Source of the DNA: a virus
Length of the DNA stretch: 38,647 nucleotides
Strand: one strand, 5' to 3'
Virus record (IMG/VR): IMGVR_UViG_3300006904_000012
Location: 1 to 38,647 of that record
Part shown: piece by piece, positions 1 through 38,647 of the stretch
Layout of the letters: every line of letters begins with the position of its first letter
Position numbering within the stretch: position 1 is the first letter of the stretch
The notes under the pieces: model-generated
The model's database searches: none
What the model was told of the DNA's origin: nothing
Seen by the model: the letters and a program-made list of their open reading frames with translations, nothing else
Position numbers and translations under genes: made by a program

Positions 1-2
1 GA

Positions 3-1181
3 ACGCCGGCGATCGCCGCCACGATCGCCGTCAGCCCGAGCGGCATCGCGTCGGCGGAGGCGTTCGGCAGCGCCACGATCGCGACGAACATCAACGTGAG
101 TCCGAGCGGCATCGCATCAGCGGAGGCGTTCGGCAGCGCCACGATCGCCGCGTCGATCGCCGTCGACCTGAGCGGGCAGGGAATCCCATCGTCCGAGGCG
201 TTCGGCTCTCCGACGATCGCGGCGACCATCGCGATCGACCTCGACGCCCAGGGCATCCCGAGCGCGGAGGCCTTCGGCTCGCCGGACCTGCTGGTCGGCG
301 CGGTGACGATCGACCTCGACGGCCAGGGGATCGCCTCGGCCGAGGCCTTCGGCGCGCCCGAGGTCCAGCCCGGAGCGGTCGCGATCGACCTCGACGCCCA
401 GGGCATCCCGTCGGCCGAGGCGTTCGGATCTCCCACGGTCACGTTCGCCACCATCGTCGACCTCGACGGCCAGGGCATCGCGTCGGAGGAGGCCTTCGGA
501 TCTCCGGACCTGCTCGTCGGCGCGGTCGTGATCGACCTCGACGGCCAGGGCATCGCCAGCCTCGAGGCCTTCGGGACGCCGGTAGTGGTCGTCTCCGGGG
601 CTCAGGTCGTCGACCTCGACGGCCAGGGGATCGCGAGCGCGGAGGCGTTCGGCACGCCGCTGCTCTCCACCCTCGGCCTGCAAGTCGTCCAGCCGCACGG
701 GATCGCGAGCGCGGAGGCGTTCGGGTATCCCTTCATCAGAGGAGGGTTCATCGCCGTGACCCTGAAGAAGAAGGTCCACGACGCGCTGTGCCTCGCCGCG
801 CAGCTCGGCACGTTCATCGAGGCCACCTACGACTCCGACGCCTGCGAGCTAGTCCAGGGACTCCAGGTCCAGCCCGCCTCGGTCGAGGTCAACGAGCTGA
901 CCGCCGCCTACCAGACGCTCCACCGCCTCGGGCGCAAGTACGTGCTCGACCCGACGTCGTGGCAGTGGCTCCTGATCCTGAAGTTCAACGAGGAGGTCAT
1001 CTGCGAGCCGTTCGTTCGCGCCCTCCTCGAGGACCCCATCTGCATCCCGCGCGACGAGAACGAGGACCGCCAGGTCACCGTCAAGCTCGTCGACACCCAG
1101 TACGAGCACCCTCCGCGGGAGGGTGCGTCGAACGGGACCCACGCTCGCTTCCGTTTCCAGGCCGAGCTGAGCCCCAGATAA
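3..1181 (+). CDS. repeat-bearing tail-associated structural protein (5' partial)
   Basis: The frame is open to the left edge, so the true start lies outside the window; the GTG at 96 is only an internal candidate. About 240 residues consist of ten copies of a 9-residue motif, GI(A/P)SxEAFG, spaced 22-25 residues apart and joined by linkers such as VVIDLDGQ. The last ~150 residues are a different, non-repetitive domain (containing YVLDPTSWQW and CIPRDENEDRQ). The gene sits directly before the major tail tube gene, in the place usual for a head-tail joining or tail-terminator protein, so the C-terminal domain may do that job while the repeats form an extended surface decoration. This is inference from position; I do not recognise the C-terminal family. 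Confidence 0.75.
   Translation, partial: TPAIAATIAVSPSGIASAEAFGSATIATNINVSPSGIASAEAFGSATIAASIAVDLSGQGIPSSEAFGSPTIAATIAIDLDAQGIPSAEAFGSPDLLVGAVTIDLDGQGIASAEAFGAPEVQPGAVAIDLDAQGIPSAEAFGSPTVTFATIVDLDGQGIASEEAFGSPDLLVGAVVIDLDGQGIASLEAFGTPVVVVSGAQVVDLDGQGIASAEAFGTPLLSTLGLQVVQPHGIASAEAFGYPFIRGGFIAVTLKKKVHDALCLAAQLGTFIEATYDSDACELVQGLQVQPASVEVNELTAAYQTLHRLGRKYVLDPTSWQWLLILKFNEEVICEPFVRALLEDPICIPRDENEDRQVTVKLVDTQYEHPPREGASNGTHARFRFQAELSPR
36..735 (+). repeat. ten-copy coding tandem repeat (EAFG motif)
   Basis: DNA-level repeats with a period of about 66-75 bp encode the motif GIASAEAFG and variants. The first two copies (about 36-80 and 108-152) are nearly identical at nucleotide level over about 45 bp; later copies have drifted but keep the amino-acid motif. 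Such an array could expand or contract by recombination, and it continues to the left edge of the window, so the full copy number is unknown. Confidence 0.85.
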
Positions 1182-1211
1182 CCCTTTCCGCAACTCCTAG
1201 GAGAAACACAC

Positions 1212-2075
1212 ATGCCCGGAATCAATCTCACCGGCGCTCCCAACGAACGGGACTACGTTCTCGGGCGTGGGCGCGTCTACCTCGCCAGGCTCGACCCGAG
1301 CACCGGCCTCCCCGACGTGAACGGTTACCGTGACGTGGGCAACTCGCCCGAGTTCACGATCTCCGTGACCGTCGAGGACCTGCGCCACAAGAACTCCCGC
1401 TCCTGCGTCAAGTTCACGGACAAGCGGTTCGTGGTCTCGCAGGAAATCGGGATCGGGTTCAAGCTCGACGAGACGCGCAACTTCCAGAACCTCGCCGACT
1501 TCTTCAGCGGCCAGACCTCGACCTACGACAACCCGCACGACACGACCCACACCGACGTCGTGATCTCGGTCGACACCCACCTGGGTGCCTGGTACGAGCT
1601 GCGGAACGCCGCCGGCCTCCGGGAGTACAACCTGGACGCCGCGGGGCTCGTCTACACGATCGAGAAGGACGCCGTGACCGACGTCCTGCTGGTCGAGGGG
1701 ACCGACTACGAGATCGACGAGCAGCTCGGCCTCATCCGGTTCCTCCCGACGGCGACCAACATCGCCGAGGGCGACACCTCGCAGTGGACGATCTCCACGG
1801 GTGCCACCTCCGCGAACGACGTCGACGAGGTGGACGCGCTGACCCGCGCGGTGGTCGAGGGCGCCTGCCTGTTCATCCAGGACAACGCCGGCGACTGCGG
1901 ACAGAAGGTCGAGTTCCGGTTCCACCGGGTCTCGCTGTCGGCCGACGGCGACCTGGCGATGATCGGCGACGACGTGGCCACGATGGCCTTCAAGGGCGTC
2001 GCGGAGATCAACAACAGCGTGCCCGACGTGTCGAAGGTGCTCACCGTGCGCACCTACGACCCGATGGTCGCGTGA
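1212..2075 (+). CDS. major tail tube protein
   Basis: This 287-residue protein is the likely major tail subunit that polymerises into the tail tube. Evidence is its position directly before the chaperone/frameshift pair and the tape measure, its size, and a beta-rich sequence (VGNSPEFTISVTVEDLRHKN, then a VEFRFHRVSL stretch) typical of tail tube folds. AGGAG lies about 10 nt before the ATG. A strong hairpin follows the stop codon, which fits a highly expressed structural gene with reduced read-through into the chaperone. The name rests on gene order and fold-like features, not on a clear family signature. Confidence 0.8.
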   Translation: MPGINLTGAPNERDYVLGRGRVYLARLDPSTGLPDVNGYRDVGNSPEFTISVTVEDLRHKNSRSCVKFTDKRFVVSQEIGIGFKLDETRNFQNLADFFSGQTSTYDNPHDTTHTDVVISVDTHLGAWYELRNAAGLREYNLDAAGLVYTIEKDAVTDVLLVEGTDYEIDEQLGLIRFLPTATNIAEGDTSQWTISTGATSANDVDEVDALTRAVVEGACLFIQDNAGDCGQKVEFRFHRVSLSADGDLAMIGDDVATMAFKGVAEINNSVPDVSKVLTVRTYDPMVA

Positions 2076-2091
2076 TCTGAGGTCGAGAGGC

Positions 2092-2119
2092 GGGCCGGGG
2101 GCGGAGACGCTCCCGGCCC
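2092..2119 (+). terminator. GC-rich hairpin after the major tail gene (partial terminator or mRNA stabiliser)
   Basis: The sequence forms a 12-bp stem (2092-2103 with 2108-2119, one G-T wobble) closed by a GAGA tetraloop. No T-run follows, so it is probably not a full intrinsic terminator. It lies 17 nt after the major tail stop codon and 28 nt before the next start, a position suited to attenuation or 3'-end protection of an abundant message. Confidence 0.6.
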
Positions 2120-2147
2120 ACGACCGCTACACAAGGAGAAGGCAGAC

Positions 2148-2861
2148 ATGAACTGGAAAGAACGCTTCACGTGGAAGAGCAAGGTGTTCGTCGAGCGAGA
2201 GATCGACGGCCGCACCTTCCGCTTCTACTCCAACCGCATCGCGCTCCTCGAGGAGCTGGCCGAGGTCAGCAAGCCCGTGGGGCTCGCGATCTCGTCCCTG
2301 CTCGACCGAGACGAGACGCGCAACGTCACGACCGAGAACTTCAAGGAGAAGGTGCGCAAGGACCTGCGCGCCAACACCGAGACGGCCGACAGCACCATCG
2401 ACCGAACGATCGTCGCCGCCCCGACGCCGGAGATCAGCCGGCACCGGCGCCAGGAGCGCGAGTCGGCGGTCAACCAGATCCTCGGCGCGGTCGCGAGCAA
2501 GCCGAACCGGATCCTGCTCGGGAAGCTCCTCATGGACTCCCTGCGCGAGGAGTTCGACTACGACCCGGCGCGCAAGACCGACCAGGTGGAGGAGTTCCTC
2601 TACGGAGACGGCGAGTCCTACGAGGGCCTGTCTCTCCCGATGCTAGTGCAGCTCTGCCAGGGCTGGCTCGCGGCGAACGCGAAGGTCTTCGGCGACCTGG
2701 GGGAGAAGGTGACCGCGATGGTGAAGGAGAAGCTGGCGGAACTCCAGACGCCTCCGCCGACGACGGAGGCCAGCGCGGTCGATGGAGCCAGCTCTACGAT
2801 GCCGTCGTCCGAGCCGTCGGCTTCGGCTTCCCTCTCGAGTTCGTCGAGTCCCTCGACCTGA
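2148..2861 (+). CDS. tail assembly chaperone (lambda gpG-like, zero-frame product)
   Basis: A 237-residue protein lies between the tail tube and tape measure genes, the standard place of the tail assembly chaperone that coats the tape measure during tail assembly. AAGGAGA precedes the ATG. The first ~205 residues are charged and helical in character; the zero frame then ends in a low-complexity Ser/Pro/Ala tail (PSSEPSASAS) that looks like out-of-frame reading of another gene. In the -1 frame, protein-like sequence continues to 3070, as expected for a gpG/gpGT frameshift pair. No database match was checked; the call rests on position and the overlapping-frame layout. Confidence 0.75.
   Translation: MNWKERFTWKSKVFVEREIDGRTFRFYSNRIALLEELAEVSKPVGLAISSLLDRDETRNVTTENFKEKVRKDLRANTETADSTIDRTIVAAPTPEISRHRRQERESAVNQILGAVASKPNRILLGKLLMDSLREEFDYDPARKTDQVEEFLYGDGESYEGLSLPMLVQLCQGWLAANAKVFGDLGEKVTAMVKEKLAELQTPPPTTEASAVDGASSTMPSSEPSASASLSSSSSPST
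2750..2770 (+). other. hairpin at the probable frameshift site
   Basis: GCCTCCG (2750-2756) and CGGAGGC (2764-2770) are perfect 7-bp arms around a 7-nt loop. They lie where the zero-frame chaperone changes from helical sequence to a linker and just before the convincing -1-frame sequence begins (2783). A downstream stem is a common stimulator of -1 slippage, but no canonical XXXYYYZ heptamer sits in the usual place upstream. Confidence 0.4.
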
Positions 2862-3070
2862 TCCAGTTCGACCGCCTCATGGTCTCCATCAATCGCAGCG
2901 ACGTCCAGGAGCGGATCGGCCTCGTGTACGACACGATGGCCGGGGCGCAGCTCCAGAGCAAGGGGATCGGCAAGTACGTCCGGTCCATGCGCCAGGCCGT
3001 CGGCCTGGAGGGCGGCGCCGCGAGGAGCGAGACGCGCGAGTTCCTGAAGGACTTCGGGAAGGGGATCTGA
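2780..3070 (+). CDS. -1 frame extension of the tail assembly chaperone (gpT-like)
   Basis: The -1 frame relative to the chaperone carries about 96 protein-like residues (starting WSQLYDAVVRAVG, then SLDLIQFDRLMVSINRSD) and ends just before the tape measure start. There is no ATG, GTG or TTG in this frame before an ATG at 2879, which would discard the best part of the sequence and has no clear ribosome binding site. A frameshift fusion with the upstream gene is therefore the simplest reading, as in lambda gpGT, where the T domain binds the tail tube protein. The left coordinate is the estimated start of meaningful sequence, not a translation start. Confidence 0.65.
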   Translation, partial: RWSQLYDAVVRAVGFGFPLEFVESLDLIQFDRLMVSINRSDVQERIGLVYDTMAGAQLQSKGIGKYVRSMRQAVGLEGGAARSETREFLKDFGKGI

Positions 3071-3073
3071 TCC

Positions 3074-6000
3074 GTGGCGGTAGACCGAGGCGGGCTCCAG
3101 TACACGATCGCGATTCGAGACCAGTTCTCGAAGACCACCGCGAAGTTCCGCACGGAGCTGGAGTCCGCCAAGGCCGCCTTCAAGGACCTACAGCAGGCGT
3201 CCGTCTCGCAGCGCGGGGCGGCCGACAGCTTCAAGAAGACGGCCGCGGCGGTCGACGAGAACAAGGCCGCCCTCCAGCGGCTCCAGGCCGAGTCGAAGCG
3301 GCAGCAGGCCGTCGAGCGCGAGGCCGTCAAGATCCGCACCACGCAGGCCCGCGACTCCGCCCGCAACGCGGCCGACCAGGCCCGCCAGCAGCGCGACGCC
3401 GCCCAGGCAGCGGCCCAGCAGCAGCGCGCCGAGCAGCAGGCGATCCAGGCGAACATCCGGGCCAAGGCGAGCGCCGAGCGCGAGGCGGCGAAGATCAGCC
3501 GCGCCGCCAGGGCGGACGAGGCGGCCGCGCTCCTCAAGCAGCAGCGCGACGTCAAGGCGGCCGCGGACAGCAAGACCAAGGCGGAGCGCGAGGCCTCGAA
3601 GATCAGCGCCTCGCTCCGGAAGGACGAGCAGGCGCAGCTCAAGGCCTTCGCCGACCAGCAGGCGAGCACGGAGCGGGAGGCCGCCAAGATAGCGGCCGCG
3701 CAGGCCCGCGACGCCCGGGCGAGGCAGGCGCAGGACCCGAACTTCCTCGCCCAGCAGCGCATCAACGACTCGCTCCGCGAGGAGGCGATCGTGCGCGCGC
3801 AGATCACGCAGCTCCGGGCGCGCGCGCAGCAGCAGTTCGCGGCCGGCGACCTCCTCGGCGGCGCGAAGTCGATCAACCAGGCGAAGGACCTGAAGGAGAG
3901 CCTGCGCGACGTCGGCTCGAGCGCGAGCCAGACGCTCTTCACGTTCCGCCGGCTGGTGGGCATCCTCGCGGTGTTCACGATCGCGCGCGAGACCGTGCAG
4001 GGGTTCAAGAACCTCGTCAGCTCCGCGCTCCAGTTCAGCAACGTCATCGACTCGGCGCGCGTCGGCATCGCCGGCCTCATCGTCGCGACGGCCGAGGTGC
4101 GCGACCAGTTCGGCCGCCCGGTCCAGGGCGCGCAGGCGTTCGCGATCGCCGTCCAGGTCGCCGACCAGCAGGTCCGGCAGCTCCAGAAGGACGCGATCGC
4201 CCTCGGCGTGCCCTTCGAGAGCCTCGTCGAGACGTTCCAGATCGCCGTCGCGCCGGGCTTCGGCGCCGGCCTGAACATCAACCAGATCCGGCAGCTCACC
4301 GGCTCGATCGCGGCCGCGGCGAAGGCGATCGGCCTGCCGCAGAACCAGCTCGCCGAGGAGATCCGGTCGCTGCTCGCCGGCACGATCCAGGCCCGCACCA
4401 CGCGGATCGCGACCGCGCTCGGCATCACGAACGCCGACGTGAAGCGCCTCAAGGAGACCGGCCAGCTCTTCGACTTCCTGGAGAAGAAGTTCGCCTCCTT
4501 CAACGAGGCCGCCCAGCGGCAGGCCCGCAGCACGCTCAGCGGCCTCCAGGAGGTCGTGCACGGCGTCGTGAACCAGATCCTCGGCGAGGCGGCCAGGCCG
4601 CTGTTCGAGGCCTTGGTGCGCGTGGGCAACGAGCTGCTGGACCGGGTGCTCACCGTCAGGGACGCCGCCGGGAAGATCCGGGTCAACCCGCAGGTCGTCC
4701 AGTCCTTCCGGGCGATCTTCGTGGCGCTCGAAGAGGGCGTCGTCGCCCTCCGGGACGCCTTCAAGGACCTCGGCTTCGGCGGCCTGCGCGACGCCCTGGC
4801 GGCGGTCGGCGCCGCGCTGGTCTCCTCGCTCAAGTTCGCGATCGGCTTCGCGGAGACCCTGCTGAGGATCCTGACGGCCGTCGTGGGCGCGGTCCGCGCG
4901 GTCGGGAACTTCCTCGGGATCGGCGAGAAGGGCCTGGGTCAGATCGCCGGCGCGCTCGGCACCATCGTCGGCCTCACGGTCGTCTGGAACAACACGCTCG
5001 GCCTGACCGGCCTCCGGGTCGGCACGATCGTCACCTTCCTGGTCGACAACCTGATCGCGAAGTTCCCGCAGCTCCCCGCCGGCATGAAGGCGCTCGGCAA
5101 GGAGGCCGCGATCGTCGCCGGCATCCTCGCGCTCGCCGTCGGGGCCTTCGACCTGATCCTCGGCAGCATCTTCGACGTCAACCTGAACCTCGCCGAGACC
5201 GTGAAGCTGATCGGCCTCGGCCTGGTCGGCGGCATCGAGAGCGCGGCGCTCGCCCTGAAGAAGGTCGCGAACCAGTTCAAGGGCGCGTTCACCCTCCAGA
5301 CCCAGGAGCAGATCGACGCCGAGAACGCCAGGGCTGTAGAGCAGAGCAAGCAGCGGCAGCTCGACATCGACAAGCAGATCGCCGACGTCACCACCAAGGC
5401 GGCCGAGCGCTCTAACCGCGGCCCCGGCTTCGACCCGTTCGCGAAGGCGAAGAAGAACGCGCAGGACTTCCAGGGCATCCTGTCCGGCGTCGGCCGCCAG
5501 GTGAAGGAGCTGGACGCCCTCATCAAGTCCATCGACGACGAGACGTTCAAGGCCGGGCGGGAGTTCTCGGTCGCGTTCAACTCGAAGGACGTCGAGGGCT
5601 CGGCGAAGCAGATCCAGTCGATCTTCAGCGAGAGCCTGGTCAAGTCGGCGGTCGACCTGAAGAAGATCCGCTCGGACCAGGCGCGCGTCGAGCAGGAGAT
5701 CGCGGACATCGTGAAGGCGCAGAACGTCGACGTGGCGCGCCGCGCGCAGCTCGAGAGCGTCGCCGACGGCGCCCTGAGCGACCAGCAGGTGAAGGCGCTG
5801 AAGATCAGCGAGGCCGAGGCCCAGCTCGTCTCGCTGTTCCAGGACCAGCGGGAGCTTCAGCAGGCCCTCGCCGCCATCGCCGAGAAGAACCTCGAGCTGG
5901 CCCTGAAGAAGGCCGCCGTCGTGGCGCTGGAGTCCTCGCGCACCCTCTCGCGCGAGAACGTGCTCCTGGCGCAGCAGGCCGAGAACGAGCGGGCGATCAC

Positions 6001-7225
6001 CGACGTGGTGGTCCGCCGGCTCGGCGCCCGCCAGCAGGCCGTCGTCGAGGCCCAGAATGCGCTCAACCTCGCCCGCGTCGAGTCCGCCCAGCAGCAGCAG
6101 GCGCTCGAGCGCCAGATCGCGGTCGCCAGGGAGGCGTTCCTGGCGGCGAACCGCACCGGCCCCGGCGGCCCGACGGCCGCGGAGCGCTCGGCGCTCCTGG
6201 ACAACCTGACGGCCCTCGAGCAGCGGCTCGAGATCGAGAAGGCCATCTCCGGCGAGAAGGAGAAGCAGCTCGAGAAGCAGCGGCAGGAGGCGGAGCTGGT
6301 GATCCACGGCTCGCTCGGCCAGGGCGTCGAGCGCGGCTTCCAGGACCTCGCGAAGGAGCTGCCGACGGCGTTCGAGGCCGGCATCGCGATCGTCAAGCAG
6401 AGCACGCAGGCGCTCGCCGACTTCATCTCGACGTCGATCGTCACCGCGTTCGACCCTACGCAGGACCAGTCGCTCCAGGAGCGCTTCGCCCGGTTCCTCC
6501 AGGGCATCGCGAACATCATCCTCCAGCAGATCGTCTCGCTCGCCATCTCGAGCGCCATCCAGCAGGCCCTCGGGCAGACCGAGGCCGGCGCGATCACCGT
6601 GGGGGCCGCTACTACCGCGGCCGGGATCACTGTCACCGCGGCCGAGACGGCCGGCGCGATCGAGGTCGCCAACGCCACCGCGGCCGCGGCCATCCGGGCC
6701 GCCTCCGGGGCCGGCCTGGGCTTCCACGAGGGCGGCTACGTGCCGCGCGGGTTCGCCCGCGGCGGCGTAGTCGGGTCGGCGATGCGCGCGGCCAGCGCGG
6801 CCAGGGTGGCCGTGCAGGGCCTCGCCTCGGGCGGCCGCCCCGCCGGGATCCACCCGCTCGACACCGTGCCCGCCTGGCTCCAGCCCGGCGAGTTCGTGGT
6901 GCGCAAGGCGGTCGTCGACAGCCTCGGCCTCGGGTTCTTCAACAGCGTCAACCAGGGCGCCGCGCCGGCCCTGCCTTCCGCACCCTCGGGCGCGGGCGCG
7001 GGCGAGGCCGCCGGCATGGCGCGCGGCGGGCTCGTCACCGACCGGCTCGAGCGCCGCGCCGCGGCCGACCAGAAGGCGGGCGGCAGGGACCTCGTGGTCC
7101 TGCCCGTCCAGGTCGCCGGCGAGAAGGAGTACGACAAGCTCCAGGCCGGCGGCAAGAACGCCTTCATCCGGAACATCAGGGAGAACGCGACCACGATCCG
7201 TGGTATCCTCCAGGGAGGGAAGTAG
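3074..7225 (+). CDS. tail tape measure protein
   Basis: At 1383 residues this is the longest gene, starting with GTG three bases after the chaperone extension ends. Residues ~1-260 are an Ala/Gln/Arg/Glu-rich coiled coil. The middle has hydrophobic segments (around 340, 560-720 and 1130-1200) that could cross a membrane during DNA delivery. The C-terminal part has Gly-rich loops (GGYVPRGFARGG) followed by DTVPAWLQPGEFVVRK, a motif frequent near the end of tape measures. By the usual rule of about 0.15 nm per residue, 1383 residues suggest a tail near 200 nm. Length, composition and position agree. Confidence 0.93.
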   Translation: MAVDRGGLQYTIAIRDQFSKTTAKFRTELESAKAAFKDLQQASVSQRGAADSFKKTAAAVDENKAALQRLQAESKRQQAVEREAVKIRTTQARDSARNAADQARQQRDAAQAAAQQQRAEQQAIQANIRAKASAEREAAKISRAARADEAAALLKQQRDVKAAADSKTKAEREASKISASLRKDEQAQLKAFADQQASTEREAAKIAAAQARDARARQAQDPNFLAQQRINDSLREEAIVRAQITQLRARAQQQFAAGDLLGGAKSINQAKDLKESLRDVGSSASQTLFTFRRLVGILAVFTIARETVQGFKNLVSSALQFSNVIDSARVGIAGLIVATAEVRDQFGRPVQGAQAFAIAVQVADQQVRQLQKDAIALGVPFESLVETFQIAVAPGFGAGLNINQIRQLTGSIAAAAKAIGLPQNQLAEEIRSLLAGTIQARTTRIATALGITNADVKRLKETGQLFDFLEKKFASFNEAAQRQARSTLSGLQEVVHGVVNQILGEAARPLFEALVRVGNELLDRVLTVRDAAGKIRVNPQVVQSFRAIFVALEEGVVALRDAFKDLGFGGLRDALAAVGAALVSSLKFAIGFAETLLRILTAVVGAVRAVGNFLGIGEKGLGQIAGALGTIVGLTVVWNNTLGLTGLRVGTIVTFLVDNLIAKFPQLPAGMKALGKEAAIVAGILALAVGAFDLILGSIFDVNLNLAETVKLIGLGLVGGIESAALALKKVANQFKGAFTLQTQEQIDAENARAVEQSKQRQLDIDKQIADVTTKAAERSNRGPGFDPFAKAKKNAQDFQGILSGVGRQVKELDALIKSIDDETFKAGREFSVAFNSKDVEGSAKQIQSIFSESLVKSAVDLKKIRSDQARVEQEIADIVKAQNVDVARRAQLESVADGALSDQQVKALKISEAEAQLVSLFQDQRELQQALAAIAEKNLELALKKAAVVALESSRTLSRENVLLAQQAENERAITDVVVRRLGARQQAVVEAQNALNLARVESAQQQQALERQIAVAREAFLAANRTGPGGPTAAERSALLDNLTALEQRLEIEKAISGEKEKQLEKQRQEAELVIHGSLGQGVERGFQDLAKELPTAFEAGIAIVKQSTQALADFISTSIVTAFDPTQDQSLQERFARFLQGIANIILQQIVSLAISSAIQQALGQTEAGAITVGAATTAAGITVTAAETAGAIEVANATAAAAIRAASGAGLGFHEGGYVPRGFARGGVVGSAMRAASAARVAVQGLASGGRPAGIHPLDTVPAWLQPGEFVVRKAVVDSLGLGFFNSVNQGAAPALPSAPSGAGAGEAAGMARGGLVTDRLERRAAADQKAGGRDLVVLPVQVAGEKEYDKLQAGGKNAFIRNIRENATTIRGILQGGK

Positions 7226-7227
7226 TC

Positions 7228-8271
7228 ATGGCGATGCGGTGGATGGAGGGCTGGGAGACTCACACGAACACCAACCAGCTCATCAGGAAGTACGCGACGT
7301 TCACGGGCTCGATCTCCTCGCAGGCCGGCCGCGTGTTCGGCAACTCGGCCGGGATCCTCTCGACCGTCGCCGTGACGAAGAGCCTCGGGCTCGCCGACAC
7401 GTGGATCCTCGCCTTCGCGGTGCGGATCACGTCCCAGCAGACCGGCCTGAACTCCGGCAACCAGGGCCTCTACATCGAGAAGGCCTCGGCGGAGCAGGTC
7501 CACGTCGAGTTCGTGAACAACGCCGGCAGCTTCGAGATCCGGCTCAAGCGCGGGTCGACCACGCTCTTCACGACGTCGGCCGCCTACGCCTACGGGAACT
7601 GGCACCACTTCGAGCTGAAGGTCACGGTCAACACGTCGACCGGGGCCTACGAGCTGCGACACGACGAGGTGTTCGTGACCTCCGCGACCGGGCAGAACAC
7701 GGCGAACGCCGGCTCGAACCAGGCCGACATCTTCGCCCTGCGCTTCACCTCGAACGTGTCGACGACGTTCCTGCTCGACGACATCAACTTCAAGGACGGC
7801 ACCGGCTCCGTGAACAACGACTTCCTCGGCGACTTCATCGTCGAGGGGTGCACGATCAACGGCGCGGGCGCCTCGACCCAGTGGACGAACGACGCCGGCA
7901 GCGGCTCGAACTTCAACAACGTCCAGGATCCCGGCAACGCCGCGCCCGACGAGTCCGGCCCCGGCGGCACGAACAGCTCCGACACGTCCGGCCAGAAGGA
8001 CCTCTACGCGATGACGGACCTCGCGCACATCGACGGCGCGATCGCCGCGGTGCAGATCGAGGCCCAGCTCGCGATGCAGGCCGCGGGTTCCAGGAACGTG
8101 AAGATCAAGTACCGCGACGACGGGGGCACGGACGGCGATGCCGCCACGGTCACCGTCGCCAGCACGACGTTCGACGAGTTCGACGTGGTGCTCGACGTGA
8201 ATCCGGTGACCTCGGTCGCCTGGGACGTCAGCGACATCAACGGCGGTCAGATCGGGGTGGAGGTGGCCTGA
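7228..8271 (+). CDS. LamG/concanavalin-like tail protein, copy 1
   Basis: The ATG follows GGGAGG by about 8 nt and almost abuts the tape measure. The 347-residue product is rich in Thr, Ser, Asn and beta-prone segments. Its order (WILAFAVRI, YIEKASAEQVHVEF, YGNWHHFELKVTV, FLLDDINFKDG) resembles jelly-roll lectin domains, in which 'W-x-H-x-x-x' precedes a strand. It is paralogous to the next gene: both begin with (L)RW(M/I)E and share GSVNN-D-(F/Y)-LG near the middle. A likely role is carbohydrate binding at the tail tip or along the tail; this is inference from fold-like sequence. Confidence 0.7.
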   Translation: MAMRWMEGWETHTNTNQLIRKYATFTGSISSQAGRVFGNSAGILSTVAVTKSLGLADTWILAFAVRITSQQTGLNSGNQGLYIEKASAEQVHVEFVNNAGSFEIRLKRGSTTLFTTSAAYAYGNWHHFELKVTVNTSTGAYELRHDEVFVTSATGQNTANAGSNQADIFALRFTSNVSTTFLLDDINFKDGTGSVNNDFLGDFIVEGCTINGAGASTQWTNDAGSGSNFNNVQDPGNAAPDESGPGGTNSSDTSGQKDLYAMTDLAHIDGAIAAVQIEAQLAMQAAGSRNVKIKYRDDGGTDGDAATVTVASTTFDEFDVVLDVNPVTSVAWDVSDINGGQIGVEVA

Positions 8272-9413
8272 TGCTCCGCTGGATCGAGGCCTTCCAGGGC
8301 TGTCGCCACGCGACGATCTTCTCCAGGCTCTACGCCGTGGTCTCCGGGGCGGTCGGCGCCACGTTCACCGACGAGTACGGCCGGACCGTCCTCTACTCGG
8401 CCAACCTGAAGCTCCGGACGTCCAGCCTCGTCGGCTCGCCGACGAACACGTGGGTCTGCGGCTTCGGCTTCCAGCTCATCAACAGCGCGGTGCTGAACAC
8501 CTCGCCCACGGCGGCCCCCTACGTCGGCCTGCGCGTGTCCGGCGGGGAGCAGCTCCGGATCGAGGCGGTCGACGCCAGCGACTCCGGCAAGCCCGGCGGC
8601 ACGTACTACAAGCTGCGCGTGATGCGGGGCGCGACCGAGCTGGCCCGCACCGTGCAGCGCTTCAACGGGGCCACTGGCACGCTGGACCAGTACAGGACGT
8701 ACTTCCAGTTCAAGGCCACGGTGCGCACCGGCACGAACGGCTCCTTCGAGCTGAAGTACACGACCCTGAAGGACCACGGCACGATTAGCACCGCGACGTG
8801 GGACGCCGCCGCGACCGGGATCAACACGGCGAACCAGGGCTCCGACGGCGTGGACCGCGTGGAGATCAGCTTCGACACCGGCGACGCCTCCGACAACGTG
8901 GCGATCACGGACTTCTACGCCCTGGACACCTCGGGGTCGGTCAACAACGACTACCTCGGGATGATCTACTGCGAGGCGATGAAGCCGGACGGGACCGGGA
9001 GCACGATGAGCTGGACGCTCGCCGGCACCGCCACCGACATCGAGGACGCCCTCGACGAGCCGGCCGACACCCAGAGCACCTCCGAGGACGACAAGCGGAT
9101 CACCTCCAGCACCGTAGGCCAGGTCGCGCTCGCCACGATGTCGAACCTCTCGTCGAAGTTCGGCACGACGCCGATCGTCGGCGTGCAGGTGCGCGTCTAC
9201 GGCAAGATGGACAGCACCGGCACCCGCACGGTGGACTTCTACTACCGGAAGACGACCGGCACGCCGGCGGAGACGAGCGGCGGGAACCAGGTCTTCAGCA
9301 CGACCGCCTACACCGGCGCGGCGGAGACGCGCGAGACCGACCCCAACACGGGCGCCGCGTGGGTGCTCGCGGACCTCCAGGGCCAGCAGATGGGCGTGAA
9401 GCTGAGCGCCTGA
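8271..9413 (+). CDS. LamG/concanavalin-like tail protein, copy 2
   Basis: The ATG shares its first base with the TGA of copy 1 (TGATG), and GGAGG lies just upstream, so the two are translationally coupled. The 380-residue product repeats the layout of copy 1: N-terminal MLRWIEAFQ, a beta-rich lectin-like body with FELKYTTLK, then GSVNNDYLGMIYCEA, and a second Ser/Thr-rich domain. The N-terminal half has diverged more than the GSVNN junction. A tandem duplication followed by divergence would give two surface-binding proteins with different ligands; the ligands are unknown. Confidence 0.7.
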   Translation: MLRWIEAFQGCRHATIFSRLYAVVSGAVGATFTDEYGRTVLYSANLKLRTSSLVGSPTNTWVCGFGFQLINSAVLNTSPTAAPYVGLRVSGGEQLRIEAVDASDSGKPGGTYYKLRVMRGATELARTVQRFNGATGTLDQYRTYFQFKATVRTGTNGSFELKYTTLKDHGTISTATWDAAATGINTANQGSDGVDRVEISFDTGDASDNVAITDFYALDTSGSVNNDYLGMIYCEAMKPDGTGSTMSWTLAGTATDIEDALDEPADTQSTSEDDKRITSSTVGQVALATMSNLSSKFGTTPIVGVQVRVYGKMDSTGTRTVDFYYRKTTGTPAETSGGNQVFSTTAYTGAAETRETDPNTGAAWVLADLQGQQMGVKLSA

Positions 9414-9435
9414 TCCAGGGGCGAGCGGAGGCACC

Positions 9436-11115
9436 GTGGTCGCAGTCAAGGTCTCGAGGCAGTCGCTAGAGGCGGGGGCGCTGGCCCCCGCCCAGGCGGC
9501 CGCCGGTCGCCTCGACGCCGAGGTAGCGACGCCGCTCCAGGCCGCGACGAGCGGCAAGGCCCAGGTCACCCGCATGACCGCCGAGGTCTGCGGCCGCAAC
9601 CCGGGGACCGCCCGCGTCACCCGCCTCGACGCCGAGGCCGCCACGAAGCTCCAGGCGCCCACGAGCGGCAAGGCCCAGGTCACCCGGATGAGCGCCGAGG
9701 TCGGCGCCCGGAACCTGAAGATCGCGGTCGCCACGCGCCTCGACGCCGAGGTCGCCACGCGCCTCCAGGCGTCCACTGCGGGGCGCGCGCTGGTCAGCAG
9801 GATCACCGCCGAGGTGGCCGCGCATCGCGGCGCCTCCGGTCCGGTGGAGCCCCTGCCGCTCGCCTCCGGCATCGAGGTCTTCCTGCACAACTGGGCCAGC
9901 GAGGCCGTCCTCCGGACCTCCTTCCTGACCGACGTATCCGTCGCCCCGGCCTCGGGAGCCGAGAGCCGCCGCGGGCTCGTGTCCAAGCCGCAGCGCACCC
10001 TCAGCCTCTCCTGGCACCAGTACGGGGACGACGGCGCCCAGCGCGCTCGCATAGATCGGCTGCTGGTGATGCTGCGGAAGCTGACCGACGAGCGCGTCGC
10101 AGTGCCCCTCTACATGGACCAGGTGGAGCTGGCCGCCTCCTACGGCTCCGGCGTCGACACGATCTTCTTCGACACCTCGAAGGGCCGCTACTTCCTCGGA
10201 GCCCGCGTGGTGATTGTGCAGCTCGACTACGCCGGCCAGTACAAGTCGCACTCGTTCCACCTGATCGAGGACCTCCAGGACGACCGGCTCGTCTTCACGG
10301 CGAACCTCGGCGTCGCCGTGCCGGCCGGCTCGCTCGTGATGCCGATGATCGACTGCGAGGTCACGCTCGAGGCCAAGTCGAAGCTGGTCAGCGCCCTCAT
10401 GTACCAGGTCGACCTCGAGCTGGTCGAGGTGGCCGGCGCGTCCCAGCTTCCGCCGGTGAAGACGGACATGCCTACGAACGCGCAGGTCTTCTCCGACGCG
10501 CCGATCTTCGAGTACGAGCCGGACTGGCTCGACTCGATCGAGACGGGCCGGAACCGCCAGGGCGAGCGCTACCAGCAGGGGCGCACGAGCCTCGTGTGGG
10601 CGGCCGCCGGCCGCTCGCGCCAGACGCACGCGATGTCCTTCACCGGCCTGCGCGGAGCTTGCGCGCCGTCGACCCGCGACGACATCTGGCGCATCGTCGA
10701 GTTCTGGGAGACGCGCCGCGGCCGCCTGCGCTCCTTCTGGCTGATCGACCAGGAGCAGGTCTGGACGCCGGCGTCGATCGACCCGACCGGGAACTTCGTC
10801 GGCGTCAACGAGATCGGGAACTTCGCCGACTTCCAGGCCGAACTTCAGGGCGAGTGGATCGGCCTCGTGATGGCCGACGGAACGGAGTACGTGCGCCAGG
10901 CGGTCACGGTCCAGCAGGTGCTCACGGTCTTCCGCATCACCGTCAGCCCCGTCCTCCCGACTAACCTCGACGTGACCCAGGTCGTGCGGATCTCGCGCGG
11001 CCGGCGCACCCGCTTCGACAGCGACGAGCTGGAGGAGCGCTGGTCCAGCGCCGGCTACCTCAGCACGCAGCTCTCCTTCCTCGAGACCCTGGAGGAGAAG
11101 AACGTCTCCATCTGA
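9436..11115 (+). CDS. distal tail protein with N-terminal repeats
   Basis: GTG start with GGAGG 6 nt upstream. Residues ~20-135 hold three copies of a ~38-residue double unit, each with RLDAEV and then (V)(T/S)R(M/I)xAEV. The remainder looks like two related domains: one with LSWHQYGDDGAQRARIDRLL and one with DDIWRIVEFWETRRGRLRSF. The second resembles the 'F-x-x-R-x-G-R-x-x-x-F' region of DUF2460-type distal tail proteins. Position between the tape-measure block and the DUF2163-like gene matches the distal tail gene of gene transfer agents (RcGTA g12). At 559 residues it is far longer than that family, owing to the repeats and the internal duplication. Confidence 0.65.
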   Translation: MVAVKVSRQSLEAGALAPAQAAAGRLDAEVATPLQAATSGKAQVTRMTAEVCGRNPGTARVTRLDAEAATKLQAPTSGKAQVTRMSAEVGARNLKIAVATRLDAEVATRLQASTAGRALVSRITAEVAAHRGASGPVEPLPLASGIEVFLHNWASEAVLRTSFLTDVSVAPASGAESRRGLVSKPQRTLSLSWHQYGDDGAQRARIDRLLVMLRKLTDERVAVPLYMDQVELAASYGSGVDTIFFDTSKGRYFLGARVVIVQLDYAGQYKSHSFHLIEDLQDDRLVFTANLGVAVPAGSLVMPMIDCEVTLEAKSKLVSALMYQVDLELVEVAGASQLPPVKTDMPTNAQVFSDAPIFEYEPDWLDSIETGRNRQGERYQQGRTSLVWAAAGRSRQTHAMSFTGLRGACAPSTRDDIWRIVEFWETRRGRLRSFWLIDQEQVWTPASIDPTGNFVGVNEIGNFADFQAELQGEWIGLVMADGTEYVRQAVTVQQVLTVFRITVSPVLPTNLDVTQVVRISRGRRTRFDSDELEERWSSAGYLSTQLSFLETLEEKNVSI

Positions 11116-11117
11116 AC

Positions 11118-11978
11118 ATGACGAACGCCAACCAGAGCCCGGAGAAAAACAGCTACCTCCTCGTGGTGATCCGCCACGGAGACCCGCTGTCGCCCACGTT
11201 CGAGCGCTACACCGACTTCGCCTCCGACGTGGAGGGGCACGTCAGCACGCCCGGCCTCTCGGTCGAGATCCCCGACAACAGCGGCACGTTCGACAAGAGC
11301 GAGCTGAAGCTGATGCTCCCGATCGACGACTTCACCGAGGAGGTCGCGAGCGGGCTGCCGCACTCGCCGATGTTCCTCCAGGTCGACGAGGTGACCGTCC
11401 CGACGTTCATCGGCCAGAGCGGGTCGCGCCGCGTCCTCTACAAGGGGCGAATCGTGCGCTCGGTGAAGAACTTCCAGGGCCGCGGGAACTCCGTGGCGCT
11501 CTTCGCGCTGCCGGCCAAGTCGCGCCTGGACATCCCGATGGGCCTCCAGTGCAACCACCACTGCTACGCCCGCCTCTTCGGGCCGCTCTGCCAGCTCAAC
11601 ATCACCTCCTTCCAGGAGTTCGGCCAGATCGCGGTGATGGACGGCAAGGAGGTCACGATCACGACGCCTAACGCGGCGCTGACGTCCCCGACGTCGCCGG
11701 GCGGCAACGTCGACCGCTTCTGGGAGCGCGGCTACCTCGAGAAGGACGGCCTCCAGATCGGCGTGCACATCTGGGTGCTGACCGACCCGACCAAGTTCGT
11801 GCTGCGCCGCCGGCCGCCGAACTCGTGGCTCCTCGCCGGGGCGACGTCTATCAAGTTCGTGCCCGGCTGCCACAAGACGATCCAGGACTGTCGCGCCGTC
11901 TGGGACAACGAGCAGCACTTCGCCGGCCTCGGCTACGCCATGCTCCCGTACAACCCCCTCTTCGAGAACCCGGCGTGA
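11118..11978 (+). CDS. DUF2163/BR0599-like tail hub protein, probable Fe-S site
   Basis: This 286-residue protein has the end typical of the DUF2163 (phage BR0599) family: a GC-x6-C segment (Cys251, Cys258) followed by VWDNEQHFAG and a Pro/Asn-rich tail. Further cysteines at 145, 149 and 158 lie in a CNHHCYARLFGPLC stretch. In lambda gpL and the RcGTA counterpart, cysteines in the C-terminal domain bind an iron-sulfur cluster, so four of these five probably do the same. It should form part of the hub that joins the distal tail ring to the gpJ-like protein. The start lacks a strong Shine-Dalgarno, suggesting coupling to the gene before it. Confidence 0.75.
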   Translation: MTNANQSPEKNSYLLVVIRHGDPLSPTFERYTDFASDVEGHVSTPGLSVEIPDNSGTFDKSELKLMLPIDDFTEEVASGLPHSPMFLQVDEVTVPTFIGQSGSRRVLYKGRIVRSVKNFQGRGNSVALFALPAKSRLDIPMGLQCNHHCYARLFGPLCQLNITSFQEFGQIAVMDGKEVTITTPNAALTSPTSPGGNVDRFWERGYLEKDGLQIGVHIWVLTDPTKFVLRRRPPNSWLLAGATSIKFVPGCHKTIQDCRAVWDNEQHFAGLGYAMLPYNPLFENPA

Positions 11979-12490
11979 GGACCCACGCCATCATAGGGGC
12001 GCGCTGGGAGCCCATGCCGACCGAGCTGCTGCCGGCGCAGGCGAGGCTCGAGCGCGTGCTCGCGTCGTGGGACCGCACCCCGTACCGGAGCGGCGGCTCG
12101 ATGCGCGGCGTCGAGGGCGACTGCATCGGGGCGGTGTTCGGCGTGGTCGACGAGATGGACGGGCGATCGCGCCGGCAGGACTCCTCGATGCCGCACGACA
12201 CGGCCTTCCACAACCCGCAGGCGGCCTACCGCGCGGTCGCCGCGCTCCGCCGGCTGTACCGGCCCGCCGAGCGCCTGCGGCACTGGCTCTACCAGCCCGG
12301 CGACGTGCTCGTCGTCGGCACGACCGACGGCGGCCCGGGCCACGTGATGATCGTCGGCGGGCGGAAGAACACGCTCTGGCACGCGACGTCGGCCAGCGGC
12401 TTCGCGCAGTGCGGCTGGGCGCTCGGCCTCGGCTTCGAGCGGCTCTTCGCCGCGTACCGCTTCGGCGACAGGGAGAGGTGGCTCCGATGA
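11975..12490 (+). CDS. NlpC/P60 family tail peptidase
   Basis: The GTG at 11975 overlaps the previous stop (GTGA); an ATG at 12014 with GGGAG three bases before it is an alternative start. The sequence shows WDRTPYRSGG followed by GDCIGAVFG, the catalytic-cysteine region, and GPGHVMIVGG, the histidine region, as in NlpC/P60 cysteine peptidases. In the gene-transfer-agent/lambda gpK position such enzymes cut peptidoglycan crosslinks locally so the tail can reach the inner membrane. Its place between the DUF2163-like gene and the gpJ-like gene supports this. No separate endolysin was found in the window. Confidence 0.85.
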   Translation: MRTHAIIGARWEPMPTELLPAQARLERVLASWDRTPYRSGGSMRGVEGDCIGAVFGVVDEMDGRSRRQDSSMPHDTAFHNPQAAYRAVAALRRLYRPAERLRHWLYQPGDVLVVGTTDGGPGHVMIVGGRKNTLWHATSASGFAQCGWALGLGFERLFAAYRFGDRERWLR

Positions 12491-15231
12491 ACGCGAGACT
12501 CCTGCGGCGACCCGACCACTCGAGCCCGCGGTGCGGCGAGGCGAGCCTCATCTACTTCGCGATCTCGGTCAGCCTCGCGATCATCGCGGGCATGCTGCTG
12601 AAGCCGAAGAGCAAGTCCCCGGTCCAGGACGACAAGCCGACGACGCTCACGCTGCGCGGCTCGTACATCAACTGGATCTGCGGCATCCGCCAGATCGGCC
12701 CGGTCTTCGCTTGGGCCGGCGACCGCGAGAGCCGCTCCGAGCGCTCGGGCGGCGGCAAGGGCACGCCCGCGCCGCGCGTGGACGTCTGGTACGAGGCCGG
12801 CTGGCACCAGCTCGCCGTCGGACCGTGCGACGCCCTGCACTCTATCACGGACAACGGCAAGATCATCTTCCGCGGCCCGATCACGCGCACGTCGCACCCG
12901 AGCGGCTCGACGATCCAGCTCAGCACGAACGAGTCCTTCACCATCTACTGGGGAGAGCCGAACCAGCCGATCAACGCCTTCCTCGGCGACGCGGCGCGCG
13001 TCGGCATCAGCTCCCGCTGGCCCTACTGCTGCTACGTGGTCTGGAACAAGAAGCGCCTCGGCTCGAGCCCGAACTGGTCGCTCCTCAACTACGAGCTGGA
13101 GCGCCGGCCGACGACGAGCGTGCTCTCCGGCTCGCAATCCTGGTACGAGCCGACGGCGACGCTCGACGGCCCCACGCTCACGATCGTGGCGGCGGTCGCC
13201 AACGCCGCGCCGGACGTCGGCTACCTGGAGGTCGCCGGGGACCACTCGCGCGACATCGAGCCCGGCCTGCCGATCCGCCTGACCGGCAACTCGAAGCCGG
13301 ACGGCAACTACGAGGTGCGCCGGGCGACGACGGTCATCGTCGTCGTCGGGACGAACCCCTACAACGGCCTGCCTATCTACGCCACGCACACGCGGATCTT
13401 CCTGGAGGGCGGCACTGCCGGGGCCAACAGCTCCGGGACGGTGCAGCTCTTCAGCTTCGCGACCGACGACGGGGTGAACGTAGCCTGGGCGGCGGCCGAG
13501 CTGCTCTTCGCGAGCTACCCGCTCGGCCTCCAGCGCGACCCGAGCGGCCCTGAGTCCTGGAGCATCCCGTCGCTCGAGGCGCTAGGCGCCGAGGCGGAGT
13601 CCTTCGACTGGCGCGCGTCGCTCGTCGCGGTCGACGGGGAGCAGGCCGACGCCATCCTCGGCAACCTGCTCCAGGACCACGGCACGCTCCTGCCGATCGA
13701 CACGACCAGCGGGGACCTCACGTTCAAGCGCTGCCGCGAGCCCTCGGGCACGCTGCCGAACATCTCGGTCGACATGGAGGCCGACTCCCTGCCCGAGGTC
13801 GAGTCGCTCCACGCCGAGAAGCGCGTAGACAAGATGGTCTTCAGCTTCACCGACCGAGACCACGGCTACAGCGACATGACGATCTCGGTCGACGACGACG
13901 GCCAGATGGCCTACCTCGACTTCGCGAAGCCGAAGAAGGTCCCGATCTCCAGCACGACCGAGTTCTCCACGGCCGCGCAGCTCTCGGAGCTGCGGTCGCA
14001 GGAGGAGCTGGCCGGCGCCGGCACGGTGACGCTGAAGTCGAACCGCGAGGCGCGCAACCTGCTCCCCGGCGACCCGTTCGTCTCCGCCAGCTTCGACGAG
14101 GTGCTCCGCCTGCTCGAGTCCACCGTCGACCCGCTCTCGGAGACCGTCACGCTGAAGGTGGTCCCAGACTTCTACGGCGCGCGCAAGAGCGACTTCGTGA
14201 ACGAGCGCGGCGGGGGAGACCCGAACTTCCTCGACCCCGAGCAGGACCTCCAGTTCGCGGCGCTCGAGCTGCCCGAGCAGCTCTCCTCGACCGAGGAGAT
14301 GTTCCTGCTCGTGCCGCGGATCCGCGCGCACTCGCAGATCACCGAGGCCGCGATCCACCTCTCGCGCGACAACACGAGCTACACCCAGGTCGGCGTCGAG
14401 ACCGGCGTGGCGACCGGCGGCACCACCAACGTCGCGATGTCGGCCGGCGGCCCGAACGAGCTGGCCCAGGGTCCGACGTTCGTGCTGCGGGGGCCGGACG
14501 TCTCCACCGCGCTCGACCTCTCGGCCGACCCGACGAACTTCGGGCTCGGCCGCCAGGTCGTCGCCATCGTCTCGACGGCCGGCATCGAGATCGGCTACGT
14601 GCAGAAGCTCACGGCGATGGGCGGAGGGATCTACCGGCTCGACGGCCTCCTGCGCGCGCGCTACGACACGCGGAAACTCGCGCACCCGAGCGGCGCGGCC
14701 GTCTACGTCTTCCAGGACTCGACGTTCTCGACCTTCGACGACATCCTGCTCGTCCCCGGCGAGGACCTCTACACGAAGAGCCAGCCGAGCACGTCCGGCG
14801 GCCAGGTCGCGATCGGCGCGATCCCGCCGTACGCCGACGTGCTCCGCGGCAAGGGCCTCGTCCCGATCGACCCGGAGAACCCCTACGTCTCCGCGCCGCA
14901 CAAGGGCTCTCCGTCGTACCAGTCGGGCGACAACGTGACGGTCCGCTGGAACTGGTCCACGGCGTCGTCCTCGAACACCGGCGCCGGCTTCCAGAACGCC
15001 GGCACGCCGGTCGGCGTCGCCGTGCTCAAGGGCGCGTTCATCGTCGAGCTGCTGACCCCGGCCCTCGTCGTCGTGCAGACCGACACGGTGAACGTCGCGC
15101 AGATCACCTACCCCTCGACGGTCCTCGCGGCCGCGCCGATCAGCAACGGCAACTTCAAGGTCCGCATCACCCACACGAACAACGGGTACGTCTCGAACTC
15201 GGTCGTACTCTCCGTCACGCACGTCACCTAG
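12487..15231 (+). CDS. gpJ-like tail tip hub / receptor-binding protein
   Basis: The ATG at 12487 overlaps the peptidase stop (ATGA). The 914-residue product has an early hydrophobic stretch (about residues 20-38, YFAISVSLAIIAGMLL), then beta-rich domains: GSYINWICG and GPVFAWAGD near the start, a central part with LPIDTTSGDLTFKRCREP, and fibronectin-like strands at the C-terminus. Size and position as the last large gene of the tail-tip set match the central hub that carries host-recognition domains. The N-terminal membrane-like segment is unusual and could mark the pilot part that inserts on ejection. Individual domains were not matched to families. Confidence 0.75.
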   Translation: MNARLLRRPDHSSPRCGEASLIYFAISVSLAIIAGMLLKPKSKSPVQDDKPTTLTLRGSYINWICGIRQIGPVFAWAGDRESRSERSGGGKGTPAPRVDVWYEAGWHQLAVGPCDALHSITDNGKIIFRGPITRTSHPSGSTIQLSTNESFTIYWGEPNQPINAFLGDAARVGISSRWPYCCYVVWNKKRLGSSPNWSLLNYELERRPTTSVLSGSQSWYEPTATLDGPTLTIVAAVANAAPDVGYLEVAGDHSRDIEPGLPIRLTGNSKPDGNYEVRRATTVIVVVGTNPYNGLPIYATHTRIFLEGGTAGANSSGTVQLFSFATDDGVNVAWAAAELLFASYPLGLQRDPSGPESWSIPSLEALGAEAESFDWRASLVAVDGEQADAILGNLLQDHGTLLPIDTTSGDLTFKRCREPSGTLPNISVDMEADSLPEVESLHAEKRVDKMVFSFTDRDHGYSDMTISVDDDGQMAYLDFAKPKKVPISSTTEFSTAAQLSELRSQEELAGAGTVTLKSNREARNLLPGDPFVSASFDEVLRLLESTVDPLSETVTLKVVPDFYGARKSDFVNERGGGDPNFLDPEQDLQFAALELPEQLSSTEEMFLLVPRIRAHSQITEAAIHLSRDNTSYTQVGVETGVATGGTTNVAMSAGGPNELAQGPTFVLRGPDVSTALDLSADPTNFGLGRQVVAIVSTAGIEIGYVQKLTAMGGGIYRLDGLLRARYDTRKLAHPSGAAVYVFQDSTFSTFDDILLVPGEDLYTKSQPSTSGGQVAIGAIPPYADVLRGKGLVPIDPENPYVSAPHKGSPSYQSGDNVTVRWNWSTASSSNTGAGFQNAGTPVGVAVLKGAFIVELLTPALVVVQTDTVNVAQITYPSTVLAAAPISNGNFKVRITHTNNGYVSNSVVLSVTHVT

Positions 15232-15239
15232 GAGGCATC

Positions 15240-15770
15240 ATGGCACGCCCGGCAACGACCCCGATCAACAGCGGCAACCAGGGATGGGACGGCCGCATCG
15301 ACGACGACTTCGACGTCCTCGCGAACGGCCCGCTCCCGATCTACGAGAGCGCGTCGCTCACCGAGTCCAACCTCGCGGCGACCTTCCCGCCGGCCAGCTT
15401 CGACCGCTGCCTGGTCTGGGTGAACCACTCCGTCTACGGCTACACGCTGTACCGCTCGGACGGGACCGACTGGCACCCGTTCGACGCCCAGCGCCGCGTC
15501 TCGCGCAACGTGACGGGCGCCGCGACGCTCACGACGTCGGAGCAGGCCTGGCTCGTCACCGCGAGCGGCACGCTGCCCTACACGATCACGCTGCCCGCGG
15601 CGAGCGCCTTCAAGGGCCGCTCGGTCGCGTTCAAGACGCTCGTCGCCGGCACGCTGACGATCTCCCGCGCCGGGAGCGACACGATCGACGGGGCGACCAC
15701 GGTCACGATCACGACGCAGTACGGGGTCGTCCGCCTGTACAGCGACGGCACGACCTGGTACGTCGTCTGA
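15240..15770 (+). CDS. small tail fibre-like protein
   Basis: AGGAGG just precedes the ATG. The 176-residue protein opens with a DxDDDFDVLAN segment, continues with YTLYRSDGTDWHPF and ends with a beta-strand repeat (TLTISRAGSDTIDG, VVRLYSDGTTWYVV). Ending in 'SDGTxWYVV' is common for the last gene of phage tail operons, where such proteins form short fibres or caps. It is the final gene of the rightward unit, followed by two hairpins. Its exact role is unknown. Confidence 0.6.
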   Translation: MARPATTPINSGNQGWDGRIDDDFDVLANGPLPIYESASLTESNLAATFPPASFDRCLVWVNHSVYGYTLYRSDGTDWHPFDAQRRVSRNVTGAATLTTSEQAWLVTASGTLPYTITLPAASAFKGRSVAFKTLVAGTLTISRAGSDTIDGATTVTITTQYGVVRLYSDGTTWYVV

Positions 15771-15778
15771 GAGCAAGG

Positions 15779-15796
15779 GGCGCTTTCCAGAGCGCC
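15779..15796. terminator. small hairpin in the convergent terminator region
   Basis: GGCGCT (15779-15784) and AGCGCC (15791-15796) form a perfect 6-bp stem with a 6-nt loop nine bases after the tail operon stop codon. It lies just before a larger hairpin. Confidence 0.5.
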
Positions 15797-15803
15797 GTCT
15801 GCC

Positions 15804-15841
15804 GCGAGCCTCGGGGGAAAGCCTCCTCCTCCGGGGCTCGC
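15804..15841. terminator. bidirectional terminator-like hairpin between convergent operons
   Basis: Arms 15804-15814 (GCGAGCCTCGG) and 15831-15841 (CCGGGGCTCGC) pair over 11 bp with one T-G wobble around a 16-nt loop. It fills the 76-bp gap between the rightward tail operon and the leftward module ending at 15847. T-runs are weak on both strands, but the position where two transcription units meet makes a shared terminator the likely role. Confidence 0.7.
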
Positions 15842-15846
15842 ACCTT

Positions 15847-16356
15847 TCACGGTCCCCCGCGGAAGAAGAGCCGGATCATCGGCTCCCCCCTGGTGTACTT
15901 GTACAGGATGCCGAACTGGCTGGCCCAGACCGGGCCGTGCGGGCTCTCCTGCGCGTCCCACGCTAGCACGTGCGCGTACTCGTGGATCAGGATGTCGCGC
16001 TGGATCCAGGGGTCCACGTCGTCGCGGACCTCGGTGAGGATCGAGGACGTCGGCGACCAGGGGTCCTCGCCGGCGGCCGCGGCCTTCGGGTCCGGGTGCG
16101 TCAGCCCGAGGTACGGGTCCTTCAGCGGGCTCGAGCGGAGGACCCAGGGGTGAGCGGTGGGGAAGTGAGCGCGCAGGGCGCGCTCCAGCTCGAACAGCGG
16201 GCTCCCCACCTCGACCGGCCTGCCGGGCAGGTCCGGACGCGGGTCGATAGCCTTCTCGGCCGGGGTGGGCCTGGGCGTCGGGCGGTAGCGGTCCATCGTG
16301 TGGCAGCCCGCCGCGACCAGCGCCAGCGCCGCCAGGGACATCATCAGCTTCTTCAT
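15847..16356 (-). CDS. lipoprotein with SprT-like zinc metalloprotease motifs
   Basis: The start at 16356 is chosen for its strong ribosome binding site (AAGGAG) and because the signal peptide begins there; the longer frame to 16539 is out-of-frame reading. Residues 1-18 are a lipoprotein signal (MKK, hydrophobic core, LVAAGC with Cys18). HEYAH at 125-129 followed by HGPVW at 140-144 matches the HExxH...HGxxW layout of SprT-like zinc proteases, with the third ligand as histidine. The mature protein should be membrane-anchored outside the cytoplasm. Such an enzyme could cleave envelope proteins during lysis or entry; no substrate can be inferred. Last gene of the leftward module. Confidence 0.75.
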   Translation of the reverse strand: MKKLMMSLAALALVAAGCHTMDRYRPTPRPTPAEKAIDPRPDLPGRPVEVGSPLFELERALRAHFPTAHPWVLRSSPLKDPYLGLTHPDPKAAAAGEDPWSPTSSILTEVRDDVDPWIQRDILIHEYAHVLAWDAQESPHGPVWASQFGILYKYTRGEPMIRLFFRGGP

Positions 16357-16544
16357 CTGACCTTCTCCTTCTCGGCCCGCTGCGCGCGGGCCTTCGCGCC
16401 CGAGCCCCGCGCACCGACCTGGTGCATGAGGGTCTCGAGACAGTAGACGAGCTTGCACTTCAGGCAGTAGGCTCGCTGGAACTTCTTCGTGTCGACGGCG
16501 TACGTGTGCGTCACGCCGATCGTCCCTCCGCACGGGCACTTCAC
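16353..16544 (-). CDS. small zinc-ribbon protein
   Basis: GTG start overlaps the TerL stop (GTGA), with AGGAGG upstream. The 63-residue product has CPCGG near the start and YCLKCKLVYC in the middle, a probable zinc ribbon with a CxC and CxxC layout, then a basic tail (GAKARAQRAEKEK). The fold could bind nucleic acid or a protein partner. It overlaps both neighbours by 4 bp, so the three genes are probably made together; a role in DNA packaging is possible but unproven. Its family was not identified. Confidence 0.7.
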   Translation of the reverse strand: MKCPCGGTIGVTHTYAVDTKKFQRAYCLKCKLVYCLETLMHQVGARGSGAKARAQRAEKEKVR

Positions 16545-18019
16545 CGGCTCCTCCTCGCCCGGGACCCGAGCTTGTACGCCTTCTGCTGCATCTGGACGAC
16601 CTTACCGTCGCGGCCCATCCGGCTATAGAAAGCCATCACCACCGCGTCGGCGCGGTCGGGCGACTCGTCGATCTCGGTGCGCTCGCGCCACTCGTCCTTC
16701 GACTCCACCTTCAGGCGCCCCTTGCGGTCGGTGTAGTATTGCCGCGTCGAGAGCTGCTTCAGCAGGCGCGGGTCGTTAGGGAGGTGGACGATGCGCTCCT
16801 GCACGAGGTTGCGCAGGTTCCACCAGGCCTCGCTGTAGGCGTCGGCGAACATCGAGCTGTCGCTCGCGACGGCCTGCGTGTGGAACTCGTGCACCTGCTT
16901 GCCGCCCTCCCAGAACGAGTGCACGATGCCCTGGCCCATGCCGCCCGCGTCGGGGACGTACCAGCAGTCGTCGTTCTTCCAGCCGGCGTCGTACTGCTGG
17001 CGGAAGGCGTAGTCGGTGACCTCGCGCGGGTCGCGCTTCACGAAGACCTTGAAGTCCACGACGGCCAGCCCGCTGCGCCGGACCACGACCGACTCGTCGC
17101 CGCCGTAGCGCGCGTAGTCGATGCCGATGGCCTTGTTCACCGGGAGGATGTCCGTGATCGTCGCGCACCCGTACATGGTCGTCTTGGTACAGGCGATCAG
17201 GTCCTCGAGCGCCATGATCGAGTTCGGGTCGCTGCGCGGGAACTCCCCGAGGACCCGTACGCGGTACACGTCGCTGTCGCGGCCGTACTCCAGCTCGAGC
17301 GCGCGGTTGCGGCTCGGCGAGACGATGTGCGGGTAGTCGCGCGCCGTGTCCTCGGCGTTCCACGCGAGCCGGTGCCACAGGTCGGCCTGCGTGGTGAAGC
17401 ACTCGTGGAACTTGCAGTCGGTCGTGTTGGGGTTCCCGATCGCCAGGAAGAGCGCGTCCGGGTTCGACAGCGTGCCCTGGATCGTCTCCATGATCGACCG
17501 GGCCACGCCAGAGGCCTCGTCGGCGATGAACGTCAGGCGCTTCTCGTGGATCCCCTGGAGGTTCTGCGGCCGCGAGGCCGTCGCGGAGCGGATCTGCCAC
17601 GTCCGCGAGCCGTTGACGACGACCTTCGTGCCGTAGCACTCGACGAACCCGCGCAGGAAGGGGTGCGCGCCCTTCAGGATGCGGTCGATCTCGTCGATGA
17701 ACTGCTTGCACTGCCGCATGTTCGGCGCGGTGACCACGCAGAGGGCGTCCGGGTAGCGGAGGCAGCGCCAGAGGGCGACTCCGCCGCTCATGGACGTCTT
17801 CCCCGGCCCCTGGCCGCTCCGGACGGCCACCCGCTTGAGCCTCTTCTCGACCGGAAGCTCGCTCTCGAGCTGGATCACGTCTAGGAGCTGCCTCTGCTGC
17901 CACGTCGGGCCGCTCCCGGGCGCCTCCTTGCCGAAGTTGAGGCCCGTGTCGAAGAAGTCGTGGATGCTGGAGCGCCAGCGCTCGTACAGGGGCGTGAATT
18001 TCCTCGCGAACGTGGACAT
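16541..18019 (-). CDS. terL: terminase large subunit (TerL)
   Basis: The 492-residue packaging motor shows all main TerL features. The Walker A loop is SGQGPGKTS (68-76), Walker B is LTFIADEA (162-169), and the coupling segment is FLAIGNPN (191-198). The nuclease domain begins with an RNase H-like strand, GIDYARYGGDES, with Asp301 as a likely metal ligand, and SPDRADAVVMAF near residue 465 supplies later acidic ligands. TerL cuts concatemers and pumps DNA into the procapsid through the portal. No strong ribosome binding site precedes the ATG, only 15 nt after the previous stop, so coupling is likely. It lies on the strand opposite the tail genes, which is unusual. Confidence 0.95.
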   Translation of the reverse strand: MSTFARKFTPLYERWRSSIHDFFDTGLNFGKEAPGSGPTWQQRQLLDVIQLESELPVEKRLKRVAVRSGQGPGKTSMSGGVALWRCLRYPDALCVVTAPNMRQCKQFIDEIDRILKGAHPFLRGFVECYGTKVVVNGSRTWQIRSATASRPQNLQGIHEKRLTFIADEASGVARSIMETIQGTLSNPDALFLAIGNPNTTDCKFHECFTTQADLWHRLAWNAEDTARDYPHIVSPSRNRALELEYGRDSDVYRVRVLGEFPRSDPNSIMALEDLIACTKTTMYGCATITDILPVNKAIGIDYARYGGDESVVVRRSGLAVVDFKVFVKRDPREVTDYAFRQQYDAGWKNDDCWYVPDAGGMGQGIVHSFWEGGKQVHEFHTQAVASDSSMFADAYSEAWWNLRNLVQERIVHLPNDPRLLKQLSTRQYYTDRKGRLKVESKDEWRERTEIDESPDRADAVVMAFYSRMGRDGKVVQMQQKAYKLGSRARRSR

Positions 18020-18034
18020 TTCAGCCGAAAATCG

Positions 18035-18577
18035 TCACCAGACGACGATCCTGGTGTGCTTGGGGTGCGTCGAGTGCTGCTCGAGGGCCGTCACGGCCTC
18101 CCGGAACGCCGGATCGCTGCTCCTGTCGCCCACGACGACGCTCAGGAGCGCTCCCGGCGCCCTCTGGGCGACGATCGGGGCGCGATTCTCGAGCAGGTGG
18201 ATCTCCCAGGAGCGCTGCCCGCCGACCCGGAGCACGTTCCAGTAGGGGAACCCGGTCACGGAGGCGAGCTGCGGGTTGATCTTGGTCGTCACCTGCTGTA
18301 GGAAGGCCATGATCTTGGCCCCCTCGTCCTGCGTCGAGGCCAGGACGAGCCCGCTGGACGACTGGTTCGCGAGGACGCGCCACAGCGCGTACATCGCGGC
18401 GGCCCTGGACATCTCGTTCCGGGCGTCCCCGACGACCTGGTAGAAGCTCGGGTTGGTGGCGAGGACCCCGAGGACCTCGCGCTGCCGGGGCGTGGGCCTC
18501 AGCTCGAGCGAGTCGCAGAGGCTCAGGGGGTCCCGCAAGACCTCAAGCCTTCCTCGGAGGGCGGCGAGACTGAGCAC
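18035..18577 (-). CDS. degenerate TerL-ATPase-like protein
   Basis: A GTG start follows AAGGAG by 4 nt and overlaps the previous gene by 35 bp. The 180 residues run parallel to the N-terminal half of the neighbouring TerL: TPRQREVLGVL against TWQQRQLLDVI, then VVGDARNEMS (48-57) where TerL has its Walker A loop, YALWRVL against VALWRCL, GLVLASTQ against LCVVTAPN, SWEIHLL against TWQIRSA, and LLSVVVGD (144-151) against LTFIADEA. The Walker A Lys/Thr and the Walker B Glu are absent, so ATP hydrolysis is unlikely. It may be a dead paralogue serving as regulator or small-terminase substitute. The alignment was made by eye. Confidence 0.6.
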   Translation of the reverse strand: MLSLAALRGRLEVLRDPLSLCDSLELRPTPRQREVLGVLATNPSFYQVVGDARNEMSRAAAMYALWRVLANQSSSGLVLASTQDEGAKIMAFLQQVTTKINPQLASVTGFPYWNVLRVGGQRSWEIHLLENRAPIVAQRAPGALLSVVVGDRSSDPAFREAVTALEQHSTHPKHTRIVVW

Positions 18578-18836
18578 GGGGCTCCTTGTACTGCTCCAGG
18601 TCGTTCCTGAGCTGCTCGATCAGCACGTCGCGCTGCCCCAGCTCGTGGTACATGCGGTCGATCTTGGTCTCCAGCTCGCGGATCCGCTGGAGCAGCGTGT
18701 CGCGGTACTCCCTCTTCGCGAGCCGGCGGCTCTCGAGCCACACGGCGAGGACCTTCGAGGCCCCTGCGCCGAGCAGGAGGGTCGCGCCGGTCTTGACCCA
18801 GGGCGGGAGGTCGGTCAGGTCGTCGAAGGAGATCAT
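18543..18836 (-). CDS. one-helix membrane protein with coiled coil (holin- or spanin-like)
   Basis: This 97-residue protein has one transmembrane segment at about residues 13-32 (VKTGATLLLGAGASKVLAVW), then a charged coiled coil at about 35-85 (RIRELETKIDRMYHELGQRD) and a basic tail. This layout occurs in several phage-encoded holin-like or accessory lysis proteins. The ATG at 18836 has no Shine-Dalgarno; a small GC-rich hairpin lies just upstream. Its 3' end overlaps the degenerate ATPase gene by 35 bp. Lysis is a plausible role, but a packaging-associated membrane role cannot be excluded. Confidence 0.65.
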   Translation of the reverse strand: MISFDDLTDLPPWVKTGATLLLGAGASKVLAVWLESRRLAKREYRDTLLQRIRELETKIDRMYHELGQRDVLIEQLRNDLEQYKEPRAQSRRPPRKA

Positions 18837-18844
18837 GGAGGTGA

Positions 18845-18859
18845 GGCGGCGGAGCCGCC
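18845..18859 (-). other. small GC hairpin in a 34-nt gap
   Basis: GGCGGC and GCCGCC form a 6-bp stem with a 3-nt loop between the acidic-protein stop (18871) and the next start (18836). The leftward message has no Shine-Dalgarno here, so the hairpin may affect initiation of the membrane-protein gene. Function unproven. Confidence 0.3.
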
Positions 18860-18870
18860 GAAAAGGGGGA

Positions 18871-19002
18871 CTACTGGTAGTTCGCGTGCTCGTCCTCGGG
18901 GAAGACGAAGCTCAGGGGGTCGTCCATCTCGTCCGACTGGTCCTCGGGCTCGTCGAGCGGGTCCTCGTCGGCCGCGTAGTAGCCTCGCTGGTCGGGCCTC
19001 AC
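18871..19002 (-). CDS. very small acidic protein
   Basis: A GTG start overlapping the stop of the membrane-protein gene (GTGA) gives 43 residues, of which about 16 are Asp or Glu (for example DEDPLDEPEDQSDEMDD). It is probably disordered. Position and overlap with the gene before it support translation. Acidic peptides of this size can mimic DNA or bind basic proteins, but there is no specific evidence for that here. Unrecognised. Confidence 0.55.
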   Translation of the reverse strand: MRPDQRGYYAADEDPLDEPEDQSDEMDDPLSFVFPEDEHANYQ

Positions 19003-19541
19003 CTGCCGACCTCCTTGGACTCCGGCGGCAGCTCTGGCAGCCTCCGCTCGACCCCGCCGAGGAACGCCCTCGCGCCGCCGCGGACGAGCGCCCACGCGCG
19101 CCGGAACACCTCCGGGTAGTGCGCCCACGCGCGGAGCAGCAGCGCGCCGCCCGCGCCGACGAGCACCCACGTCAGGCGGTCTGGGCCTCCGTGGCCGTTC
19201 TTGTCCACGACGGTCGGCGGGGCGGCGAGCGCGGAGAACACGCTCGCCACGAACGTCGCGAGCGCGACGCCGGCCCAGCCGACCGGGTAGAGGACCCAGG
19301 CGAGGAAGCCGACGACGGCGCCTCCCCCGATCTGGATGAGCCTCTCACCGACGAACTTCAGGCCGCGGCCCACCGCCGCGCAGCCCTCCAGGTTCGCCAG
19401 GACGACGCCCCAGAAGAGCAGCGCGCATAGCGCTCTGTCGAGCGCGAAGCCGATCGCGCTCAGCGCGGCGCGCCTCACGGGCCGCCTCCGGGTCGCAGCG
19501 CTCTCACGTCTTCCGCCTGATCTCGCCCATCGCAGCATCAC
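18999..19541 (-). CDS. multi-pass membrane protein
   Basis: The GTG at 19541 overlaps the previous stop and is followed at once by an ATG (19538); GGAGGAG lies 4-9 nt upstream, so either could be used. The 180-residue product has a basic N-terminus, hydrophobic stretches at about 34-55 (ALCALLFWGVVLANLEGCAA), 70-105 (GGAVVGFLAWVLYPVGWAGV and onward) and 122-142 (LTWVLVGAGGALLLRAW), and a basic C-terminus, suggesting three or four membrane spans. In this small module it is the best holin candidate after the coiled-coil protein, but no endolysin is next to it. Unrecognised family. Confidence 0.65.
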   Translation of the reverse strand: MMLRWARSGGRRESAATRRRPVRRAALSAIGFALDRALCALLFWGVVLANLEGCAAVGRGLKFVGERLIQIGGGAVVGFLAWVLYPVGWAGVALATFVASVFSALAAPPTVVDKNGHGGPDRLTWVLVGAGGALLLRAWAHYPEVFRRAWALVRGGARAFLGGVERRLPELPPESKEVGR

Positions 19542-20578
19542 GTCTCCTCCCTGTCGAACTCCGCGAGGGCCGCCGGGTCCTCGTCCCCCGAGTCTACCGC
19601 GGGCTCGGGGGTCACGTCCACCGCGTCCGCGTCGACGATCCTCCTCTGGCTCTCTAGCAGCCGGCGGTCCTGCCGCTCGGCCACCCCCGCGATCACGCCG
19701 GCGAAGAGCCGCCCCAGGTCCTCGGGCTCCGAGCGCGTGAGGCCCTGCACGCGGGCCAGCTCCTTCAGCACGCGCAGCTCCTTGTCGGTGTTCATCTCCT
19801 CCTTGGTGCGGGCCGCGAGGTCCTTCAGCATCAGCACCATCAGGGCGCGGTCCTCCTCAACCGAGGAGGAGCCCCCGCGCATCGCGTCGGCGCGCGCCAG
19901 GCGCACCAGCGCCGCGGCCTCCCGGCGGGCCAGGCCGTAGCGGCCGCGCAGGTGCTCCACCGTCGCGCGCTCGCCGCACTCCAGGATCGCCCGGGCCGCC
20001 TCGTCGACGAGCAGCTCCTCCAGGCCCACCACCATCTTCGGGGTCACGCCCGCGTGGCCGCAGGTCCTCGGGTCGAGCAGGCCGCGCAGCCCGGCCGCCC
20101 CGCCCTCCGAGGCGGCGACGCCCAGCTCCTCGGCGAGCACCGCGGCGACCGGGCACCAGGCCCGGGCGAGGGCCGGGTCGGCCGGCGGCAGCAGCGTCAC
20201 GCCCCCGGCGGCGAGCCGGTGCATGTCGGTCGCCTCGCCGAGCCGGACGAGCTGCTGCTGGCTCGGGGAGAGCCGCGGCGCGGTCGGGAAGGTCCACGGG
20301 CTCTCGGCGTAGTCCTCGGCGTCCGCGGCGCGCTCGAGCGGCTCGTCCTCGGCGCACAGGCCGAGCACCAGCGCGATCCCGCGAGCGAGGCGCCAGCAGA
20401 CCAGGACGCGCCAGCGGAGGTCCTCCTGGCGCGGGTACTGGGCCTCGTAGCCGGGCGGCAGGAACGCCTCGGACAGCACCCGGCCCAGCTCGTCGCCGAG
20501 GAGCTGGCGGGCCGCGGGCTCGGACAGGAAGCGGTCCAGCGCCGGGGTCGCGACGTCTACCTGGTGCCTCTGGGCCAC
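19538..20578 (-). CDS. possible terminase small subunit (TerS-like)
   Basis: The first gene of the leftward module encodes 346 residues from GTG 20578. A TTG at 20623 would extend it, but it falls at the predicted transcription start and lacks a ribosome binding site. Residues ~210-245 (TVEHLRGRYGLARREAAALV) look like a helix-turn-helix. A helical part with DLAARTKEEMNTDKELRVLK and LGRLFAGVIAGVAERQ follows, like the oligomerisation region of small terminases, and then an acidic tail. Upstream position in the operon containing TerL fits. It is longer than usual (100-200 residues), and the N-terminal ~200 residues are unassigned. Confidence 0.45.
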   Translation of the reverse strand: MAQRHQVDVATPALDRFLSEPAARQLLGDELGRVLSEAFLPPGYEAQYPRQEDLRWRVLVCWRLARGIALVLGLCAEDEPLERAADAEDYAESPWTFPTAPRLSPSQQQLVRLGEATDMHRLAAGGVTLLPPADPALARAWCPVAAVLAEELGVAASEGGAAGLRGLLDPRTCGHAGVTPKMVVGLEELLVDEAARAILECGERATVEHLRGRYGLARREAAALVRLARADAMRGGSSSVEEDRALMVLMLKDLAARTKEEMNTDKELRVLKELARVQGLTRSEPEDLGRLFAGVIAGVAERQDRRLLESQRRIVDADAVDVTPEPAVDSGDEDPAALAEFDREET

Positions 20579-20628
20579 GGCCGGGGGTGCTCGCGTTGGG
20601 TGCTGCGCTCGGGCGCGCCGCAACCCCC

Positions 20629-20657
20629 AGCGTACGCTGCCAAAACGGCAGGGTCAA
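20629..20657 (-). promoter_or_regulatory. leftward promoter of the packaging module
   Basis: On the minus strand TTGACC (20657-20652) is followed after 17 bp by TACGCT (20634-20629). The -35 box matches TTGACA at five of six positions; the -10 box is weaker. Transcription would start near 20622, giving a leader of about 44 nt before GTG 20578. Confidence 0.5.
20637..20651. promoter_or_regulatory. operator palindrome in the leftward promoter spacer
   Basis: CTGCCAAAACGGCAG is a CTGCC-N5-GGCAG palindrome that fills 15 of the 17 spacer bases between the -35 and -10 boxes of the leftward promoter. Two related palindromes lie at 20955-20992. A repressor bound here would block RNA polymerase. Confidence 0.6.
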
Positions 20658-20721
20658 GCGGATTCCGGGATTCCGTGCGGGAACGTGCACGTGTGCCGGA
20701 GCGTGCGGCCGCCGCTCTCCT

Positions 20722-20805
20722 AGCCTGAATTCCTCCGGCCGAATTCCTAGGCCCGGATTTTCTGCCCAGATTTTTCCCGGCCGAATTTCCCAGCCCGAAA
20801 TTCTG
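20722..20805. repeat. six iteron-like 14-bp tandem repeats
   Basis: Six units begin at 20722, 20736, 20750, 20763, 20778 and 20792, spaced 13-15 bp apart. The consensus is about (A/C)GCCCGAATTTCCN: a GC-rich head and an AT-rich core. Phased short direct repeats next to an AT-richer region resemble iterons bound by replication initiators, or an array of sites for a regulatory protein. They lie outside any gene, about 65-150 bp upstream of the leftward promoter. Confidence 0.7.
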
Positions 20806-20824
20806 GGTCCCGCGACGCGAGGAG

Positions 20825-20841
20825 GGGCAGTCTCCCTGCCC
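20825..20841. other. GGGCAG-N5-CTGCCC inverted repeat
   Basis: Perfect 6-bp arms around TCTCC, just after the 14-bp repeats. It has the same GGCAG/CTGCC words as the operators but in the reverse order, so as RNA it could form a hairpin in any transcript crossing this region. Confidence 0.4.
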
Positions 20842-20912
20842 GGAATCGCGCACGTGGAGGGGTTTGGCGCGCGATCAATTTCCCAGGAGCCTGCCCGAGG
20901 CCTCGCCTTCGA

Positions 20913-20929
20913 ATTGATCTCACATCAAT
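20913..20929. promoter_or_regulatory. TTGAT-N5-ATCAA palindrome, copy 1
   Basis: ATTGAT and ATCAAT form 6-bp arms around CTCAC. A second copy with the same half-sites and spacing lies at 21024-21038, which suggests binding by one dimeric regulator. Confidence 0.5.
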
Positions 20930-20930
20930 G

Positions 20931-20948
20931 TGTTACGACATCGTAACA
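20931..20948. promoter_or_regulatory. 8-bp-arm palindrome TGTTACGA-CA-TCGTAACA
   Basis: Perfect 8-bp arms separated by two bases, one base away from the TTGAT palindrome. This length and symmetry are typical of a homodimeric repressor site. Only one copy was seen. Confidence 0.5.
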
Positions 20949-20954
20949 AATGGC

Positions 20955-20992
20955 CTGCCATTATGGCAGCCGAGGCCCTGCCATAATGGCAT
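20955..20992. promoter_or_regulatory. paired CTGCC-N5-GGCAG operators
   Basis: CTGCCATTATGGCAG (20955-20969) and CTGCCATAATGGCAT (20978-20992) have centres 23 bp apart, about two helical turns. They match the promoter-spacer palindrome at 20637. Each contains TGCCATAAT on one strand, which reads as an extended -10 box (TGnTATAAT-like): rightward in the second copy, leftward in the first. Operators and promoter elements may therefore coincide. Confidence 0.6.
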
Positions 20993-21023
20993 TTAGGGTG
21001 CGACAAGCCCTCGATCTAGGGGT

Positions 21024-21038
21024 TTGATCTAGAATCAA
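21024..21038. promoter_or_regulatory. TTGAT-N5-ATCAA palindrome, copy 2
   Basis: TTGATCTAGAATCAA shares half-sites and 5-bp spacing with copy 1 at 20913-20929, and lies 18 bp before a possible rightward -35 box at 21056. Confidence 0.5.
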
Positions 21039-21055
21039 TTCGATTTAGGTGGGTT

Positions 21056-21085
21056 TTGACTGAAAACTTACATTATTCCACTAAT
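21056..21085 (+). promoter_or_regulatory. weak rightward promoter candidate
   Basis: TTGACT (21056-21061) and ACTAAT (21080-21085) are separated by 18 bp. The nearest rightward gene is more than 500 bp away, so if used it would make a long leader or a non-coding RNA across the hairpin at 21316-21357. Confidence 0.3.
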
Positions 21086-21182
21086 GCAACACACGCCTAA
21101 GTAGGCCTCCTGCATGGACTTAGGACGACCAATTAGGTAAGAACGGTGCAAAAGTCCCGTAGAACGGACCCCTGTACGTAGA

Positions 21183-21240
21183 TCGAGATATCCGAATTCT
21201 GCGCTATGCGTAACATTAGGCTCGGAGGTCCCGAAAGTAG
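21183..21240 (+). repeat. split copy of the hairpin sequence
   Basis: TCGAGATATCC (21183-21193) and TCCCGAAAGTAG (21229-21240) recur exactly at 21330-21340 and 21338-21349, where the two words overlap within the long hairpin. Here they are separated by 35 bp, so this may be an older, interrupted copy of the same element. Confidence 0.5.
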
Positions 21241-21315
21241 GACCACAACGGATAGTAGTCGGAGGCCTAGGATCGAGACTCCTGCAAAACGGTCCCCCTC
21301 TAACGTGTGCGCGAC

Positions 21316-21357
21316 CCCTTATACTGTTTTCGAGATATCCCGAAAGTAGTATAAGGG
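21316..21357. other. 17-bp-stem inverted repeat with 8-nt loop
   Basis: Bases 21316-21332 pair with 21341-21357 over 17 bp (two G-T wobbles if transcribed) around the loop AGATATCC. It is the longest inverted repeat seen in the non-coding part and is AT-rich, with no T-run after it, so a plain terminator is unlikely. It may be an origin or protein-binding structure, or part of an RNA. Confidence 0.65.
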
Positions 21358-21388
21358 TACGTGTATAGCGGGACATAGGAAAGGCTGG

Positions 21389-21454
21389 GCACCTCGGGCC
21401 TACCGGCGCAAGCTCCTGTCCTAGCTCTACTTAGGTGCGCCCGCACCTCGGGCC
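21389..21454 (+). repeat. 12-bp direct repeat with an internal inverted repeat
   Basis: GCACCTCGGGCC occurs at 21389-21400 and 21443-21454. The second copy overlaps an inverted repeat, AGGTGC-GCCC-GCACCT (21433-21448). Role unknown. Confidence 0.4.
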
Positions 21455-21544
21455 GGGCAGTCCGACTATCGGTAACAACGTCCCGATTCCGAGACTCTAA
21501 CCTATTGCTAGGAGATCAATTAGGCGATTCCCGGCTTTTTCCGC

Positions 21545-21573
21545 TGGACAAAGGTTCGGTCGGCCGATATACT
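21545..21573 (+). promoter_or_regulatory. strong rightward early promoter
   Basis: TGGACA (21545-21550), 17 bp, TATACT (21568-21573): five of six matches to each sigma70 consensus box at the ideal spacing. The start would be near 21580, at the foot of a small hairpin (21581-21597, CGTGG/CCACG), about 46 nt before the first early gene. It is the best promoter match in this region. Confidence 0.75.
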
Positions 21574-21625
21574 CGGCTACCGTGGTCGGAAGCCACGAGA
21601 CACCAAAGGAAGGAAGCCAGAAGCC

Positions 21626-21745
21626 ATGAAGCACATGATCCAAGCCAACGTGACCCCCGCCGGCCTGAAGCTCCTCGGCGCCCTGCCGATCGTCGCGGTG
21701 GTGGTCTTCGCGGTCTTGAGGCTCGCGGAGGTGGTCCCGAGCTAG
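21626..21745 (+). CDS. 39-residue membrane peptide
   Basis: The first gene after the early promoter. AAGGAAGGA lies 7-15 nt before the ATG. The peptide has a short polar N-terminus (MKHMIQANVTP) and one hydrophobic segment (LLGALPIVAVVVFAVLRL), so it should sit in the inner membrane. Its promoter-proximal place suggests early, abundant production, as for small phage peptides that act on host membrane proteins or exclude other phages. No family recognised. Confidence 0.6.
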   Translation: MKHMIQANVTPAGLKLLGALPIVAVVVFAVLRLAEVVPS

Positions 21746-21777
21746 GCTCGGCTGACCACGGAAGGGAGCGACCCACC

Positions 21778-22218
21778 ATGAAGCACTCCGACAAGTGTCC
21801 GACGTGCGGCAGGTTCGTCCAGGACGACGCGGACGGGTACTACGACGTCGCACCCGGCGGACTGCGCGGCCGCGATCTCGTGGCGTGCTACTGCTCCGAG
21901 GACTGCGCGGACCGGAAGTCTCCGCCCGCGCGCGACGAGGCCGAGCCGATGAAGGACGGGGAGGCCTACCGGCTGGACCTCCTCGCGCTCCGGTCCGCGT
22001 TCGGCAGGGAGTTCCTCGCGCTGGACGCCGGGGGTCGGAGGCTCCTGGTAGCGGACCTCCGCGAGGTGGTGCGCGAGGAGCGCATGCCGCCCCCGAGCGC
22101 GGCTCGAGAGATGGCGCGCCGGGTCGGGCGGGGGAACCTAGCGAGCTACGCGGACTGTCTGAAGGCCGGCGCGGCTCGCCGAGCGGCTCAAGCGGGACGA
22201 CCGGAGGAGCCGAAGTAG
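21778..22218 (+). CDS. N-terminal zinc-finger protein, unknown function
   Basis: The ATG is preceded by GAAGGGAG. The 146-residue product begins with a probable zinc-binding module: CPTCGRFV (7-14) and CYCSEDCAD (about 38-46), a CxxC plus C-x3-C pattern common in small phage proteins. The remainder is helical and Arg/Ala-rich with no recognised domain. It starts 32 nt after the membrane peptide stop and probably shares its message. Role unknown; nucleic-acid or protein binding is possible. Confidence 0.7.
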   Translation: MKHSDKCPTCGRFVQDDADGYYDVAPGGLRGRDLVACYCSEDCADRKSPPARDEAEPMKDGEAYRLDLLALRSAFGREFLALDAGGRRLLVADLREVVREERMPPPSAAREMARRVGRGNLASYADCLKAGAARRAAQAGRPEEPK

Positions 22219-22284
22219 GGACCTGGACAATCGACACGCGCCCGCCAAGGCGCACGCATAAACACAAGGAAGGAAGCACTAGCC

Positions 22285-23208
22285 ATGAACCACGCACAGG
22301 TAGCGCACCGCTGGGCGCAGCAGGACCATCGAGCGAGCGGCCGAGGCTCGCGGATGTTCTACGAGGGCGCCTCGATCTACTCGCACGGGCACCACTGGGT
22401 ACTCGCGCGCTTCACCTCGCACCGCGGCCGGCGCGCGGTCCTGCTCCAGGTAGACAGCCTATCGCGGAGCGTGTCCACCGCGGCGCACTACCGCGAGGTG
22501 CGGGACGCGGTGGACGGGCTGCCGAACGTCCGCGCGTTCGAGGTCCCGAACGTGGAGCCGCACTGTCCCGCGGACCACACGCGGAACGCGCGGAGGCTGC
22601 TCGCGCGAGCTGTCGAGCAGGCGCTCAAGGCGACGCGGGCGAGGAGGGACTACACGCGCGGAGCGCACGCGGACGCGGCCCTGCGCCTACAGCGGGAGGC
22701 CGTGGAGTACGCGCGCTTCTTCGGCGTGCTGTCCACCCTCGGGAGGCGCGCGCGGGCGGACCTCCAGGACCTCGTGGCCGAGGCTCGGGCGGCGCGGGGG
22801 GCGTGGCTCAAGAGCGAGCGCGCGAAGGCGAGCGCGCGGCGGAGGGAGCAGTCCGAGGCCTTCGAGGAGTGGAGGGCGGGGACGCGCGCGGACTGCCCCT
22901 ACAGCTACCACGTGGACGAAAAAGGCTCGGCGTACCTCGCGGTGCACGGGGCCGAGGTGGTGACGTCCCGCGGCGCGCGGGTCCCGATCGAGCACGCGCG
23001 GCGCGCGCTGGCGTTTGTGCGCTCGGTCTGGACGCGCGGGGAGCAGTGGCGCCGGAACGGGGAGACTCTACGGGTGGGTCCCTTCCAGGTAGACAGCATC
23101 GGAGCGGACGAGGTGCGCGCGGGCTGCCACACGTTCACGCGGGAGAGAATCGAGGAGCTGGCCCGCGCGCTGGACGAGGCGCCGGCCGTCCAGGAGGTGG
23201 GGTCGTGA
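22285..23208 (+). CDS. conserved phage protein, unknown function (FYEGxxIYSxGxH type)
   Basis: The ATG has AAGGAAGGA upstream. The 307-residue protein opens with VAHRWAQQ, then MFYEGASIYSHGHHWVLARF, a segment like one I associate with a protein family found in many unrelated phages and typically left unannotated. Residues ~100-210 are a long Ala/Arg-rich coiled coil, followed by HVDEKGSAYLAVHG and a C-terminal repeat of the beta-type segment (FQVDSIGADEV). It could be a nucleic-acid-associated or host-takeover protein, but there is no direct evidence. Coupled to the next gene by a GTGA overlap. Confidence 0.75.
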   Translation: MNHAQVAHRWAQQDHRASGRGSRMFYEGASIYSHGHHWVLARFTSHRGRRAVLLQVDSLSRSVSTAAHYREVRDAVDGLPNVRAFEVPNVEPHCPADHTRNARRLLARAVEQALKATRARRDYTRGAHADAALRLQREAVEYARFFGVLSTLGRRARADLQDLVAEARAARGAWLKSERAKASARRREQSEAFEEWRAGTRADCPYSYHVDEKGSAYLAVHGAEVVTSRGARVPIEHARRALAFVRSVWTRGEQWRRNGETLRVGPFQVDSIGADEVRAGCHTFTRERIEELARALDEAPAVQEVGS

Positions 23209-23645
23209 TTACCTACCTAGCCTTGTGCGACTGCGGCCACCCCAGCACTCCGCAGGAGGATGGCTCCGGCGGGACCGGCTTCGGTCGGGACTCCCGGACC
23301 GGGCGCACCGCGTGCTACTCGTGCTGCGACGCGCGGACTCGCGCGCAAATGGCGCGCGGGGAGCCTCAGTTCCTCTACCTGTCCGGCGACGGGAGGAGGA
23401 GGATCCACACGTGGAGCGGCGGGGACGTCGCGAGCGTGACCTCCCTGCGGTCCGCCGCGGTCGGGTTCCAGGGGCACGGCCGCGGCGGGACCCGGCGCTA
23501 CTTCGTTCGGGCCGTCACTGCCGAGGGGGTGCGCTACTACGGGACCGGGGCAGGGCCGGGCATGTACGTGCGCCTCCGGGCGAACCGAGGGCAGGAGGCG
23601 CAGTACACGTGCCGAGCCGGACAGGCTCAGGAGGTGCGAGCGTGA
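23205..23645 (+). CDS. conserved phage protein with N-terminal Cys cluster
   Basis: GTG overlapping the previous stop, with AGGAGG 8 nt upstream. The 146-residue product begins LALCDCGHPSTPQ and has CYSCCDARTRAQM at about 38-50, probably one zinc site (CxC plus CxxC). A repetitive beta-rich body follows: FLYLSGDG, IHTWSGGDVASVT, RYFVRAVTAEGVRYYG. The sequence reminds me of a small protein widespread in phage accessory regions, often beside the type encoded by the preceding gene. Function unknown. Confidence 0.75.
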   Translation: MITYLALCDCGHPSTPQEDGSGGTGFGRDSRTGRTACYSCCDARTRAQMARGEPQFLYLSGDGRRRIHTWSGGDVASVTSLRSAAVGFQGHGRGGTRRYFVRAVTAEGVRYYGTGAGPGMYVRLRANRGQEAQYTCRAGQAQEVRA

Positions 23646-23926
23646 TCGACCTAATCGACGGAGACAGCGGAGCGGTGGTCGTCCGAGTTCCGGAGGATGC
23701 AATCGAAGAGTGCTCGCACCCTGGACCGTGCGACGGAGACGTAGCCTCCTGGCTCGCGTCCGGCGAGCTGGAGTGGATCATGCCTACTCCCGAGGTGCGG
23801 AGGATGCTCGCGCACTGGGGAACCTGGGCAGACCTGGAGACAGCGAGCGAGGAGGAGATCCGCGGGCGAGCCCTCTGGATATTGTGCGGCAGCGAGGCCG
23901 AGAATCGGCGGGAGCGCAATCGATGA
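23642..23926 (+). CDS. unknown small acidic protein
   Basis: GTG overlapping the previous stop (GTGA) with AGGAGG upstream. The 94 residues are acidic and contain no clear domain: VVVRVPEDAIEECSHPGPCDGD, shortened here to its two cysteines (CSHPGPC), then SWLASGELEWIMPTPEVRRM and a helical, charged end. It is part of the tightly coupled early cluster. Unrecognised. Confidence 0.6.
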   Translation: MIDLIDGDSGAVVVRVPEDAIEECSHPGPCDGDVASWLASGELEWIMPTPEVRRMLAHWGTWADLETASEEEIRGRALWILCGSEAENRRERNR

Positions 23927-24153
23927 TCTACCTGCGCGGCGGGAGGAGCGCGGACCGCTGGGGCCGGCTGCCGCTGGCGTACCTGCGCGCGCTCAATCGG
24001 TGCCGCGCGTACCCGCTCCGGCTGATTCAACACAATGGGCGCGCCGGTCGGGTCGGATCATACCCGGCCGGGGCTTCCTTCCCGGGGCACGGGTTGGCGC
24101 CCGTGCCCCACCTACCAAGGGCGGACTGCGCGCGGCCGCGCGGACTGTCCTGA
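23923..24153 (+). CDS. doubtful small basic ORF overlying RNA hairpins
   Basis: ATGA overlap with the previous gene supports translation. The 76-residue product (YLRGGRSADRWGRLPLAYLR, then a Pro/Gly-rich end) has no recognisable domain, and its second half coincides with two strong hairpins at 24046-24109. It may be a real basic protein or a chance frame over a structured RNA. Confidence 0.4.
   Translation: MIYLRGGRSADRWGRLPLAYLRALNRCRAYPLRLIQHNGRAGRVGSYPAGASFPGHGLAPVPHLPRADCARPRGLS
24046..24109 (+). other. two adjacent strong hairpins
   Basis: Hairpin 1 pairs 24046-24053 with 24062-24069 (8 bp, one wobble, 8-nt loop). Hairpin 2 pairs GGGGCACGGG (24084-24093) with CCCGTGCCCC (24100-24109), 10 perfect base pairs around a 6-nt loop. 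No T-run follows. They may attenuate transcription within the early operon or form a non-coding RNA element; they do not fit a tRNA. Confidence 0.55.
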
Positions 24154-24178
24154 GAGACTCGGCCGCAGGACTAGGACG

Positions 24179-24460
24179 ATGGACAATTCGGAAGTAGCAG
24201 TCAACTCCGCGAGGTTCAGCTACCGGGCCGCGACGGCCTACGGCCACGCGGCGGGGTGCGCAGTGGTCTGGAGAGTAGGGCAGTGCTCCTGCCCGGGGCG
24301 AGCCGCGATCCTCGGGCGCGCCGGCGCGCGAGCCGCGGAGCAGAGCGAGGACCGTTGGCTGTGCTACCTCCGCGAGGTGGACCCTCGGGCCTCGAGCTGG
24401 ATAGACTCGAGCCGCGCCCCGTCCGACCAGCTCGGATCGGCCGCGAGGTACGGGCCGTGA
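24179..24460 (+). CDS. unknown small protein
   Basis: ATG with AGGACTAGGA upstream, 25 nt after the preceding frame. The 93-residue product has a central AHGx-like stretch (AYGHAAGCAVVWRVGQCSCP) with three cysteines and an Arg/Ala-rich second half. No domain recognised. Its end overlaps the next start by GTGA, which supports translation. Confidence 0.5.
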   Translation: MDNSEVAVNSARFSYRAATAYGHAAGCAVVWRVGQCSCPGRAAILGRAGARAAEQSEDRWLCYLREVDPRASSWIDSSRAPSDQLGSAARYGP

Positions 24461-24693
24461 GCGACCTACAAGGCTGGCGCCGGGCGCCCGACGAGGCGCG
24501 GCTACGCGAGGACCCGGACTCGCGGCCGTTCACGTGCGGCACGCGGACCGTGCGCAAGCGGGCGCCGGGGGACTTCCGCGTGGTCTGCGCCACGTGCCTA
24601 GGCGGGGGGTCCTCCCGCTACATGTCCAGGACCTCGGCGACGTCCGCGGCCGTCAAGATGAGCGGGCGCCCGTGCCCCTGCGGAGCGCGCTAG
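24457..24693 (+). CDS. small Cys-containing protein, unknown
   Basis: GTG overlapping the previous stop. The 78 residues include FTCGTRTVRKRAPG, VVCATCLGGG and a final GRPCPCGAR, a pattern of cysteines consistent with a zinc ribbon. It ends in TAG, whose last base starts the next gene (TAGTG). The partner or substrate is unknown. Confidence 0.5.
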   Translation: MSDLQGWRRAPDEARLREDPDSRPFTCGTRTVRKRAPGDFRVVCATCLGGGSSRYMSRTSATSAAVKMSGRPCPCGAR

Positions 24694-24899
24694 TGGACTT
24701 GTCCTACCTCTCCGACTACTTCGACCGGCGCGCGCTCGCGCTCGCTGACATGGTGGGGCCGGTCCCCGTCCTGTACTACCGCGCCCTGCGGCTGTCTCCG
24801 GAGGAGGCCCGGGCCTCCTGGCGCTGGGAGGCTGAGTTCTTCGGCGTCCCCGACTACTTCCCCGCCTCCGGACTTGCCCTAGGGCTGGGGGAGGTGTAG
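24693..24899 (+). CDS. unknown 68-residue protein
   Basis: GTG sharing a base with the previous TAG. The sequence (DLSYLSDYFDRRALALADMV, LRLSPEEARASWRWEAEFF) is helical and acidic. A possible promoter overlaps its last codons. No family recognised. Confidence 0.5.
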   Translation: MDLSYLSDYFDRRALALADMVGPVPVLYYRALRLSPEEARASWRWEAEFFGVPDYFPASGLALGLGEV

Positions 24900-24902
24900 A
24901 CT
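24874..24902 (+). promoter_or_regulatory. weak rightward promoter candidate
   Basis: TTGCCC, 17 bp, TAGACT, ending just after the stop at 24899. The next gene starts 75 nt later. The match is modest, but the position at an operon break resembles the other promoters. Confidence 0.35.
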
Positions 24903-24977
24903 GTCTGCCAGGACTCGACCGCCGGACGACGTTCGCCGACGCGGACTAGGGACTCGGGTCGCGGACGAGGAAACGCC

Positions 24978-25310
24978 TTGATACTGATACTCACGGGCGA
25001 GCCGATGGACTACTCGGAGGGACTCTCGGCGAGGGCCGAGGTCCTGCGCCGGCGGGCGCGGGAGATCGAGGAGCGCACGGCCCGGCTCAGCCAGGCCCGC
25101 GCGCTCGAGCTGGTCGCGGGGTCGGAGGTGTCGCCGGAGTTGCGGGCCGCGTTCCTCGCGCTCCGGCGCGACGCGCTCCTGCTCCAGCAGGCGAACTACC
25201 TCCTCTGCGCGGACGCGCTGGGGGAGCAGGTCGAGAAGGAGGACCGCGGGCGCGCCGGCCCCTTCGACGGCGTGGCGGTGCCCGACGGCGTTCCCCCGGG
25301 AGGACTGTAG
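24978..25310 (+). CDS. unknown helical protein
   Basis: TTG start with AGGA 7 nt upstream; an ATG at 25005 is an alternative. The 110 residues are mostly one long charged helix (RAEVLRRRAREIEERTARL, ELRAAFLALRRDALLLQQAN) with a Gly/Pro-rich end, suggesting a coiled-coil protein. First gene after the possible promoter at 24874. No family recognised. Confidence 0.5.
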   Translation: MILILTGEPMDYSEGLSARAEVLRRRAREIEERTARLSQARALELVAGSEVSPELRAAFLALRRDALLLQQANYLLCADALGEQVEKEDRGRAGPFDGVAVPDGVPPGGL

Positions 25311-25312
25311 GC

Positions 25313-25519
25313 GTGGATTCGCGAGCAGGACGCGCGACGATCGAGCAGAGGTTCAGGGTCGACACGATCGACGGGTCGTTCGAGGAGTTCTATCCCTGGA
25401 ACCTGGAGGAGGTCCGTCGGATCGCGGAGGAGGAGTCTCCCGTGCCCGGCTACATCCTGCACGTGGAGCCCCTCGGCGTGGTCCGAGTTCCTCGGCGCTA
25501 CCTGCGGGAAGGACTCTAG
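25313..25519 (+). CDS. unknown 68-residue acidic protein
   Basis: GTG with GGGAGGA about 10 nt upstream, two bases after the previous stop. The sequence has a strand-helix character: IEQRFRVDTIDGSFEEFYPW, then LEEVRRIAEEE and YILHVEPLGVVRVPR. It could be a small alpha/beta protein. It is directly followed by the GGDEF gene with the same 2-nt gap, so the two are probably co-translated; a regulatory partnership is possible but unproven. Confidence 0.55.
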   Translation: MDSRAGRATIEQRFRVDTIDGSFEEFYPWNLEEVRRIAEEESPVPGYILHVEPLGVVRVPRRYLREGL

Positions 25520-25521
25520 GC

Positions 25522-26097
25522 TTGGACTCTCCCGCCTGGTCCGACCTGACCGAGACGAAGTACGCGACGCTGCGCGAGCGGCTGGCGCGGCTCCCCGACC
25601 TGGAGCGCGAGGCCGAGGCGCGGGCGCGGGACGCGGAGGTGGACTCTCTCACGGGACTCTACAACCGGCGCGGACTAGACCGCCGGACGCGGCGCGACGG
25701 CCAGAGCTGGTTCGTCTTCGTCGACCTGGACGGGTTCAAGGCGGCGCAGGACGCGCACCCGCTCGGGCACGCCTACGGGGACGAGGTGCTGCGGGAGTTC
25801 GCGCACTTCCTCTCCGAGCAGACTCGGGGCTCGGACGTGACGCTCGCCCGCGAGGGCGGGGACGAGTTCGTCGTGCGCATCGACAGCCGGGCCGGGGCGC
25901 GCCGCGTGCGCGACCTGGTGCGCCGCTGGCGCTCGCGCGACGGCCGGGTGTCGGCGAGCGCCGGCCTCGGCGCGGACGTGGAGGCCGCGGACGCGGCGAT
26001 GTACCTGGACAAGGAGGAGAAGCGGGCGAGGACGCTGCCGACCTTCTCGGCGGCGTGGCTGCGCCTGCGTGAGATAGCGCAGAGGAGGATCCTGTGA
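25522..26097 (+). CDS. GGDEF-domain protein (diguanylate-cyclase-like)
   Basis: TTG start with GGGAAGGA upstream. After a ~38-residue helix, the GGDEF fold follows in order: DSLTGLYNRRGL (41-52), FVFVDLDGFK (64-73, metal-binding Asp68), LGHAYGDEVLREF (81-93), the signature GGDEF (112-116), and DAAMYLDKEEKR (157-168). An RGSD at 102-105 resembles the inhibitory RxxD site but lies one residue further from GGDEF than in WspR. The usual substrate-binding Asn of FKxxND is Gln76 here. Known members make cyclic di-GMP or related dinucleotides. No sensory domain is attached. It overlaps the next lipoprotein gene. Confidence 0.88.
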   Translation: MDSPAWSDLTETKYATLRERLARLPDLEREAEARARDAEVDSLTGLYNRRGLDRRTRRDGQSWFVFVDLDGFKAAQDAHPLGHAYGDEVLREFAHFLSEQTRGSDVTLAREGGDEFVVRIDSRAGARRVRDLVRRWRSRDGRVSASAGLGADVEAADAAMYLDKEEKRARTLPTFSAAWLRLREIAQRRIL

Positions 26098-26396
26098 CGA
26101 CCAGCAAGCGACTGAGCGTGTACGTGGGGATAATGTTCCTGGAGATGGCCCTGATCGCGGCGTGCTGCCTGGGGTGCGCCGGGCCGAGGGGGCTCGGGCG
26201 CCCGCCGCGCACGGAGGCCGAGGTGCCGCTGGCGTTCCCTACGGACCGGGTGGTCCGCGTCGCGGACAGGGACGGCAACGTCTCCCTGGTGGTGTACCTC
26301 CGGCCGCGACCCGCAGCCCCTAGGGGCGGGCTGCTGGTCTACAGGGTGAGGCCGGACGGCACGGTCGCCTGCGTCGACAGGGTGACCTCGAACTAG
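26094..26396 (+). CDS. small lipoprotein
   Basis: GTG overlapping the GGDEF stop (GTGA). The 100 residues begin with a basic start, a hydrophobic core (YVGIMFLEMALIAACCLGC) and a cysteine-rich cleavage region, so the mature protein is probably lipid-anchored. The remainder is a small beta-rich domain (RVVRVADRDGNVSLVVYLRP, GLLVYRVRPDG). Phage lipoproteins often block superinfection; translational coupling to a nucleotide-second-messenger enzyme is unusual. No family recognised. Confidence 0.65.
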   Translation: MTTSKRLSVYVGIMFLEMALIAACCLGCAGPRGLGRPPRTEAEVPLAFPTDRVVRVADRDGNVSLVVYLRPRPAAPRGGLLVYRVRPDGTVACVDRVTSN

Positions 26397-26425
26397 GGCC
26401 GGGGACTGAATCCTAGGACGCGGAC

Positions 26426-26453
26426 TTGACTTCCGGACGAGACGCTGTACACT
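26426..26453 (+). promoter_or_regulatory. rightward promoter
   Basis: TTGACT (26426-26431), 16 bp, TACACT (26448-26453). Transcription would start near 26460; AGGAGG (26465-26470) and the ATG at 26482 follow at once, giving a very short leader. Confidence 0.55.
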
Positions 26454-26481
26454 GACTGCTGGACAGGAGGACTGCACGCCT

Positions 26482-26799
26482 ATGTTCGGGATATTCGGCG
26501 GGATCGAGCGCTGGGTCCGGGAGCGACTGCTCCGCGGGACGTCTAGGGACGCGGCGCAGGTCGGCGCGATGGCTCAGGCCGGGCGCGGGATGAAGATGCC
26601 CCCGCGCGAGGTGCAGTCGGCCAGGCGGCCGACGCGCCGGGACGCGGTGCGCCTGACCTTCGACGAGTTCGTCGTCAAGCGCAAGCTCGGGCCGAGCCAC
26701 TTCACGCGGCGGCAGACGCCGAAGACGCGCGCGCGGCGCGTGGGAATGCTGACGCCAGCGGAGCGCTCGATCGCCAGGGCGCGAGGGTGGATCTGGTGA
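26482..26799 (+). CDS. unknown basic protein
   Basis: ATG with AGGAGG 11 nt upstream, just after a promoter. The 105 residues are strongly basic (ARRPTRRDAVRLTF, RRQTPKTRARRVG) with an amphipathic N-terminal helix (FGIFGGIERWVRERLL). It could bind nucleic acid or membranes. Its TGA overlaps the next ATG (TGATG). Unrecognised. Confidence 0.55.
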   Translation: MFGIFGGIERWVRERLLRGTSRDAAQVGAMAQAGRGMKMPPREVQSARRPTRRDAVRLTFDEFVVKRKLGPSHFTRRQTPKTRARRVGMLTPAERSIARARGWIW

Positions 26800-26909
26800 T
26801 GAGGCGCCGCAGGAGGGTCAACGGCCGCCTCGTGCCGCTGCGCGTGCGCGCCGGCTCGAAGGGCCGCAGGCGCAGGCTCGCCGCGGAGGCGCGCGGGAGG
26901 TGCGGGTGA
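26799..26909 (+). CDS. 36-residue arginine-rich peptide
   Basis: ATG sharing a base with the previous stop (TGATG). Fourteen of 36 residues are Arg (MRRRRRVNG, GSKGRRRRL), so it is probably disordered and binds nucleic acid. Overlaps on both sides support translation despite its size. Function unknown. Confidence 0.5.
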   Translation: MRRRRRVNGRLVPLRVRAGSKGRRRRLAAEARGRCG

Positions 26910-27457
26910 GCGCCCGCGTGCTCTTCGTGGGCGAGGCGCCGACGATCTCGAACGTCGGGTTCCCGCTCCACCCGGACTACTGCGACGCGGGACGCAGGCT
27001 GCTCGGGTACACCGGCTGGTCGCGCGAGGAGTTCCTGCGACTGGCCGACCGGACGAACCTGTTCGAGCACCCGCAGGAGCGGTGGGGGCCGGTGTCGGCC
27101 CGCGACGCGGCGACGACGATGGTGGTCGACGACTGGGCCAGGTACGAGCACGTGGTGCTGCTGGGGCGCAGGGTCGCGGACTCCTTCCGAGAGGTCGGCT
27201 CGGCGCCGTTCTTCCGCTGCGCGTTCTACGGCTGCGCGACCTCGGCCCGGAGCAGGGGGACGCGGGCCTACGTGTGCCCGCACCCCTCAGGCCGCAACCG
27301 CTGGTGGAACGACCAGAACAACAGGAGAGCAGCGCGCCGGTTCTTCAACCGGCTCGCGACGGACGTGTGGGAGCCGCCGCAGCAGAGCCGGCCGGTCACG
27401 GTCGGCCCCGCTATGCCGGCGGGCGGCGGCTCGCACACCACAGGAGATAAGCAGTGA
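26906..27457 (+). CDS. uracil-DNA glycosylase superfamily-like protein
   Basis: The start at 26906 is preferred over GTG 26900 because GGGAGG lies five bases before it and it overlaps the previous stop. The 183-residue product opens with VLFVGEAP (5-12), the motif-A strand and loop of family 4/5-like uracil glycosylases. It continues with CDAGRRLLGYTGWSREEF, has HVVLLGRRVADSFR (82-95) in the place of the conserved 'LG-x-x-A' helix, and ends with PHPSGRNRWWN (125-135), the motif-B His-Pro-Ser loop. The catalytic acidic residue of motif A is not obvious. It may excise damaged or modified bases or be an inactive relative. Confidence 0.7.
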   Translation: MSARVLFVGEAPTISNVGFPLHPDYCDAGRRLLGYTGWSREEFLRLADRTNLFEHPQERWGPVSARDAATTMVVDDWARYEHVVLLGRRVADSFREVGSAPFFRCAFYGCATSARSRGTRAYVCPHPSGRNRWWNDQNNRRAARRFFNRLATDVWEPPQQSRPVTVGPAMPAGGGSHTTGDKQ

Positions 27458-27558
27458 ACGACTTCGACGCTCCTCCCGGCGTGCGCGTGTGGCGCAGGGT
27501 CGGGCTCTTCGGGCTCATCATCCTCATCATCATCCTGATGGACGGGGAGGACCTCTAG
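27454..27558 (+). CDS. 34-residue membrane peptide
   Basis: GTG overlapping the previous stop, with AGGAG upstream. The peptide has a short soluble N-terminus (NDFDAPPGVRVWRRV) and one very hydrophobic helix (GLFGLIILIIILM) ending in acidic residues. Its TAG shares a base with the next GTG. Probably a single-span inner-membrane peptide; role unknown. Confidence 0.55.
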   Translation: MNDFDAPPGVRVWRRVGLFGLIILIIILMDGEDL

Positions 27559-27749
27559 TGCGGCTCGCGGCCAAGGTCTTGTTCGGCCTCGCGTTCTGGA
27601 CGGTCGGGCTGGCGTTCGTGCTGGTCGGCCTGCTCCTGCGCGGCGGCTGGGAGGCCCTGCGCCTCGGCTGGCTGGTCCCCGAGCACGTCGCGCGGAAGCA
27701 GCGCGAGGACGCCGTGGACGAGCTGGCCAGGAAGCTGGGCGAGCTGTGA
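27558..27749 (+). CDS. small membrane protein
   Basis: GTG sharing a base with the previous TAG (TAGTG), GGGGAGG upstream. The 63 residues have one or two spans (AAKVLFGLAFWTVGLAFVLV and GLLLRGG), then a charged amphipathic helix (EHVARKQREDAVDELARKL). Together with the preceding 34-residue peptide it forms a coupled membrane pair. Unrecognised. Confidence 0.55.
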   Translation: MRLAAKVLFGLAFWTVGLAFVLVGLLLRGGWEALRLGWLVPEHVARKQREDAVDELARKLGEL

Positions 27750-28624
27750 CGGTCTTCCGCGCCAACGCCGTGCTGCGCGACCGCGCCGGCCGCGAGGTGG
27801 GCTCGCGCTACCCGCTGTGGTCCGGCGACGTCGCCGGCGCGCGCGAGGCATCGGAGGCGGCCCGCGCCGCGCTCGGCCCGCACGTCGGCGACCAGCGCGT
27901 GGACGCGGCCGTCGTGACGCTGACCGGCGCCGACGGCTCGAGGGTGACCTTCACCGAGTACGCGGAGGACGTGCGCTCCGGGCGGAACGTCAGCGGAAAC
28001 CCCACGACTGCCCTCCTGGACGACGAGACTCTGCCCGCGGACCAGAGGGCGATCATAGCGCGGCAGGAGCGCGAGCGGATCGAGCGCGAGGCGCTGCGCG
28101 CTATGTCGCCGGTGCTCGAGAAGGCGAGGGAGCAGGGTTGGGAGGTCCGAGACCTGCTCAGCCCTAAGGGCGAGAGGAAGGTCGTCGAGAAGTTCAGCTC
28201 CGGCGACTCGATCTTCCTGGACGAGGCCGCGCATGTGGATGACGCGACGTGGAAGTCTGGAATGGACACACTAGTCTCAGGATCGCGAGAACTGTGCTGG
28301 TCGTTCCCCACCGGCAGGGACGTGATGCAGGATATCTTCGACGCCAAGGAGCAGATGGAGAGGATGGGCCACGGCGTGGACACCATGATCCTCGGCGAGC
28401 GGGCATACGACGCGCTCGTGGAGCAGCTCCGCGTGAAGGGCCGACTGCCGAGCGGGGCGAGGGCGAAGCACTACACAGGACCCGTAATGGTCGCCGGGAT
28501 CGAGTGCCACCGCAGCGGCGCAGACGACAACCGGGTGCAGACGGTGCGGAGCCCTCGCGCCCTCCAGCACGAGGCGTTCAAACATCCTTTCAACTTCGTC
28601 GAAGGGGAGTACAGCAACGAGTGA
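27746..28624 (+). CDS. unknown 292-residue protein
   Basis: GTG overlapping the previous stop (GTGA). The N-terminal ~70 residues are a small strand-rich domain (FRANAVLRDRAGREVGSRYP, VVTLTGADGSRVTFTEY). A helical linker (IIARQERERIEREALRAM) follows. The C-terminal half contains TLVSGSRELCWSFPTGRD, MGHGVDTMILGERAYDALVE and HYTGPVMVAGIECHRSG. The C-terminal segment 'DTMILGERAYDAL' is reminiscent of a strand-helix unit in some phage structural proteins, but this is not enough for a call. No family assigned. Codon use here looks slightly less GC-biased than in its neighbours. Confidence 0.6.
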   Translation: MTVFRANAVLRDRAGREVGSRYPLWSGDVAGAREASEAARAALGPHVGDQRVDAAVVTLTGADGSRVTFTEYAEDVRSGRNVSGNPTTALLDDETLPADQRAIIARQERERIEREALRAMSPVLEKAREQGWEVRDLLSPKGERKVVEKFSSGDSIFLDEAAHVDDATWKSGMDTLVSGSRELCWSFPTGRDVMQDIFDAKEQMERMGHGVDTMILGERAYDALVEQLRVKGRLPSGARAKHYTGPVMVAGIECHRSGADDNRVQTVRSPRALQHEAFKHPFNFVEGEYSNE

Positions 28625-28941
28625 AGATCACCAGGACCTATCCGCAGCCCGACAGCCCGAGGCCTCACATCGGCCCGCGCGAGCGCGCGATGGCGGTGTA
28701 CAAGTACTTGGCGGGCGTGGAGCCCGAGGCGGCGATCGCGCACCCGCTGTTCGCCGTGGTCGCGCACGCCTTCGAGCAGGCCGAGCGGGCGGGCTGGAAC
28801 GCGGCGACCAGAGCCCTCGACACGCACGAGCCTGTGCCGAAGGAGATGCAGCCCTCCCTCTGCGAGGAGCTGTCCAGCTCCTTCGAGGCCGTGGCCCGCC
28901 CGCTGCCGCAGGCCGAGGGCTTCGCTCCCGACGGCCTCTAA
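28621..28941 (+). CDS. unknown 106-residue protein
   Basis: GTG overlapping the previous stop (GTGA). The sequence is mainly helical: AMAVYKYLAGVEPEAAIAHP, FEQAERAGWNAATRALDTHE, SLCEELSSSFEAVARPL. It is the last gene before an operon break with a new promoter. No family recognised. Confidence 0.55.
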   Translation: MKITRTYPQPDSPRPHIGPRERAMAVYKYLAGVEPEAAIAHPLFAVVAHAFEQAERAGWNAATRALDTHEPVPKEMQPSLCEELSSSFEAVARPLPQAEGFAPDGL

Positions 28942-28949
28942 AGTCCACC

Positions 28950-28978
28950 TGGACAACCGGCCGATACCGGAGTACGAT
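28950..28978 (+). promoter_or_regulatory. promoter giving a leaderless lipoprotein message
   Basis: TGGACA (28950-28955), 17 bp, TACGAT (28973-28978). The expected start, about 7 nt after the -10 box, falls at the A of the ATG at 28985. No Shine-Dalgarno precedes the ATG, so the message is probably leaderless. Confidence 0.55.
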
Positions 28979-28984
28979 TCCTCC

Positions 28985-29437
28985 ATGAAGAACAACTCTC
29001 TGCTGCTGGCAGTCCTGATGAGCTGCGCCGCGTGCGCCGCTCCGAACTCCGCGTGGGTCGCGGGAGGCGGCCGCTCGGCCGAGGTCGGCGCTCTCGCCCC
29101 GGTCAGGGGGACCGGAGGGAGCCTGGAGGTGGAGGCCTCGGTCGAGCGGCGGTCCTCGGAGGAGACGGAGCGCGTGCCCCTCAAGAAGAAGAACGGCAAG
29201 CCCTGGCGGAACAGGTACGGGGAGAGGGTCGAGGACGAGGAGGACGTGCTGGGCCGCCTCGGCCTGCGGGTGGAGTTGGCCGACTGGGCGCACGTCGCGC
29301 TCGGGGCCACCGACGAGCTGACGCCCTACGCGCGGCTCGGGATCGAGAAGCGACTGACGCGCGAGTGCTCGATCGGCGTCGACCTGCTCTCCGACAGGGG
29401 CGAGGTGGTGTTGTTCGGGCTGACGTGGAGGCGGTGA
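28985..29437 (+). CDS. secreted or lipid-anchored protein
   Basis: The 150 residues open with a signal sequence (MKNNSLLLAVLMSCAACAAP); cysteines at 14 and 17 allow lipid modification, though the lipobox is not ideal and ordinary cleavage is possible. The mature part has charged and beta-type segments: GSLEVEASVERRSSEETERV, VPLKKKNGKPWRNRYG, and VDLLSDRGEVVLFGLTWRR near the end, resembling an outer-membrane or periplasmic beta protein. It appears to have its own promoter with a leaderless start. A role in superinfection exclusion is possible but unproven. Confidence 0.6.
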   Translation: MKNNSLLLAVLMSCAACAAPNSAWVAGGGRSAEVGALAPVRGTGGSLEVEASVERRSSEETERVPLKKKNGKPWRNRYGERVEDEEDVLGRLGLRVELADWAHVALGATDELTPYARLGIEKRLTRECSIGVDLLSDRGEVVLFGLTWRR

Positions 29438-29841
29438 TGGACCTGACGACTACGGGCCGCTACGCGCGGCTGGGGGCGACTGCGATGGGCGAGCGGAGAT
29501 TGCCGAGGACCGAGGAGTCGATCGACGTGATCGTGAGGAGCGAGGAGGACGACTCGCTCTCCTCGTTCGACATACACAAGAACGCCGACGTGGTGTTCGA
29601 CTTGGGCGAAGACAAGTATCTGCGCGCCCACAAGATTCACGTGAGGATCGGTCGCGGCGCGGACGGGGCGCTGGGGCTCGAGGTCCGCAGCTCGCTCGGC
29701 GGCCTCACGGTCCGGGCGGAGGCCGGCAACCACGTGTACCTGAGCACCATGCGCGGCGACCTGATGCCGCCGCCCCAGGCCGAGCAGCCCGACGACTTCG
29801 ACGTGCGCGACGACGCCACGCCGTGCGGATCGGACGACTGA
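29437..29841 (+). CDS. unknown acidic protein
   Basis: ATG sharing a base with the previous TGA (TGATG), GGAGG upstream. The 134 residues include a beta-rich core (FDIHKNADVVFDLGEDKYLR, HKIHVRIGRGADG, GGLTVRAEAGNHVYLST) and an acidic, Pro-rich tail. The alternating-strand pattern suggests a small jelly-roll or OB-like fold. It overlaps the HD-domain gene. No family recognised. Confidence 0.55.
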   Translation: MDLTTTGRYARLGATAMGERRLPRTEESIDVIVRSEEDDSLSSFDIHKNADVVFDLGEDKYLRAHKIHVRIGRGADGALGLEVRSSLGGLTVRAEAGNHVYLSTMRGDLMPPPQAEQPDDFDVRDDATPCGSDD

Positions 29842-30413
29842 TGGAGCACCCCGCGAAGAAGCACGGCTACATCACGACGGTCAGCGGCCGGAAGTTCTTC
29901 TCGCTCGACTCGCACTGCAACTTCGAGCGCGAGGACGTCACGCACGCGCTGTCGATGATCTGCCGCTACCTCGGGCACGTCCGCGAGTTCTACTCCGTGG
30001 CCGAGCACTCGGTGCTGGTCTCGGTGCTGGCCGAGGCGGCCGGCGAGCCGCTGGTGGTGCAGCAGTGCGCGCTCCTGCACGACGCCCACGAGGCGTACTG
30101 CGGCGACTTCCCGAGCCCGTTCAAGATCGATCTTCCGGAGCACGAGGCCTGGGAGGCGAGGATCCAGGCCGCGGTGCGCGAGGACCTCGGGCTCCCGCCG
30201 GAGGACTCGTGGATCTGGCCGCGCGTGAAGGTCTACGACACCCGCGCGCTCCACCTGGAGGCGCACTACCTCCTGCCGGAGGGCGTGGGCTGGGTCGACC
30301 ACCGGGTCGCCCTCGACGCGCCCGCGATCGCGAAGGTCTGGGCGCACGACCCTCGCACCGCCCGCTTCGCCTTCAAGAAGCGCGCGAGCCAGCTCGGGCT
30401 CGAGGGCTTCTGA
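29841..30413 (+). CDS. HD-domain phosphohydrolase (YfbR-like)
   Basis: The ATG at 29841 overlaps the previous TGA (TGATG) and gives 190 residues; a GTG at 29823 is in frame but less likely. HD-domain metal ligands are visible: YSVAEHSVLV with His56, LLHDAHEAYCGDF with His80-Asp81, and downstream Asp89, followed by PSPFK. The SVAEHSVLV and HDAHEAYxGDxxxPxK patterns are those of the YfbR-like 5'-nucleotidases that act on deoxynucleoside monophosphates, also common in phages. It probably tunes nucleotide pools for phage DNA synthesis. It is the last gene before the replication operon. Confidence 0.85.
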   Translation: MEHPAKKHGYITTVSGRKFFSLDSHCNFEREDVTHALSMICRYLGHVREFYSVAEHSVLVSVLAEAAGEPLVVQQCALLHDAHEAYCGDFPSPFKIDLPEHEAWEARIQAAVREDLGLPPEDSWIWPRVKVYDTRALHLEAHYLLPEGVGWVDHRVALDAPAIAKVWAHDPRTARFAFKKRASQLGLEGF

Positions 30414-30422
30414 GACAACCGC

Positions 30423-30450
30423 TTGACCGAGGGCCGAGTCGGAGTAGTAT
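30423..30450 (+). promoter_or_regulatory. promoter of the replication operon
   Basis: TTGACC (30423-30428), 16 bp, TAGTAT (30445-30450), 10 nt after the HD gene. The start would be near 30457, giving a structured leader of about 78 nt before the ATG at 30535. Confidence 0.55.
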
Positions 30451-30451
30451 G

Positions 30452-30527
30452 AGGGGACTGCTCCGCGGCTGGGCGAGAGCCCACTGGGGCCGGCGCGACG
30501 AGCGACGCGCCGGCCGCAGCCTCCCCT
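30452..30527 (+). promoter_or_regulatory. structured leader before the primase/helicase gene
   Basis: A perfect 10-bp stem, GGCCGGCGCG (30488-30497) with CGCGCCGGCC (30506-30515), encloses an 8-nt loop. Outside it AGGGGA (30452-30457) can pair with TCCCCT (30522-30527), partly overlapping the expected transcript start. The ATG at 30535 lacks a Shine-Dalgarno, so folding may control translation or transcription of the operon. Confidence 0.5.
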
Positions 30528-30534
30528 GAGCGAC

Positions 30535-33198
30535 ATGGAACCTGCACCGGATCCGATCGTCGGAGTGATCTTCGACCGCGAGCGCCACCCCGGCGCCGGC
30601 GTGCTCGCGGACCTGGCCGACCAGAACAGGGCCTCGCGCGTGATGTGCGACGAGCACCTCCCGCTGTCGGAGGCGATGTCGCGCGAGTGGGACCGGGACG
30701 CCCACGTCGTCTCGTACGCGCTGGTCGACGAGGACGGAGACCGCTGCTACGCCCGCGCGAACAAGCGCGCCCCGATCGCGGCGGAGCTGGCGCTGCTCGG
30801 CGGCCGGATCGACGTATCGGTGCTGCTCTTCGACTACGACCTACCCAAGAATCCGGACGGATCAAAGACCGTCTGGACCGAGGAAGGCCTCGGCGAGTTC
30901 GTGCAGGTGCTCGCCGGGGCCGACCTCCCTTCCCCGACCTACTGGTACACCACGCTGCACGGCTGCCGCTTCGTGTACGCGCTCGCGGCGCCTGTGAGCC
31001 ACCTGGAGGCCGAGCCGCTGTGCGCCGAGATGATGGCGCGCTTCGCCGCGCAGGGGGTCCAGCTCGACCCGGCGTGCAAGGACTGGACGCGCCTCTTCCG
31101 CCTGCCCGGAGCGACGCGCGCGGACACCGGCGCGAGCTTCTCGACGGACCCCATGTTCAGGTACCTCGGCGGCGGCCCGGCGCTCGACGCCTCGACGATC
31201 CAGGTGACGGCCGCGGCTCAGGACGAGTTCGCCCAGGTCGTGCCGTACCGGGCCGACATGCCGGACCCGGACGAGTGCCGGGAGCTGGTCCTCAGGCGGT
31301 CGAGCAACGGCCGCGAGGTGCCGACCGACTTCGGGCGCGAGGCACAGAAGTACCTCCAGGGCCGCGAGGCCTACGCCGCGTGCTTCGAGGACGGGAAGGT
31401 CGACGTATCGAGGGGCTGGAACAACGGCGTGACCCGGCTCGTCGGCCAGGTCGTCGGCATGACGGCGCGCATCGAGAGCGCGACGCCAGAGGGCGTGTTC
31501 GCGCTGCTGGTGCCGGCGCTCCAGCAGCTCCAGGCCGACGAGGACTCCGGCGCCCGCGAGACCCAGTGGCTCCCGAAGGCGTGGGACATCGTGTGCCGGA
31601 TGTGGGCGAGCGAGCAGGCCCAGATCCAGGCGGCGAACGAGGAGCGCGAGCGCAGCCTCCAGCGGGCCAAGGGCGTGCGCGAGGAGATCATGGCGATCGT
31701 GAGGAAGGACCAGCCCCTCTCCGTGCCGCAGTCGCCGGCGGACGCGGAGGAGTGGCTGCGCCAGCGGATGGTCGCGAGCGACGGCCGGAACCACTACGTG
31801 ATGCGCCCCGACTCCACGTACAACGTGCGGCCGTGCGGCGACTCCATGCTCGTGCCGATGATCCGCGAGCTGGGCATGGAGGACGTGATCGAGACCTCCG
31901 AGCTGCGCGGCAGGGCGTGGGTTCCGCGGAGCGCGCAGTCGATCCTGAACGACCACGCCACCCCGATCTCCTCGGTGTCCTGCTCGTCGCGCGACTCCTT
32001 CGCGTACATCGACGGCGACCAGGGCGCGCGCGTCCTGCACCTGCCGGTGCACCGGCTGAACCCGCGGCTGCGGAGGGGCGGCGAGTACAGCGCCCAGGTG
32101 CAGGAGTGGCTCGAGGCTATGGCCGGCGAGAAGTCCGACCTCCTCGTCGAGTGGCTCTCGTGGGCGCTCGACGTCACCGCGCCGATCTGCGCGCTCAACC
32201 TCTACGGCGCGAGCGGGGCCGGCAAGGGGATGCTGGCGCAGGGTCTCGCCGAGTGCTTCGAGGGCGAGCGGTCGAACGACGGCCGCGCGCTCGGCAAGTT
32301 CAACGAGGGCCTCCTCCACTCGCCGGTCATCAACTGCGACGAGGGCCTGCCGCAGATCCAGTCCGACGAGTCGCTCCCGATCGACCAGGCCTTCCGCGCG
32401 TTCGTCTCTGGCGGCCGGCTCACGATCCGCTCGATGTACCGCGACCCGTTCAACGCGAGCGTCTACCCGCGGATCCTGTTCACCGGCAACGACCGCGACA
32501 TGCTGCGCTCGATCGTCGGGCACCGCGACCTCACCGACGAGGACGTCCGCGCGATCGAGGTGCGGCTGCTCTCGGTCGAGGTCGGCCACCGCGCCCGCGA
32601 CCTGCTCACCTCGCGCGGCAACTACGCCTACACCTCGGGCTGGGTCGGCGGCCGCGAGCCGAGCAGGTACGTGGTCGCGAACCACGTCGCCTGGCTCTAC
32701 GCGAACCGCACCCCGAGTCGGCGCGGGACGAACCGCCTGCTAGTCGAGGGCGAGGTCCACACCAGCATGGTGCGCTCGATGCGGCTGCGCACGCAGGCCT
32801 CGCAGGCCGTGCTGAAGGCGATCGTGAGGATGGTCGAGTCGCCCGGCGAGCGGCGCGGCGTGCACTGCGAGGGTGGCTACGTCTGGGTCACCGCGTCCGG
32901 CGTGGTCGACTACATCGGCTCGCCCACGTCCATGATCCCCGAGCGCGTGAGCCTCAGCAAGTGCGCTGCGGTGCTGCGCCAGTTCGCCGCGCACGAGTAC
33001 GACGGCGAGACGCAGAAGCGCCGGCCGAAGGGCCAGGAGCGCGGCCGCTGGATCGAGGTGAATCTGGCCGTGGTGTTCGAGGAGGGCCTGCGCTACGGCA
33101 TGGCGTGCGAGCGCATCGAGCGACTCCTCCGCACGCAGCCCGGCGGCGAGGCCCTGGCGACGCAGATCATCTCGCGCAACGGGGAGGAGGACCGGTGA
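30535..33198 (+). CDS. DNA primase/helicase (primase-polymerase-like plus D5-type helicase)
   Basis: This 887-residue protein combines two replication domains. The N-terminal part (about 80-210) has VLLFDYDLPKN, TYWYTTLHGCRFVYALAAP and CKDWTRLFRLPGATR, the strand, His-containing and Arg segments of archaeo-eukaryotic primase-like domains. The C-terminal part has a Walker A loop YGASGAGKG (about 557-565), Walker B VINCDEGLP (about 598-606) and ILFTGND (sensor-like Asn), as in phage/plasmid D5-type helicases. It should unwind DNA and lay primers. It is first in the replication operon, and its stop overlaps the nuclease start (GTGA). Confidence 0.88.
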   Translation: MEPAPDPIVGVIFDRERHPGAGVLADLADQNRASRVMCDEHLPLSEAMSREWDRDAHVVSYALVDEDGDRCYARANKRAPIAAELALLGGRIDVSVLLFDYDLPKNPDGSKTVWTEEGLGEFVQVLAGADLPSPTYWYTTLHGCRFVYALAAPVSHLEAEPLCAEMMARFAAQGVQLDPACKDWTRLFRLPGATRADTGASFSTDPMFRYLGGGPALDASTIQVTAAAQDEFAQVVPYRADMPDPDECRELVLRRSSNGREVPTDFGREAQKYLQGREAYAACFEDGKVDVSRGWNNGVTRLVGQVVGMTARIESATPEGVFALLVPALQQLQADEDSGARETQWLPKAWDIVCRMWASEQAQIQAANEERERSLQRAKGVREEIMAIVRKDQPLSVPQSPADAEEWLRQRMVASDGRNHYVMRPDSTYNVRPCGDSMLVPMIRELGMEDVIETSELRGRAWVPRSAQSILNDHATPISSVSCSSRDSFAYIDGDQGARVLHLPVHRLNPRLRRGGEYSAQVQEWLEAMAGEKSDLLVEWLSWALDVTAPICALNLYGASGAGKGMLAQGLAECFEGERSNDGRALGKFNEGLLHSPVINCDEGLPQIQSDESLPIDQAFRAFVSGGRLTIRSMYRDPFNASVYPRILFTGNDRDMLRSIVGHRDLTDEDVRAIEVRLLSVEVGHRARDLLTSRGNYAYTSGWVGGREPSRYVVANHVAWLYANRTPSRRGTNRLLVEGEVHTSMVRSMRLRTQASQAVLKAIVRMVESPGERRGVHCEGGYVWVTASGVVDYIGSPTSMIPERVSLSKCAAVLRQFAAHEYDGETQKRRPKGQERGRWIEVNLAVVFEEGLRYGMACERIERLLRTQPGGEALATQIISRNGEEDR

Positions 33199-35147
33199 GC
33201 GAGCCGCTCGTCACCTCCGCCTCGCAGGTCGAGGATTTCACGGCGTGTAGGCGCCGCTGGTGGCTCAAGCGCGTCGCGCGGCTGCCCGAGGAGCAGCGCG
33301 GCTACTTCACCTTCGGCACAGTGCTGCACGGCTGCATCGAGCGCTGGAAGGCGGCCGACGCGCAGGGGCGCGTGCCGTCCCCGGTGCCCGAGGTCCTGGC
33401 GGGCCAGGCCGCCGGAGCGGCGGTCGACCCCTTCCCCTCCGGATGGGAGACCGTCGAGGAGCGCGGCGCGGCGGCCAGCGTGACGCCGAACGAGGCGAAG
33501 CTCATCCGCGACCTGCTCGCCGACGCGGTGGAGAAGGGGGTCCTGTCCCGCGACCCGAAGGTGCAGGTCGAGCGCGAGGTCCGCCTGCCGCTGGTCGACG
33601 GCGTGGAGCTGCTCGGCTACGTGGACTGGTTCCGGCCGGCGGAGACGGTCGTCCACCAGCCCGACGGGACGAAGTACATCGTCTCGGCCCCGGAGGTCCA
33701 CGACCACAAGTCCTTCGGGGAGTCCTCGGTGCGCTACCTCAAGCAGCCTGGGCCGCAGAACGAGATCGACCAGTACGAGCAGATCCAGGAGCCCTACTCC
33801 CCGGGCGACGGCACGAGCCCCAACTGCGTGGGGCACAACCAGCAGCTCCTCACCTACGCGGCCGCGACGTCGCGCCTCGACGGGTACGACGGCCCAGTCT
33901 TCGTGCGGCACAACCAGTTCCCTAAGTTCAGGGACCCGAGGGGAGTCCGTAAAGTCTCGGCGCTCGTCTCGTCGAAGAGATTGTCCAAGCACTGGGAGTT
34001 CCTCCAGGAGGTCGGGCGGGGCATGCTGGCCGTCAGGGGGATCAAGCGGTGGGAGGACGCGCCGGGACCCGAGACGACGGACGTGTGCTCGCAGTACGGG
34101 GGCTGCCCTTTCCAGGGGATATGTTCTCGCCGCGAGACGGTGGCGGGGTATACTAAGCGAATCGAGAGACAGACCAAGGACCGCGCGGAGCGTCAGCGCC
34201 CGAACCTCGGGCTCGAGCCGAAGCGGAAGAAGGACAAGAAAGACACAGGAGGCAACGTGGACCTTTTCGAGCGTGCGAAGAAGCAGAAGGCGGCGCGAGC
34301 CGCGCAGACAGCGGCCCAGGCGCCGGCTCCGGCCGCGCCGAAGGCCCAGGCGGCCCCGGCCGCCCCGCAGCCGGCGGCCCCGGCGATCAACTCCGGCCCG
34401 ACCGCGCCGCAGGCGTCGGTCACCGGCGGCGCCCCGTGGGCGCGGCCGAGCTGCCCGGTGTGCAAGGGCATCGGCATGAACAAGGAGGGCCGCCCGTGCA
34501 TGATCTGCGACAAGACGGCCGCGAAGGACGGCCGCCCGAGCAGCGAGGCGTACCACGTCGAGATCACCGACGAGGGCGCGGTCGCGGTGGCCCGCGAGGA
34601 CAGGGCCGAGGCGCTGGCGGCGATGGGCGCGGCCCTGGAGTGGGCGCAGTCGGGCGTCAAGGTCTCGGCCCCCGCCGCGGCCCCGGCGCCAGCGCCGGCG
34701 GCCCCTCCGCCCGCTCCGAAGGCCGCCCCGAAGGCGGCGGCCCCGGCGCCCGCTCCTGCGGCCCCGGCGCCGAGCCCCGAGCCGCCCGCGGTCGAGGCGC
34801 CCGTCGTGGACCGGAGGCCGAAGGACGGCCGGGGGCGCCCGCGGGTGGGGCTCTCGCTCTACCTCGGCGTGGTGCAGCTCAAGGGGGCGGACCGGCCCGT
34901 CGTCATGGCGGCGGACCTGATGAACAAGGTCGGGGCCGAGATGGCCACCGACATGATGGCGGAGTCCTACTGGGCGCTGGACCCGCACAAGCGGAAGGAC
35001 AGGCTGAAGGAGCGGGGCGAGAAGGTCGCCGAGGCGCTCGGGCGGACCATCGTGGTCTTCCCCGGCGGCACGAACGACTTCGACCTCGTGGCGCTCTTCA
35101 ACGCACTCGAGCCGTTCGCCGAGACGGTCCTCGAGCGCCTGGGATGA
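33195..35147 (+). CDS. Cas4/RecB-like PD-(D/E)XK nuclease fused to a C-terminal zinc-ribbon domain
   Basis: GTG overlapping the helicase stop. Residues 1-320 carry the nuclease: Cys18 in CRRRWW, GTVLHGCIERW (motif with His), GYVDWF (141-146), HDHKSFG (metal-binding Asp and Lys, about 169-175), QLLTYAAA, then C-x5-C-x5-C at 298, 304 and 310. Cys18 with these three matches the four-cysteine Fe-S layout of Cas4 and AddB nucleases. After a Lys-rich and a long Ala/Pro linker come a zinc ribbon (CPVCKGIGMNKEGRPCMIC, about 420-438) and an unassigned final domain. An internal start at 34257 may yield the second half separately. Probably a recombination or end-processing nuclease. Confidence 0.85.
   Translation: MSEPLVTSASQVEDFTACRRRWWLKRVARLPEEQRGYFTFGTVLHGCIERWKAADAQGRVPSPVPEVLAGQAAGAAVDPFPSGWETVEERGAAASVTPNEAKLIRDLLADAVEKGVLSRDPKVQVEREVRLPLVDGVELLGYVDWFRPAETVVHQPDGTKYIVSAPEVHDHKSFGESSVRYLKQPGPQNEIDQYEQIQEPYSPGDGTSPNCVGHNQQLLTYAAATSRLDGYDGPVFVRHNQFPKFRDPRGVRKVSALVSSKRLSKHWEFLQEVGRGMLAVRGIKRWEDAPGPETTDVCSQYGGCPFQGICSRRETVAGYTKRIERQTKDRAERQRPNLGLEPKRKKDKKDTGGNVDLFERAKKQKAARAAQTAAQAPAPAAPKAQAAPAAPQPAAPAINSGPTAPQASVTGGAPWARPSCPVCKGIGMNKEGRPCMICDKTAAKDGRPSSEAYHVEITDEGAVAVAREDRAEALAAMGAALEWAQSGVKVSAPAAAPAPAPAAPPPAPKAAPKAAAPAPAPAAPAPSPEPPAVEAPVVDRRPKDGRGRPRVGLSLYLGVVQLKGADRPVVMAADLMNKVGAEMATDMMAESYWALDPHKRKDRLKERGEKVAEALGRTIVVFPGGTNDFDLVALFNALEPFAETVLERLG
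34247..34259 (+). promoter_or_regulatory. internal ribosome binding site and GTG start
   Basis: A perfect AGGAGG (34247-34252) lies four bases before an in-frame GTG (34257) inside the nuclease gene. Translation from here would give a 296-residue protein (VDLFERAKKQKAARAAQ onward) with the linker, zinc ribbon and final domain but no nuclease. The site falls exactly at the boundary between the nuclease and the Ala/Pro-rich part. Confidence 0.6.
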
Positions 35148-35173
35148 TCTCGGCGACCACCAGGAGGCAAGGA

Positions 35174-35371
35174 ATGACGGCGATGATCGAGACGACGCTG
35201 CGCCAGGAGCGCAGCATCGCGAGGCGGTACAGGGCAGGCGAGACGCTCCGGGAGATCCGGAAGAGCCCGCCGAAGGGGCTGCCGCGGCGGATGTCCCTCA
35301 CGACCCTGACGAGGATCCTGCGCGCCGCGGGGATCCGAAAGCTGCGGCCGCGGGGGCGAGTCCCGCAGTGA
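35174..35371 (+). CDS. small helix-turn-helix DNA-binding protein
   Basis: The ATG at 35174 is chosen over ATG 35144 because AGGAGG lies six bases before it. The 65 residues contain ERSIARRYRAGETLREIRK, then SLTTLTRILRAAGI and KLRPRGR: the helix-turn-helix and following basic arm of resolvase/Hin-type domains ('aGiRxxRpRGR'). There is no catalytic domain. It could be a regulator of phage promoters or an accessory protein for recombination. GTGA overlap couples it to the SNF2-like helicase. Confidence 0.7.
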   Translation: MTAMIETTLRQERSIARRYRAGETLREIRKSPPKGLPRRMSLTTLTRILRAAGIRKLRPRGRVPQ

Positions 35372-37428
35372 GCGCGACGAGCGACCCGTTCGCTCGCGCC
35401 AGGCAGAACCGGCGGCGAGACACGGCGGACTCCCTGGAGATCCACCGCATAGTCTCGCTGCCGGTCGTCCTGCTCCCGACGCCGGAGGAGGTCGAGGAGT
35501 TCTGCCGGCAGGAGGTCGACGCCAAGTTCTTCGACGAGGGCTTCCGCCTGTTCAACACGCAGGTCGGCGGCGTGCTCGCGTGGGACATCTACGGCGGCGG
35601 GTTCTTCCCGATCGGCGTCGGCTGGGGCAAGACGCTCATCACGCTGATGATCGCGAACCGGGCCTTCGAGCGCCGCGAGTCGGAGCGCTCGATCCTGTTC
35701 GTGCCCTCGCAAGTCTACTCGCAGCTCACGCAGCGAGACATCCCGTGGGCGCGGCGCCGCGTCGGCCTGCGCGTGCCGTTCGTGCTCATGGGCGGCCGGG
35801 ACGCCTCGTCCCGCGCCAGCGCGGCCGCCTCGAGGAAGCGCGGCTGCTACGTGATACCGTACTCGCAGCTCTCGACGAAGGACGCCGAGGCGGTGCTGAC
35901 CGGGATCGAGCCCGACCTCCTCATCTTCGACGAGGCGCACGCGGTCAAGAACCAGAAGGCCGCGCGCACGACGCGGATCCTGCGCTACCTGAGGGCCAGG
36001 CAGCCGCGCGTGGTGGCGCTCTCCGGCACGATCACGTCGAAGTCGATCGGCGACTACCACCACCTCATCACCTACGCGCTGCGGGAGCGCAGCCCGCTGC
36101 CGCTGGACCAGGCCCTCGCGAGCAACTGGTCGTACGTGCTCGACGCGACGGCGGACCCCAGTGTCGCGCAGACCGGGCCGATCGCCCCGCTGATCGACTG
36201 GAGCCGCCGGTGCTTCCCGGGCGAGGACCTGCCTAAGGGCGTGCCCGGGTTCCGCAAGGCGTACCGCCTGCGGCTCAACAGCTCGCCAGGGGTGGTGGCG
36301 ACCGGGGACAACGAGATCGGGGTGTCGCTCACGATCCAGAACCTCCCCGTGCCGCTGCCGGCGGTGCAGGACACCGACGAGTACAGGCGGCTGAAGCGCC
36401 TGATGGACGACGTGGAGGAGCTGTGGCGCACGCCCTCCGGCGACGAGATCGAGTGGGGCTTCCAGAAGTGGCGCTACCTCTACGAGCTGACGAGCGGCTT
36501 TTACTACCACCTCCGCTGGCCGACGGAGGACGAGCTGGTCCTGCGCCGCGGCCTCACGCGCGAGGGCGCGAGGGAGCACCTCGCGCTCGCGAGGCTGCAC
36601 CACGAGGCGCACCAGGAGTACAGCAAGAAGCTGCGCCGCTGGATCGAGTACAAGGGCAGGCCGCGCCTCGACACGCCGCTGCTCATCGGCGCGAACATGG
36701 CGCAGCACGGCGACCGGGACGTCGGCGCGGAGCTGTACGGCGCGTGGCGCGAGGCGAAGGACCTCGAGTTCGAGGGGATGCCGGAGCGCCTCTCCGAGCC
36801 GGTGCGCGTCTGCGACTACAAGGTCCGCCACGCGATCGAGTGGGCCAGAGCACTCCAGGACCGGAAGGAGCCGGAGGGCGGCCTGATCTGGTTCCACCAC
36901 GACGAGGTGGGGCGGTGGCTCTGCGACGCGCTCGAGGCCGCGGGCGTCCGCGCCACGTGGGCGCCGTCGGAGTCGGTGCGGAAGGGCTCGAACGAGCTGG
37001 TCGAGCACAAGCCGGGCGCGCGGCGCCTACTCGTGATCTCGATGGGCGGCCATGGCACGGGCAAGAACCTCCAGCACGAATTCTACAACCAGCTCTTCAT
37101 CGACTTCCCGCGCAAGGCCGACCTAATCGAGCAGGTGCTCGGGCGCACGCACCGCAACGGGCAGCCGGCCGACGAGCTGGTCGCGCACACGATGAACACG
37201 CTGACGTTCGACCACCTGAACATGGCGGCCTGCATCGTCGACGCGCTGTACATCCACCAGACCACGGGCGCGCGGCAGAAGCTCGTGATCTGCTCGCACG
37301 ACCCGCTGCCGAAGGTGTATCCGATCGACTTCCTGCGCGAGCGGGGGTTCGTGGACGTGAGCCAGCTCGACGCGCAGGCCCGCGCGGCGCTGGAGGAGAA
37401 GTTCGGGCCGATGGAGAGGGTGCGATGA
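35368..37428 (+). CDS. SNF2-type DNA translocase/helicase
   Basis: GTG overlapping the previous stop. The 686-residue protein shows superfamily 2 motifs in order: GVGWGKTL (motif I, about 85-92), LLIFDEAHAVKN (motif II, about 184-195), VALSGTI (motif III, about 212), and late IEQVLGRTHRNGQ (motif VI, about 587-599), whose RxxQ/RxHRxGQ pattern is typical of SNF2-like enzymes. Phage members help replication restart, recombination or removal of proteins from DNA. Its neighbours (primase/helicase, nuclease, possible ssDNA-binding protein) support replication or recombination. Confidence 0.9.
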   Translation: MSATSDPFARARQNRRRDTADSLEIHRIVSLPVVLLPTPEEVEEFCRQEVDAKFFDEGFRLFNTQVGGVLAWDIYGGGFFPIGVGWGKTLITLMIANRAFERRESERSILFVPSQVYSQLTQRDIPWARRRVGLRVPFVLMGGRDASSRASAAASRKRGCYVIPYSQLSTKDAEAVLTGIEPDLLIFDEAHAVKNQKAARTTRILRYLRARQPRVVALSGTITSKSIGDYHHLITYALRERSPLPLDQALASNWSYVLDATADPSVAQTGPIAPLIDWSRRCFPGEDLPKGVPGFRKAYRLRLNSSPGVVATGDNEIGVSLTIQNLPVPLPAVQDTDEYRRLKRLMDDVEELWRTPSGDEIEWGFQKWRYLYELTSGFYYHLRWPTEDELVLRRGLTREGAREHLALARLHHEAHQEYSKKLRRWIEYKGRPRLDTPLLIGANMAQHGDRDVGAELYGAWREAKDLEFEGMPERLSEPVRVCDYKVRHAIEWARALQDRKEPEGGLIWFHHDEVGRWLCDALEAAGVRATWAPSESVRKGSNELVEHKPGARRLLVISMGGHGTGKNLQHEFYNQLFIDFPRKADLIEQVLGRTHRNGQPADELVAHTMNTLTFDHLNMAACIVDALYIHQTTGARQKLVICSHDPLPKVYPIDFLRERGFVDVSQLDAQARAALEEKFGPMERVR

Positions 37429-37736
37429 GGTGCGTTCAAGAATATGTCCTACAGCGCTGGTCCTCGGTCACGCCGATGCTGATGCCGGACGGCTGGTGCC
37501 CGCTCTCGGTGCGCGCCGGACCGAACGACTACACGGTCGTCATGTCGGCCCTGGTCGACCCCACGCGGCCGCAGGAGTCTGAGACCTTCGTCATGCTGAG
37601 CCAGGGCGACGCTCTGCCGGATCAGCCGGACGGCAAGGAGCTGGCGTTCGTAGGGGACTGCCAGAACGGCAGGTACCTCTTCCTCCAGGTCGACGCGCCG
37701 GAGGGGCCGGGCACGAGGTTCATCGGCAGGTACTAG
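37425..37736 (+). CDS. unknown 103-residue protein
   Basis: ATG overlapping the previous stop (ATGA). The sequence is strand-rich (YVLQRWSSVTPMLMP, YTVVMSALVDP, FVMLSQGDALPD, RYLFLQVDAPEGPG). It is the last gene before an operon break with a new promoter. No family recognised; a small beta-sandwich fold is possible. Confidence 0.55.
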   Translation: MRCVQEYVLQRWSSVTPMLMPDGWCPLSVRAGPNDYTVVMSALVDPTRPQESETFVMLSQGDALPDQPDGKELAFVGDCQNGRYLFLQVDAPEGPGTRFIGRY

Positions 37737-37774
37737 GAATCCGGGAAAGACTCCTTGACTCCAGTCCCGATTCC
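37736..37774. promoter_or_regulatory. inverted repeat flanking the -35 box
   Basis: GGAATCCGGGA (37736-37746) and TCCCGATTCC (37765-37774) are matching arms with one unpaired C. They enclose the -35 box of the promoter at 37755-37782 and end two bases before its -10 box. This is a plausible operator. The word TCCCGATTCCGA (37765-37776) also occurs exactly at 21481-21492 in the intergenic control region. Confidence 0.5.
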
Positions 37775-37782
37775 GATATACT
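37755..37782 (+). promoter_or_regulatory. strong rightward promoter
   Basis: TTGACT (37755-37760), 16 bp, TATACT (37777-37782): five of six matches to each sigma70 box. The start would be near 37789, about 50 nt before the ATG at 37840. Confidence 0.7.
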
Positions 37783-37839
37783 GGGGCACACCTGCACAAT
37801 TCACGATCCTACACGAGAGTCAAGAACGAGAACAAAGAC

Positions 37840-38358
37840 ATGGGTGCATTCACAGGTCTGAGAGACGCGAAGCGCGGGTTCAACAGCAACCCGCTCCGTC
37901 CGGGCAAGGTCGTCGCTCGCATCGACAAGTGCGAGATGTTCGACTCGGACAAGGGCGAGTTCTGGAAGAACACGCTGACCGTCCTGGCCGTGGTCGACGG
38001 CGACCACAAGCCGGGCGAGATCGTCCACACGTTCTTCAAGTACACGAACACCGCGGAGATGCGGGAGGTCTTCCAGCGCAACCTGAAGGCCTTCATCGCC
38101 AACGTGCTGAACGTGGACGACGAGAACGTCGACGAGTCCGTCGCGAAGCGGATCATCGACGAGGGCGAGAAGTCCGACATGATCGGCCTGGTGACGGTCG
38201 TCACCGCCCGGTCGCGGACGAGCAAGAAGTCAAAGGACGAGAAGACGGGGGAGCCCTTCGAGTACACCGTGTACTCCTGGGAGCCCTCGCTCGACGAGGC
38301 CGCCATCAGGGAAGCCATCGGGGACGCCGCCTACAAGCAGTTCTTCCCGAACGGCTGA
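37840..38358 (+). CDS. possible single-stranded-DNA-binding protein
   Basis: The 172-residue product begins DAKRGFNSNPLRPGKVVARI, followed by FWKNTLTVLAVVDGDHKPGE and IVHTFFKYTNTAEMREVFQR, an OB-fold-like strand pattern resembling phage DUF669-type or SSB-like proteins. An acidic region (NVDDENVDE) and an aromatic/acidic end (VYSWEPSLDEAA, QFFPNG) are common in ssDNA-binding proteins of phages. It has its own strong promoter, suggesting abundant production. Position after the helicase genes supports the call; the family is not confirmed. Confidence 0.5.
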   Translation: MGAFTGLRDAKRGFNSNPLRPGKVVARIDKCEMFDSDKGEFWKNTLTVLAVVDGDHKPGEIVHTFFKYTNTAEMREVFQRNLKAFIANVLNVDDENVDESVAKRIIDEGEKSDMIGLVTVVTARSRTSKKSKDEKTGEPFEYTVYSWEPSLDEAAIREAIGDAAYKQFFPNG

Positions 38359-38363
38359 GCAAT

Positions 38364-38457
38364 CGGTCGGACTAAGTAGGCGAGCTGATCCCGAACATCC
38401 GACCGTGGTTGCAGCGGTGCCCGAAAAGTCCGCCGAGAGGGTGCGAGGCCCTCACCC
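38364..38457 (+). other. structured untranslated stretch (possible leader or terminator)
   Basis: CGGTCGGA (38364-38371) pairs perfectly with TCCGACCG (38398-38405) around a 26-nt loop. Further on, GAGGG/CCCTC (38437-38441 with 38449-38453) competes with GGGTG/CACCC (38439-38443 with 38453-38457). The two mutually exclusive stems in the 133-nt gap before the next gene suggest an attenuator or riboregulator, or a terminator lacking a T-run. Confidence 0.4.
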
Positions 38458-38491
38458 GAACAAACAACCGCAGAGCTACGAGGATCCGAAG

Positions 38492-38647
38492 ATGAGTCTA
38501 CTCTCCAGGCTGGTCGCGCCCGCAGCGGGCGAGGACAAGCTGCCCGTCCACCAGTTCATGGCCGCCCTGGCGGAGCTGAAGCGCGGCGTGTCCGGCGTCT
38601 CGGTCTCCTCGATCGCGACCTTCTTCAACCTCTCCGCCGGGGAGCAG
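38492..38647 (+). CDS. unknown protein (3' partial)
   Basis: ATG with CGAGGA upstream; the frame is open to the right edge (52 codons). The visible part, MSLLSRLVAPAAGEDKLPVH then FMAALAELKRG and VSSIATFFNLS, is helical. It follows the possible ssDNA-binding gene. Too little is present for a function. Confidence 0.55.
   Translation, partial: MSLLSRLVAPAAGEDKLPVHQFMAALAELKRGVSGVSVSSIATFFNLSAGEQ

Follow-up and report, generated by a model that had tools for sequence, protein, structure and literature searches.

What is the protein encoded immediately upstream of the large terminase gene in this phage, and what might it contribute to DNA packaging? The window analysed here is an IMG/VR virus record of 38,647 bases. 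It encodes a complete large terminase (TerL) and, directly 5′ of it, a protein that we call gp180 (Table 1). The initial annotation proposed that gp180 follows the N-terminal half of TerL in the order of its motifs, that it lacks catalytic residues and that it is a dead ATPase paralogue, which could regulate or scaffold the motor, replace a small terminase (TerS) or be a relic. We examined these proposals using 25 related contigs, which also come from IMG/VR.

Table 1. Coordinates of gp180, TerL and associated features in the window.
Feature	Position	Strand	Description
gp180	18035-18577	-	180 aa, GTG start; pseudo-ATPase, a shortened paralogue of the ATPase core of TerL without its catalytic residues
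TerL	16541-18019	-	492 aa, complete large terminase with ATPase and RNase H-type nuclease; PHROG_2, E 9.6e-39
Shine-Dalgarno sequence of gp180 (AAGGAG)	18582-18587	-	4 nt before GTG; duplex energy -7.7 kcal/mol
gp180-TerL junction	18020-18037	-	gp180 TGA at 18035-18037, 15-nt gap, TerL ATG at 18019
Walker A-equivalent position of gp180	18407-18427	-	DARNEMS, residues 51-57; from alignment columns
Walker B-equivalent position of gp180	18128-18145	-	LSVVVG, residues 145-150; from alignment
Intact Walker A of TerL	17795-17815	-	GQGPGKT, residues 69-75
Intact Walker B of TerL	17516-17530	-	FIADE, residues 164-168
Small conserved protein overlapping the start of gp180	18543-18836	-	coiled coil; hydrophobic stretch at the N terminus
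Conserved helical protein with acidic tail	19538-20578	-	346 aa; candidate small terminase

Compared as a single pair, the gp180 and TerL of the window give a BLASTP E value of only 0.002. Within-genome comparisons in relatives reach 7e-13 (contig L024) and 1e-11 (contig L023). A profile-profile comparison (hhalign) of 19 gp180s with 18 TerLs gave a score of 57.6 (probability 94%, E 1e-7), against a maximum of 23.0 over 200 column shuffles and 18.0 with a reversed version. The resemblance thus exceeds shuffled-sequence scores, a test named beforehand, and gp180 does follow the order of the TerL N-terminal motifs. An HMM built from five gp180s without any TerL retrieved other gp180s and then TerLs (E values down to 4e-8); the sole further significant ORF was the end of gp180 in L025, which a frameshift has displaced. 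When 5,115 ORFs from 55 distant contigs were searched with a gp180-only HMM, all 55 TerLs were matched, along with just two other ORFs, both weakly (E 0.91).

None of the PHROG, Pfam or NCBIfam families is specific to gp180; its sole NCBIfam match is a TerL model (E 0.024), and the best match among PDB sequences is the TerL of P74-26 (E 0.04). The NAT10/TmcA helicase domain (Pfam accession PF05127) weakly matches one gp180 as well as TerL. We conclude that gp180 is a separate, genuine homologue of the TerL N-terminal ATPase core. Long tblastn matches in L022, L023, L024 and L026 might have indicated an intron or a split TerL gene; they represent TerL aligning also onto gp180.

The AlphaFold2 model of gp180, based on a 19-sequence alignment, has a pLDDT of 90.5 and a pTM of 0.87. 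The top Foldseek matches of this model are TerLs, which contribute 15 of 17 hits with E ≤0.001; the second match is an Avs3-terminase structure (8dgc). In VIA-align the model superposes on T4 gp17 with a Z score of 15.7 (rmsd 2.9 over 173 residues), followed by the TerLs of HK97 (15.1), P74-26 (14.9) and Sf6 (14.8). Ranks 1-13 are occupied by TerLs only (Z 14-16), and NAT10 and DEAD-box domains score 12-14. The match extends to the last residue of gp180 and is equivalent to residues 99-286 of T4 gp17 and 4-178 of P74-26. gp180 consists of the ASCE core alone: the chain finishes with the strand that follows Walker B, the stop codon coming next, and both the lid subdomain and the C-terminal RNase H-type nuclease are absent. 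Superposition of the predicted structure, on which different folds would have counted against the paralogue proposal, thus gives gp180 a TerL-type ASCE ATPase fold from end to end.

The catalytic residues of this fold are missing. TerL itself is intact, with GQGPGKT, FIADEA and the nuclease acids D301, D357, D455 and D458 invariant in 18 aligned TerLs. In the gp180 of the window, GQGPGKT is replaced by D51ARNEMS57, with the Lys changed to Met56, the Thr to Ser57 and the P-loop glycines gone. None of 18 aligned gp180s has the Walker A Lys (Thr in 10, Leu in 3, Met in 2, Ala in 2 and Val in 1) or the third P-loop Gly. At Walker B, V149-G150 stands in place of DE, with Asp changed to Val149 and Glu to Gly150. 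The initial annotation was thus right about the Walker A Lys and Thr and about the Walker B Glu, which is absent from all 18 gp180s (Gly in 17); the Walker B loss is wider than it described, as the Asp is also absent from all 18 (Leu in 16). From these residue losses we infer that gp180 does not hydrolyse ATP and that its ATP binding is lost or altered.

The gp180s also have conserved features of their own. Of the residues at the core of the fold, the Q-motif Gln is retained in 18/18 and Trp84 in 17/18; Ala169 is retained in 15/18. The former Walker B stretch has become a conserved L-G-A-R-S-S-E-P motif, whose Leu-Gly is found in most members, and 34 positions are conserved across gp180s yet differ from the commonest TerL residue, indicating that the family is under constraints of its own. 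The conserved TerL arginines preceding Walker B are mostly lost (R150 is kept in 6/18 gp180s and R161 in none), and 12/18 have an Arg immediately following the former Walker B. Any action of this Arg in trans is speculation.

IMG/VR scans with gp180 and TerL retrieved 25 contigs whose TerL shares approximately 61-100% identity with the TerL of the window or of its relatives. The gene pair, sought in related phages as the initial annotation suggested, is universal here: a gp180 homologue lies directly 5′ of TerL in 25/25 contigs with a closely related TerL. Two of these contigs, L014 and L022, are cut at the contig end, and the gp180 of L025 carries one late frameshift. In 3300050513_000228 both proteins are 100% identical to those of the window; elsewhere gp180 is 28-67% identical to the window member where TerL is 62-82% identical. 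gp180 was not found beside the TerL of L034 (approximately 40% identical) or of 54 contigs with TerLs at approximately 30-33%, and 47 of these 55 gp180-less contigs include more than 800 nt of sequence upstream of TerL. An IMG/VR scan with a profile of the close gp180 subset brought only contigs already known. All gp180 family members are from environmental metagenome contigs. Among GenBank phages, the gp180s of the window and L024 had no match and that of L031 had a sole match, to a jumbo-phage TerL (E 0.02); scanning of bacterial genomes found no TerL of the present type.

A 45-row tree places the gp180s in one clade (100/100), on a long stem, and groups them with the present TerL lineage and L034, apart from seven other TerLs (98/91). 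On this tree the duplication may predate or postdate the L034 split. Pairwise divergences of gp180 and TerL are correlated (r 0.89, 0/2000 permutations). gp180 evolves faster, with a mean identity of 0.42 versus 0.80 for the TerL N-domain. Its dN/dS is 0.19-0.48, compared with 0.07-0.34 for TerL in the same pairs (one near-identical pair being uninformative), and even diverged gp180s share an end point (a Trp directly before the stop) and a signature. gp180 is kept by purifying selection. The retained fold and uniform catalytic loss, together with this selection, are what is expected of a pseudo-ATPase. Fold, profile, a single clade and the absence of catalytic residues from all relatives strongly support the identification of gp180 as a dead ATPase paralogue of TerL.

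Several other genes of the window and its relatives are recorded here as observations in their own right. A 191-aa ORF (25522-26097, + strand) in this phage record contains an intact GGDEF motif (Pfam accession PF00990, E 4e-17) and resembles a diguanylate cyclase. A large PD-(D/E)XK nuclease-like protein (30645-35147, + strand; Pfam accession PF12705, E 2e-10) adjoins a large helicase-like protein (35368-37428, + strand; phrog_62, E 3e-23). A tail protein (12067-15231, + strand) has an Rcc01698-like C-terminal domain, of the gene transfer agent tail type, slightly below the Pfam domain cut-off. Downstream of TerL, a putative lipoprotein (15847-16539, - strand) shows a weak match to SprT-like zinc proteases (E 0.002, below the Pfam cut-off), and ORFs resembling it were seen by eye in L004 and L011. 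SPFH/band-7-like proteins, likewise recognised by eye, are encoded upstream of the packaging genes in L007 (1549-2115), L011 (157-708) and L012 (890-1477).

The gp180 and TerL genes are tightly spaced. The distance from gp180 stop to TerL start is 0-15 nt in 16 of 19 loci, mostly 3-4 nt; the exceptions are an overlap in L014 and gaps of 58 nt in L007 and 180 nt in L004. Pairing with the anti-Shine-Dalgarno sequence is good at 13/16 gp180 starts and at 0/19 TerL starts (random sites, 24%). A terL gene without a Shine-Dalgarno sequence is expected if its translation is coupled to that of the preceding gene. The close junction and the absence of a clear TerL Shine-Dalgarno sequence thus suggest that translation of TerL is probably coupled to that of gp180. 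A clear Shine-Dalgarno sequence is also missing before terL in 5/7 phages without gp180, so its weakness is not special to the gp180-TerL pair. In the window the two genes share one frame with a single stop between them, an arrangement that could be read as a readthrough fusion. It recurs in 13/19 loci and the other six are out of frame, arguing against a conserved fusion. TAG recoding was also considered; loci with a TAG stop include out-of-frame pairs, which recoding would not join.

We favour, with middling confidence, the explanation that gp180 is a non-catalytic partner of TerL derived from a single duplication of the terL ATPase core. The core would have been duplicated once in an ancestor of the present phage lineage, and the duplicate would then have lost ATP hydrolysis while being retained as a partner. 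Re-initiation after gp180 would yield TerL, such that both proteins are made together. gp180 may bind TerL via the surfaces that mediate contacts between TerL ATPase domains. TerL rings rely on inter-subunit contacts, for example through trans-arginine fingers (PMC5727402), and a dead gp180 core could meet or cap such contacts. With neither ATP turnover, lid nor nuclease, gp180 would serve as a static subunit, or as a cap, and would determine the assembly of the TerL ring on the portal or the timing of TerL firing or cutting. ATPase-inactive subunits are tolerated in the T4 gp17 ring, where packaging becomes slower and more paused (PMC8589836).

Genomic linkage, probable translational coupling and co-inheritance make regulation or scaffolding of the motor the best reading of the roles first suggested for gp180. 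The computational observations beneath it are TerL homology, the predicted fold, catalytic loss, a single clade, co-inheritance and purifying selection. Two considerations weigh against a partner role: co-inheritance is expected of any adjacent genes, and the faster divergence of gp180 relative to TerL is not what a ring subunit under tight constraint would show. A more specific and rather doubtful version holds that the motor is a hetero-oligomer, in which dead gp180 subunits are built into the TerL ring, or sit on it, at set positions and break its symmetry or seed its assembly.

TerS genes usually lie directly 5′ of terL, and known small terminases are helical proteins with a DNA-binding HTH and an oligomerisation core. 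gp180 might thus be a functional small terminase, a TerL descendant that took over both the TerS slot and its role in DNA recruitment and TerL stimulation, a reading we consider unlikely. gp180 occupies this position in the 25 contigs, the annotated TerS lies there in C72C1, phiCD27 and phiEf11, and no TerS has been recognised near TerL in the present lineage; the alpha/beta ATPase core predicted for gp180 differs, however, from the helical DNA-binding ring of known small terminases. Moreover, the helical, acidic-tailed protein encoded approximately 1 kb upstream (19538-20578) could be the TerS, judging by its position. It is conserved near TerL across the lineage and has a relative, in part, in L034, which lacks gp180. 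This candidate has no TerS match in PHROGs, in PDB sequences, among three annotated TerS proteins or by fold (its model has a pLDDT of 73 and reaches at most Z 7.0 in VIA-align, where a helical stretch of 45 residues is matched). Sixteen other loci likewise encode, upstream of gp180, a homologue of the small protein whose gene overlaps the gp180 start in the window.

Other explanations separate gp180 from TerL binding or from function altogether. gp180 could act in packaging or DNA metabolism without contacting TerL, for example by serving as a scaffold that binds DNA or the portal, and its match to DEAD-box and NAT10 domains is a reminder that this fold binds nucleic acid elsewhere; we think this quite improbable, given that TerL is its nearest relative by both sequence profile and structure and that its linkage to terL is strict. 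TerL is a known immune target, which raises the very unlikely prospect of a decoy: an inactive TerL look-alike that occupies host sensors of the Avs1-3 type and shields the motor. The Avs3-terminase match and the rapid divergence of gp180, as expected of an arms-race protein, are consistent with a decoy, while strict linkage to and co-inheritance with TerL in every relative and the dominance of purifying selection are not, and an ASCE core alone may not resemble the surface bound by a sensor. Similarly improbable is a mainly translated leader, a protein of little function that delivers ribosomes to the TerL start. The junction and the lack of a TerL Shine-Dalgarno sequence would suit such a leader, but a leader would need neither a protein of 170-190 residues that retains its fold, nor residues conserved where the active site used to be, nor a dN/dS well below 1. 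Finally, we give almost no credence to the proposal that a terL duplication left gp180 behind as a decaying relic. The ATPase motifs and the lid and nuclease parts are indeed all gone and L025 has its late frameshift, but the frame is unbroken in the other 24 contigs (two cut at the contig end), and purifying selection and the family's own signature and common end are maintained.

gp180 as a non-catalytic TerL partner can be set beside several known systems. The TerL N-terminal ATPase domain (T4 gp17, P74-26, HK97, Sf6 and D6E) shares with it the fold, the Q-motif Gln and the profile; gp180 differs in lacking the Walker A Lys/Thr, the Walker B Asp/Glu, the lid and the nuclease, and in being encoded beside a complete TerL. 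TerS genes resemble gp180 in position and probable translational coupling and differ in predicted fold and ancestry. The NAT10/TmcA helicase and DEAD-box RecA1 domains have a related ASCE fold, whereas gp180 sequence profiles single out TerL among phage ORFs. The T4 motor doped with ATPase-defective gp17 is likewise a terminase ring with ATPase-dead members (PMC8589836), although these are full-length laboratory mutants and gp180 is a natural, separate and shortened gene whose product may be part of a ring. The phi29 packaging ATPase retains a vestigial nuclease domain (PMC7672431), which parallels gp180 in having lost catalysis and kept the domain; the phi29 nuclease half lies within one chain, whereas the dead ATPase half in our phages is a separate protein. 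In agreement with the initial annotation, the literature, family libraries and GenBank phages that we searched yielded no dead TerL paralogue as a packaging partner.

The identification of gp180 would allow a family of so far unknown phage proteins to be annotated. Current descriptions portray terminase motors as homomeric rings, and the coordination of their subunits is debated on the basis of laboratory mixtures that combine live subunits with dead ones (PMC8589836). If gp180 is a TerL partner, it would be a natural counterpart of this mixing experiment and a third type of component beside TerL and TerS. If its subunits also hold fixed places in the ring, a pseudo-ATPase would be an obligatory subunit of the terminase motor of these phages, an arrangement for which we found no earlier description.

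Follow-up and report, generated by a model that had tools for sequence, protein, structure and literature searches.

What use would a phage have for a standalone GGDEF protein, and does that protein look like a working enzyme? The gene that raises the question lies on a viral contig of 38,647 bases, IMG/VR record IMGVR_UViG_3300006904_000012, the whole of which was analysed here and is called the window. Genes for helicase, exonuclease, tail and terminase proteins are found in the window, overlapping contigs add DNA polymerase, ligase and portal genes, and a capsid gene is also present across the contigs; the assignment of the GGDEF gene to a phage is, therefore, supported. Contig G001 shares 25,061 identical bases with the window, represents the same phage and extends it by 10.7 kb. 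Contig G002 (54,698 bases) is collinear with the window, the DNA identity being mostly 66-83%, and it wraps around its ends, which suggests a genome of about 55 kb. The capsid gene is approximately 30% similar to that of several siphophages, and no named phage matched at the DNA level. The phage looks virulent, because a search for tyrosine integrases, the control for which was positive in 14/14 reference genomes, revealed none in nine contigs, most of which may be incomplete.

Phage GGDEF genes are as uncommon as the original prediction had supposed: 37 of 50,697 named phage records gave a match (E<=0.01), and a pattern scan picked out 182 contigs among 2.9 million. Both counts are lower bounds, because relatives of the Pseudomonas phage YuA protein gp44 were missed by the named-record search and surfaced only in a separate one. 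Several records labelled Acinetobacter phage MD-2021a (CAKLQF/CAKLQH) encode the ordinary bacterial cyclases yedQ, yfiN and ycdT, and look like mislabelled bacterial contigs.

Table 1. Features of the GGDEF locus, in window coordinates
Feature	Position	Strand	Description
Sigma-70-like site TGGACA-17-TATACT	21545..21573	+	Likely start of the unit holding the GGDEF gene; consensus match only
Small helical-looking gene with C-terminal VPDxxP motif	24978..25310	+	From sequence and synteny
68-aa mildly acidic ORF	25313..25519	+	2-base gap to the GGDEF gene
Standalone GGDEF protein	25522..26097	+	191 aa, TTG start; N-terminal helix 11-37, compact GGDEF domain 38-168
Metal and base pocket	25723..25782	+	D68 (PleD D327), F72-K73, Q76 for Asn335, two-residue insertion, G86-D87 (D344)
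I-site-like R102..D105, six-residue spacer, R110-E-GGDEF	25825..25869	+	From the 11-member alignment
Putative lipoprotein, 100 aa	26094..26396	+	Signal helix, lipobox IAAC; GTGA overlap with the GGDEF gene
Sigma-70-like site TTGACT-16-TACACT	26426..26453	+	Opens the next unit, before the VKRKLG gene; consensus match only
Conserved gene with VKRKLG.S.FTR motif	26482..26799	+	Function not assigned; 3' of the GGDEF gene in seven phages

The protein belongs to the GGDEF family. It matched Pfam PF00990 at 62.8 bits, far beyond chance given a curated cut-off of 23.8, and its relatives also exceeded that cut-off. An AlphaFold2 model built from an alignment of 19 sequences (pLDDT 87) has a helix leading into a compact GGDEF fold. 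By VIA-align the model superimposed on PleD bound to GTP-alpha-S (2v0n) with a Z of 16.9 and 1.6 A over 128 residues, and on 4zmm with a Z of 17.8; the structures listed by that comparison were GGDEF-domain structures. The proposed modelling against PleD thus recovered the nucleotidyl cyclase fold with its GG[DE]EF hairpin and, together with the Pfam match and the retained catalytic residues, it bears out the claim of an intact signature, metal-binding Asp and fold. The description of a bare catalytic domain with no sensor was right about the sensor, which is absent, but not about bareness, as the predicted helix precedes the domain.

Residues D68, K73, D87, R110, D114, E115 and K164 align with conserved GGDEF active-site positions, among them the metal, base and phosphate ligands of the cyclase DgcR (D174, E217/E218, D191 and K289; PMC8041772). 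REGGDEF occupies residues 110-116 (25849-25869). The domain is shortened after this motif, with the terminal-motif lysine K164 retained. The base pocket between helices 1 and 2, which normally holds an Asn and an Asp, is altered: the window reads FKAAQD, confirming that the usual Asn is replaced, here by Gln76, and two residues are added at the same place rather than the one that had been reported before LGH (QD-AHPL-GH versus ND-xx-GH). The distance from RxxD to GGDEF is one residue longer than usual, as had been noted, at six rather than five.

These features define a group. At the DNA level, eight viral contigs, each encoding a small GGDEF protein, carried the Gln codon together with the insertion; no viral contig carried the Gln without the insertion. 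A pattern scan requiring neither feature yielded the 182 GGDEF-bearing contigs mentioned above, of which 80 were kept. The best 11 of those 80 carry both Gln and insertion, including three new to the set of eight; the remainder have Asn and no insertion, apart from two contigs (L096 and L122) in which the site was not parsed. The 11 sequences, the window protein among them, form one clade, supported at 100/97 in a tree of 83 sequences and at 100/98 in a tree of 80 sequences to which named phages had been added. All members are short, single-domain, sensorless ORFs of about 156-217 aa that have the Gln, the two-residue insertion and the six-residue spacer between I-site and GGDEF motif (11/11 in each case). 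Across the 11, D68, F72, K73, Q76, D77, H83, G86, D87, D105, R110 and GGDEF (including D114 and E115) are invariant, K164 is kept in ten, and R102 ceased to be invariant once the three later members were added.

The clade appears to be confined to phages, a description that applies to the samples searched: uncultivated phages, named phages and sampled bacterial genomes. FKxxQD did not occur in 200 Pseudomonadota genomes, 189 of which contained FKxxND (3,420 occurrences), and the Gln-plus-insertion pattern was absent from 296 Actinomycetota genomes. Three different queries found no clade member among the 50,697 named phage records. Recent acquisition of a host gene (a moron) was rejected as the main reading, since the clade is carried by phages and the nearest cellular sequences among the matches listed are 27-38% identical overall, with the signature in none of them; a bacterial source beyond those matches may exist. 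We found no description of the clade in the open-licence literature, and it has not previously been named.

Guanine binding may differ in these proteins, because the Asn is a Gln in every member and the loop is two residues longer; the contacting Asp (D87) is kept. The most interesting of the rival explanations starts here. The linked Gln and insertion could reshape the base pocket of an active cyclase so that its product is mixed or otherwise changed (cGAMP, c-di-AMP or a linear dinucleotide), perhaps to counter nucleotide-based defence, an outcome we regard as unlikely. Put more broadly, and with the same low expectation, the reshaped pocket could yield a signal other than plain cyclic-di-GMP, or cyclic-di-GMP made without product inhibition, that jams the immune or developmental nucleotide signalling of the host. 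Within the clade the two changes always co-occur, the altered position is the one at which Asn339 of the Hypr enzyme GacA contacts the sugar face of the base (PMC6456294), and in two members the neighbouring gene encodes a MazG-like pyrophosphohydrolase, with a P-loop kinase nearby as well in one of the two. However, the Watson-Crick-face Asp D87 is invariant, whereas a Ser at that position marks the Hypr enzymes that make mixed products; moreover, the amide is still present in Gln, for which the two added residues may simply provide space. Membership of the cGAMP-making Hypr group was rejected on the same grounds, that Ser is absent and D87 invariant in all 11 members.

Many GGDEF domains are catalytically dead. 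With both its base pocket and its I-site spacing altered, the phage protein might act as a sponge, holding GTP or cyclic-di-GMP but not converting it, or as a protein-protein interaction module. We consider this improbable, because sequences only 43% identical still have every catalytic acid, the lysine of the FK motif and GGDEF itself, none of which a dead enzyme would need.

The gene is under purifying selection: by a simple method, applied to GC-rich genes, dN/dS came to 0.43 for the window and G002 and to 0.20-0.24 for pairs of closer relatives, while the window and the more distant L040 gave 0.58, a value near the limit of the method. The neighbourhood of the gene is conserved. In seven phages the VKRKLG gene lies downstream of the GGDEF gene, which is in most cases preceded by a small gene with VPD..P at its end; equivalents of that small gene are found directly 5' in L037, L038, L042 and L047. 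Elsewhere the surroundings vary, with a ClpP-like gene 5' in L036 and L050 and MazG-like or P-loop-kinase-like genes 3' in L036, L040 and L050. Neither the VPDxxP gene nor the 68-aa ORF of the window matched a family in Pfam or PHROG. The latter had been described as a short acidic gene at a gap of 2 nt; the gap is as stated, and the acidity is only mild (approximately 13 acidic versus 10 basic residues). Away from the locus, window positions 1-730 gave many overlapping matches to a single stretch of G002, which suggests that the gene for the minor tail protein contains internal repeats. Elsewhere the window encodes a uracil-DNA-glycosylase-like protein (26900-27457) and an HD-type 5'-deoxynucleotidase-like protein (29823-30413), which may hint at an unusual nucleotide metabolism in this phage.

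The original prediction coupled the enzyme to the lipoprotein gene that follows it. The GTGA overlap between the end of the GGDEF gene and the lipoprotein start (26094) is confirmed, but the functional coupling is not upheld. A homologue of the lipoprotein was found only in G002, at 40% identity and with a dN/dS of about 1.1 on that alignment; its place is taken in L037, L038 and L047 by an unrelated small protein that looks membrane-anchored, and in L042 by none. As a conserved partner the lipoprotein, therefore, fails beyond G002, and we do not count it as a component of the device. Its model (pLDDT 75) matched no fold in the PDB, and a BamE-like fold suspected by eye found no support from Pfam or Foldseek. 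The replacing family (L037 2614-2961, L038, L047 6498-6812) comprises proteins of about 100 residues encoded directly 3' of the GGDEF gene, with one N-terminal membrane helix, a conserved RGG.D/EDLRxEDPEGFARLA region and no Pfam match.

A device in which the overlapping lipoprotein anchors the cyclase or receives its signal, in a layout like that of synthase-effector pairs such as Panoptes, is very improbable: the overlap in the window and the membrane-anchored-looking gene directly 3' in three relatives favour it, but the following genes are non-homologous between the two sets and missing from L042 and other contexts, the lipoprotein evolves fast, PADLOC gave no match, and in the Panoptes synthase OptS the GGDEF motif is all but absent (PMC12657218). 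The PADLOC result likewise led us to reject a defence-system synthase, and the intact motif to reject membership of the mCpol/OptS (Panoptes) group.

Promoter-like sites give some indication of when the gene might be expressed. A stretch of 7.5 kb contains two, compared with an expectation of 0.1 from shuffled sequence, and both have counterparts in G002: TTGCCA-17-TATACT in the syntenic place (L035 9163-9191) for the site upstream of the GGDEF gene, and TTGACT-16-TACAAT (L035 13701-13728) for the site that opens the next unit. Expression of the GGDEF gene is probably early, because the unit that contains it appears to be headed by a host-type promoter.

The reading that we favour, with reasonable though far from complete confidence, is a sensorless diguanylate cyclase, made early in infection, that overrides host cyclic-di-GMP signalling. 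Two copies would pair through the N-terminal helix, each binding one GTP at its GGDEF half-site, and the two GTP molecules would be joined to form cyclic-di-GMP. Because the protein has no input domain, it is probably active whenever it is made, and the shifted spacing of the I-site probably weakens inhibition by the product. During lytic growth, the resulting cyclic-di-GMP may override the host signalling that governs motility, envelope or development. Searches with working controls found no EAL or PilZ in the nine contigs, and neither a cyclic-di-GMP riboswitch nor a PilZ receptor was found in the phage.

In bacteria, the guanine-contacting Asn of GGDEF enzymes is nearly always present, and a phage clade that replaces it and has fixed an insertion in the same pocket represents a natural experiment on substrate recognition. 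If the proteins are active, lytic infection by these phages floods the cell with a second messenger, and the clade offers a minimal, sensorless enzyme with which to ask what a phage gains from host cyclic-dinucleotide signalling.

The phage protein shares its fold, its GGDEF hairpin and its leading helix with cyclases of the PleD, WspR and DgcR type, and it keeps their metal ligands, phosphate lysine and guanine-contacting Asp. It differs in several respects: an input domain is lacking, Gln replaces the guanine-contacting Asn, helices 1 and 2 are separated by two additional residues, the I-site spacer has six residues, and the C-terminal half is shortened. The Hypr GGDEF enzymes GacA and Bd0367 also have a changed base-pocket residue; in those enzymes the Asp has become Ser, whereas in the clade the Asp (D87) is kept and the Asn has changed (PMC6456294).

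Among phage-borne proteins, the nearest tree group includes the GGDEF domains of giant polyvalent proteins, with support of 98/85 in the first tree and 98/69 in the second, the latter making this link softer. Iyer et al. (2017) proposed that such domains interfere with host nucleotide responses (PMC5512222). Unlike the short single-domain ORFs of the clade, polyvalent proteins are 2,400-2,500 residues long, and the FK lysine is absent from those of L004 and L005, the GGDEF domains of which may, therefore, be altered or inactive. GGDEF domains within phage proteins of about 2,400-2,500 residues were seen in L004 (2853-10241, which also has the polyvalent-protein domain LPD22), L005 and L122. 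The annotated diguanylate cyclases of Bacillus phage SP-15 and phage G have the canonical Asn and spacing and fall outside the clade. A near-identical GGDEF protein of 315 residues with a DLNDLKITND site recurs on many viral contigs (many loci among L062-L087) and constitutes a separate, widespread phage or prophage group.

Small phage GGDEF genes as such are already known, for example YuA gp44 (PMC8471281). This 156-aa sensorless protein, from the Yuavirus and Vojvodinavirus group of the Mesyanzhinovviridae, is encoded beside an anti-restriction gene in a siphophage of roughly 59 kb, and its relatives were found in Pseudomonas and Bordetella phages. One phage of the gp44 group, Bordetella phage LK3, is described as temperate and its lysogens made more biofilm; the parts of that report drawn on here describe no test of the gene alone (PMC8471281). 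YuA gp44 and the window protein have a similar compact C-terminal part and match at a profile probability of 98%. The gp44 family differs in keeping the Asn, lacking the insertion and carrying SGDEF or AGDEF, and the two families form separate clades, each strongly supported.
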